Below are positions 1 to 36,090 of a stretch of DNA of 36,090 nt, piece after piece. The DNA comes from Bacillota bacterium (lineage in GTDB: Bacteria; Chloroflexota; Dormibacteria; Dormibacterales; Dormibacteraceae), in contig JAJPKS010000206.1 in the NCBI GenBank assembly GCA_021323605.1, positions 1-36,090 on the forward strand, read 5' to 3'. Within the stretch, counting starts at the first letter, position 1. Every line of letters begins with the position of its first letter. Position numbers and translations under genes: made by a program. A model generated the notes under the pieces. It did no database searches and was not told the DNA's origin. It was given only the letters and a program-made list of their open reading frames with translations.

Positions 1-2055
1 CGATCTCCGGGCGTGCTGGCGGTGTGGACGGCGGACGACCTGCCCCCCGGCGCCCGTCTGACGGCGGCGGTCCCCCCGGGCGTCGAGGCCCGCCCCCGTC
101 CCCTCCTGGCCCAGGGGCGGGTTCGCTACGTCGGCGAACCGCTGGCGGTGGTGGTGGCCGACGACCGCGGCACGGCCGCCGACGCCGCCCAGCGCGTGGA
201 GGTGGAGCTGGACCCCCTGCCCGGCGTGGGCGGGGTCGAGACGGCCCTGGGCCCCGACGCCCGCCCCATCCACGAGGACATGGTCTCCAACCTGGCCGGC
301 TCCGTCCGGCGCGCCTTCGGCGACGCGGAACGGGCCTTCGCCGGGGCGCGGCGGGTGGCGGCGACCTTCCGGCTGGCGCGGGTCAGTGGTGGCTACCTGG
401 AGCCCCGGGCGGTCACCGCCGAGCCGGCGCCCGGAGGCGGCCTTGTCGTCCACACCTCCACTCAATGGGTGTTCGGGGTCCGGGACGCGATCGCAGAGGC
501 GCTGGGGATGGAGCGGTCGCGGGTTCGCGTGCTGGCGCCGAGCGTGGGCGGCGCCTTCGGGGCGAAGGGCATGCCCTACCCCGAGGAGGTGCTGGCCGCC
601 TTCGCCGCGCTCCGGCTCGGGCGGCCGGTCCAGTGGGTGGCCTCGCGCAGCGAGGACACACCCGCCACCGCCCAGTCGCACGGCACCGTGCTGGACCTGG
701 AGCTGGCCGCCGACCCCGACGGCCGCCTGCGCGGGCTGCGGGGGCGCGTGCTCCACGACCTGGGCGCCTACGCCGCCTCCGGGAGCATGCAGGTGGACAA
801 CATCGGGTCCCACCTCTCGGGCGCCTACCGCCTCCCCGCCCTGGACGTGCGCTTCGACCTCGTCTACACCAACGAGGTGCCGACCGGGTTCATCCGGGGC
901 GGTGGACGCGAGGTCGGGATCTTCGCCGTGGAGCGATTGATGGATCTGCTCGCTCGCGAGCTGGGCCTCGACCGGTTCGAGATCCGCCGGCGGAACCTGG
1001 TCCGGCCCGAGGAGATGCCCTACGCGACCGGCTACGCGGGGGCGAGGGGGCCGACCGTGCTCGACGGCGGCGACTACGCGGCCCTGCTCGACCGCGCCCG
1101 GGAGCTGGCGGGCTCTCCGGGGGAGGGGGAGGGGATGGGGGTGGCCTGCTTCGTCGAGGCCACCGGCATCGGCCAGCCCGAGCGGGCGCGTCTGCGGGTG
1201 GGGGGCGACGGCCGGGTGACGGCGTGGATCGGCACCACGCCGCAGGGGCAGGGACACCGGACGGTGGCCGCCCGCCTGGTCGCGGAGCGCCTGGGCTGGC
1301 CGGTCGACCGCGTCCGGGTGGTCTCGGGGGACTCTGCGGCGGTCGACTTCTCGTCCAACACCTCGGCCAGCCGGAGCGCCGTCGAGATGGGTAACGCGGT
1401 GGCCCGCGCCGCCCACGCCGCCCGGCGCCGCCTGCTGGAGCTGGCGGCGGAGCGGCTGGAGGTGGATCCGGCCGACGTCGTGCTCGGACCGTGGGGGGCG
1501 GAGGTGCGCGGGGTCCCCACCCGGACGCTACCCCTGGACCAGCTGGTGGGCGACGGCCTGGAGGTGGCGGAGGTGCACGACCCGGGCGGCAGGCGGGCGT
1601 ACGCCGCCGGCTGCGCGGTGGCGGTGGTCCGGGTCGACCCCGAGACCGGTGCCGTGCGACCGGTGCGCTACGTGATGGTGCACGACGTCGGACGTCCCCT
1701 CCACGCTCGCATCGTCGAGGGGCAGGCCCAGGGCGGCTTCGCCCACGGGCTCGGCTACGCCCTCTTCGAGGAGGCCACCTACGCCGCGGACGGCGGCTTC
1801 CTCTCGCCGACCTTCCTCGATTACCTCATCCCCACCGCGCCCGACGTGCCCGAGCCGGTCATCGCCCACCTGGACACGCCCGCCCTCTCCAACCCGGAGG
1901 GGCTGCGGGGAGCCGGCGAGGGAGGCGCCATCCCGGTGGCGGCGGTGATCCTGAGCGCGGTGGAGGACGCCCTGCAGCGCCAGGGAGTGGAGGCCTTCTG
2001 GGACCGTCTACCCCTCACCCCGGAGGCGGTGGCCCTGGCCCGGCGGCGCGGCTGA
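1..2055 (+). CDS. Molybdenum hydroxylase (xanthine dehydrogenase family) large subunit, 5' end cut off
   Basis: Molybdopterin-binding large subunit of the xanthine dehydrogenase/aldehyde oxidase family, which hydroxylates aromatic or heteroaromatic substrates with water as oxygen source. The frame is open to base 1 and the first visible residues (PGVLAVWTADDLP) match a stretch normally about 60-80 residues inside the protein, so the true start lies upstream. Visible features are the R-G-G-G-R segment of FIRGGGREVG where CO dehydrogenases would carry the AYxCSFR loop, so this is a form II enzyme and not a CO dehydrogenase; TTPQGQGH, a cofactor-binding segment; and GAGEGG near the C terminus, holding the catalytic Glu. 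No FAD or Fe-S subunit is next to it on the visible side. It is a paralog of the large subunit at the right end of the window. The family is certain; the substrate is unknown. Confidence 0.93.
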   Translation, partial: RSPGVLAVWTADDLPPGARLTAAVPPGVEARPRPLLAQGRVRYVGEPLAVVVADDRGTAADAAQRVEVELDPLPGVGGVETALGPDARPIHEDMVSNLAGSVRRAFGDAERAFAGARRVAATFRLARVSGGYLEPRAVTAEPAPGGGLVVHTSTQWVFGVRDAIAEALGMERSRVRVLAPSVGGAFGAKGMPYPEEVLAAFAALRLGRPVQWVASRSEDTPATAQSHGTVLDLELAADPDGRLRGLRGRVLHDLGAYAASGSMQVDNIGSHLSGAYRLPALDVRFDLVYTNEVPTGFIRGGGREVGIFAVERLMDLLARELGLDRFEIRRRNLVRPEEMPYATGYAGARGPTVLDGGDYAALLDRARELAGSPGEGEGMGVACFVEATGIGQPERARLRVGGDGRVTAWIGTTPQGQGHRTVAARLVAERLGWPVDRVRVVSGDSAAVDFSSNTSASRSAVEMGNAVARAAHAARRRLLELAAERLEVDPADVVLGPWGAEVRGVPTRTLPLDQLVGDGLEVAEVHDPGGRRAYAAGCAVAVVRVDPETGAVRPVRYVMVHDVGRPLHARIVEGQAQGGFAHGLGYALFEEATYAADGGFLSPTFLDYLIPTAPDVPEPVIAHLDTPALSNPEGLRGAGEGGAIPVAAVILSAVEDALQRQGVEAFWDRLPLTPEAVALARRRG

Positions 2056-2178
2056 GGCGGAGAACCGGGGTTCAGCCCGCAGCGCCGCCGGCCCTCGGTC
2101 CCGGGGTCGGAGCCCCGGCCGGGCGGTCGGCCGCCACCGGGTTCTCCTGGCGGCCGACGGGACCGGGCAGGGTGTCCA
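2056..2178. other. Convergent intergenic spacer with a GC-rich hairpin
   Basis: Spacer between two convergent genes. It contains CCGGGG (2101-2106) and CCCCGG (2113-2118) separated by six bases, a possible bidirectional terminator stem. No T-tract follows on either strand, so a terminator role is only possible. Confidence 0.3.
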
Positions 2179-3228
2179 CTAGCCCACCTCCTGGCACGGG
2201 ATCAACAGCACCCGCCCCAGGTTGTCGCCGGACTCCAGGTACCGGTGGGCGGCGACCGCGTCGGCCAGCGGGAAGGTTCGGTCGATCACCGGCCGGACGT
2301 GGGGGGCCACCTCCCGCCAGAACGACGCCACCCCGTGCCTGGTGGCCGTCCTCACACCCACCACCCGCTGGCTCCGCTGGTAGAGCGAACGCAGGTCGAG
2401 CGAGAGCTGACCGCCGAGGAAGGCCCCCGAGGAGATCACGGTTCCCCCCGGCGCCAGTACCGCCACCAGGTGGGGCCAGATCTCGGCCGAGCCCAGGTTC
2501 TCGACCACGATCCGCACCCCCTCGCCGCCGGTCAGCTCGAGCACCTCCCGCTCGAAACCGGGTGCGGTGGCGTCGAGCGCCGCCTCCAGGCCCAGCTCGA
2601 GCAGGGCCGATCGCTTCCGCTCCTTCCGCGAGGTCCCGATCACCCGGGCACCGAGGTGTCTCGCCACCACGGCCGTCATCGATCCCAGGCCGGAGGCGGC
2701 GCCGTTGACCAGCACCCAGTCGCCGGCGCGCAGGCCGGCCATGCGGAGCTGGGTCCAGGCCACCGGGCCGGCCAGGGCCAGGGCGGCGGCGGCAACGAGC
2801 GAGATCCCCTCCGGGACCACGGTGGCGTTGGCCGCCGGCACGCGGGCCAGCTCGGCGTCGGCGCCCGGCCGGTGCACCCCGATCAGCTCGGAGCTCGGGC
2901 AGATCTCGTCGTGGCCGTCCTCGCAGGAGCGGCAGCGGCCGCAGCTCACGTGGCCGAACACCGCCACCCGGTCGCCGGGGCGCAGGTGGTGGACGTCACG
3001 GCCGACCTCCACCACCACCCCCGCGTGGTCGCTGCCGAGCACGTGGGGTGGCCGGCCCCGGAAGTACCGGTTGGTGCCCGCGCGGGTCCCCAGGTCCAGC
3101 AACCGGCCGACGCTGACCGCTCCCACCCTGACCACGATCTCCTCCGGGCCGGGCGGCCCCGGGTCCGGCCAGTCCTGGTAGGTCAGGACCTCAGGCGGCC
3201 CGAACTCGTGGAAGACGACCGCCTTCAC
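2179..3228 (-). CDS. Zinc-type alcohol dehydrogenase / quinone oxidoreductase family protein
   Basis: Medium-chain dehydrogenase/reductase of 349 residues, likely an NAD(P)-dependent oxidoreductase or enoyl reductase in the cytoplasm. The N-terminal half has the GroES-like fold with a four-cysteine structural zinc motif (CGRCRSCEDGHDEIC). The usual catalytic-zinc Cys is not seen in the segment GAVSVGRLLDLGTRAG, and the usual GHE is GSDHAG, so the catalytic metal may be missing or differently bound. The Rossmann half carries NGAASGLGS. The GTG start overlaps the stop of the upstream dioxygenase by four bases (GTGA), so the two are translationally coupled. Family is clear; reaction and substrate are not. 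Confidence 0.88.
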   Translation of the reverse strand: MKAVVFHEFGPPEVLTYQDWPDPGPPGPEEIVVRVGAVSVGRLLDLGTRAGTNRYFRGRPPHVLGSDHAGVVVEVGRDVHHLRPGDRVAVFGHVSCGRCRSCEDGHDEICPSSELIGVHRPGADAELARVPAANATVVPEGISLVAAAALALAGPVAWTQLRMAGLRAGDWVLVNGAASGLGSMTAVVARHLGARVIGTSRKERKRSALLELGLEAALDATAPGFEREVLELTGGEGVRIVVENLGSAEIWPHLVAVLAPGGTVISSGAFLGGQLSLDLRSLYQRSQRVVGVRTATRHGVASFWREVAPHVRPVIDRTFPLADAVAAHRYLESGDNLGRVLLIPCQEVG

Positions 3229-4106
3229 TCCCTTCCGCTCTCGCCAGGGTCGGCGTTGGGCAGGCCGTCCTCGATGAACTCGGGGGTGAACGAGGCCCCC
3301 CAGAGGTTGGCGGCCCGGCGGTCGTTGATGTCCCAGATGCGCGGCGGCCGGTCGTCGTAGATCCGTTCCATGTCGGCGTAGTACTCGACGATGGCGCCGG
3401 CCGGGTCGTGATGGTAGGTGAAGATGTTGTCCCCCGCCCCGTGCCGTCCCGGTCCCCAGAGGAAGCAGCGCCCCAGCGTATCCAGTAGATCCCCCAGCCG
3501 GGCCAGGTCGGCGATGCTCTCGACCTCCCAGGCGTAGTGGTGGTGGCCGTCGGTGCCGGCGGCGATGGCGAGTCCGTGATGGTCGGGGTTGCAGCGCAGG
3601 AAGACCAGCATCCCCGGCCCGATGTCGTCGGAGAGCTTGAACCCGAGCACGGAGGTCAGGAAGCCCTGCAGCTCGCGGAGGTTCGAGCTCTTGAGCGTGA
3701 TGTGACCGAACTTCCGGGGGCGAACGCCGCTGGGGACGTAGGGGGGCTGCCCACCTTCCATGTCCGCGTAGACCTCGATCACCACCCCCGACGGCCCCAA
3801 GAACCGCAGCGCCCGGGCCAGGCCGGGCTCCTGGGGAGTCTCCGAGAGCACGCGTACGCCGGAGCGTGCCAGGGCGTCGCGGACCCGCTCCAGGCCGGCG
3901 ACGCCGTCCGCCTCCAGGGAGATGTGGTCGAGCGCCGCGCGCGGGCCCTGCACGTACTGGAGCGAATGATGCATCGACCCGTGGGTCAGATAGGCGTTCC
4001 CGTCCCGTCGTTCCACCTCCCGGAGCCCCATCACCTGGACGGCGTAGCCCACCGATTGGTTGAGGTTCGGGACCTGGAGCGCGACGTGGCCGATGGCTCT
4101 GATCAT
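3225..4106 (-). CDS. VOC family protein, extradiol (catechol 2,3-dioxygenase-like) dioxygenase
   Basis: Protein of 293 residues with two vicinal-oxygen-chelate modules, as in type I extradiol dioxygenases, which cleave catechol-type rings with Fe(II) and O2. The expected 2-His-1-carboxylate iron site is visible: H135 in RKFGHITL, H189 or H190 in HHHYAWEV, and E241 in IVEYYADM. The first module (1-115) is the degenerate structural copy. A ribosome site (CGGAGG on the minus strand, about 4114-4119) sits eight bases before the ATG. It is the first gene of a two-gene unit with the dehydrogenase at 2179, which suggests ring cleavage followed by reduction or oxidation. Family and metal site are seen; the actual substrate is unknown. 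Confidence 0.88.
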   Translation of the reverse strand: MIRAIGHVALQVPNLNQSVGYAVQVMGLREVERRDGNAYLTHGSMHHSLQYVQGPRAALDHISLEADGVAGLERVRDALARSGVRVLSETPQEPGLARALRFLGPSGVVIEVYADMEGGQPPYVPSGVRPRKFGHITLKSSNLRELQGFLTSVLGFKLSDDIGPGMLVFLRCNPDHHGLAIAAGTDGHHHYAWEVESIADLARLGDLLDTLGRCFLWGPGRHGAGDNIFTYHHDPAGAIVEYYADMERIYDDRPPRIWDINDRRAANLWGASFTPEFIEDGLPNADPGESGRE

Positions 4107-4642
4107 CTGGCAGCCTCCGTCGAGTGCGTGCGCTTACGGTACGCTCACCTTATCGCCTCCTCGTATTGCGCGCAATCGTGGATGCCGGCACAGCTCGCGG
4201 TGACCTTCCCCGGCCCAGAGGCGCGCTCTCGACGGGAGTGGGGGTCCCCCTGGAGGTCGAGGTCGGAAAGGCACGATCGGATTGCGGCAGAGCGGGGCGT
4301 CCGGGCGGGGTGGGAAGTTCGCAGTCCAGGCGCCGTCAGAGCCTCACGCGGCCTGCATGGACCCGATCGAAGCCCGCGCTGGAGGGGCCAGTCCGCGGCG
4401 GTCAGGAGACGGCCGGCCACAGCGATGCTCGGGGAGATTCTGGAGCTCTGTGCGGTGCGGATGGTGCGGTGCGATGTGCCCTTCTCGGCTCGATGCCGGA
4501 CGGACGCGTGCGTTCGAGGGTCGAGGACAACCGGCGCTCTCCCTCAGCCACGGCTGAAGCCGCCGGCCGCGTTCCGTGGGGGACGAGCGGGAGTCGCGGC
4601 CTCCCTTGGGGGTCGGCCCTGGCTCCCCGGCCCACGACCGTG
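4107..4642. other. Intergenic region upstream of the dioxygenase, with a 12-bp palindrome
   Basis: No convincing gene. Open frames here are extensions or shadows of neighbours without recognisable motifs. It should hold the promoter of the dioxygenase unit and the terminator of IclR regulator 1. A perfect palindrome ATTGCGCGCAAT lies at 4165-4176, about 60 bases before the dioxygenase start. It shares the TGCG core with the operators found elsewhere in the window but does not show their 19-bp tandem format, so operator status is a guess. Confidence 0.4.
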
Positions 4643-5506
4643 CTAGAAAGGATCGCTGCCAAGACCGGCGCTGATCTCGGATCCGATCCGACGCAGGACG
4701 GACAGATGCCGGTCCAGTATCTCCTCCGTGCTGACACGGGGATCGGCGATGGTCACGTTGAGGCCGGCGCAAATCCGACCCAAGGCATCGTGGAGGGGGA
4801 CGGCCAGGGCACGGATGCCGATGTGGAGCTCCTGGTCGACGAACGAGTAACCGTTCCGGCGGGCTTCCGAGATCGCACGGCGGATCTCGTCCCTGTCGGC
4901 GACGGTGAGGGAGGTCAAGGCCAGGGGCTGATGCCGTTGGAGATATGCGTCGATCTGGTCGTCGGGCAGGGCGGCGAGCAGGACCCGACCGATGGCGGTG
5001 AGGTGGGCGGGGAAGCGACTGCCGACCGAGAACGTCGGCGCCAGATAGCCCGCGGGGCGGCTGCGGGCGACGAAGATGACATCGGAGCCATCGAGCACAG
5101 CAATGGAGCTGGACCCCTGCAGCTCCTGTGCCACCTTCTCCAGGTAAGGACGTCCAACCTGAACCAGTTGCTGACTTCCGATGTATGCGTAGCCGAGGGA
5201 GAGGACGGCCGGCTGGAGCCGGAACAGACCGCCCTCCGTACGGCGGACGTAACCCAGTCGCTCCAGGGTGAGGAGGATACGCCGGACGGCAGCCCGGGAC
5301 ACGCCCGTCCGCTCGGCCAGGTCGGTGATGCCGAGCGCCGGACAATCCTCGGTGAAGGCGCGGATCACCGCCAGTCCTCGTTCCAGAGACTGCACGAAGT
5401 CTCGCCCCCGTTCACCCTGGGCGTCTGCGGTCGCTCCCTGCGATCGAGTCCTGACCACCCTCCGGAGCCTGCTGGGAAGCTGGGGTTCAGCGCCTGGTGA
5501 TGACAT
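4643..5506 (-). CDS. IclR family transcriptional regulator 1
   Basis: Regulator of 287 residues with an N-terminal winged helix-turn-helix (ITDLAERTGVSRAAVRRILL) and a C-terminal IclR effector-binding domain (roughly residues 120-285). The segment RDFVQSLERGLAVIRAF is typical of the PcaR/PobR-like branch that controls aromatic acid catabolism. I chose the ATG at 5506 over a longer reading of 336 residues, because the extra 49 residues are low-complexity and a TATACT box lies only eight bases before this ATG. It is closely similar to the second IclR protein at 28835-29620. It lies next to the ring-cleavage dioxygenase unit on the same strand but is separated from it by more than 500 bases. Target and effector are unknown. 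Confidence 0.88.
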   Translation of the reverse strand: MSSPGAEPQLPSRLRRVVRTRSQGATADAQGERGRDFVQSLERGLAVIRAFTEDCPALGITDLAERTGVSRAAVRRILLTLERLGYVRRTEGGLFRLQPAVLSLGYAYIGSQQLVQVGRPYLEKVAQELQGSSSIAVLDGSDVIFVARSRPAGYLAPTFSVGSRFPAHLTAIGRVLLAALPDDQIDAYLQRHQPLALTSLTVADRDEIRRAISEARRNGYSFVDQELHIGIRALAVPLHDALGRICAGLNVTIADPRVSTEEILDRHLSVLRRIGSEISAGLGSDPF

Positions 5507-5514
5507 TGCAGGTG

Positions 5515-5520
5515 AGTATA
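5515..5520 (-). promoter_or_regulatory. Candidate -10 box for a leaderless IclR transcript
   Basis: TATACT on the minus strand ends eight bases before the ATG at 5506. Transcription would begin at or one base before the start codon, giving a leaderless mRNA. No Shine-Dalgarno sequence and no clear -35 box are visible. Confidence 0.45.
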
Positions 5521-6613
5521 CGCCAGCTCGGTTCCAGATCCGGGCACTTCGTTCACCGTTGGCCGATGCAGGCAACCGGCGCTCGGGCGGCACCAGTGCG
5601 GGGGAGGCGGGAGTGGATGGGAGATGGCCCGAGCGCACCGGTTTGAGAACCACGATGTGGTCCTTGGAGCCGCCGCCAGCGCCGCCCGCCGGGGCTCCGC
5701 GGCAACGACCGACAGGGACTGTGCGTGACCCGGCCGTGAGCTCCGCGGTGGAACTGGGCGACCGCCCTCCGGGATGGCGAGAGGGCTGCCCGATGGGGTG
5801 CGTACGGGGACGAGAGCGTCCGGGCGGGGCTTCATCCCCTCCCCATTCGGGTCCTGTGGGCGGGGGTGGTGGCCCGGCGTGGGGCCCCGTTCGGCACCAA
5901 CCGGGAGTGAGCGTGGGCGAGACTCACTCCAGGGAGTGCGTCCGGGAAGAGGGGGCGTCGGCGACGCCGAGAAACACCGGCACGCGGGCACGGAAGGCTC
6001 GCGCCCGACGATACGGGAGGAGGAGCTGTGTCTCCGCCTGGAACCTGGCTTGAGCCGGCGCGGCCCTCGCCGACCGTCGTGTCTGGCGGCTGCTCTCATG
6101 TCCGCCAGCGATGGGCGCTCTCTCGGACCGGCGAGTCTCTCTCTGGAATGACCACGATCGACTCCGCCGAGCGGGGGAACACACCCGTGGCCGCGGAACG
6201 ACCTGCCAGAGATGCCGCGGCAATGTCACGATCGCCTGGGCCACGTCGCTCCAGTCGAGTCCGATCTCAGAGACGATCGTCTGCCGTGTCTCCGAGGTCG
6301 TGGCCATGTGCACGACCACGATCTGCAGCTGGTGTAACGTCTTTCGCGTGCGGTTCGCACGCTTCATCCGATGCCTTGGTGGCATGTGGGCGACCGGATT
6401 GAGCCACTTGACGGTGGTGTATACTCATGATGTTACGTCCATCTCCACAGCGTCGCTTCGCCCGCGATTGGAAACGCTGCCCACCGGCTGGAGGACAGCG
6501 GCCGTGCCCTGGACGGCGTCCGGCCGAGGGCCGAAAGCCACGCTCACTCATCGCCGTCCGGGGCGTGCCTCGTTCCAGTCGAGTCCGCCATCCACTCTGG
6601 AGGGGGTTGACAG
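5521..6613. other. 1.1-kb stretch without a recognisable gene
   Basis: Several open frames exist on both strands (for example 5774-6151 + and 5924-6385 -), but none has a recognisable domain or good start context. A 7-bp stem (CTGGCGG 6083-6089 with CCGCCAG 6102-6108, 12-base loop) is present. TATACT occurs at 6420-6425 with TTGAGC 15 bp upstream, a weak candidate promoter for the RraA-like gene, which would then have a leader of nearly 200 bases. The region may be a decayed gene remnant, but I cannot show it. Confidence 0.45.
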
Positions 6614-7354
6614 ATGAGCCAGGTCGCGAGTCAGATGCGGTCGCCGCGCATGGGCCACCGCCCGGTCATCCCGCCCGTCGTCAACGCGAGCCCGGTGCGG
6701 CTTCCGGAGGCTCTGCTGGAGCGCTTCCGGGACGCCTATCTGCCCGACCTGAGCGACGCCGTTGGCCACCTCTACACGATGAGCCCGGTGATCCGGCCCC
6801 TCTACAGCCCGTCCCCACGGCTGCTCGGCCAGGCGCTCACCGTGAAGGCGCCCCCCGGCGACAACCTGACCGTGCACGGGGCCCTGACCATGGTTCAGCC
6901 GGGGGACGTCCTCGTGATCGACTGGCGCGGTTACGTCGAGGGCTGTGCCACCGGCGCCAGCTCGCTGGCGGTGCCGATCAAGAACGGCCTGCGGGGAGCG
7001 GTCGTGGATGGCGCCTGGCGCGACGTGGGCGAGCTGCGGGCGCTTGGCTTCCCGCTCTTCGCACGCTGCGTGGCGGCCTTCTCGCCGCCCAAGGACCGGC
7101 CCGGCGAGATCAACGTCCCGGTCTCCTGCGGCGGCGTCGTGGTGCATCCGGGAGACATCGTCGTCGGGGACGAGGAGGGCGTCGTGGTGGTGCCGCGGGC
7201 CTGGGCCGAGCGGGTGGCCGACTCCCTGACGGCCTACCGGCGACCGAACTCGGTCGACGACTTCGACCTGGAGAAGCTGAGGCGGGGGTTCGAGGAGAAG
7301 CGGGTCCGGTTCAGGGAGATCGTCGAGGACTACGGGGGATCGGTCCCGGCATAG
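6614..7354 (+). CDS. RraA family protein (HMG/CHA-type aldolase-like)
   Basis: Protein of 246 residues in the RraA / 4-hydroxy-4-methyl-2-oxoglutarate aldolase family, whose enzymes cleave or decarboxylate 2-oxo acids formed after aromatic ring cleavage, using a divalent metal. The active-site signature VVDGAWRDVGEL holds the Arg-Asp pair of the family, and the C-terminal core has SCGGVVVHPGDIVVGDEEGVV. The ATG is preceded by GGAGGGGG with a normal spacing. It is a single gene flanked by a long non-coding stretch and a convergent gene. A second RraA protein is encoded at 25072-25746. Regulators of RNase E share this fold, but the catabolic context favours an enzyme. Confidence 0.88.
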   Translation: MSQVASQMRSPRMGHRPVIPPVVNASPVRLPEALLERFRDAYLPDLSDAVGHLYTMSPVIRPLYSPSPRLLGQALTVKAPPGDNLTVHGALTMVQPGDVLVIDWRGYVEGCATGASSLAVPIKNGLRGAVVDGAWRDVGELRALGFPLFARCVAAFSPPKDRPGEINVPVSCGGVVVHPGDIVVGDEEGVVVVPRAWAERVADSLTAYRRPNSVDDFDLEKLRRGFEEKRVRFREIVEDYGGSVPA

Positions 7355-7558
7355 TCCCCACGACCTCGTCGGTCGGGGCGGAGCGGTGCGCCGGCCGACG
7401 CAGGAGCCGTCCAGCGGCTGGTTGGAGCGGCCGGGTGCCGGCCTCGAAGTCGATGGCGTCCGGTGACGCGCCGGCGGTGGGATTCGGACGGTGGGCGCGA
7501 TGGCAGGGGGAGTCCCGGACGGTCGCGTGAAGGTGGGCGAAGCCGGCCCCCCACCGGA
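7355..7558. other. Convergent spacer with an imperfect hairpin
   Basis: Non-coding spacer between convergent genes. CCACGACC (about 7359-7366) can pair with GGTCGGGG a few bases downstream with one mismatch. It may terminate transcription but has no T-tract. Confidence 0.25.
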
Positions 7559-8512
7559 TCACCGCCATGCCGGCACCACCTCCCTGCCGAGCAGCCGTAC
7601 GGTCCGGACCGCCTGCTGGACGGGCAGGCCGGCGGGCGCCACCCGTGCGGCGATCTGCGTGACCCCGGCCGCGGCATAGCCCTCGAGCAGGCGGTTCACG
7701 TGCTCCGGGTCGCCGACCAGGTAGACGTCCTCGTGCGTCTCGGGAGGCACACCGTAATGCTCGTCCAGCGCCGCCCGGTACGGTTCCGCCGCGCGCTCGG
7801 CCTCCTCCCGGGAGCCGGCCACGGCGAAGAAGCGGTTGGCGGTGACCGCGCCCGCCGGGCGGCCGGCGCCGGCGCAGAGCGCCCGGTAGCGCGTGGCCAG
7901 CCGCTCGATCAGCGGCAACGGATAGGTGGTGGCCGCGTACCAGCCGTCGCCCAGCAACGCCGCGCGCTTCAGCGCCCGCTCCACCCGGCCCCCCGGCAGC
8001 ACCGGGGGGCCTCCCGGCTGAACGGGAAGGGGCGCGATCGGGCCCGGGGCGGAGAGCAGCCGGCCGGAGAAGCCGGGGGCGCCCGCCCAGAGCGACTTGA
8101 GCAGGACGATGGTTTCGTCGAGCCGCTCCCCGAGCCGCTCACGCGCGACCCCGAATCGCTCCCGGAGGTCAGGCATCCCGCTCCCCACCCCCAGCGTCAG
8201 ACGGCCCCCGCTCAGCTGGTCCAGCGCGGCGGCCTGATAGGCGAGGTTGAGCGGTGACCAGGCGGGCAGCAGCAGGACGCCGGTGCCCAGGCGGAGCGGG
8301 GTGAGGGAGGCGAGGGCCGCCAGGAGCGGAAGCGAGGGGATCTGCTGGTGCCACTCGCGTGGACCCCGCGGCCAGGCCTCTCCCACCCATACCGAGCCGA
8401 AGCCGGCCTCCTCGGCGGCGGCCAGGAGTGGCGCCAGCTCCTCGAGGCGGGAGGCGAGGGTCTGAGAGGGAAGCCCGACGTCGAGCCAGAGGCCGAAGTC
8501 GATCCGGGGCAC
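7559..8512 (-). CDS. LLM class flavin/F420-dependent oxidoreductase 1
   Basis: Luciferase-like monooxygenase family protein of 317 residues, a TIM-barrel enzyme that uses FMNH2 or coenzyme F420. Characteristic segments are the N-terminal AAAEEAGFGSVWVGE, LRLGTGVLLLPAWSPLNLA, and ALDQLSGGRLTLGVGSG. The start is GTG at 8512. AGGAGG on the minus strand (8526-8531) lies 13 bases upstream, longer than usual. It is divergent from the gamma-glutamyltransferase gene, with only 22 bases between the two start codons. Cofactor choice between FMN and F420 cannot be read safely from the sequence. A second LLM protein lies at 26629-27498. Confidence 0.87.
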   Translation of the reverse strand: MPRIDFGLWLDVGLPSQTLASRLEELAPLLAAAEEAGFGSVWVGEAWPRGPREWHQQIPSLPLLAALASLTPLRLGTGVLLLPAWSPLNLAYQAAALDQLSGGRLTLGVGSGMPDLRERFGVARERLGERLDETIVLLKSLWAGAPGFSGRLLSAPGPIAPLPVQPGGPPVLPGGRVERALKRAALLGDGWYAATTYPLPLIERLATRYRALCAGAGRPAGAVTANRFFAVAGSREEAERAAEPYRAALDEHYGVPPETHEDVYLVGDPEHVNRLLEGYAAAGVTQIAARVAPAGLPVQQAVRTVRLLGREVVPAWR

Positions 8513-8534
8513 AGCCGGATGTTAGCCTCCTCCC

Positions 8535-10046
8535 GTGACGCGCGGTACCGTCGTCTGCTCCCAGCCCGCGGCGGCCGACGCCGGGGTCTCCACGTTGCGC
8601 GCCGGTGGGAATGCCTTCGATGCCGCGGTCGCCGCCGCGCTGGTGCAGGCGGTCGTGGACCCCCTCAACTGCGGCATCGGCGGCTTCGGGGTGGCGCAGC
8701 TGCGCGAGGCGGGCTCGAGCCTCCCTGTCCACCTTGGCTTCCACGCCCGGGCGCCGCTGCTCGCTCGCCCGGACATGTTCGAGGTCACCGGCGAGATGTC
8801 GCTCGCGCCGCTCGCCGCCGGCACCTGGCCGGTCCGCGACGACCTCAACCAGATCGGGTACCTTTCGGTCGGCGTCCCGGGCACGGTGGCCGGCCTGGCC
8901 GAGATCGCCCGCTGTTACTGCCGGCTGGGCTGGACAGAGCTGAGCGCCCCGGCCATCCTGGCCTGCCGCGAGGGCTGGACCGTCACCGCCGAGCAGCACG
9001 CGGAGTGGACCCGGGAGGGACCGGCGAGCCGCATCGATGCCCGGACGCGGCTCGCCTGGACGGCCTACGGGGCCTCGGTATACACGAACGGCGGTGCGAT
9101 CCGGCGGCCCGGGGAGCGAGTGGTGAACCCGGACCACGCGAGAACGCTCGCACGGCTGGCGGAGGCCGGCCCCGAGGACTTCTACCAGGGTGAGATCGCA
9201 AGGGCAATCGCCGAGGATTTCGAGCGGAACGGCGGCCTGATCCGGGCCGCCGACCTGGAGGGTTTCACGGTCGACCGCGCGCCGGCCCTGGAGGCGAGCT
9301 ACCGGGGGCTCCGGCTCACGACCGTGCCCGCCCCCGCCGGAGGGTCGGTCCTGCTCGAGATCCTCGAGCGACTCGAGCCGCACGACCTCCGCGCGGTGGG
9401 GCACAACAGCGCGGCGTACCTCCGCCTGCTGGCCGGGGCCTTCCGGCCCGCCTTCGAGGGGATGCGGGACCGGCTGGGTGACCCCGGCGCACCGGAGGAG
9501 ACGACCCACCTGGTCACCTGGGACGAGGCCGGCAATGCGGTGGTCCTGACCCACACGCTGGGTGCCGCCTCCGGGGTGATCACGCCCGGCCTCGGTTTCA
9601 TCTTCAACGGGGCGCTCCACCGCTTCGCCCCCATGCCCGGACACCCGAACTCGATCGGGCCCGGCAAGCGGCGGGTGACCGGGATGTCGCCGACCATCGT
9701 CTGGCGCGGCTCCGAGCCGGCGATCCTGGTCGGGGGGGCCGGCGGCAACAGCATCGTCGCCGGGATCGCGCAGGTGATCTTGAACCTGGTCGAGTTCGAG
9801 ATGGACCCGCTGGCGGCGGTCTCGGCGCCGCGGATCCACTGCGAAGGGCCGGTGATCACCCTCGAGGGCCGCTTTCCCGCCTCGGTCGCCGCCGAACTGG
9901 CGGAGGCCGGTGAGCAGGTCGTGGTCTCGGCCGCCGGCTTCGACCGTCTGGTCGCCGCCAGCGTGAACGCGCTCGCCACGCCGGCATGGCCGCGGCCGGG
10001 ACCCGGGCCCGACCCGCGCTCGGCCGGCGTGGCCTTCAGCGCGTAG
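8535..10046 (+). CDS. Gamma-glutamyltransferase family protein
   Basis: N-terminal-nucleophile hydrolase of 503 residues related to gamma-glutamyltranspeptidase, which self-cleaves into two subunits before a conserved Thr. The N-terminal family segment (LRAGGNAFDAAVAAALVQAV) and the cleavage site are visible: T323-T324-H325 in EETTHLVTWDEAGNAVV, with T323 expected to become the nucleophile. GGAGGNSIV near residue 405 matches the oxyanion region. The GTG start is the first possible one, because an in-frame TAG lies 12 bases upstream. No signal peptide is seen, unlike secreted GGTs, so a cytoplasmic amidase role (for example on gamma-glutamylated or cyclic-amide catabolites) is possible. The end overlaps the convergent HIT gene by 11 bases. 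Confidence 0.87.
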   Translation: MTRGTVVCSQPAAADAGVSTLRAGGNAFDAAVAAALVQAVVDPLNCGIGGFGVAQLREAGSSLPVHLGFHARAPLLARPDMFEVTGEMSLAPLAAGTWPVRDDLNQIGYLSVGVPGTVAGLAEIARCYCRLGWTELSAPAILACREGWTVTAEQHAEWTREGPASRIDARTRLAWTAYGASVYTNGGAIRRPGERVVNPDHARTLARLAEAGPEDFYQGEIARAIAEDFERNGGLIRAADLEGFTVDRAPALEASYRGLRLTTVPAPAGGSVLLEILERLEPHDLRAVGHNSAAYLRLLAGAFRPAFEGMRDRLGDPGAPEETTHLVTWDEAGNAVVLTHTLGAASGVITPGLGFIFNGALHRFAPMPGHPNSIGPGKRRVTGMSPTIVWRGSEPAILVGGAGGNSIVAGIAQVILNLVEFEMDPLAAVSAPRIHCEGPVITLEGRFPASVAAELAEAGEQVVVSAAGFDRLVAASVNALATPAWPRPGPGPDPRSAGVAFSA

Positions 10047-10470
10047 GGGCCGCGGCCAGCCGGCGGCGGATCCGCTCGCCCACCTCGCGATAGGCGGCCG
10101 GGTCCACGTACTCCTTCGCATAGACGTGCAGCCTGGAGGAGCGGTGCTCGGGTGGCACCTGAGCGCCGCGCGGGATCAGCACCAGGTGGACGTGTGGGAA
10201 GTTCTCCCCGAAGAGGACCAGGTAGACACGTTCCGCCCCGGTCTCGGCCTCGATGGCGGCAGCGGCCTTGGCCAGCGCCGGCCCCATGGATTCCAGCTCC
10301 GCCCGTGTCATCGAGGAGAGGCTGGAGGCGTGACGACGTAGGTAGGCGACCGTCCAGCCAGGCACCTCGGTGGTGAGGTGGGGGCCGATCGACCAGTGCT
10401 CGTCCTGCCAGTACCAGCCCCCCTCCGGCGGGTTCAACTGCAGCTCGCAGACCTTGCAGTCAGGCGCCAA
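10036..10470 (-). CDS. HIT family protein with altered His triad
   Basis: Protein of 144 residues with the histidine-triad nucleotide-binding fold, a family of nucleotide hydrolases and transferases. The signature reads FPHVHLVLIPR. The first two histidines are present but the third triad position is Val. A CxxC pair (CKVC) near the N terminus resembles the zinc site of some HIT proteins. The TTG start lies inside the end of the SDR gene (11-base overlap), so it is coupled to it. The 3' end overlaps the convergent gamma-glutamyltransferase gene. Alternative starts are not evident. Confidence 0.78.
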   Translation of the reverse strand: MAPDCKVCELQLNPPEGGWYWQDEHWSIGPHLTTEVPGWTVAYLRRHASSLSSMTRAELESMGPALAKAAAAIEAETGAERVYLVLFGENFPHVHLVLIPRGAQVPPEHRSSRLHVYAKEYVDPAAYREVGERIRRRLAAAPTR

Positions 10471-11188
10471 TGGTGATCACCTCCCCGGTCACGGCGGACG
10501 AGCGCGGCCCGAGTAGGAACGCGATCACCTCCGCGACCTCCTCTGCGCGGACGAGGCGGCCGAGCCGGTAGCCGGCGATGATCCGCTCCCGCTCGGCCTC
10601 GGGAACGTCATCGATCATCTCGGTGGCGGTGAGGATGGGGGCGACAGCGTTGGCCCGGACCCCCCTCCGGGTCAGCTCCCGTCCCAGGTACCGGACCAGG
10701 GTGACCACGCCACCTTTGGCGGCGGCATAGCCGGGGCCCATGCTGCCGCCGGTGATACCGGCGATCGAGGAGACACAGACGATGCTGCCGCCGCCCTTGG
10801 CCAGCATGCCGGGCACCACCGCCTTCGCGCAGAGGAAGGGACCGGTGAGGTCCACGCCGATCACCTCTTCCCATTCCTCCAACGTCTGCTCGACCAGGGT
10901 GTGGCGGCGGTTGAGCCCCGCGTTGGCGACCAGCCCCCTCACGGTTCCCAGCTCGGCGGCGATGGTCTCCACCATCCGGAAGACCTGCTCGGGGCGGCTG
11001 ACGTCGGCCTGGTAGCAGGCGGCGCGGACGCCCTTCCTGCGGATCACTTCCGCGACCCGCTCGGCCGCTTCCCGCTCGGTCCGGTAGTTGATGGCGATGT
11101 CCCAGCCGTCGTCGGCCAGCCGGATCGCGGTGGCGGCTCCGATCCCGCGGCTGCCGCCGGTGACGAGCGCGGTCCCGAGGCCACTCAC
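10460..11188 (-). CDS. SDR family oxidoreductase
   Basis: Classical short-chain dehydrogenase/reductase of 242 residues, likely NAD(P)-dependent, FabG-like. The cofactor motif TGGSRGIG is at the N terminus, NAG follows near residue 85, and the catalytic Ser (CVSSIAG) and YAAAK motif are intact. I chose the GTG at 11188, which overlaps the stop of the upstream gene by four bases (GTGA). A longer frame to 11398 adds only a low-complexity leader. It is the second gene of a three-gene minus-strand unit with the UGSC-associated protein and the HIT protein. The substrate is unknown. Confidence 0.88.
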   Translation of the reverse strand: MSGLGTALVTGGSRGIGAATAIRLADDGWDIAINYRTEREAAERVAEVIRRKGVRAACYQADVSRPEQVFRMVETIAAELGTVRGLVANAGLNRRHTLVEQTLEEWEEVIGVDLTGPFLCAKAVVPGMLAKGGGSIVCVSSIAGITGGSMGPGYAAAKGGVVTLVRYLGRELTRRGVRANAVAPILTATEMIDDVPEAERERIIAGYRLGRLVRAEEVAEVIAFLLGPRSSAVTGEVITIGA

Positions 11189-12189
11189 AGTCCGACCGTG
11201 ACGGGGACCGATCCCCCGCTCCAGTTGGGCACGAAGGTCTGCTTGATCCCCACGCCGCCCGCGACGAGCACGTGGACGTCCTCCGGCCTCACCGCCACCG
11301 CCAGCTCGCGGTCGCCCTGCCGCCAGCGAGCGCGTCGGTGCAGCTCGCGCTTGACGTCGGCCTTGGAGAACCCGGCACCGGAGAGGCTCGCCGCCCACTC
11401 CGGGCTCATCAGGACGAAGGGGTGGCCGCCGCCCGCCAGGCGGCGGTCGAGCGTGTAGAGGGCGGCGGGCACCGCCATCGCCTCGGCCATGGTCTGGAGC
11501 AGGTCGCCGGGCTCCGAGGACTCGCCGTTGAAGACCTCGAGCACTCCCGAGATCCCGACTACGGTGACCGTGCTCTCATGGGGCGCGAAGCCACGCTCGA
11601 CCGAGTAGGGCTCCCAGGGGCTCTGCGCCTCGTTCTCGGCGAAGCAGAAGCCGTACTTGGCGGGCTGTCCCATGGTCGCCATGTCCCCGAGGCCCTCGCG
11701 GGCGCCGCCCAGCGCCCGGCAGACGAGCGAGAGCGCGCGGCCGGTGACGGCGTTGGAGCGGTTGCCGGGGCCGAGGCAGTTGCTGTCGCCCCGGTAGCCG
11801 TACGCACGGGCGGCGGGCCCGTTGACCACGACCATCAGGGCGGCGTTGCCGGTGGTGGTGAGCACGCCGAGGGCGTTCAGCTCGGGGGCCGCGAGGGCGC
11901 GGACCGCGGCCAGCACCACCGGCAGCTGGCGCGCGTCGCAGCCGGCCAGGGCGGCCGCCACGGCGACGGCCTCCACGGTGGCCGCGCCGCGGAGGGGCGG
12001 GATGAGCGCTAGCGGCTCCTTCGTCCCGGGCGCCGCGGCGAGCAGCTCGCGCAGCCGGCGCGAGGAGGGCGGGGCGAGGGGCAGGCCGTCCCAGAGCCCG
12101 CGGGCCTCGAGCTCGGACTCCAGCTCGGCCGCCGGCATGGTCTCCCAGCGGGCGACGTCGGCGACGCTCAGGATCGCGTTCTCCTGCAT
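11185..12189 (-). CDS. Free-standing UGSC-associated domain protein
   Basis: Protein of 334 residues clearly homologous to the C-terminal two thirds of the selenoprotein at 19603-21204. Shared blocks include LWDGLPLAPP / WGDGLPVLPP, LGPGNRSNAVTGRA / YGPGNRMNATIGRA, and PAKYGFCFAENEAQSPWEPY / PAKYTYCFAENLEESPWGPY. It has no selenocysteine and no N-terminal UGSC module. I know no biochemical function for this domain. The gene begins with ATG at 12189 and heads a unit with the SDR and HIT genes. Tandem operator-like sites lie 30-67 bases upstream, of the type found at the selenoprotein operon, which suggests co-regulation with its fused paralog. Confidence 0.82.
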   Translation of the reverse strand: MQENAILSVADVARWETMPAAELESELEARGLWDGLPLAPPSSRRLRELLAAAPGTKEPLALIPPLRGAATVEAVAVAAALAGCDARQLPVVLAAVRALAAPELNALGVLTTTGNAALMVVVNGPAARAYGYRGDSNCLGPGNRSNAVTGRALSLVCRALGGAREGLGDMATMGQPAKYGFCFAENEAQSPWEPYSVERGFAPHESTVTVVGISGVLEVFNGESSEPGDLLQTMAEAMAVPAALYTLDRRLAGGGHPFVLMSPEWAASLSGAGFSKADVKRELHRRARWRQGDRELAVAVRPEDVHVLVAGGVGIKQTFVPNWSGGSVPVTVGL

Positions 12190-12218
12190 CAGCGCACATT
12201 CTGAGCCACCCTGGTCGT

Positions 12219-12256
12219 GTGTGCGTATTGCGATCTCTTGTGCGTATAGCGACCAC
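12219..12256. promoter_or_regulatory. Tandem 19-bp operator-like pair near the free-standing UGSC-associated gene
   Basis: Two adjacent 19-mers: GTGTGCGTATTGCGATCTC (12219-12237), then TTGTGCGTATAGCGACCAC (12238-12256). Both have the TGTGCG half-site and the CG start of the second half at the same spacing as the sites at the other cluster promoters. A further CGCACAT half-site at 12193-12199 falls in the same 19-bp register. No clear -35/-10 pair is placed as at the other sites. Confidence 0.6.
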
Positions 12257-12523
12257 GATCATCGGGTGGGTACGTGGGGCGTCCCGGGCCCCGGGCGAGG
12301 GCCGGTCCGGTGACGTCCGTCACCGCCCAGCTGGAGGCGCCCCGCCGGGACCGGGCGCCACCGTGGACGGCGCGGCCGGTGGTGGTTTCTCGGCCGGCAG
12401 GCGATCGGTGGCCCGGAAGCCGGTGGAGGACGGCGTGTGGCAAGGTTCGGGGGGCCGGGCCCGAGCGGGAGCCGGGGCGCCACCTGGTGGCCGAACCCGA
12501 GAGGGAACCCGCTCGGCTGGTCG

Positions 12524-12552
12524 TTGACAGCCCGGGCGCAGGTCCGCATACT
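12524..12552 (+). promoter_or_regulatory. Promoter of the UbiD operon
   Basis: TTGACA (12524-12529), 17 bp, CATACT (12547-12552), a near-consensus sigma-70-type promoter. The operator pair begins on the very next base, so a bound repressor would block the start site. Confidence 0.75.
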
Positions 12553-12590
12553 TTGCGCGAAGAGCGACCGTTTGTGCGCAATGCGCCCAC
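12553..12590 (+). promoter_or_regulatory. Tandem 19-bp operators, UbiD operon
   Basis: TTGCGCGAAGAGCGACCGT (12553-12571), then TTGTGCGCAATGCGCCCAC (12572-12590). Left half-sites match TTGTRCG well and right halves are looser. The sites lie between the -10 box and the ribosome site, the position expected for a repressor. Confidence 0.68.
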
Positions 12591-12607
12591 AGACCGAGGA
12601 GGTCGGA

Positions 12608-14047
12608 TTGCCAGAGACTGCCACGGTTGGGGAGGAGCCTGCTCCGGAGCGCGCCCCCAGGTCGCTCCGGACCTACCTCGACCACATCCGTGACCGGCCC
12701 GAGGAGCTGATCACCATCGGCCGGCTCGCCAACCCGCTCGGTTTCGAGGTCACCGCGGTGCTGGAGCACCTCGACCGCCAGGGGCGCTTTCCGGCCGTTC
12801 TCTTCGAGAACGTCCTCGACATCCACGGCGAGAAGTCGCGCTTTCCGATCCTGACCAACCTCTGGGCGACCAGGGAGCGCTGCGCCGAGATGCTGGGCCT
12901 GCCGCGGAGCCAGTCCGGCCGGGAGCTGGGCGTCCGCTTCTCCGAACTGGTGGGACGGGAGGTGGCGCCGGTCACGGTCGCTCGCGGCGACGCCCCGGTG
13001 CAGGCCAATGTGCTCGAGGGCGGACGGGCGGACATGCACCGGCTCCCGGGCGTCCGTCACTTTGAGATGGACCTGGGGCCCGTCTTCACCATGGCCCACG
13101 TCATGCACGCCCCGGGTGCCGACTTCTACAACATCACCTTCGTCAAGACCTTCCCGGAGACCGGGCGCCAGGGCGGCCTCACCATCCACACGCCACACCT
13201 GAGCCGGATGCTTCGCGAGTGGGAGCGGCGTGGCGAGCGGATCCCGGTCGTGAACGTCCTCGGCCACCACCCCGCCTTCTGGCTCGGCTCGCTCGCTCTC
13301 ACGCCCTACGGTACCAACGAGTACGCGACCGTGGGTGCCTTCCTTCGCGAGCCGCTTCGGCTCGTCCCTTCGGTCACCTGGGGAAGCGAGTTCCTGGTCC
13401 CGGCGGACGCGGAGATCGTGATCGAAGGGGAGCTCATCCCCAACCAGCGCACGATCGTGGACCCCTTCGGCGAGATCACCCGGCTCTACCAGGCCCAGGA
13501 GCTGGCGCCGGTGATGGAGGTGAAGGCGATCACCTATCGAGATGGGGCGATCATGCAGGACGTCTTCAGCGGTCACCGGGAGCACTTCCTCCTGGGACTC
13601 ATCCCCCGCGAGGGATCGGTGTACAACCACCTCCAGCGGACTCTTGGCAACGTCACTGCGGTCCACCTGCCCAGCTCGGGCAACGGACGCTCGGTCTGCT
13701 ACATCTCGATCAAGAAGACCAGTGAGAGTCAGCCCAAGCAGACCGCGATGCAGGCGCTCGCGCACGCGCCCACCTTCCAGGCCGTGGTGGTGGTGGACGA
13801 CGACATCGACGTCTTCAACGAGGAGGACGTGCTCTGGGCCGTCAACACCTACGTGGACCCGGCCCGGGACATCGACCTGATCAAGAACCTCGGCCGCTGG
13901 AGCGAGCGCCAGATGGGCAACAACCGCATCCTGATCGACGCCACGCGCCCGACCCACACGGCGTTCCCGACCCGGCTCCGCGTCCCGTCTGAGGCGATGG
14001 CGGCCGTGAAGCTCGAGGAGTGGCTCGATCCGATCGGAGGGAGGTGA
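12608..14047 (+). CDS. UbiD family decarboxylase
   Basis: Prenylated-FMN-dependent (de)carboxylase of about 479 residues, a family acting on aromatic, heteroaromatic and unsaturated carboxylic acids. Visible signatures are DAEIVIEG (269-274 holds EIVIEG) and DPFGE (ending at E289), the acidic active-site region, and a central segment with NVLGHHPAFWLG. A longer frame to 12437 would place the start upstream of the promoter. GAGGAGGT at 12596-12603 sits five bases before TTG 12608, which I take as the start; ATG 12581 is in frame but lies inside the operator. The binding-protein gene follows almost directly. Maturation needs a UbiX-type prenyltransferase, which is not in the window. The substrate is unknown; a (hetero)aromatic acid is likely. 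Confidence 0.9.
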   Translation: MPETATVGEEPAPERAPRSLRTYLDHIRDRPEELITIGRLANPLGFEVTAVLEHLDRQGRFPAVLFENVLDIHGEKSRFPILTNLWATRERCAEMLGLPRSQSGRELGVRFSELVGREVAPVTVARGDAPVQANVLEGGRADMHRLPGVRHFEMDLGPVFTMAHVMHAPGADFYNITFVKTFPETGRQGGLTIHTPHLSRMLREWERRGERIPVVNVLGHHPAFWLGSLALTPYGTNEYATVGAFLREPLRLVPSVTWGSEFLVPADAEIVIEGELIPNQRTIVDPFGEITRLYQAQELAPVMEVKAITYRDGAIMQDVFSGHREHFLLGLIPREGSVYNHLQRTLGNVTAVHLPSSGNGRSVCYISIKKTSESQPKQTAMQALAHAPTFQAVVVVDDDIDVFNEEDVLWAVNTYVDPARDIDLIKNLGRWSERQMGNNRILIDATRPTHTAFPTRLRVPSEAMAAVKLEEWLDPIGGR

Positions 14048-14049
14048 CC

Positions 14050-15078
14050 ATGAAGAAGACCGTCTCAATGCTGGCCGTCTTACTGAGCGCGTTGCTCAGC
14101 GCCTGCGGGGGCTCCTCGTCCACCGCGAACTCAAAGCCGGGCGCGCCGGTGACGGTGAACGTCGGGGAATCGATCGTCACCGTCTCCAACGCGGCCATCT
14201 ACGTGGCGATGGACAAAGGCTACTTCAAGGACGAGAACATCAACTTCAACTTGACCACCCTCCAGTCCGGCGCCACCGCGACCCAGGCGATCGCCTCGGG
14301 CAGCATCGACTACGCGCTGGCCGGCTCCTTCGACATCGCCACTGCGGCCGGACAGGGCATCCCGCTCCAGGCGGTGGTGGCCAACGTCGGGATCACGATG
14401 GAGGTCTGTGCCTCCAAGAAGTTCGCCAGCGACAACGACCTCACGCCGTCTAGCTCGATCGACCAGATCATGACCGCCTTCAAGGGCAAGACGCTCGGCA
14501 TCACCGGGCCTCACTCGGCGCCCGACCTGGTCCTCCGCTACCTGCTCCTCAAGTACGGGAACCTGAAGCCGGACACCGATGTCAAGATCGTCGCCCTGGG
14601 CTCGGTCCCCGCCGAGCTGACCGCCCTCCAGCGTGGCCAGATCGACGGCTTCATCCAGAGCCCTCCCGGCTGCGAGCAGGCGGCGGCCGCCGGCACCGGG
14701 GTGATGCTGAGCCGAGTGGGCCGGCTGCCCGGGCTGAACAGCGTGCCCCAGGGCGTCCTCTACTCGCGCAAGGACTACCTGCAGTCGCACGCCGACCAGA
14801 CGCGGCGGGTGGTGGCAGCGATCGCCAGGGGCGACGACTACGTGCGGTCGAACACCGAGGGAACGCTCGCCATCTTGAAGAAGTACTTCAAGACCATCGA
14901 CGACGCCACTCTGCGCGAGCTGCTGACCGGGCTGATTCAGCCGATCGTGCCCAAGGACGGCAAGATGACACAGCGAGAGTGGGACACCATCAGCAACATG
15001 CTGCAGATCCAGGGCGCGATCTCGACGAAGCTGGACACGAAGGAAGGTAACCTCTGGACCAATGCCTACAACAAATGA
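14050..15078 (+). CDS. NitT/TauT-type ABC transporter substrate-binding lipoprotein 1
   Basis: Periplasmic-type binding protein of 342 residues for a NitT/TauT-family importer. It starts with a lipoprotein signal (MKKTVSMLAVLLSALLSACGG; the lipobox Cys is followed by a Gly/Ser/Thr linker), so it is anchored to the membrane outside the cell. The body has the SsuA/ThiY-like pattern AIYVAMDKGYFKDENI near the N terminus and LQRGQIDGFIQSPP in the middle. A strong ribosome site (GGAGGGAGGTGA) overlaps the UbiD stop codon. It is followed by the matching fused ATPase-permease, so it probably delivers the UbiD substrate. Confidence 0.9.
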   Translation: MKKTVSMLAVLLSALLSACGGSSSTANSKPGAPVTVNVGESIVTVSNAAIYVAMDKGYFKDENINFNLTTLQSGATATQAIASGSIDYALAGSFDIATAAGQGIPLQAVVANVGITMEVCASKKFASDNDLTPSSSIDQIMTAFKGKTLGITGPHSAPDLVLRYLLLKYGNLKPDTDVKIVALGSVPAELTALQRGQIDGFIQSPPGCEQAAAAGTGVMLSRVGRLPGLNSVPQGVLYSRKDYLQSHADQTRRVVAAIARGDDYVRSNTEGTLAILKKYFKTIDDATLRELLTGLIQPIVPKDGKMTQREWDTISNMLQIQGAISTKLDTKEGNLWTNAYNK

Positions 15079-16879
15079 GAGGGCCCTGTCGGTGAACCCG
15101 GCACCCGCCCTGGCGCCCGGCGCTCAGCCCGATGTGCACCGGCCGGCGCTGGAGGTCCGGAACGTCAGCGTCCGCTTCCGTGGTGGCCGGGCGGCATCGG
15201 AGGTGCTCGCCCTCGACCACGTCTCGCTCGAGATCCCGGCCGGCTCCTTTACCTCCGTGATCGGCCCTAGCGGTTGCGGCAAGACGACGCTGCTGCGGCT
15301 GGCTTCGGGCCTCGAGCTGCCCAGCAGCGGCGAGGTTCTCTGTCACGGCCGCGAGATCACCGACCTCAACAAGGAGGTGGGCTACGTCACCCAGGACAGC
15401 AATCTCTACGCCTGGATGACCGTTCGTGAGAACGTCGAGTTCGCCCTCGAGGTCCGCGGCGTCCCCGCCAGGGAGCGACATCGGCGCTCGGACGAGTACC
15501 TCCGGATGGTCGGCCTGGAGGGGTTCGAACACCACTACCCGCACCAGCTCTCGGGCGGCATGCAAAAGCGCGTGTCGATCATCCGGACCCTGATCTACGA
15601 GCCCGACACCGTCCTCATGGACGAGCCGTTCGGTGCCCTGGACTCCCAGACCCGGATGGCGCTCCAGAACGACCTGCTGCGGATCTGGGCGGCGCGCAAG
15701 CCGACCATCCTCTTCATCACCCATGACCTGGCCGAGGCCATCAGCCTCTCCGACCGGATCGTCGTGCTGAGCCAGCGGCCGGGCCGCGTGATCAAGACCT
15801 TCGAGATCCCGCTCGGGCGTCCGCGCGACGTCTTCTCGCTCCAGGGCGAGCCAGAGTTCGGCGAGATCTACGACCGGATCTGGTCGACGCTCCGCGGTGA
15901 GGTCCTCTCCTCCCTGGAGGGAGGTCAGGAGCAACCGGCGTCGCCCGCCTCGGCTGCTCGGCCGGCGCCCCCGGCGCCGGCCGAGGCCGTCCCCCCGGTG
16001 GCCGAGCCCGCCCCCACAGCCGGACACGTCTCCCCGACCGGGCGGACGTCGCTGGCGGAGAAGGCCCGCGCCGGCGTCTTCAGCCGGGTGAACCTCTACC
16101 GGGCGTTGATGCTGGTCGGGGTGCTCGCCGCCTGGGAGTTGCTGGCCGACGAGAAGTGGATCGACCCACTGATCTTCAGCCACCCGCTCGGCGTCTTCCA
16201 GACCCTGGGCCACCTGTTCAGAGGTGAACAGGTCGGGATCGGCAGCATCTATGACCAGATCCGGGTCACGGTCAGCGAGCAGTTGACGGGCTACGCTCTG
16301 GGAGGGGTTGCCGGGATCGCGGTCGGCTTCCTGCTCGGGCGAGCCCGCATCCTTTCGCGGGTGCTGGAGCCCTTCATTCTCGCTACCTACGGCGTCCCCA
16401 TCATCGCCATCGCGCCGATCTTCATCCTGCTGCTCGGCATCGGCTACCCATCCAAGGTCGGAATGGCCGCGTTGACCTCGTTCTTCATGGTCTTCTTCCA
16501 GACCTACGCCGGCGTCTCGGCGATCAACGAGGAGCTGCTGCAGCTGGCCCGGCTCATGGGGGCGTCGCGGGAGCGGATCGTCCGCCGGGTGCTGATCCCC
16601 TCTTCGCTGCCCTTCATCTTCACCGGGCTCCGCCAGGCGGTGCCCTTCTCGATGACCGGTGCCGTGATCGGAGAGTTCGTCGCCTCCACCACCGGCGTCG
16701 GCTGGTTCATCGTCCGGGCTTCGGGCGCCTTCGACGCCGCCGGCCTCTTCTCCGGCCTGGTCATCATGCTGGTCATCGTCTGGCTCGAGAGCCAGATACT
16801 GGGCCTTGTAGAGCGCTTCTTCCTCTCCTGGCAGCCGGCCCGGCAGGGTCCCGTAGGTCGTGCCTCCATCCGGAACTGA
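15062..16879 (+). CDS. Fused ABC transporter ATPase-permease, NitT/TauT family
   Basis: A 605-residue fusion. Residues about 30-285 are an ABC ATPase with Walker A (GPSGCGKTT), Q-loop, signature LSGGMQKR, Walker B (VLMDEPFGALD) and H-loop (THDLAEA). A Pro/Ala-rich linker (about 290-335) follows. Residues about 340-600 are an inner-membrane permease with several hydrophobic helices and the EAA-type loop (INEELLQLARLMGASRERI, then LIPSSLPFIF). The ATG at 15062 overlaps the binding-protein gene by 17 bases; GTG 15092, in frame and preceded by GAGAGGG, is an equally good start. ATPase and permease are usually separate proteins in this importer family, so the fusion is notable. Dimerisation would give the full ABC2-TMD2 complex. 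Confidence 0.92.
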   Translation: MPTTNERALSVNPAPALAPGAQPDVHRPALEVRNVSVRFRGGRAASEVLALDHVSLEIPAGSFTSVIGPSGCGKTTLLRLASGLELPSSGEVLCHGREITDLNKEVGYVTQDSNLYAWMTVRENVEFALEVRGVPARERHRRSDEYLRMVGLEGFEHHYPHQLSGGMQKRVSIIRTLIYEPDTVLMDEPFGALDSQTRMALQNDLLRIWAARKPTILFITHDLAEAISLSDRIVVLSQRPGRVIKTFEIPLGRPRDVFSLQGEPEFGEIYDRIWSTLRGEVLSSLEGGQEQPASPASAARPAPPAPAEAVPPVAEPAPTAGHVSPTGRTSLAEKARAGVFSRVNLYRALMLVGVLAAWELLADEKWIDPLIFSHPLGVFQTLGHLFRGEQVGIGSIYDQIRVTVSEQLTGYALGGVAGIAVGFLLGRARILSRVLEPFILATYGVPIIAIAPIFILLLGIGYPSKVGMAALTSFFMVFFQTYAGVSAINEELLQLARLMGASRERIVRRVLIPSSLPFIFTGLRQAVPFSMTGAVIGEFVASTTGVGWFIVRASGAFDAAGLFSGLVIMLVIVWLESQILGLVERFFLSWQPARQGPVGRASIRN

Positions 16880-16887
16880 AGGAACTC

Positions 16888-18123
16888 ATGTCGCAGGCAC
16901 GCACGGGCTTCAGGCCGCTTGCCGGCCTCAGGGTCCTCGACTGGACCGAGGGCGTGGCCGGGCCGTATGCCTGCCAGACGCTGGGCGATCTCGGCGCCGA
17001 CGTCATCAAGGTGGAGCGGCCGCAGGGCGACTGGGCTCGTGGGGTGGGAACGGGCCCGGCCCAGGGCGGCCCCGACTTTCGGGCGCTGAACCGGAACAAG
17101 CGCGACCTCTGTCTCGACCTGAGGCACCCCGAGGCAGTCGAGGTGGCGCTCCGGCTTGCGGAGCGCTCGGACGTGATGGTGACCTCGTACCGGCCCGGCG
17201 TGACCGAGCGGCTGGGGATCGGCTGGGAGGCGGTCCACGCCCGTGCTCCCCGGCTGATCTACGCTCGCATCTCCGGGTTCGGGTACGGCGGCCCGCTCCA
17301 GCATCGCGCCGGCAGCGACACCATCCTGCAGGCCGTGTCAGGGCTGATGAGCCAGGTCGGCGACCCCGACGGCGAGCCGCAGCGGGTCGGCATCCCGGTG
17401 GTGGACTTCGTGGCCGCGCGGGACGCGGTCACGGGTGTGCTGGCCGCGCTGCTCGCCCGAGAACGGGGACAGACGGTCGTCGCTCCCGTCGATGTGAGCC
17501 TCTACGCGAGCGCCGCGGCGCTGCAGGCGCAGGTCTGGCAGAAGTACTTCGAGGCGGGCACCGTCCAGCGCCGGAGCGGTCATCGCAACGCAGGAATCGC
17601 GCCGGCGGGCCTCTTTCCCACCAGCGACGGCCGCCACATCGCGGTGGCGGTGCTCCGGGACGAGCACTGGCAGAACTTCTGTACCGCCATCGGCCGCCCG
17701 GACCTGCTCGACGACCCGCGCTTCTCGAGCAACGGCTCCCGGCTCCGCCACCGGCCGGAGCTGGAGGCCGAGATCGTGCCCGTCTTCAGGTCGCGCAGCT
17801 TCGATGAGTGGGTCCGGATTCTGGGTGAGAACGACGTGCTGGCGGGACCGGTCACCGAGGTGCCGGACATCGCCGGCGACGAGCGCCTGCGCGGTGCGCT
17901 GCCACTGACCCGGCTGCCGGAGGGGGCACTGGGTCCCTCTGCGCCCGCGATCGCGCTCCCGATCGCGGTCGGGGGGGTGCTGCCGGGGCCTGAGCGGGTG
18001 CTGGCTCCGCCCGCGCGGGGGCAGCACACGCGGGAGGTGCTCCGGGAGGTGGGCTATGCCGAGGCCGAGATCGAAAGGCTGGTCGCCTCGGGGGCGACGC
18101 CGGAGGTGGCCCCTGGGGACTGA
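16888..18123 (+). CDS. CaiB/BaiF family (class III) CoA-transferase
   Basis: Class III CoA-transferase of 411 residues, which moves CoA between carboxylic acids through an aspartyl-CoA intermediate. The N-terminal signature (LRVLDWTEGVAGPYACQTL, then LGADVIKVE) is typical, and the expected catalytic Asp is D173 in IPVVDFVAARD. LNRNKRDLCLDLRHPE is another family block. ATG follows AAGGA by a normal spacing, eight bases after the transporter gene, so it belongs to the UbiD/transport operon. It probably activates the imported acid or its product as a CoA thioester for the crotonase and thiolase-like proteins encoded downstream. The CoA donor is unknown. Confidence 0.92.
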   Translation: MSQARTGFRPLAGLRVLDWTEGVAGPYACQTLGDLGADVIKVERPQGDWARGVGTGPAQGGPDFRALNRNKRDLCLDLRHPEAVEVALRLAERSDVMVTSYRPGVTERLGIGWEAVHARAPRLIYARISGFGYGGPLQHRAGSDTILQAVSGLMSQVGDPDGEPQRVGIPVVDFVAARDAVTGVLAALLARERGQTVVAPVDVSLYASAAALQAQVWQKYFEAGTVQRRSGHRNAGIAPAGLFPTSDGRHIAVAVLRDEHWQNFCTAIGRPDLLDDPRFSSNGSRLRHRPELEAEIVPVFRSRSFDEWVRILGENDVLAGPVTEVPDIAGDERLRGALPLTRLPEGALGPSAPAIALPIAVGGVLPGPERVLAPPARGQHTREVLREVGYAEAEIERLVASGATPEVAPGD

Positions 18124-18705
18124 CCTCCGGAACGTCTCGGATCCGAGCCTCGCGTTGACCGCCGCCGTTCGCGTCGGGGTCGGGAGTGGTCGGTCATGAC
18201 CTGCCGCACGGTGGAGGCGCTCGTCCCAATTCTGTCGGCCGCCGTGGGGTCGTGAACGCCTCGGAACCAGGAGCGGACGAGGTGAGCGTCGACCTCCGCG
18301 TCAAGGATCGGGCGGGCGACACCTGACTCCTGGCCGTGATGCGGACGAGAAGCGCTCCCGGCCGAGGCATCGTCGGAGTGGTGGCTGGAAGGGGCCCGGG
18401 TGACGGGGATCGGGATCGGCTCGCGGGACGGTCGGCAGGTAGGAGCCCGGGATACCTCGGGGACGCTCTCCGGTATGGGTGACCTCGAGGGAGCTGCCGG
18501 CCAGGATGCAAATATGGTCGAGGGCGAGCGTCGCCGGCCGCGGACGGAAGGGGTTCGAGCGGGCCACCCATGAGCCGAGCCTCTCCAGCGGGAAGGGGAC
18601 GGGTGAGCGACGGCGGATGAAGCCCAACCCGTGCTCGCCAGCGACCGGCCGTGCCCTCGGATCGGAGTGCCGGTCCGCAGAGTCCCCTCGACCCGGTTGG
18701 CTTCG
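18124..18705. other. Intergenic region before the selenoprotein operon
   Basis: No gene I can support. Minus-strand frames (for example 18301-18714) have no recognisable domain. A perfect 12-bp palindrome CTCGGATCCGAG lies at 18136-18147 just after the CoA-transferase stop and could be part of a terminator, though it lacks a loop and T-tract. The right end leads into the promoter at 18706. Confidence 0.4.
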
Positions 18706-18733
18706 TTGACACATGGGTCGGGACGACTATACT
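18706..18733 (+). promoter_or_regulatory. Promoter of the selenoprotein operon
   Basis: TTGACA (18706-18711), 16 bp, TATACT (18728-18733), a very strong sigma-70-type match. The operator pair begins five bases later, covering the expected start site. Confidence 0.82.
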
Positions 18734-18738
18734 GTGGA

Positions 18739-18776
18739 TGGTGCGTATTTCGCGCACTTGTACGTATAGCGCACAA
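18739..18776 (+). promoter_or_regulatory. Tandem 19-bp operators, selenoprotein operon
   Basis: TGGTGCGTATTTCGCGCAC (18739-18757), then TTGTACGTATAGCGCACAA (18758-18776). The second is nearly a perfect inverted repeat (TTGTACG-N5-CGCACAA). Placement between the -10 box and the first gene suggests repression. Confidence 0.75.
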
Positions 18777-18792
18777 AGCCGGAGGTCAGCTC

Positions 18793-19041
18793 TTGAGGAT
18801 CACGCGAGAGGCCGTTGGCCAGGTTCTGGAACCGCTCGCCGAGGGCTTCCGGGCCGACGGCGCCGATCTCGCCGTGGAGGAGGCGTCCGAGGAGCAGGTG
18901 ACGGTGCGCCTCGTCGTCTCCCCGGCGACCTGCCACGAGTGCATCATGCCGGCCGAGGCCATCACCCGCGTCCTCGAGAGCGCGGTGAGGGAGAAGTTCC
19001 CCGAGCTCGAGCGCTTCCTCTTCGTCGACAGTCGCCAATGA
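18793..19041 (+). CDS. Small Nfu-like (NifU C-terminal domain-like) protein
   Basis: Protein of 82 residues resembling the C-terminal Fe-S scaffold domain of NifU/NfuA. It has the FRADGADL block, a VTVRLVV strand, then a CxxC pair (TCHEC) followed by MPAEAITRVLESAVREKFPE, which matches the order in Nfu proteins. GGAGG at 18781-18785 lies seven bases before the TTG start. It is the first gene of the long operon and is followed, after 49 bases, by the 2Fe-2S subunit of a molybdenum hydroxylase. I infer that it helps load Fe-S clusters into that subunit. Another role for the CxxC, for example in redox work with the selenoprotein, is possible. Confidence 0.7.
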   Translation: MRITREAVGQVLEPLAEGFRADGADLAVEEASEEQVTVRLVVSPATCHECIMPAEAITRVLESAVREKFPELERFLFVDSRQ

Positions 19042-19090
19042 CACCGACCGGTCCGGCTCGCGCTCGCGGGCCACGCTGGCGAGGTTGGAA

Positions 19091-19606
19091 ATGGAACAGC
19101 CCGTGACCACAGCTCCGCGGCCCCGGACCATCCACTTCACCGTCAACGGGGTCCCACAGACGGCGATCGTCGAGCCGCGGCGCTCGTTGCTCGACTGCCT
19201 GCGCGACGACCTCCATCTGCATGGGACCCATGTCGGCTGCGAGCACGGCGTCTGTGGCGCCTGCAACGTGCTGGTGGATGGCGAGGTAGTCCGCTCCTGC
19301 TTGATGCTCGCCGTTCAAGCCGATGGCTGCGAGATCCGGACCGTGGAGGGGCTGGAGGCCGGCGGGGCCCTGAGCCCGATGCAGGAAGCCTTCTGTCGCT
19401 ACCACGCCCTCCAGTGCGGCTACTGTACGCCGGGGATACTGATCACGCTCGAGGGGCTACTCCGGGAGAACCCGCAACCGAGCGACGAAGAGCTGATCGA
19501 CGCCCTTTCCGGAAACCTCTGCCGGTGCACCGGCTACCAGCAGATCCTCGAAGCCGCAAGGGCGGTGATCCGAGGCGAGACGGCTTCCAGGGAGGTTCCC
19601 GTATGA
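19091..19606 (+). CDS. Molybdenum hydroxylase 2Fe-2S small subunit
   Basis: Small subunit of 171 residues of a xanthine dehydrogenase-family enzyme. The plant-ferredoxin-type cluster ligands are in VGCEHGVCGACNVLVDG plus the later RSC, and the second helical cluster ligands are QCGYCTPG and LCRCTGY. GAGG is six bases before the ATG at 19091; a TTG six bases earlier is also in frame. The stop overlaps the selenoprotein start (ATGA). The FAD subunit is seven genes downstream at 25769, and large subunits lie only at the two ends of the window, so the three-subunit enzyme is split over separate units. Confidence 0.95.
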   Translation: MEQPVTTAPRPRTIHFTVNGVPQTAIVEPRRSLLDCLRDDLHLHGTHVGCEHGVCGACNVLVDGEVVRSCLMLAVQADGCEIRTVEGLEAGGALSPMQEAFCRYHALQCGYCTPGILITLEGLLRENPQPSDEELIDALSGNLCRCTGYQQILEAARAVIRGETASREVPV

Positions 19607-21204
19607 CCACCACGATCGAGATCCTCAATCCCACCTTCGCCCGCGTCTCCGGACAGGAGCTGCGCAAGGCCCCCTTCCCTCGCCTCGAGGAGGGTACGAA
19701 GGTCCGCATCGGTTTCCTCAACAACCAGAAGCCGAACACACAGGAGCTGCTTGCCCTGGTGGAGTCGGGGTTGCGGGAGCACTACCAGGTTGAGTCGCGG
19801 ACCTTCTTCAAAGGCGATGCCGCCCATCCCGCGCCGCCGGAGGTGATCGAGGAGCTCAGCCGGTTCGCCGATGTGGCGGTGCTGGCGACGGCCGATTGAG
19901 GGTCGTGCACGTCGTGGAGTCTCCACGACTCGGTCGAGCTCCTGAAGCTCGGAACCCCGGTGGTCACGGTGGCCACGGCGGCCTTCATGCCGCTCGCCCA
20001 GATCGAATCGAAGGCCTGGGGCTGGCAGGTACCGATCGCCAGGATCGAGCACCCGTTGGGCGGCGTCCCCACCGACCGCCTCGGGTCACGGGCACGTGAG
20101 GTGGTCGAGTATTTCGTCTCCCAGGCTCGAGGCCAGGAGGGTGGCAGGGCCGGCGGTACCGCTCACGCCGTCGGCGAGCCGGTGCTCTCGGTCCCCTCCG
20201 ATCCCTGGGCGTTCTTCGACTTCATCCAGTCGAAGGGGTGGGGCGACGGCCTCCCCGTTCTTCCGCCCACGCCCGACCGGGTCGAGCGGATGCTCCGCTC
20301 GGCAGGCGTGCCCGCGGATGCCTTCGTCGGCTTCATCCCGCCCGAGAAGCTGCACTGCACGGCCCGGGACGTGGCCGCCAACTGCGTCCTCGCGGGCCTG
20401 CCCGATGCCGCCTTCCCGGTCGTCCTGGCGGCGATCAGGGCGGGGCTCCAGGAACGATTCAACTTGCTCGGGGTGCTGGCCACCACGAATCCCTGCGCGA
20501 CGACCGTGCTGGTCAGCGGACCGATCGCGAAGGAACTCGGGATGAACGCGGGCGCCAGCGTCTACGGACCCGGCAACCGTATGAACGCGACCATCGGTCG
20601 CGCTGTCCGGCTGGCCCTCCAGAACCTGGGCGGTGCCTGGCCTGGCCCAGTGGACAAGAGCACGCAGGGGAGCCCGGCCAAGTACACCTACTGCTTCGCC
20701 GAGAACCTGGAGGAGAGCCCCTGGGGGCCGTACCACGTGGACCGGGGCTTCAAGGAATCGGATTCGACGGTGACCATGATCGCACCCGAAGGTCCGCACA
20801 ACATGCACGATCCGGCGAGCACGAGCGGTGACAACTTTTTGCAGTACGTGATCGGCAGCATGACCCACTGTGGCCACAACAACCTCTACCATCGTGGCGA
20901 CACCTTTCTGGTGCTCTGCCCCGAGCACGCGACCATGCTGGCCCGTGACGGCTACGATCGTGCGCGAATCCGGCAAGAGATCTTCGCGCGGGCGCGAGTT
21001 CCCGCTCGGGCGATGGGCCGGGAGGCGTTCGAACACTTCACCTCGCATTGGCCGCGGAAGGAGAAGATCGACTTCGAGACCGGGACGCTCTCGATCGTTG
21101 ACGCCCCGGAGGAGATCAACGTGGTGGTCGCCGGCGGCCCTGGCAAGCACTCCAGCTGGCTGCCGACGTTCGGCCTCACCTACTCGACGATCGAGAAGCT
21201 GTGA
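19603..21204 (+). CDS. UGSC family selenoprotein with fused C-terminal domain (TGA read as selenocysteine)
   Basis: One reading frame of 533 residues interrupted only by TGA at 19897-19899, codon 99. The codons after it encode Gly-Ser-Cys-Thr-Ser, so the peptide reads ADUGSCTSW, the UGSC motif of a known bacterial (seleno)protein family. The protein before it (ILNPT start, KVRIGFLNNQKPN, FADVAVLATAD) and after it (LHDSVELLKLGTPVVTVAT, HPLGG) matches one continuous UGSC domain of about 175 residues, so the TGA is not a real end. U99 and C102 would form a UxxC redox pair. Residues about 203-533 are a second domain, also found alone at 11185-12189. ATG overlaps the stop of the 2Fe-2S gene, and the end overlaps the crotonase start. 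Selenocysteine machinery (selA-D) is not in the window. The function of the family is not established. Confidence 0.9.
19911..19929 (+). promoter_or_regulatory. Candidate bacterial SECIS hairpin
   Basis: Directly after the in-frame TGA, GTCGTGG (19911-19917) and CCACGAC (19923-19929) form a perfect 7-bp stem with the loop AGTCT. The loop begins 18 bases after the TGA and has G as its second base. Both fit the published pattern for bacterial SECIS elements, and the loop resembles AGGUCU of E. coli fdhF. Confidence 0.7.
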
Positions 21205-21974
21205 GTATCGACTTCGAACTCGAAGATGGCATCGCGACGGTGACCATCAACCGGCCCGAGCGGCTGAACGCGATGGACACCGAACACTACCGTCTGCTCT
21301 CCGAGGCCTGGAAACGGGTCCGCGACGACCCCGAGGTGCGGGTCGCCATCGTGACCGGCGCGGGGGACCGCTCCTTCACGGTCGGGGCCGACCTGAAGAC
21401 GCACGTGGGGGCCGAGGTCGAGCTGGCCGAGCACTGGCTCACCCAGAAGGACCAGATCCTGAACCGCGGGCTCGAGGTCTGGAAGCCGGTCGTGGCGGCC
21501 GTCAACGGCTACTGCCTGGGTGGCGGAATGACCCTCCTCTTCGCCACCGACATCCGCGTCGCGGCCGCCCACGCGACCTTCGGGCTCCCCGAGGTGAAGC
21601 GCGGAATCGTGCCCGGCAACGGCGGCACCCAGCGGGTGCTCGACCAGCTGCCCTGGGCGATCGGCATGGAGCTGCTCCTGACCGGCGACCCCATCGACGC
21701 CGAGACCGCCGCCCGCTGGGGGTTGATCAACGAGGTGGTCTCTGCCGATCGCCTGATGGAGGTCGCCCGAGACTACGCACGGCGGATCGCCGCCAACGCA
21801 CCCCTCGCCGTGCAGGCGGCGAAGGAGCTGGCCGTTCGCGCCCGCGACACCGACATCAACACCGGCCTCCGGATGGAGCAGTCGATGAACCGGCTGCTCT
21901 CCACCAGCCAGGACGTGAGGGAGGGCACCTCGGCCTTCGCCGAGAAGCGGCCGGCGAGGTTCGCCGGACGATGA
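21201..21974 (+). CDS. Enoyl-CoA hydratase/isomerase (crotonase) family protein
   Basis: Crotonase-fold protein of 257 residues acting on acyl-CoA thioesters. The oxyanion-hole regions (FTVGADLK and NGYCLGGG) are present. Of the two catalytic glutamates of classical hydratases, the second is kept (E131 in GLPEVKRGI), but the first is Thr (T111 in GGGMTLLF), so simple water addition may not be the reaction; isomerase, hydrolase or lyase activity is possible. GTG overlaps the selenoprotein stop by four bases (GTGA). It lies between the selenoprotein and the thiolase-like gene in the operon, consistent with processing of a CoA ester made by the CoA-transferase. Confidence 0.9.
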   Translation: MSIDFELEDGIATVTINRPERLNAMDTEHYRLLSEAWKRVRDDPEVRVAIVTGAGDRSFTVGADLKTHVGAEVELAEHWLTQKDQILNRGLEVWKPVVAAVNGYCLGGGMTLLFATDIRVAAAHATFGLPEVKRGIVPGNGGTQRVLDQLPWAIGMELLLTGDPIDAETAARWGLINEVVSADRLMEVARDYARRIAANAPLAVQAAKELAVRARDTDINTGLRMEQSMNRLLSTSQDVREGTSAFAEKRPARFAGR

Positions 21975-23107
21975 GCCACCCGTTGCGCGGCAAGTACGTG
22001 ATCGCCGGGATCGGCAAGACGCGGTTCGGACGGCTCCCGGACCGCTCCACCATCTCCATGAACGTCGAGGCCTGCCGCGAGGCGCTGGCCGACGCCGGGG
22101 TGGAGAAGGAGGCGGTGGACGCCCTCTTCGTCAAGTACCCGACCTCGAGGTTCGAGTCGATGTACGGGCAGAAGCTGGCCGAGGCCATGGGCATCCAGCC
22201 CAGGGTCGGCGGCGTCTGGGACCAGGCCGGTGCCTCCAACATCAGCCAGATCGCCTTCGCCTGCATGTCGATCGAGGCCGGGCTCTGCGAGGTGGCGCTG
22301 GTCACCTTCGCCGACAACCCGAAGTCGGGGACCAGGGAGGCCTACTCTCGCCCGCGCGGCGACGACGCCCCCTACGGCTGGTTCGGTGTGCCCGCGACCT
22401 ACGCCATGATCGCCCGCCGGCACATGGAGGAGTTCGGGACCACGAGTCGCCAGCTGGGCGAGATCGCGGTTGTCTGTCGCGCCAACGGCGCCCGCAACCC
22501 CGATGCCCAGCTCCGGAAGGCGATCACGCTGGACGACCATCAGGCCTCCCCCTGGATCGTGGAGCCGCTCCACCGTGACGACTGCTGCCTCGTCTCCGAC
22601 GGGGGCGCGGCGGTGGTGGTGATGAGCGCCGAGCGGGCGCGGCAGCTGGGCGTCAGGGCGCCGGTGCCCATCCTCGGCTTCGGCCAGGGCCAGACCTCCT
22701 GGGAGGTCGCTCAGCGGCCGACCCTCACCGAGACCTGCGCCAGGGAATCGGCGGCCGTGGCCTTCCGGATGGCCGGCATCCAGCCCGGGGACGTGGATGT
22801 CTGCGAACTCTACGACTGCTTCACCATCGTCGTCCTCATGACGCTGGAGGACTACGGCTTCTGTAAGAAAGGGGAGGGCGGACACTTCGTCGAGGGGGGC
22901 AGGATCGCGCTGGACGGGTCGCTACCTATCAACACCAGCGGCGGCCTGCTCTCGGAGACGGGGATGCCCGGCATGCAACACGTCCTGGAGGGCGTGCGTC
23001 AGGTGCGCGGCACCTCGGTGAACCAGGTCAAGAACGCCGGGGTGGTGGTGGTCTCGAACCAGGGAGGCACGATGCACACGCACTCCACGCTGGTGCTGGG
23101 CGGGTGA
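21971..23107 (+). CDS. Thiolase-like protein lacking the catalytic Cys
   Basis: Thiolase-superfamily protein of 378 residues, of the SCP2/DUF35-associated type. The usual active Cys segment (A-C-A-S) reads AGASNIS here, with Gly in place of Cys. The C-terminal GHP motif is not seen either; the region reads NTSGGLLSETGMPGMQH. The core ends with SNQGGTMHTHS. Such thiolase-like proteins pair with DUF35 proteins, and some (the Ltp2 type in steroid breakdown) are retro-aldolases and not thiolases. The next gene is exactly a DUF35 protein, overlapping by four bases. I therefore expect a C-C lyase or aldolase on a CoA substrate, but this is inference. ATG overlaps the crotonase stop (ATGA). Confidence 0.88.
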   Translation: MSHPLRGKYVIAGIGKTRFGRLPDRSTISMNVEACREALADAGVEKEAVDALFVKYPTSRFESMYGQKLAEAMGIQPRVGGVWDQAGASNISQIAFACMSIEAGLCEVALVTFADNPKSGTREAYSRPRGDDAPYGWFGVPATYAMIARRHMEEFGTTSRQLGEIAVVCRANGARNPDAQLRKAITLDDHQASPWIVEPLHRDDCCLVSDGGAAVVVMSAERARQLGVRAPVPILGFGQGQTSWEVAQRPTLTETCARESAAVAFRMAGIQPGDVDVCELYDCFTIVVLMTLEDYGFCKKGEGGHFVEGGRIALDGSLPINTSGGLLSETGMPGMQHVLEGVRQVRGTSVNQVKNAGVVVVSNQGGTMHTHSTLVLGG

Positions 23108-23517
23108 GCGGGACCGACCTCGATCTCACCTCGCTGATCACCGAGACACCGGTCTCGGTTCCCTACTGGGCGGCGCTGCGGGCTGGCCGGCTCGACTTCC
23201 AGCGCTGCCGCGCCTGCGGCAACGCATGGTTGCCACCGCGTGAGGAGTGTCCGCGCTGCCTTGAGGCCGACTGGGCCTGGGAGACGGCGTCCGGGCACGG
23301 TCGCGTCATCAGCTGGGTCGTCTACCACGTGGCGCCCAACCAGATGTTCGCCTCCCGTGTTCCCTACAACGTTGCCATCGTCGAACTCGATGAGGGGCCG
23401 CGGCTGATCACGAATCTGCTCGGCGACGACGGGAGGTCCCCGCGGATCGAGGCGCCGGTACAGCTCGAGATTCAGGAAGAAGGAGGACTGGCGATGGCCA
23501 GGTTCCGGCTCGTATGA
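23104..23517 (+). CDS. DUF35/OB-fold Zn-ribbon protein, partner of the thiolase-like protein
   Basis: Protein of 137 residues with an N-terminal rubredoxin-like zinc ribbon (CRACGNAWLPPREECPRC, two CxxC pairs) and a C-terminal OB fold that in this family binds acyl-CoA. It begins at GTG overlapping the thiolase-like stop. In known systems such proteins form complexes with thiolase-like partners and bridge CoA substrates, so a heteromeric complex with the preceding gene product is likely. Confidence 0.88.
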   Translation: MSGTDLDLTSLITETPVSVPYWAALRAGRLDFQRCRACGNAWLPPREECPRCLEADWAWETASGHGRVISWVVYHVAPNQMFASRVPYNVAIVELDEGPRLITNLLGDDGRSPRIEAPVQLEIQEEGGLAMARFRLV

Positions 23518-24395
23518 AGGTCGCACTCTACCGGCAGGATGCCAGGACGCGGGTGGGGGTGGTCGTGGACGGACGACTCCACGAGATTCCGGGCGAGACG
23601 TCGGTGGCGGGATTCCTCGCCGGAGGCGCCGAGGCCCGCCATCGGGCCGAGCAGGCGGCGTCGAGTGCCGGGGTGACGTTGGACGCGGTCGAGTTCCTGC
23701 CCACGCTGCGGGGCGCCGACAAGTTCATCTGCGTCGGCCGGAACTACCTGGAGCACGTGAAGGAGGCCGGCCGTGAGGTACCCAAACTCCCGGTTCTCTT
23801 CTCGCGGTACTGGTCGAGCGTGGTCGGCCACCGGCAGGCGTTGCTCCGGCCCCAACTCTCCGAGCAGCTCGACTACGAAGGTGAACTCTGCGCCGTGATC
23901 GGGCGGGAGTGTCGCTACGTGCCGCGCGAGCGCGCACTGGAGATGGTGGGCGGCTACACGATCCTCCAGGAGGGCAGCGTCCGCGATTGGCAGCTGCGAG
24001 CCCCGACGCAGATGGCGGGGAAGAACTTTCTGCACTCGGGCGCCCTGGGGCCCTGGCTGGTCACCTCCGACGAGATCCCGGACCCCCAGAACCTTCGGCT
24101 GACGACCCGGCTCAACGGCCGGGTGATGCAGGACGCCAACACCGGCGGGATGCTCTACGACGTCGGCTTCCTCGTCTCCTACATCTCGCAGTTCATGCCC
24201 CTCCTGCCGGGCGACGTGATCGCGACGGGGACGCCCCCCGGGGTCGGCTTCGCGCGCAAGCCGCCGGTCTGGCTTCGGGCGGGTGATCGGATCGAGGTCG
24301 AGATCGAGCGGATCGGGGTGCTCGAGAACAACGTGGTGGACGAGCCCGAGACGCCGGAAGCGCTGGCCTCGTCGTGGAGGTCGGTGTCCGTATGA
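23514..24395 (+). CDS. Fumarylacetoacetate hydrolase (FAH) family protein
   Basis: FAH-fold protein of 293 residues; the family contains hydrolases, hydratases, decarboxylases and isomerases of 2-oxo acids made in aromatic catabolism. The family block FICVGRNYLEHVKEAG and the metal site DYEGELCAVIG (two Glu ligands) are clear. The third ligand, normally Asp in NDxSxRD, reads QEGSVRDWQ with Glu at that place. GTPPGVGFARKPP is the C-terminal signature. ATG overlaps the DUF35 stop by four bases. The Asp-to-Glu change may still bind metal. Confidence 0.92.
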   Translation: MKVALYRQDARTRVGVVVDGRLHEIPGETSVAGFLAGGAEARHRAEQAASSAGVTLDAVEFLPTLRGADKFICVGRNYLEHVKEAGREVPKLPVLFSRYWSSVVGHRQALLRPQLSEQLDYEGELCAVIGRECRYVPRERALEMVGGYTILQEGSVRDWQLRAPTQMAGKNFLHSGALGPWLVTSDEIPDPQNLRLTTRLNGRVMQDANTGGMLYDVGFLVSYISQFMPLLPGDVIATGTPPGVGFARKPPVWLRAGDRIEVEIERIGVLENNVVDEPETPEALASSWRSVSV

Positions 24396-25090
24396 CCACG
24401 ATCCTTCTCCACGCCATCGGTCTCGACGCCGGCTCCTGGCGGTTCGCCGACATCCCGGGCGCCGTGGCCATGGACATGCCTGGCTTCGGCGAGCAGCCGC
24501 TGCCCCCCGGCGGCCTGAAGGAGACGGAGATGGCGGACGACATCGTGCGCCGGGCTCCGGCGGGCCCGCTCGACGTCGTGGGCGTCTCGATGGGCGGCCA
24601 GGTGGCGATGCTGATCGGGCTCCGCCACCCCGACCGTGTCCGCTCGCTGGTGGTCGCCAACACCGGCCCCGCCGCCAACCCCGAGGTCATGCGCCAGCGG
24701 GCAGCCGCCGTCCGCGCCGACATGGAGGGGCAGATCGAGGTCACCCTCCAGCGCTGGTTCACCGAGGAGGCGCTCACCTCCGATCATCCGGCGGTGCGGT
24801 ACGCGCGCGACCGGCTCCGCCGCAACGACCCCGAGGCCTTCGCGGCCGGCTGGGAGGCGATCGCCGAGCACGACGTGAGGGCCTGCCTGGGCGAGCTCAG
24901 GGTTCCGGTGACCGTGATCGCCGGGACGGTGGACAGGGCTGGCCCGGTCGAGCACGTGCGTGAGATCCACGCGGCCATCCCCGGCTCGCGCTTCGTCGTG
25001 CTGGAGGGCCCGCACATCCTCTACATGGAGTTCCCAGAGCGCTTCCGGGCGGCGGTGCAGGAGCACCTGGAATGGGTGTCGAGGAGCTAG
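24392..25090 (+). CDS. Alpha/beta hydrolase
   Basis: Alpha/beta-hydrolase-fold protein of 232 residues, similar in layout to 3-oxoadipate enol-lactonase and C-C hydrolases. The nucleophile elbow GVSMGG, the Asp in AGTVDRAGP and the His in LEGPHILYMEFPE give a full catalytic triad. The start at ATG 24392 overlaps the FAH stop (ATGA); a GTG-type extension to 24374 is less likely. No signal peptide. It probably hydrolyses a lactone, an ester or a ring-cleavage product of the pathway. Confidence 0.88.
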   Translation: MTTILLHAIGLDAGSWRFADIPGAVAMDMPGFGEQPLPPGGLKETEMADDIVRRAPAGPLDVVGVSMGGQVAMLIGLRHPDRVRSLVVANTGPAANPEVMRQRAAAVRADMEGQIEVTLQRWFTEEALTSDHPAVRYARDRLRRNDPEAFAAGWEAIAEHDVRACLGELRVPVTVIAGTVDRAGPVEHVREIHAAIPGSRFVVLEGPHILYMEFPERFRAAVQEHLEWVSRS

Positions 25091-25746
25091 CCACCTCCGG
25101 CCTCCCGGAGGAGCACCGGCGGCTGGCGGAGCTGCCGACGGCGGCCCTGTCCGACGCGCTCGATGCCCTCGGACTGGCCGGGACCATGGGCGGCATCTCG
25201 CCGCTCTGGGGCCGCTCGCCCTACCGGATGGTGGGGACGGCCCGGACGGTCCTCCAGGCGCCCCGGCGCGTGGACGCGGCGCCCGGCGTGAGCTATACGA
25301 AACACCTCGGCCTCGTCGACGGTGGCCTGCGGCCCGGCGACGTGGTGCTGGTGAGCACGCCGTCCCGGGTCGCCGCCAGCTCCTGGGGGTTCCTGCTCTC
25401 GCTCCGCTGCAAGGTGCGGGGTGTGGCAGGGACCGTTCTGGACGGGACCGTTCGTGACCCCGCTGAGATCCTGGAGCTCGGCTACGCCCTCTTCGTCCGG
25501 ACGGACCAGAGCTGCCCGGCTGGCAGCAAGTTCCGGCTGGAGACGGTCGCCGTCGACGTCCCCATCACCTGTGGTGGCGTACTGGTCTCGCCCGGCGACA
25601 TCGTGGTCGGCGACGACAGCGGTGTGGTGGTGATCCCGCCGGCGCGCGTAGCTGAGGTGATCGAGGGCGCGACCGCGATCGTGGCCCGAGAGCGGGAGCT
25701 GGCCCGGGTCATCCGCGCCGGCGGCCGGTTCGCCGACGTCTCGTGA
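25072..25746 (+). CDS. RraA family protein 2
   Basis: Second RraA/HMG-aldolase-like protein, 224 residues, with the active-site signature VLDGTVRDPAEI (Arg-Asp pair) and CGGVLVSPGDIVVGDDSGVVV. It starts 19 bases inside the hydrolase gene, so it is coupled to it. It differs from the copy at 6614-7354 in its N-terminal region, so the two probably act on different oxo acids. A final aldol cleavage or decarboxylation step is the likely job. Confidence 0.88.
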   Translation: MGVEELATSGLPEEHRRLAELPTAALSDALDALGLAGTMGGISPLWGRSPYRMVGTARTVLQAPRRVDAAPGVSYTKHLGLVDGGLRPGDVVLVSTPSRVAASSWGFLLSLRCKVRGVAGTVLDGTVRDPAEILELGYALFVRTDQSCPAGSKFRLETVAVDVPITCGGVLVSPGDIVVGDDSGVVVIPPARVAEVIEGATAIVARERELARVIRAGGRFADVS

Positions 25747-25768
25747 TGCCATGACGGAGGAGTGAGCG

Positions 25769-26632
25769 ATGAAGCCGGTCGCCTTCGACCTGCGCCAGCC
25801 TGGGACCGTGGACGAAGCCGTCGAGTTGCTGACCGGCGACGGCGAGGTGAAGGTGCTGGCCGGCGGCCAGAGTCTGGTGCCCCTGCTCAACTTCCGGCTC
25901 GCCCGGCCTGAGCTACTGGTGGACATCAACCGGATCTCTGAGCTGCAGTACGTCCGCGAGGAGGCGGGCGGGCTCGCGGTCGGGGCGCTGACCCGGCAGC
26001 GGGCGCTGGAGCGGAGCGAGCCGGTGGCGCGGCTGGCGCCGCTCGTCGCCGAGGCCCTACCATTGGTCGCCCACGTCCCGATCCGAAACCGGGGCACGCT
26101 GGGCGGAAGCCTCGCCCATGCCGACGCCGCGGCCGAGCTCTGTGCCGTGGCCCTGGCGCTGGACGCCGTACTGGTGGCCGTCAGCCGGAGGGGCCGGCGT
26201 GAGATCCCGGCCGCCGAGTTCTTCCTGGGGCCGTTCACGACCGCCCTGGAGCCGGACGAACTCCTGATCGAGGTCCGTTTCCCCCGGCTGCCCGCCTCGA
26301 CCGGCTGGGCCTTCGAAGAGGTCGCGCGCCGGAAGGGCGACTTCGCCATGGTGGGGGTGGCGGTGGTGCTGGGTGTGGGTGCCGATGGCTCGGTCGTGCA
26401 GGCGCGGCTGGCCTACGCCTCGATGGGACCGACGCCCTTGCGGGCGGGCCGCGCCGAGGCGGCGCTCACCGGCCGGACGGCGGGGCCGGAGGCCTTCGCG
26501 GAGGCGGCCGAGCTGGCGATCTCCGAGCTGGAGCCCACCGATGACATCCACGCCGACCGGGAGTACCGGCTCCACGTGGCCAGGGTGCTCACCCGGCGAG
26601 CGCTGGCCCGCGCCCTCGAGCGCGCTCGGTGA
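25769..26632 (+). CDS. Molybdenum hydroxylase FAD-binding medium subunit
   Basis: FAD subunit of 287 residues of the xanthine dehydrogenase/CoxM family, passing electrons from the 2Fe-2S clusters to the acceptor. Both FAD motifs are visible: VLAGGQSLVPLLNFRL and IRNRGTLGGSLAHADAAAE. GGAGG about eight bases before the ATG. It is in the same operon as the 2Fe-2S subunit at 19091, but seven other genes lie between them, an unusual split. The large subunit at 33726 or the one at the left edge would complete the enzyme. Confidence 0.94.
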   Translation: MKPVAFDLRQPGTVDEAVELLTGDGEVKVLAGGQSLVPLLNFRLARPELLVDINRISELQYVREEAGGLAVGALTRQRALERSEPVARLAPLVAEALPLVAHVPIRNRGTLGGSLAHADAAAELCAVALALDAVLVAVSRRGRREIPAAEFFLGPFTTALEPDELLIEVRFPRLPASTGWAFEEVARRKGDFAMVGVAVVLGVGADGSVVQARLAYASMGPTPLRAGRAEAALTGRTAGPEAFAEAAELAISELEPTDDIHADREYRLHVARVLTRRALARALERAR

Positions 26633-27498
26633 GCCTCCGGGTCGGCCTCAAGCTTCCCCAGCAGGGGGTCAGCGTGGCCGAGCTGCGCGAGGTCTGGCGG
26701 ATCGCGGACGAGGCCGGATTCGACCATCTCTGGAACTTCGACCACTTCGTCCCCATCCTGCCCGAGGTCGGTGCCGAGATCCTCGAGGCCTGGACGCTGC
26801 TGGCCGCCATGGCCGTGGACACCCGGCGGGTCCGGATCGGCGTCATGGTGACCGGCAACACCTACCGTCATCCGGGCGTGCTGGCGAAGATGGCGACCAC
26901 GGTCGACCACCTCTCCGGTGGGCGGCTGGAGTTCGGGCTGGGCGCGGGCTGGAACGAGCGCGAGCACAGGATGCTTGGCATCCCGCTGGAAACGCCCGGC
27001 GTCCACATCGCAAAGCTGGCGGAGGCGATCCAGGTGATCCGCTCGCTCTGGACCAGGCCCTCGACCACCTTCTCGGGGAGGCACTACCGGCTGCAGGAGG
27101 CGATCTCGGACCCCAAACCCCTGCAGCGGCCCTGCCCGCCGGTCTGGGTCGGCGGCAGGGGTGAGCGGAAGACGCTGCGGGTGGTCGCCGAGCTGGCGGA
27201 TGCCTGGAACGTGATCAACGTCGACCCGGTCGAGGCCGGACGGCTGGGCTCGGTGCTCGACGCACACTGCGCGGCGGTGGGCCGCTCGCCGGCCGAGATC
27301 CGGCGCTCGGCCCAGCTGCCGCTCGACGTCGACGATCCTTCGCGGACCGTCTCCCTCGTCCACGAGTACGCGGCGCGCGGCTTCTTCGAGCCCGTCATCG
27401 GCATCCGCCCTCCCGATCCCGTCCACGCCGCCGCCGTGGCGGCCGAGAAGGTGCTGCCCGAGCTCCGGGCGGCCCGCTTCCAGGAGGTAGCGCAATGA
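26629..27498 (+). CDS. LLM class flavin/F420-dependent oxidoreductase 2
   Basis: Luciferase-like TIM-barrel oxidoreductase of 289 residues. Family segments are VWRIADEAGFDHLWNFDHF, the VTGNTYRHPGVLAKMATTVD block, DHLSGGRLEFGLGAGWNERE and the later PPVWVGGRGERKTLRVVAE, a pattern common in F420-dependent members. GTG overlaps the FAD-subunit stop by four bases (GTGA), and the end overlaps the NIPSNAP start. It may hydroxylate or reduce a pathway intermediate. Cofactor is not certain. Confidence 0.88.
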   Translation: MSLRVGLKLPQQGVSVAELREVWRIADEAGFDHLWNFDHFVPILPEVGAEILEAWTLLAAMAVDTRRVRIGVMVTGNTYRHPGVLAKMATTVDHLSGGRLEFGLGAGWNEREHRMLGIPLETPGVHIAKLAEAIQVIRSLWTRPSTTFSGRHYRLQEAISDPKPLQRPCPPVWVGGRGERKTLRVVAELADAWNVINVDPVEAGRLGSVLDAHCAAVGRSPAEIRRSAQLPLDVDDPSRTVSLVHEYAARGFFEPVIGIRPPDPVHAAAVAAEKVLPELRAARFQEVAQ

Positions 27499-27812
27499 TC
27501 TTCGAGTTCCGCTCCTACGAAGCCGCCCCCGGCCGGCTCGAGGACCTCGACCGGCGCTTCCGGGAGCTGACCTGGCCGCTGATGCAGAAGCACGGCTTCC
27601 GGCAGGTCGGCTTCTGGATCCCGGAGGATTCGAACGAGCTGGCCTACATCCTGAAATGGAACGACAGGGCGGAGTGCGAGGCGAAGTGGAAGGCGTTCCA
27701 GGCCGATCCCGAGTGGCAAAAGGGAAAGGCGGCCAGCGAGGCAAGGGGGCCCCTGATCGCCAGGACCAGCTCGAAGTTCTGGAACGCCTGCTCGTACTCG
27801 GAGGTTCAGTAG
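27495..27812 (+). CDS. NIPSNAP family protein
   Basis: Protein of 105 residues, a dimeric alpha/beta-barrel protein of the NIPSNAP family. It begins with MIFEFRSYEAAPGRLEDL, close to the family start, and has GFWIPED and a KWKAFQADPEWQKGK tail block. ATG overlaps the LLM stop (ATGA). The biochemical role of bacterial NIPSNAP proteins is unclear; small isomerase or accessory roles in catabolic operons are common guesses. Confidence 0.88.
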   Translation: MIFEFRSYEAAPGRLEDLDRRFRELTWPLMQKHGFRQVGFWIPEDSNELAYILKWNDRAECEAKWKAFQADPEWQKGKAASEARGPLIARTSSKFWNACSYSEVQ

Positions 27813-27816
27813 TCCC

Positions 27817-28866
27817 CTGCTGCTGAGCGCCGAACAGGTCCGCGGCCTCGCCGAGGCGGCGCTTCGCGCCCACGGCGTTTCGACTGCCGACGCCGCGGTC
27901 GTGGCCGACTGTCTGGTGGAGGCCGATCTCCAGGGCGTGCCGACGCACGGCGTCGTCCGGTTGCCCTTCTACTGCTCGCGGCTACGGCGTGGCCTGATCG
28001 AGCCCCGGCCGGCGCTCACCGTGGTGGAGGAGACGCTCTCGGCCGCGCTCCTGGACGCAGGGAACGGGCTCGGCCCGGTGGGCGGGCGGCGGGCGGTCTC
28101 GATCGCCGGAGAGAAGGCGCGCTCGTGCGGCGTCGGGGTCTGCGGGGTCCGGCGCTCCAACCACCTGGGCATGCTCGGCTGGTACGTGGAGGCGGCAGCT
28201 CGTGAGGGGATGGTCGCGCTGGCCTTCACCAACGCGCCCGCGACCATGGCGGCGCCAGGCGGGCGCGCGCGGTTGCTGGGGACCAATCCTCTCGCCGCAG
28301 GGCTGCCCTCTGGCACTCGTGGACCGGTGGTCGTCGACCTGGCGACCTCACAGGTGGCGCGGGCGCGGATCACGGCCGCCGCGGTCCGCGGAGAGCCCAT
28401 TCCCGCCGGGTGGGCCTTCGACCCCGAGGGACGGCCGACCACCTCGGCGGCGGCCGCTCTGGCGGGGACGGTCGCGCCCCTGGGTGGCGTCAAGGGGTTC
28501 GGGCTGGCGTTGCTGGTGGAGGCGCTGGCCGGCGTGTTGACCGGAGCGGGCGTGGGTCCGGAGGTGACGGGGACGGTCAGCGACTCGGACCGGGTCAGCG
28601 ACGTCGGGCACCTCTTCATCCTCTTCGCTCCCTCCACGCTGGGGGTCGACTTCGAGGCGCGGATGGCGAGCCTCGCCGCGCTGGTCCGGGGGTCTCCGCC
28701 CGTGGGCGAGGGCGAGGGACCACGGCTGCCCGGGGACCGGCGACGGGAGGAGCGGACGCGGCGACTGGAGCGCGGGATCGAGCTCGACGACGGGCTCGTC
28801 CTGGAGCTGAAGGAGCTCGGAGCCCGGCCCTCCCCTAGCTCGGAAGCAGGGCCAGCGTCGAGTTGA
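27817..28866 (+). CDS. Ldh family (malate/L-lactate/sulfolactate-type) NAD(P)-dependent dehydrogenase, probable CTG start
   Basis: Dehydrogenase of the MDH2/LDH2 type, about 349 residues, reducing 2-oxo acids or oxidising 2-hydroxy acids. Family blocks are EADLQGVPTHGVVRLPFY (with the conserved HG), VRRSNHLGMLGWYVE, LGTNPLAAGLPSG and GGVKGFGLALLVEALAGVL. The first ATG/GTG/TTG in frame is GTG 27901, which would remove the conserved N-terminal helix (LLLSAEQVRGLAEAAL...). That helix is encoded from about 27817, where only CTG codons can start; GGAGG lies 12 bases upstream. It is the last gene of the operon and overlaps the convergent IclR gene by 32 bases. Confidence 0.84.
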   Translation: MLLSAEQVRGLAEAALRAHGVSTADAAVVADCLVEADLQGVPTHGVVRLPFYCSRLRRGLIEPRPALTVVEETLSAALLDAGNGLGPVGGRRAVSIAGEKARSCGVGVCGVRRSNHLGMLGWYVEAAAREGMVALAFTNAPATMAAPGGRARLLGTNPLAAGLPSGTRGPVVVDLATSQVARARITAAAVRGEPIPAGWAFDPEGRPTTSAAAALAGTVAPLGGVKGFGLALLVEALAGVLTGAGVGPEVTGTVSDSDRVSDVGHLFILFAPSTLGVDFEARMASLAALVRGSPPVGEGEGPRLPGDRRREERTRRLERGIELDDGLVLELKELGARPSPSSEAGPASS

Positions 28867-29620
28867 TCTCCGCCGCCGCCTGGCGGAGCGGACGGAGGTA
28901 GTCCCTGACGACGGTCGCCGGCTCGATCCGCGGGTCGTAGAGACCGAGGCAGATGCTGCCCGCGATCTTGCCCGAGCGATAGCGGAGCGGCAGCGCCAGG
29001 GCCCGGACTCCGAGGTCGATCTCCTGGTCGAGCAGTGAATAGCCGAGCTCGCGGACCTGCTTGATCCGCGTCTTGATCGTTGCCGTCTCGGTCGCGGTGA
29101 AGGGTGTGTAAGCGACGGTCTCGGCCCGCTCCAGGTGGGCGTCCAGCTCGGCGTCGCTCATCTCGGCCAGGATCGCCCTTCCCATCGCCGTGGAGTGCGC
29201 CGGCAGCCGGCTACCGACGCCGAGGCGGGTGTGCAGGTAGCCGCGCGGTAGCGCCCGATAGAGGAAAACGATGTCGGTGCCGTCGAGCACGCCCAGGCTC
29301 GAGGAGACGTGCAGCGTCTTCGCCAGTCGGTCGCAGTGCGGACGGACGATCTGCGGCAGTTCCTGACTGGAGAGGTAGGCGTAGCCGAGCCGGAGCACGG
29401 CCGGCAGGAGCCGGTACCGTCCCGCTTCATCGCGGACGACGTAGCCCAACCGTTCCAGGGTGACCAGAAAGCGGCGACAGGCCGCCCGCGAAAGACGCGT
29501 CCGCTCGGCGACCCTGGCGATGCTCAGGGCGGGTTGCTGGTCGGTGAAGGCCTGGATCACGGCAAGCCCCCGCCCAAGCGACTGGACGAAATCGCGGTCG
29601 GGCGGCACCCGGGCGGTCAT
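28835..29620 (-). CDS. IclR family transcriptional regulator 2
   Basis: Regulator of 261 residues: N-terminal winged helix-turn-helix (ARVAERTRLSRAACRRFLVT) and C-terminal effector domain (about 90-255). RDFVQSLGRGLAVIQAF matches regulator 1 and the PcaR/PobR-like branch. ATG overlaps the stop of the racemase-like gene, so it is the third gene of the unit driven from the operator-bearing promoter at 31269-31297. It sits between two operons that carry the same operators, so it is the best candidate for the protein that binds them and controls itself. The effector is probably the pathway substrate or an intermediate. Confidence 0.92.
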   Translation of the reverse strand: MTARVPPDRDFVQSLGRGLAVIQAFTDQQPALSIARVAERTRLSRAACRRFLVTLERLGYVVRDEAGRYRLLPAVLRLGYAYLSSQELPQIVRPHCDRLAKTLHVSSSLGVLDGTDIVFLYRALPRGYLHTRLGVGSRLPAHSTAMGRAILAEMSDAELDAHLERAETVAYTPFTATETATIKTRIKQVRELGYSLLDQEIDLGVRALALPLRYRSGKIAGSICLGLYDPRIEPATVVRDYLRPLRQAAAEINSTLALLPS

Positions 29621-30429
29621 TTTGGCGCCTGGCCGAATTCCTGGAGGCGGTAGAAACGGTCCAGCTCGGCCAGCCTGCCGGCGGGAGGCTTCGTCGTGTG
29701 GTAAGAGGTTCGGGCGGGGAACTGCTGACTCCGCTGGTGGAGCGTCGCCATCAACTCACCGTACTTGAGCGTCGCACCCAGGGTGTCCACGATCGGGATC
29801 TCGTCCACACGGGTGAGCCCGTTCCTGGCCAGGACCGCGGCCACCGGCGCCTCACCCGGGATGATCACGTCCACGCCCTGCTTCGCCAGCTCGCGCGCTT
29901 TCTGGCGGACGTGCTCGAGCACCGGCTCGGGGTCCTCGAAGCCCTTCAGGACGATTTCGAAGGGAAGCCCGAGAGGGGTCACCCCCCACGCCCTGGAGGA
30001 CATCCCGTGTTGCTCGATGTGGGACTCGTAGAGCGGTACCAGCTCCTCGATCATCGCCAGCACGGCAAAGCGACGGCCGAGCAGGGTCGCGACCTGCATC
30101 GAGGCCTGGCCGTAGCCGATCACCGGGATGTCGACCAGCGTCCGGGCGACCTCGAGCGCCGGCTCGGGCAGCGTCATGAGCAGGAAGCCGTCGTAGCCCT
30201 CGGCCTCGGCCCGGCGGACGTGGTTCAGGACCTGGAGCGAGTGCAGGGTCTGGATGTAGACGTAGCGGAGGTCCACGCCCGGATAGAGCGTCACGTAGGT
30301 CCTGGGCGCCATCCCGTGGAGATCGACGACGGTGTCGGGCTCCGCCACCTTCCGGAAGTGGGCGGCCATGGCCTCTCGGTAGGCCGGCAGTCGATCCAAC
30401 TCGGTCAGGCTGAAGTGGTAGAACCTCAA
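29617..30429 (-). CDS. Asp/Glu racemase superfamily protein lacking both catalytic Cys (copy 1)
   Basis: Protein of 270 residues in the aspartate/glutamate/hydantoin racemase and maleate isomerase superfamily. The fold is supported by [44 protein letters not shown] and [17 protein letters not shown]. The first catalytic Cys position carries Thr (LLMTLPEP), and the second carries Glu (PGEAPV), so the usual two-thiol proton transfer is not possible. TTG start overlaps the ATPase stop (TTGA). It is strongly similar to the protein at 31391-32197. Isomerase, lyase or decarboxylase activity by a different mechanism, or a binding role, are options. Confidence 0.85.
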
Positions 30430-31229
30430 GCCGACGCCTCCATCTGGTACGCCGCCTCGGTCGTCTGGCCCATTGCGGCCATGATCTCGGACCGGCAGCG
30501 CTGAAGCCCCTCGGCGTCGTCAGCCGGGGGCACCCGGAGGTCCTTCACGACGTGGCCGGGGGGCGCGAAGACGAGGACCCGTTCGCCCATGGTGAGCGCC
30601 TCCGTGATCGCGTGGGTGATGAAGACGGCCGTCTTCTTCTGCTGGCGGACCAGCTGGATGAACTCACGCCGCAGGACCTCGGCCGTGACCTCATCCAGGG
30701 CGGTGAAGGACTCGTCGCAGAGCACGATCTCGGGATCGAGCGCGAACGTGCGTGCGATGGCGACCCGCTGGCGCATGCCGCCCGAGAGCTGATGTGGGTA
30801 GGCGTGTTCAGCGCCGAACAGTCCCAGCCGGCGCAGCCACTCCTGGGCGATCGCCCTCCGCTCGGCGGCGCTCTGCTTCCCCAGGATCTCGAGCCCGAGG
30901 CAGACGTTGTCGAGCGCGGTTCGCCAGGGCAGCAGACGGTCGTTCTGGAACACGACCGCGATCTTGCCCCGGAACCAGTTGAACTCGGTGTGGGGATCGT
31001 GTCCCATCACCCGGACGGTGCCGGCGGTGGGCGCCAGCAGGCCCATCATGAGGTTGAAGGCGGTCGACTTCCCACAGCCCGTCCGGCCGACGATGGCGAC
31101 CACCTCCCCAGCCCGGACCTCGAAGGTCAGGTCCTTGACCGCGTGCAGGCGGCCGCCGCCGATGCCTCGGCGGAAGACCTTGTCCACGTGCGAGAAGACG
31201 ATCTCGGGAGCGGTGTCGCCGGTTGCCAT
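30426..31229 (-). CDS. NitT/TauT-type ABC transporter ATPase
   Basis: ATPase of 267 residues with Walker A (GRTGCGKST), Q-loop ([11 protein letters not shown]), signature LSGGMRQR, Walker B ([12 protein letters not shown], with Ser where most relatives have Pro) and the H-loop (THAITEA). The ATG at 31229 lies directly after an operator pair and has no good ribosome site. A longer frame to 31337 would run through the operators and promoter, so I reject it. No permease is encoded nearby in the window; the binding protein at 32728 on the divergent unit is its likely partner. Confidence 0.9.
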
Positions 31230-31230
31230 T

Positions 31231-31268
31231 TTATCCGCATTGCGCACATTGGTTCGGCATACGCACAT
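31231..31268 (-). promoter_or_regulatory. Tandem 19-bp operators of the ABC ATPase/racemase/IclR unit
   Basis: Read on the minus strand: ATGTGCGTATGCCGAACCA (31268-31250), then ATGTGCGCAATGCGGATAA (31249-31231). Left halves are conserved, right halves loose. The pair fills the leader between the -10 box and the ATG at 31229. Confidence 0.65.
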
Positions 31269-31297
31269 ATCCTGCGCCTCTGCCCGCCGTTTGACAA
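31269..31297 (-). promoter_or_regulatory. Promoter of the ABC ATPase/racemase/IclR unit
   Basis: On the minus strand TTGTCA (31297-31292), 17 bp, CAGGAT (31274-31269). The -10 box is weak, but spacing to the operators equals that of the other sites. The -35 box overlaps the plus-strand -35 box at 31291-31296. Confidence 0.5.
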
Positions 31298-31319
31298 GCC
31301 CTTCGGTTCGATTTATGCT
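31291..31319 (+). promoter_or_regulatory. Promoter of the racemase/binding protein/hydroxylase unit
   Basis: TTGACA (31291-31296), 17 bp, TATGCT (31314-31319), a strong sigma-70-type promoter. The first operator begins on the last base of the -10 box. Confidence 0.78.
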
Positions 31320-31356
31320 TGTGCGTAAATCGCCCAATTGTACGCATAGCGTACAA
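31319..31356 (+). promoter_or_regulatory. Tandem 19-bp operators of the racemase/binding protein/hydroxylase unit
   Basis: TTGTGCGTAAATCGCCCAA (31319-31337), then TTGTACGCATAGCGTACAA (31338-31356). The second is a perfect inverted repeat TTGTACG-N5-CGTACAA and is the best copy of the motif in the window. Confidence 0.8.
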
Positions 31357-31368
31357 GGAGACGGACCG

Positions 31369-31389
31369 TTGATCGCGTTTCTCGCCTGA
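31369..31389 (+). CDS. Possible six-codon leader peptide
   Basis: AAGGAG (31355-31360) is placed eight bases before TTG 31369, which opens a six-codon frame (MIAFLA) that stops at 31387-31389. The stop is one base before the ATG of the racemase-like gene, which has no good ribosome site of its own. Ribosomes may load here and restart at 31391. This is seen in the sequence but unproven. Confidence 0.4.
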
Positions 31390-31390
31390 G

Positions 31391-32197
31391 ATGCGACTCT
31401 GGCACCAGAGCCGCACCGAGCTGGACCGGCTGCCGGCCTACCGAGAGGCCATGGCCGCCCACTTCCGGAAGGTGGCGGAGCCGGGGACCACCATCGACCT
31501 GCACGGACTGGCCCCCGGCACCTACGTGACCGAGTATCCGGGCCACGACACCCGCTACCTCTACTTCTCCTACCTGCACTCGCTCCAGGTCCTGAACCAC
31601 GTCCGCCGGGCCGAGGCCGAGGGCTACGACGGCTTCCTGCTCATGAACCTCCCCGAGACCGTGCACGAGGAAGCTCAGACGCTGGTCGACATCCCGGTCG
31701 TGGCCTACGGCCAGGCGGCCATGTACGCGGCGGCGATGCTGGGCCGGCGCTTCGCGATCGTGGCCATGATCAAAGAGCTGCTGCCGCTCTACGAGTCGCA
31801 CGTCGCCCGCTACGGGATGACCTCGAAAGCCGGGGCGGTGAGATGGCTCGGCCTCGACCACAGCGGCGTTTTCGCCGGCTTCGAGGATCCGGGGCCGGTG
31901 ATCGACGCCATGGAGGCGCGAGCGAAGGAGCTGGCCTCCGAGGGCGTGGACGTGATCATCCCGGGTGAGGCGCCGGTGGCCACGGTCCTGGCCAGGGTGG
32001 GCGTCTCCCGGCTGGCCGGGGTCACGATCGTGGACGCCCTCGGCGTCACCGTGAAGTTCGGAGAGGCCATGGTGAAGCTGGCCGCGGTCTCGGGGCAGCG
32101 GCCGGCGCGGGGCGGCTACTACACCGACCGGCCGCCGACGGGCCGGCTGCAGGAGCTGGAGCGTTTCTACCGGCTGGGGGAGTTCGGGGAGGGCTGA
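31391..32197 (+). CDS. Asp/Glu racemase superfamily protein lacking both catalytic Cys (copy 2)
   Basis: Protein of 268 residues, paralog of the protein at 29617-30429; long blocks such as [20 protein letters not shown] and [20 protein letters not shown] are identical in both. The first catalytic Cys position is Asn (LLMNLPET) and the second is Glu (PGEAPV), so it too lacks the family's usual proton-transfer thiols. An in-frame stop at 31370-31372 leaves ATG 31391 as the only start. It is the first gene of the unit with the barrel protein, binding protein and hydroxylase. The keeping of both copies on divergent co-regulated units suggests that they form a heteromer or act on related substrates. 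Confidence 0.85.
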
Positions 32198-32201
32198 AGC
32201 G

Positions 32202-32696
32202 ATGCAGATGATCCTGGTCGGCGGCGCCGGCCCGCTGCCGGGCGGCGGCCAGCACTGGAAGGCGATCGAGGGTGAGCCCGCCTACCGGCGGCTGGTCGAC
32301 GTGCCCGACGGACAGCCGCTGGACGTCTCTGCCTGGCACTCGGGCGAGCAGCTCTGGACCGGACGGCAGGTCTTTCCCGCCGCCGACCTGGCCAGCCCGG
32401 AGGGCGCCGGCGCCCTGCTGGCGGTCTGCCAGGAGCCGGTGGAGGGCGCCGAGGAGGAGTTCAGGGCCTGGATGGACCAGGAGCACGTTCCCGGGCTGGC
32501 GTCCGTCCCGGGCGTGCTCGCCGCCCGCCGCTTCGAGGCGATCTCGGGGAGGCCGCGCTTCTTCGCCGTCTACCACCTCGCCTCCAGGGACGTCATGGAC
32601 GACCCGCGCTGGAAGGCGGTCGGCGGGAGCGAGTGGACGCGGCGGATGCGGTCCTACACACGAGGCCGCGTGCGGGCGGTCTACGTGCCCGCGTGA
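32202..32696 (+). CDS. Dimeric alpha/beta-barrel (EthD-like) protein
   Basis: Protein of 164 residues. The C-terminal half (about 80-160) has the ferredoxin-like barrel pattern FRAWMDQEHVPGLASVPGVL, then ARRFEAI and FFAVYHLASRDVM, seen in EthD/DUF4286-type small proteins. The N-terminal half may be a second, diverged copy of this fold. It starts four bases after the racemase-like stop. Relatives occur in many degradation operons; the reaction is not known. I am confident about the fold, not the function. Confidence 0.78.
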   Translation: MQMILVGGAGPLPGGGQHWKAIEGEPAYRRLVDVPDGQPLDVSAWHSGEQLWTGRQVFPAADLASPEGAGALLAVCQEPVEGAEEEFRAWMDQEHVPGLASVPGVLAARRFEAISGRPRFFAVYHLASRDVMDDPRWKAVGGSEWTRRMRSYTRGRVRAVYVPA

Positions 32697-32727
32697 AGGA
32701 GGGAACGGCATCGATGGAGGGAGCCCG

Positions 32728-33726
32728 ATGAGACGGCGGATGTCGTTGGCAGCGGTATGGGCCGCCCTGGTGGCGGTCCTGGCGGTGAGTTGCGGTGGCT
32801 CGGCGCCGTCCAGCTCCTCCTCGGGCGGGTTGACGCAGATCACGATCGGGGCCCTCACCCCGCCCTCGCTCGGCGCTTTCTTGCCACCCATCATCAAGGA
32901 CCGCCACCTCGACACCCAGAACGGTCTCGATCTCCGGTTCACCTACTCGGCCAACGACGCCTACAACCTCTCCTACACCTCGGGCCAGCTCCAGGTCGGC
33001 GGCAGCGCGAGTCTGATCCAGGAGGCACTCCGCTGGCAGCAGGGGGTGCAGTCCGTCTACCTCTTCAACGTGGTGGACTTCTGGACCGGGTTCCTCACCA
33101 AAGACCCCAGCATCAAGTCGATCACGGACCTGGCCGGTAAGACGGTCGGGATGACGACCGGTTCGACCAACTACGCCCTCTCGGTTTGGTACCTGCAGCA
33201 AGCCGGGCTCGACATCAGCAAGGTCAAGGTCGTGAACCTGACCAGCGCGGCCATGGGTCCTGCCCTCGAAGCCGGCCAGGTTCAGGCGATTGACATTCCC
33301 GAGCCCGGCTATGACACCGCGCTCGGTCTCGATCCCAACCTGCACGCGATCCCGCTCGACATCACCGGGATCTGGAAGAGGAAGTTCAACACCACGTACA
33401 TCCCCTTCCTGGGTGTCGCCGCGCTGCCCGACTGGGTGAGTTCCCACAAGAAGGAGATCCAGGAGCTCTACCGGACCTACAAGGAGGCGGCCGACTTCGT
33501 GTCCAGGAACCCCTCTCAGGCGGCGACGATCATCGCCAGGACGATCCCCGGCGGCCGAGCGGACGTGATCCAGAGACTGCTCGCCGACAAGCAACGGATG
33601 CCGCTCGACGTCGTCCCCGCACAGCAGATCAAGCCCGGACTGAAGGGCATGCTCGAGGCAGGTCTGGCGACCGGATACATCAGGTCCAGGCCGGGTAACA
33701 GCTTCCTCTACTCGGGGCTCAGCTGA
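32728..33726 (+). CDS. NitT/TauT-type ABC transporter substrate-binding lipoprotein 2
   Basis: Binding protein of 332 residues. The N terminus (MRRRMSLAAVWAALVAVL, then AVSCGG) is a lipoprotein signal with the lipobox Cys and a Ser-rich linker. The mature part has the SsuA-like layout (LQVGGSASLIQEAL, LAGKTVGMTTGSTNYALS). GGAGGGA lies at a normal distance before the ATG. The stop shares one base with the next start (TGATG). It is a distant paralog of binding protein 1 at 14050 and probably works with the ATPase at 30426. Confidence 0.9.
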   Translation: MRRRMSLAAVWAALVAVLAVSCGGSAPSSSSSGGLTQITIGALTPPSLGAFLPPIIKDRHLDTQNGLDLRFTYSANDAYNLSYTSGQLQVGGSASLIQEALRWQQGVQSVYLFNVVDFWTGFLTKDPSIKSITDLAGKTVGMTTGSTNYALSVWYLQQAGLDISKVKVVNLTSAAMGPALEAGQVQAIDIPEPGYDTALGLDPNLHAIPLDITGIWKRKFNTTYIPFLGVAALPDWVSSHKKEIQELYRTYKEAADFVSRNPSQAATIIARTIPGGRADVIQRLLADKQRMPLDVVPAQQIKPGLKGMLEAGLATGYIRSRPGNSFLYSGLS

Positions 33727-36090
33727 TGGCACAACCCCAAACCGAGTTCCGCTGGATTGGGAAACCGATGCCGGTGATCGAAGACCGGCGCTTCGTGCGG
33801 GGCCGTGGCCGCTACATCAACGACCTCGAGCTTCCGGGTATGCACCACATCGCCGTGGCCACCGCGCCGGTGGCGCACGCCCGCCTCATCTCCGTGGACG
33901 TCGAGGCCGCCCGGAGGGCGCCGGGCGTGATCGCCGTCCTGACCGGGCAGGACGTGGTCCGGATGATGGAGCCGATCCCCCAGGAGCTGCCCATCCCCAA
34001 CGTCAGGTGGTACCCGCTGGCGGTGGACAAGATCCGGGTCGCGGGCGAGTGGACGGCGGCGATCGTTGCCACCAGCCGTGCCCTGGCCGAGGACGCGGCC
34101 GAGCTGGTGAGGATCGAATACGAGGAACTGCCGCCGGTCGTGGATCCCGAGGAAGCCCTCAAGCCGGACGCGCCGGTCCTCCACGAGGCCCACGGCTCCA
34201 ACGTGGTCTGGAACGAGACCTATACCTGGGGTGACGTGGACGGGGCGATGGCCGCGGCGGACCACGTCTTCACCTACCGCTGGCGCTGGCATCGCCACTC
34301 CGGAGTCCCCATCGAGACGTTCGGTGCGGTGGCTGCGGTCGAGCCCTCGACCAACATGCTGGACATCTGGGCCTCGCACCAGAACCCGGGGATCCAGGAG
34401 GAGTTCATGAACGTCCTCCGCGTGCCGGCCTGCCGGGTGCACATGGACGTGGACGTGGGCGGGTCCTACGGGTCGAAACGGGGCCGCAAGCAGATGTACC
34501 TCACGGCCCTGGCCGCGATGGTGACCGGCAAACCCTGCAAGTTCATCGAGGATCGCCTCGAGAACATGGTCTCCAGCGACGGCCACGGTCCCGACCGCAT
34601 CTTCAACGTGAAGGTGGGCGTCTCCGGGGACGGGATCCTGCAGGCGCTGGACGTCCAGGTCATCGAGGACCTCGGGGCCTACTGCGGCCGGGGGCCCCGC
34701 CAGATCACCAAGCCGACGGCGGCGGTGGTCGGCCCCTACCGGATCCCGGCTGTCCGTTATGGCGGCTACGGTGTGCTCACCTGCAAGACGAACCAGGTGC
34801 CCTTCCGTGGCGCCGGCCAGTCACCTCACAACTTCATGCTGGAGAGGACCATCGACTCGGTGGCGCGCGAGCTGGGCATCGACCGCGTCGAGATCCGCCG
34901 GCGCAACTACATCGAGAAGGACCAGTTCCCCTACACCATCCCCAGCGGGGCGGTCTACGACTCCGGCGACTACCAGGGCGCCCTCCAGATGGCGCTCGAG
35001 AAGGCCGGCCTTGAGACACTGTTCCGGGAGCAGGAGGAGGCGCGACGCGCCGGGCGGCTGTTCGGGATTGGCTTCGGGGGGGCGATTGAACCCAGCGGTG
35101 GCATCGCCGACCCGGAGGGCGCCCGGATCCAGGTGGACCCCCGTGGCCACGTCTTCGTGACCATCGGCTTCCAGTCCTCGGCCAGAGCCACGAGAGCATG
35201 GTCACCCAGATCATCTGCGAAGAGTTTGGAGTCGAGCCGGGGGACGTCACCGTGCAGCGCGCTCACGGGCTGGGCGGCATCATCGGCGGCGCCACCACGG
35301 GATCTCGGATGACGCTGATGCTGGGGACCGCCCTCACTCGCTGCTCCGAAAAGGTCCGGGCGAAGCTGCGTTCGGTTGCCGCCCACCTGCTCGAGGTGGA
35401 GCCGGAGGACATCGTCGTCGATGGCCGAAGATTCCACGTGAGAGGCTTCCCTTCACGCGCACTCGACCTCCGGGAGGTCGCCGACCACGCCTACAACGAC
35501 CGCAGTGTGCTCGGCCCCAATGACGAGCCGGGCGTGGTCGAGGACGCGGTCTACCCAGGGCCCTTCGAGATGATCGACCGACCAGGGCCACGGCGGTTCC
35601 CGTCCTATGCCTTCGACTTCCACATCCCGGTGGTCGAGGTGGACCCGGAGACCTTCCAGATTCGCTTCCGCCGCTACATCGTCGTGCACGACTGCGGCAC
35701 GGTGATGAACCCACTGGTCGTCCACGGCTTCATTTATGGTGGCATCGGCCACGGGATCGGGGGAGCCCTGTACGAGAACTTCCTCTACGACTCGCAGGGG
35801 CTTCTCAAGGCGGCCACCTTCATGGACTACCTGATGCCGACGGCGGCCGAGGTCCCATCCATCGAGCTCTACGAGATGTGCACGCCCTCGCCTCATCATC
35901 CCTATGGCGCCAAGGGCACCGCGGAGGGTGCCTACATGACGGCACCGGCCGCGATCGCGAGCGCGGTCGAGGACGCGCTCGCACCGCTGGACGTCCGCAT
36001 CGACGAGGTGCCGATCACACCGGCCCTGTTGCTGCGCAAGGTGATGGCGGCTCGAGGGGAGGCCGCGGTTGCTAAGAGGGTGCGCGGATA
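33726..36090 (+). CDS. Molybdenum hydroxylase large subunit 2, with a one-base frameshift; runs to the window end
   Basis: Xanthine dehydrogenase-family large subunit of about 787 residues, full length for the family. It has RGRGRYINDLELPGMHH near the N terminus, PFRGAGQSPHNFMLERTID in the molybdopterin region (form II, not CO dehydrogenase) and KGTAEGAY with the catalytic Glu near the end. The frame breaks near 35180: adding one G there restores GFQSSGQSHESMVTQ, and the protein then continues without interruption to 36088. Everything else is intact, so this is either a recent loss or a sequencing or assembly slip. The last two bases (TA) may begin the stop codon. It probably completes the enzyme with the subunits at 19091 and 25769. 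Confidence 0.88.

Follow-up and report, generated by a model that had tools for sequence, protein, structure and literature searches.

A companion domain of UGSC selenoproteins, fused and free in one gene cluster, and its possible role in a GrdB/PrdB-like enzyme

The UGSC family is counted with the more abundant selenoproteins of marine metagenomes, and its function is recorded as unknown in papers from 2008 and 2026 (PMC2398784, PMC13188914). In the first of these, Zhang and Gladyshev reported a fusion of UGSC to a domain called 'Unknown_1' (Fig. S1A), which was also seen alone in a few aquatic organisms (PMC2398784). The definition of the family (PF24696, NF041046) covers the UGSC module only. 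UGSC selenoproteins in which UAG encodes selenocysteine (Sec) have been described in Geodermatophilaceae (PMC5330540). The other point of reference is GrdB/PrdB (PF07355), the selenoprotein subunit of the reductases for glycine, sarcosine, betaine and D-proline, the Sec domain of which is compared with UGSC below.

A fused and a free copy of the domain under a shared operator

The window analyzed here, by which we mean the whole stretch of 36,090 nucleotides, encodes a selenoprotein whose N-terminal part matches PF24696 (E=1.8e-35, 123 bits against a cut-off of 25), so that the described family corresponds to the N-terminal domain of the fused protein. The C-terminal part, hereafter CTD, has no Pfam or NCBIfam match and is thus a companion without a family; it is probably the 'Unknown_1' of PMC2398784. 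The start codon at position 19603 forms an ATGA overlap with the preceding gene, and the frame contains one in-frame UGA, at 19897. The genome carries selB (C13:612-2426, 352 bits) and the UGA can therefore be read as Sec, but the presence of selB is unspecific because most relatives also have it. An 8-bp SECIS-like hairpin lies 3′ of the UGA, with a stability no greater than that of shuffled sequences (z=−0.7). Altogether the genome holds seven UGSC matches, and a second fused UGSC–CTD gene is present outside the window.

Table. Features of the locus (positions in the window; strand as + or −, a dot where none applies)
Feature	Position	Strand	Basis or remark
Third gene of the free-CTD operon, 144 aa, without Pfam match	10036..10470	−	
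SDR oxidoreductase, same operon, overlaps free-CTD stop	10460..11188	−	PF13561; stop/start overlap
Free CTD protein (CTD2), 334 aa	11185..12189	−	tblastn to fused CTD, AF2 model, CTD clade
Tandem operator upstream of free CTD gene	12220..12251	.	31 bp upstream
Same operator at start of UbiD-like gene	12554..12585	.	
UbiD-family decarboxylase, divergent from free CTD gene, exact start unsure	12581..14047	+	PF01977, PF20695, PF20696
Same operator, before the operon of the fused gene	18740..18771	.	21 bp upstream
Small NifU-like CxxC protein, heads the selenoprotein operon	18793..19041	+	PF01106
[2Fe-2S] small subunit of molybdenum hydroxylase, overlaps selenoprotein start	19085..19606	+	PF01799, PF00111
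UGSC–CTD fusion selenoprotein, 533 aa	19603..21204	+	PF24696 in N-terminal part; AF2 of whole chain
UGSC domain, predicted flavodoxin-like fold, GrdB/PrdB Sec-domain homologue	19612..20136	+	
In-frame UGA read as Sec, UGSC motif	19897..19899	+	reading frame; selB in genome
CTD of the selenoprotein (CTD1)	20194..21201	+	
Enoyl-CoA hydratase family, overlaps selenoprotein stop	21201..21974	+	PF00378
Thiolase/lipid-transfer-type protein	21971..23107	+	PF22691, PF00108 on overlapping longer ORF 20870-23107
Further operator copy	31236..31267	.	2 mismatches
Further operator copy, upstream of Asp/Glu-racemase-family gene	31320..31351	.	2 mismatches

The free CTD gene is an uninterrupted open frame. 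When its product was compared with the window by tblastn, one other place was matched, 20224-21171 (+) inside the selenoprotein, with 35% identity (111/321 residues, E=2e-52). The preliminary description, made from the letters alone, had aligned the free protein with residues about 203-533 of the selenoprotein and had stated that it lacks the UGSC module. Both statements hold: the match covers residues about 208-523 of 533, and no UGSC (PF24696) segment was found in 11185-12189. The free protein gave no credible Pfam match with the E threshold raised to 10, and belongs to no NCBIfam family.

AF2 models were obtained for the complete UGSC–CTD chain (pLDDT 94.6, pTM 0.93) and for the free CTD (pLDDT 94.1). 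Foldseek matches of the UGSC part include the flavodoxin-like WrbA/PnpB, and no thioredoxin is among the matches listed; the modelled domain is thus predicted to be flavodoxin-like, whereas a Trx-like fold was expected in PMC2398784. For the free CTD model, Foldseek against the PDB returned nothing below E=0.001, the top matches, which are weak, being Toblerone-fold cyclic amide hydrolases (E at least 0.014, TM about 0.2, rmsd about 12). A sequence search of the PDB, by phmmer and with profiles of CTD and UGSC–CTD, likewise gave nothing credible.

The operator is a tandem repeat with the half-site GTGCGTATNGCG and a 19-bp period, for which shuffling predicts 0 matches. That both genes lie near the same type of operator, as first noted from the sequence, was confirmed, the distances being 31 bp for the free gene and 21 bp for the operon of the fused gene. 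Outside the window the 4.35-Mb genome contains a single match, C326:5826, which lies shortly upstream of the second fused UGSC–CTD gene; a UbiD gene directly follows that gene. Two IclR regulators are encoded in the window, and one of them may bind the tandem operator. Asp/Glu-racemase-family genes (29617-30429 and 31391-32197) lie near the operator copies at 31236 and 31320. A catabolic pathway is suggested by the neighbouring genes of the window, which encode UbiD, molybdenum hydroxylase subunits, a CoA transferase, an enoyl-CoA hydratase, a thiolase, an FAA hydrolase and an NMT1/ABC transporter.

Association of CTD with UGSC, and a second CTD clade

We surveyed 400 genomes of the phylum, chosen independently of any CTD/UGSC neighbourhood, with no more than 5 to 8 candidates being scored per genome. 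CTD was found in 42 genomes and UGSC in 42; one genome had CTD only, one UGSC only, and 357 had neither (Fisher p=1e-53, not corrected for relatedness). With the window's own genome left out, 70 of the 84 CTDs in this sample lay less than 300 bp from a same-strand UGSC gene. Among 101 genomes of nearer relatives, the identical nine carried CTD and UGSC, and UGSC was absent from all 14 control genomes. A second collection, assembled by CTD similarity from bacterial and archaeal loci of plasmid, genome-contig and window origin, comprised 133 CTD copies. In 105 of these the domain was either fused to UGSC (26) or encoded on the same strand within 250 bp of it (79), and six copies had no UGSC within the stretch covered. 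In plasmids of Halorientalis, Halalkalicoccus, Roseovarius, Natrinema and Arthrobacter, the gene adjoining CTD is annotated as 'UGSC family (seleno)protein'.

The preliminary description had suggested a functional partnership with UGSC proteins in place of a random fusion, and had made this depend on the domain being enriched in the neighbourhood of UGSC genes. The enrichment is strong, 41 of 42 CTD genomes also carrying UGSC, and the co-occurrence, fusion and adjacency counts therefore support a functional partnership. CTD is a near-obligate companion of UGSC. Since the two modules are nearly always found together in bacteria and archaea, they probably form a two-part selenium enzyme.

Several loci in these collections deserve separate mention. 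A betaproteobacterial metagenome-assembled genome (MAG; G103, the genome of L027) holds 25 UGSC matches, many of them in frames of fused size. On an Acidovorax plasmid (L016:5671-7878), the CTD frame continues into transposase-like sequence; this CTD gene is unannotated and the UGSC gene of the plasmid is split at the UGA. Three MAG records with UGSC/CTD genes are titled Bordetella parapertussis (L033, L034, L084), a species name that is probably wrong; they group with freshwater betaproteobacterial MAGs.

In trees of 133 and 58 CTDs, the free CTD fell into a separate clade (98 SH-aLRT; 100/98 in the careful tree), which we call CTD2. The clade has 11 members from several phyla, none of which has a directly adjoining UGSC of its own. 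The fused CTD of the window grouped with that of the second fused gene of the genome (support 100/100) and with the UGSC-adjacent CTD of Geodermatophilaceae (98/86). CTD1 and CTD2 occur in one gene cluster in Geodermatophilus (L045), Blastococcus (L048), L025, L086 and a genome of the window's own family (G012). Because the two clades are drawn from the same organisms, the two are inherited as a pair. In L025 and L086 CTD2 comes directly after UGSC–CTD1, and in L045 and L048, where UGSC and CTD form a pair, the first CTD to follow that pair on its strand is CTD2. Haloarchaea have CTD–UGSC–CTD trios, with two CTDs per UGSC, that arose independently. Two further loci (L075:5867-10060 and L076:1923-6116) carry a row of four CTD genes in tandem, and a single UGSC gene follows about 2.6 kb downstream. 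At four betaproteobacterial loci CTD2 has no neighbouring UGSC, though 4 to 25 UGSC matches occur elsewhere in the respective genomes.

A shared active site of the fused and free domains, envisaged in the preliminary description, was checked as residue conservation only, and at that level the expectation stood. The near-invariant CTD residues, including D34, G35, P37, G83, G124, N146, G150, R151 and E185, are kept in CTD2, and the strictest of them (D34, G35, N146, R151 and E185) are present in all ten CTD2 members examined.

Relationship to GrdB/PrdB and candidate electron donors

We built a profile from 101 UGSC domains and compared it with the Sec domain of GRDB-family proteins, translated across the UGA. 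hhalign gave a probability of 95.8% (E=7.7e-9, score 60.0), with Sec aligned on Sec and with both the U-G-x-C/S motif and a downstream HP-G motif matched. Ten shuffled or reversed controls scored at most 16.3 and unrelated families at most 28.2. Judged by this profile alignment, UGSC and the GrdB/PrdB Sec domain are homologous. The one exception among the control families, a likeness of UGSC to a TrxR cluster (96.7%), was traced to two real TrxR–UGSC fusion members within that cluster. In GrdB-like loci (L135-L144), the PF07355 matches stop immediately before the Sec codon and leave the Sec domain outside; the link between UGSC and GrdB may be easily missed because of this. The window's own genome has no PF07355 match despite its seven UGSC matches.

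The resemblance does not extend to the rest of the reductases. UGSC–CTD lacks the N-terminal half of GRDB, and CTD was rejected both as a relative of that half (hhalign 0.5%) and as a relative of GrdE/PrdA (PF09338; 0.2% to the GrdE-family alignment), so that the GrdB analogy rests on the Sec half. UGSC also differs from GrdB/PrdB in occurring in Cys forms, in Mycobacterium and haloarchaea.

A thioredoxin-type electron supply would be a further feature in common with GrdB/PrdB; for UGSC–CTD it is suggested by domain fusions and gene neighbours. In Blastococcus (L048:6466-7920), a Pyr_redox_2 domain with a CAGC motif and UGSC lie on one chain, with UAG as the Sec codon, and Geodermatophilus (L045:6511-7950) has the same TrxR-like plus UGSC layout and Sec codon. 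Both genes belong to the UGSC family described in Geodermatophilaceae, although neither the TrxR fusion nor the CTD and CTD2 neighbours are mentioned in the accessible portion of that report (PMC5330540). In another genome (G008), CTD is preceded on one chain by a domain that resembles thioredoxin and has CPTC and VPT motifs; the match is modest (best PDB entry a thioredoxin, E=8.5e-4; Pfam below cut-off), and G064 has a similar domain with a CPVC motif. Moreover, trxB or trxB–trxA adjoin UGSC/CTD genes in Roseovarius, Variovorax and Arthrobacter.

A NifU-like CxxC protein is a possible third component. The PF01106 match of the copy in the window scores 25.5 bits, just below the 27-bit cut-off, and in Arthrobacter such a domain is fused to UGSC. 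Proteins of this kind adjoin or are fused to UGSC at 18793-19041 of the window and at L019:6982-7797, L176:8702-8974 and L031:1479-1805.

A proposed enzyme and its alternatives

Our preferred reading, to which we assign a probability of roughly 0.55, is that UGSC and CTD each make up one half of a GrdB/PrdB-like Sec enzyme fed by thioredoxin, in which CTD binds the substrate and CTD2 is a second subunit. The redox centre would be UGSC, with Sec (or Cys) at the start of a helix in the flavodoxin-like domain and a resolving Cys downstream of it (U-x-x-C). CTD, with its invariant Asp, Asn, Arg and Glu, would bind the substrate, probably a carboxylate or an intermediate linked to CoA from the catabolic pathway encoded nearby. 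By analogy with glycine and proline reductase, the carbon bearing a leaving group would be attacked by Sec, and the group would depart; Sec would then be released as a Se–S bond with the resolving Cys, and this bond would be reduced by thioredoxin reductase and thioredoxin with NADPH. CTD2 shares its inheritance with UGSC–CTD1, would be switched on with it, and is most likely a second CTD subunit of the same complex, with about two CTDs per UGSC. The partnership, the common operator, the separate CTD2 clade, the UGSC–GrdB/PrdB homology and the fusions of TrxR to UGSC and of the thioredoxin-like domain to CTD are what the data show; the reductive chemistry, the assignment of substrate binding and the mixed CTD1/CTD2 complex are what we infer.

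It is rather unlikely, though the most probable of the alternatives, that CTD2 acts as a separate enzyme in an adjacent step of the pathway, co-regulated with UGSC–CTD1 but outside that complex, and borrows UGSC in trans or does not need it. Its separate operon with an SDR oxidoreductase and the 144-aa protein, the four CTD2 genes of betaproteobacteria that have no UGSC beside them and the retention of the invariant residues would all suit such an enzyme. The placement of CTD2 directly behind UGSC–CTD1 in L025 and L086 and as the next same-strand CTD in L045/L048, together with the independent origin of multi-CTD sets in haloarchaea, speaks against it.

Less probable still is that UGSC–CTD is a thiol/selenol transferase or isomerase and reduces no metabolite, Sec being only a nucleophile and thioredoxin merely keeping the enzyme reduced. 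The fused UGSC–CTD proteins of Vibrio europaeus (L011:5380-7065) and Sporomusa termitida (L014:5317-7041) have MGTS in place of UGSC; this branch has neither Sec nor Cys, so that an obligatory redox role is ill-suited there, and many neighbours of the family are CoA transferases, lyases and decarboxylases, not redox enzymes. The conserved resolving Cys of UxxC, the TrxR–UGSC fusion and the fusion of a thioredoxin-like domain to CTD are harder to accommodate in this way. Both MGTS genes adjoin aconitase X and DUF126 genes.

That the free CTD is a functionless, decaying duplicate of the fused domain, as its mere 35% identity to the fused copy might suggest, is very improbable, since the split is not recent (an 11-member clade across phyla, 100/98), the strictest residues are kept in 10/10 members and the gene has its own operator; we regard it as an old dedicated paralogue.

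Beyond the enzyme proposed for this locus, we tentatively suggest, at somewhat less than even odds, that UGSC–CTD is widespread and represents a third branch among the selenoenzymes of the glycine/proline-reductase type, present also in aerobes and haloarchaea. In this branch a substrate subunit of unseen fold would replace the pyruvoyl proprotein, electrons would come from thioredoxin, and the enzyme would have multiplied, in some genomes up to 25-fold, for different substrates, with two different CTD subunits in the window. The genomic association, the second clade, the regulon and the GrdB link are not reported in the accessible portion of PMC2398784. A search of the open-access literature found neither the near-obligate CTD partnership, the CTD2 clade and the shared operator nor the UGSC–GrdB/PrdB homology and the fusions of TrxR to UGSC and of the thioredoxin-like domain to CTD.

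With these results, UGSC gains a near-obligate partner, a regulon, a candidate electron donor and a homology to a characterized selenoenzyme. An 'unknown redox protein' becomes an enzyme that can be tested and whose set of subunits is defined, and the results indicate constructs for expression, namely UGSC–CTD plus CTD2 or the natural TrxR–UGSC fusion.

Follow-up and report, generated by a model that had tools for sequence, protein, structure and literature searches.

Nfu carriers, which contain the NifU C-terminal domain (PF01106), include the structures CnfU (2z51), the rice NifU-like protein (2jnv) and the C-terminal domain of human NFU1 (2m5o). Such carriers are linked mainly to [4Fe-4S] clusters, whereas the CoxS-type subunits of molybdenum hydroxylases hold [2Fe-2S] clusters. 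UGSC (PF24696, NF041046) is a selenoprotein family that, in the sections of PMC2398784 consulted, ranks in ocean metagenomes with the more abundant families of predicted bacterial selenoproteins; the same sections reported in 2008 a domain named "Unknown_1" fused to UGSC. A 2026 review, in its consulted part, lists UGSC among selenoproteins with largely uncharacterised functions (PMC13188914). Better described are glycine reductase selenoprotein B (GrdB) and the D-proline reductase protein PrdB. According to excerpts of PMC3091704, the selenocysteine (Sec) of GrdB is residue 350, and thiol-selenol exchange resets both GrdB and PrdB, the partner being GrdA/thioredoxin or PrdC. No meaningful link between UGSC and a NifU-like protein was found in the open-licence papers searched.

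Here we describe a small NifU-like protein encoded close to a UGSC gene. The locus lies in a stretch of 36,090 nucleotides (contig JAJPKS010000206.1, forward strand), referred to below as the window. The protein has 82 residues, and we coined the label NfuL for it.

Results

The NfuL gene and its neighbors

The following features of the window, all on the + strand, are used in the text below.

16888–18123, +: class III CoA-transferase, upstream of NfuL
18781–18785, +: GGAGG, resembling a ribosome-binding site, 7 nt before the TTG start (read from the sequence)
18793–19041, +: NfuL, NifU C-terminal-like, 82 amino acids, first gene of the presumed operon
18931–18951, +: codons of the C-x-E-C-x-x-P motif (C47, C50, P53); both Cys and the Pro are invariant in alignment A4
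19091–19606, +: CoxS-type 2Fe-2S subunit of a molybdenum hydroxylase (ATG at 19091, alternative start at 19085; Fer2_2, 104 bits)
19603–21204, +: UGSC-U1 fusion, read through one TGA; its start overlaps the CoxS stop
19897–19899, +: in-frame TGA, presumed selenocysteine of U-G-S-C
19911–19929, +: 8-bp hairpin, possible SECIS, 11 nt after the TGA
20200–21150, +: U1 domain, matched by no Pfam model and found beside most UGSC domains
21201–21974, +: enoyl-CoA hydratase, overlapping the UGSC-U1 stop
25769–26632, +: molybdenum hydroxylase FAD subunit, downstream

The NfuL open reading frame (18793–19041, + strand) comprises 82 codons and a TGA stop, and begins with TTG. The frame remains open upstream as far as a GTG at 18631, but relatives of NfuL begin near the TTG. 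The ATG of CoxS (19091) lies 49 nt past the NfuL stop on the same strand. The first-pass annotation had placed NfuL ahead of the Fe-S subunit of a molybdenum hydroxylase, and the Fer2_2 match to the next gene agrees with that placement. Further downstream, the + strand encodes in order the enoyl-CoA hydratase, a thiolase, an OB-fold protein, an FAA hydrolase, an alpha/beta hydrolase, an RraA-like protein and the molybdenum hydroxylase FAD subunit.

The window also holds two genes for molybdenum hydroxylase large subunits. One (33726–36090, +) is apparently frameshifted near 35230–35312, where homologous-looking sequence resumes in another frame, perhaps through an assembly error; the other (13–2055) is cut by the start of the window.

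Likeness of NfuL to the NifU C-terminal domain

The earlier proposal that NfuL is a NifU C-terminal-like protein was borne out by its modeled fold, by its matches to NifU and CnfU structures and by the position of its CxxC. The profile comparison was divided: PF01106 matched residues 10–74 of NfuL with an E-value of 1.5e-5, but the score of 25.5 bits fell under the curated gathering cut-off of 27. At E-values up to 1, the same profile matched five of nine NfuL relatives, and the NfuL part of an Arthrobacter protein scored 27.2 bits, above the cut-off. An AlphaFold2 model of NfuL, built from an input alignment of seven sequences, had a mean pLDDT of 94.7. The top two Foldseek matches to this model were CnfU 2z51 (E 1.1e-4, TM 0.70 by query) and 2jnv, the rice NifU-like protein. 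VIA-align had only NifU, NFU or CnfU structures in its four best rows (Z from 9.2 to 8.0); for 2z51 the Z was 9.2, with 75 residues aligned at an rmsd of 2.9. In the model, that is, NfuL has the alpha-beta fold of the NifU C-terminal domain.

The fold and the CxxC position are what NfuL has in common with the Nfu carriers; in the alignment, C47 and C50 occupy the position of the NifU CxxC. Conservation of these cysteines in orthologs had been named as a check, and C47, C50 and P53 were kept in all 12 of the relatives found, so the resemblance to NifU is not due to chance. The motif itself differs from that of the carriers. NfuL has C-x-[ED]-C-[ILV]-x-P (in C-x-x-C-x-x-P, the third position was Glu or Asp in 11 of 12 relatives), with the Pro three residues past the second Cys, whereas carrier Nfu proteins have CxxCP and the canonical NifU rows compared here mostly have CxGCP. 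Aligned with NifU, NfuL also carries three additional residues ahead of the CxxC, and its link is with a selenoprotein, not with genes of Fe-S assembly. A canonical NifU is separately encoded in this genome (79.5 bits). We would class NfuL as a divergent subfamily of the NifU fold, attached to a selenoprotein system that is known but uncharacterised.

NfuL relatives and their linkage to UGSC and U1

Within the phylum, profile searches turned up NfuL in ten genomes: this one (G000) and G012, G089, G188, G221, G230, G263, G270, G526 and G528. We counted as NfuL all rows of at least 65 bits, plus inspected lower rows with C-x-[ED]-C-x-x-P (G012, G089, G188, G221, G263, G270); because of these counting rules, a very divergent NfuL could be missed. 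In the search of 400 genomes, seven NfuL rows scored 89.6–106.1 bits, and the next row, at 40.1 bits, was the start of canonical NifU; many rows at 20–41 bits were canonical NifU wherever the sequence was inspected. In the phylum searches no genome had more than 13 first-look candidates scored for NfuL, or more than 8 for UGSC, so further members may be hidden. A wider contig search with a single NfuL protein returned nothing, and with alignment A1 it returned the G089 and G012 contigs again. Among 72,556 plasmid records searched with three NfuL queries, those of Arthrobacter sp. ERGS1:01 and Embleya sp. NBC_00888 (both Actinomycetota) carried NfuL, and both also carried UGSC and U1; the one further record listed (E 0.9) is annotated as a NifU family protein.

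UGSC was found within 9.3 kb of NfuL at 11 of the 12 loci. One genus, g112, supplies five of the 12 loci, and if it is taken as one lineage the count becomes seven of eight lineages. In the five g112 genomes, NfuL, UGSC and U1 are consecutive on one strand (in G526 the contig ends within U1). The gene is divergent from UGSC and adjoins it in G089, and the two lie about 3 kb apart in Embleya and 9.2 kb apart in G012. In the window UGSC follows 561 nt downstream of NfuL, with CoxS between them. Two loci carry fusions: in G188 the U1 protein has NfuL as its C-terminal part and UGSC lies just upstream, and on the Arthrobacter plasmid NfuL forms the C-terminal part of the UGSC protein itself (WP_054009256; Pfam UGSC 154.6 bits, NifU 27.2 bits). 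At the remaining locus, in G230, neither UGSC nor U1 was found on the 11.4-kb contig that carries NfuL; eight UGSC matches lie elsewhere in that genome.

Co-occurrence across genomes pointed the same way. In the 400-genome phylum sample, UGSC was present in all seven NfuL genomes against 42 of 400 overall (hypergeometric p 8.7e-8, kinship ignored), and counted by genus in five of five against 34 of 224 (p 6.2e-5, kinship likewise ignored). The reverse did not hold: no NfuL was detected in 35 of the 42 UGSC genomes of this sample, so NfuL is optional and inessential to the UGSC system. U1, by comparison, lay within 400 nt and on the same strand of 53 of the 65 UGSC domains in the fetched stretches, and within 4 kb of 59. 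The constant partner of UGSC is therefore U1, and NfuL is an optional one.

A tree of 76 U1 domains placed the NfuL-UGSC pairing in well-separated branches. The nine rows with NfuL require seven changes on it, and starred branches force six or more of these, so the pairing was made, or lost, many times; this was a quick tree with 24 open branches, and the L057 and L143 rows were left out. A second U1 domain of the window (11185–12189, − strand; 309 bits), which stands alone, falls on a long branch of the tree; no second UGSC domain was detected within the window.

The first-pass annotation had also proposed that NfuL is dedicated to delivering clusters to the adjacent 2Fe-2S subunit. CoxS, however, adjoins NfuL in this genome only. 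With the window CoxS as a phmmer query, no CoxS was found at any of the 11 other NfuL loci in the stretches fetched (about 3.5 kb, in G270, to 20 kb), nor at any other UGSC locus fetched; given these lengths, a copy farther from NfuL could have been missed. It is thus well supported that the lasting genetic partner of NfuL is UGSC/U1 and not CoxS.

The UGSC-U1 gene and selenocysteine machinery

The frame at 19603–21204 is open only when the TGA at 19897–19899 is read through. Its UGSC part scored 126.7 bits with PF24696 (cut-off 25) and carries U-G-S-C, which makes it a member of the Pfam family; with the NCBIfam model it scored 101, below the cut-off of 125. The window member is fused to U1, and the UGSC descriptions, in the parts consulted, name no NfuL component. 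We infer that U1 is the "Unknown_1" domain of PMC2398784 as presented in its consulted sections. Six further UGSC matches, one of them partial, occur in this genome.

SelB (352 bits) and SelA (507.6 bits) were both found above their cut-offs on one contig of this genome, with selA and selB adjacent (locus L208, G000:C13, 612–3777, − strand). The region of the hairpin that follows the TGA was no more stable than shuffled sequences over a 54-nt stretch (z −0.16). No tRNA-Sec was found on the selA-selB contig or among the best Rfam matches in this incomplete genome: the best match, at 49.2 bits, was called tRNA-Ser(GCT) by ARAGORN, and seven other loci were ordinary tRNAs.

A thioredoxin-like fold was suggested for UGSC in the consulted sections of PMC2398784, but the model obtained here gave Rossmann/flavodoxin-like matches instead, and we set that fold aside on this modeled evidence. 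We claim no structural relative for UGSC, because the top Foldseek TM was low and the VIA rows span many unrelated Rossmann proteins. U1, compared with the PDB only inside the 533-residue model, had no convincing match.

Likeness to glycine and D-proline reductases

The GrdB profile matched 12 of 26 UGSC members at E-values up to 1 (best 3.3e-5); the sarcosine GrdF profile matched seven of the 26 and PrdB four. For the window UGSC, the GrdB match covered profile positions 331–398 with an E-value of 0.009 and 14.9 bits, against a curated cut-off of 602. The curated cut-offs of GrdB and PrdB were not reached by UGSC, and the likeness is far below them; what UGSC has in common with these proteins is UxxC and a weak profile likeness over the Sec region. 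Their reductants (thioredoxin, GrdA, PrdC), as given in the consulted descriptions, are dithiol or thiol-selenol partners to which that of UGSC may be likened, and trxB or trxA lies near some UGSC genes. Unlike the window system, GrdB and PrdB are given neither a U1 nor a NifU-like domain in the parts of the descriptions consulted.

Gene trxB adjoins or lies near UGSC at four loci (Arthrobacter, Roseovarius, Variovorax and one G188 locus). In Arthrobacter the run is trxB-trxA-U1-UGSC-NfuL, the last two fused, and among NfuL loci in the UGSC/NfuL neighborhood table trxB was found in Arthrobacter only. This table covers 65 UGSC domains in the fetched stretches, a subset of the UGSC matches. The UxxC pair is the sole Cys/Sec kept in all 26 rows of UGSC. 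In U1 no Cys is invariant; two Cys columns are partly conserved (71 and 66 of 78 rows), and the U1 of the window lacks the first of these. On this count, neither U1 nor UGSC looks like a cluster acceptor.

Phosphosulfolactate synthase annotations occur near UGSC in Arthrobacter (L190, 5090–5878) and Natrinema (L192, 3889–4356), although the Arthrobacter gene scored 127.5 bits against a cut-off of 280. These neighbors hint at sulfonate-like or other C-S chemistry near UGSC.

Discussion

We consider it probable, on balance, that NfuL serves the UGSC selenoprotein system as an accessory subunit, redox model included, and is not a cluster chaperone for CoxS. Most likely it acts as redox partner to a UGSC/U1 reductase, through a dithiol or an Fe-S cluster; the chemistry of this role is inferred. 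UGSC and U1 would together make up a reductive enzyme whose relatives are the B subunits of the reductases for glycine and D-proline. The selenol of UGSC would attack or reduce the substrate and end as a selenenyl-sulfide with the Cys of UxxC, and the CxxC of NfuL, either as a dithiol or as a cluster held between two copies, would pass the electrons that regenerate UGSC. Thioredoxin reductase and thioredoxin, where encoded, could supply those electrons. In this genome the enzyme would act within an operon for CoA-thioester catabolism in which molybdenum hydroxylase genes also lie. Because U1 and UGSC do not resemble cluster acceptors, we favor a CxxC that hands electrons to UGSC.

More tentatively, UGSC, U1 and NfuL could constitute an undescribed Se-dependent reductase, a distant cousin of the glycine and proline reductases that acts on substrates of CoA pathways or on other catabolic substrates. 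The NifU-fold domain, gone from cluster biogenesis, might then serve as an electron-transfer subunit, resetting the Sec through a dithiol or an Fe-S cluster that bridges a dimer. We offer this fuller picture as a possibility that we hold less firmly than the accessory role itself.

The same linkage data would also accommodate a scaffold role for NfuL, with UGSC, U1 or another enzyme of the UGSC operons receiving an Fe-S cluster from it, since Nfu proteins are known carriers and the CxxC is invariant. We regard this as unlikely: the part-conserved Cys columns of U1 and the lone UxxC pair of UGSC offer little to receive a cluster, and both covalent fusions fit a standing subunit better than a shuttle. 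Delivery to the adjacent molybdenum hydroxylase by a dedicated scaffold draws on the NifU C-terminal fold, the CxxC and the position of CoxS as the next gene on the same strand. It is nonetheless very improbable, and we rejected it as the main role of NfuL because the CoxS neighbor is not conserved, being found in the fetched stretches of none of the 11 other NfuL loci; the fusion partners of NfuL are UGSC and U1, a canonical NifU is already encoded in the genome, and the [2Fe-2S] type of CoxS is at odds with the mostly [4Fe-4S] clusters of Nfu carriers.

Two further readings dispense with transfer or with partnership. CxxC pairs can bind zinc in a dimer, and the NfuL motif departs from that of carrier Nfu proteins, so the domain could be structural or targeting, its cysteines binding zinc or stabilizing a complex and moving neither electrons nor clusters; the thioredoxin system genes at some UGSC loci point instead to redox use, and we judge a purely structural role quite improbable. 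That the linkage is a by-product of catabolic islands gathering unrelated genes is suggested by neighborhoods rich in CoA-transferases, hydratases and transporters. Chance gathering of this kind would have to produce two different fusions, in two phyla, along with the six or more changes that the U1 tree forces, and it strikes us as the least credible of the explanations.

Taken as an accessory redox subunit of the UGSC system, NfuL would offer a NifU-fold protein used outside Fe-S assembly. It also helps to turn UGSC from an orphan into a testable system, with U1 as a constant partner, an optional and sometimes fused NfuL, thioredoxin neighbors and a profile link to GrdB/PrdB. The NfuL/U1 partnership makes the job of the selenoprotein easier to test, as the parts could be purified together.

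On several haloarchaeal and bacterial plasmids (L192, L193, L195, L198), Cys replaces Sec in UGSC, and such Cys forms could be used for expression without the Sec machinery. On a Paracoccus plasmid (L194, 11425–13200), selB lies close to a UGSC/U1 pair, and the annotation there breaks UGSC at the TGA into two short hypothetical proteins.
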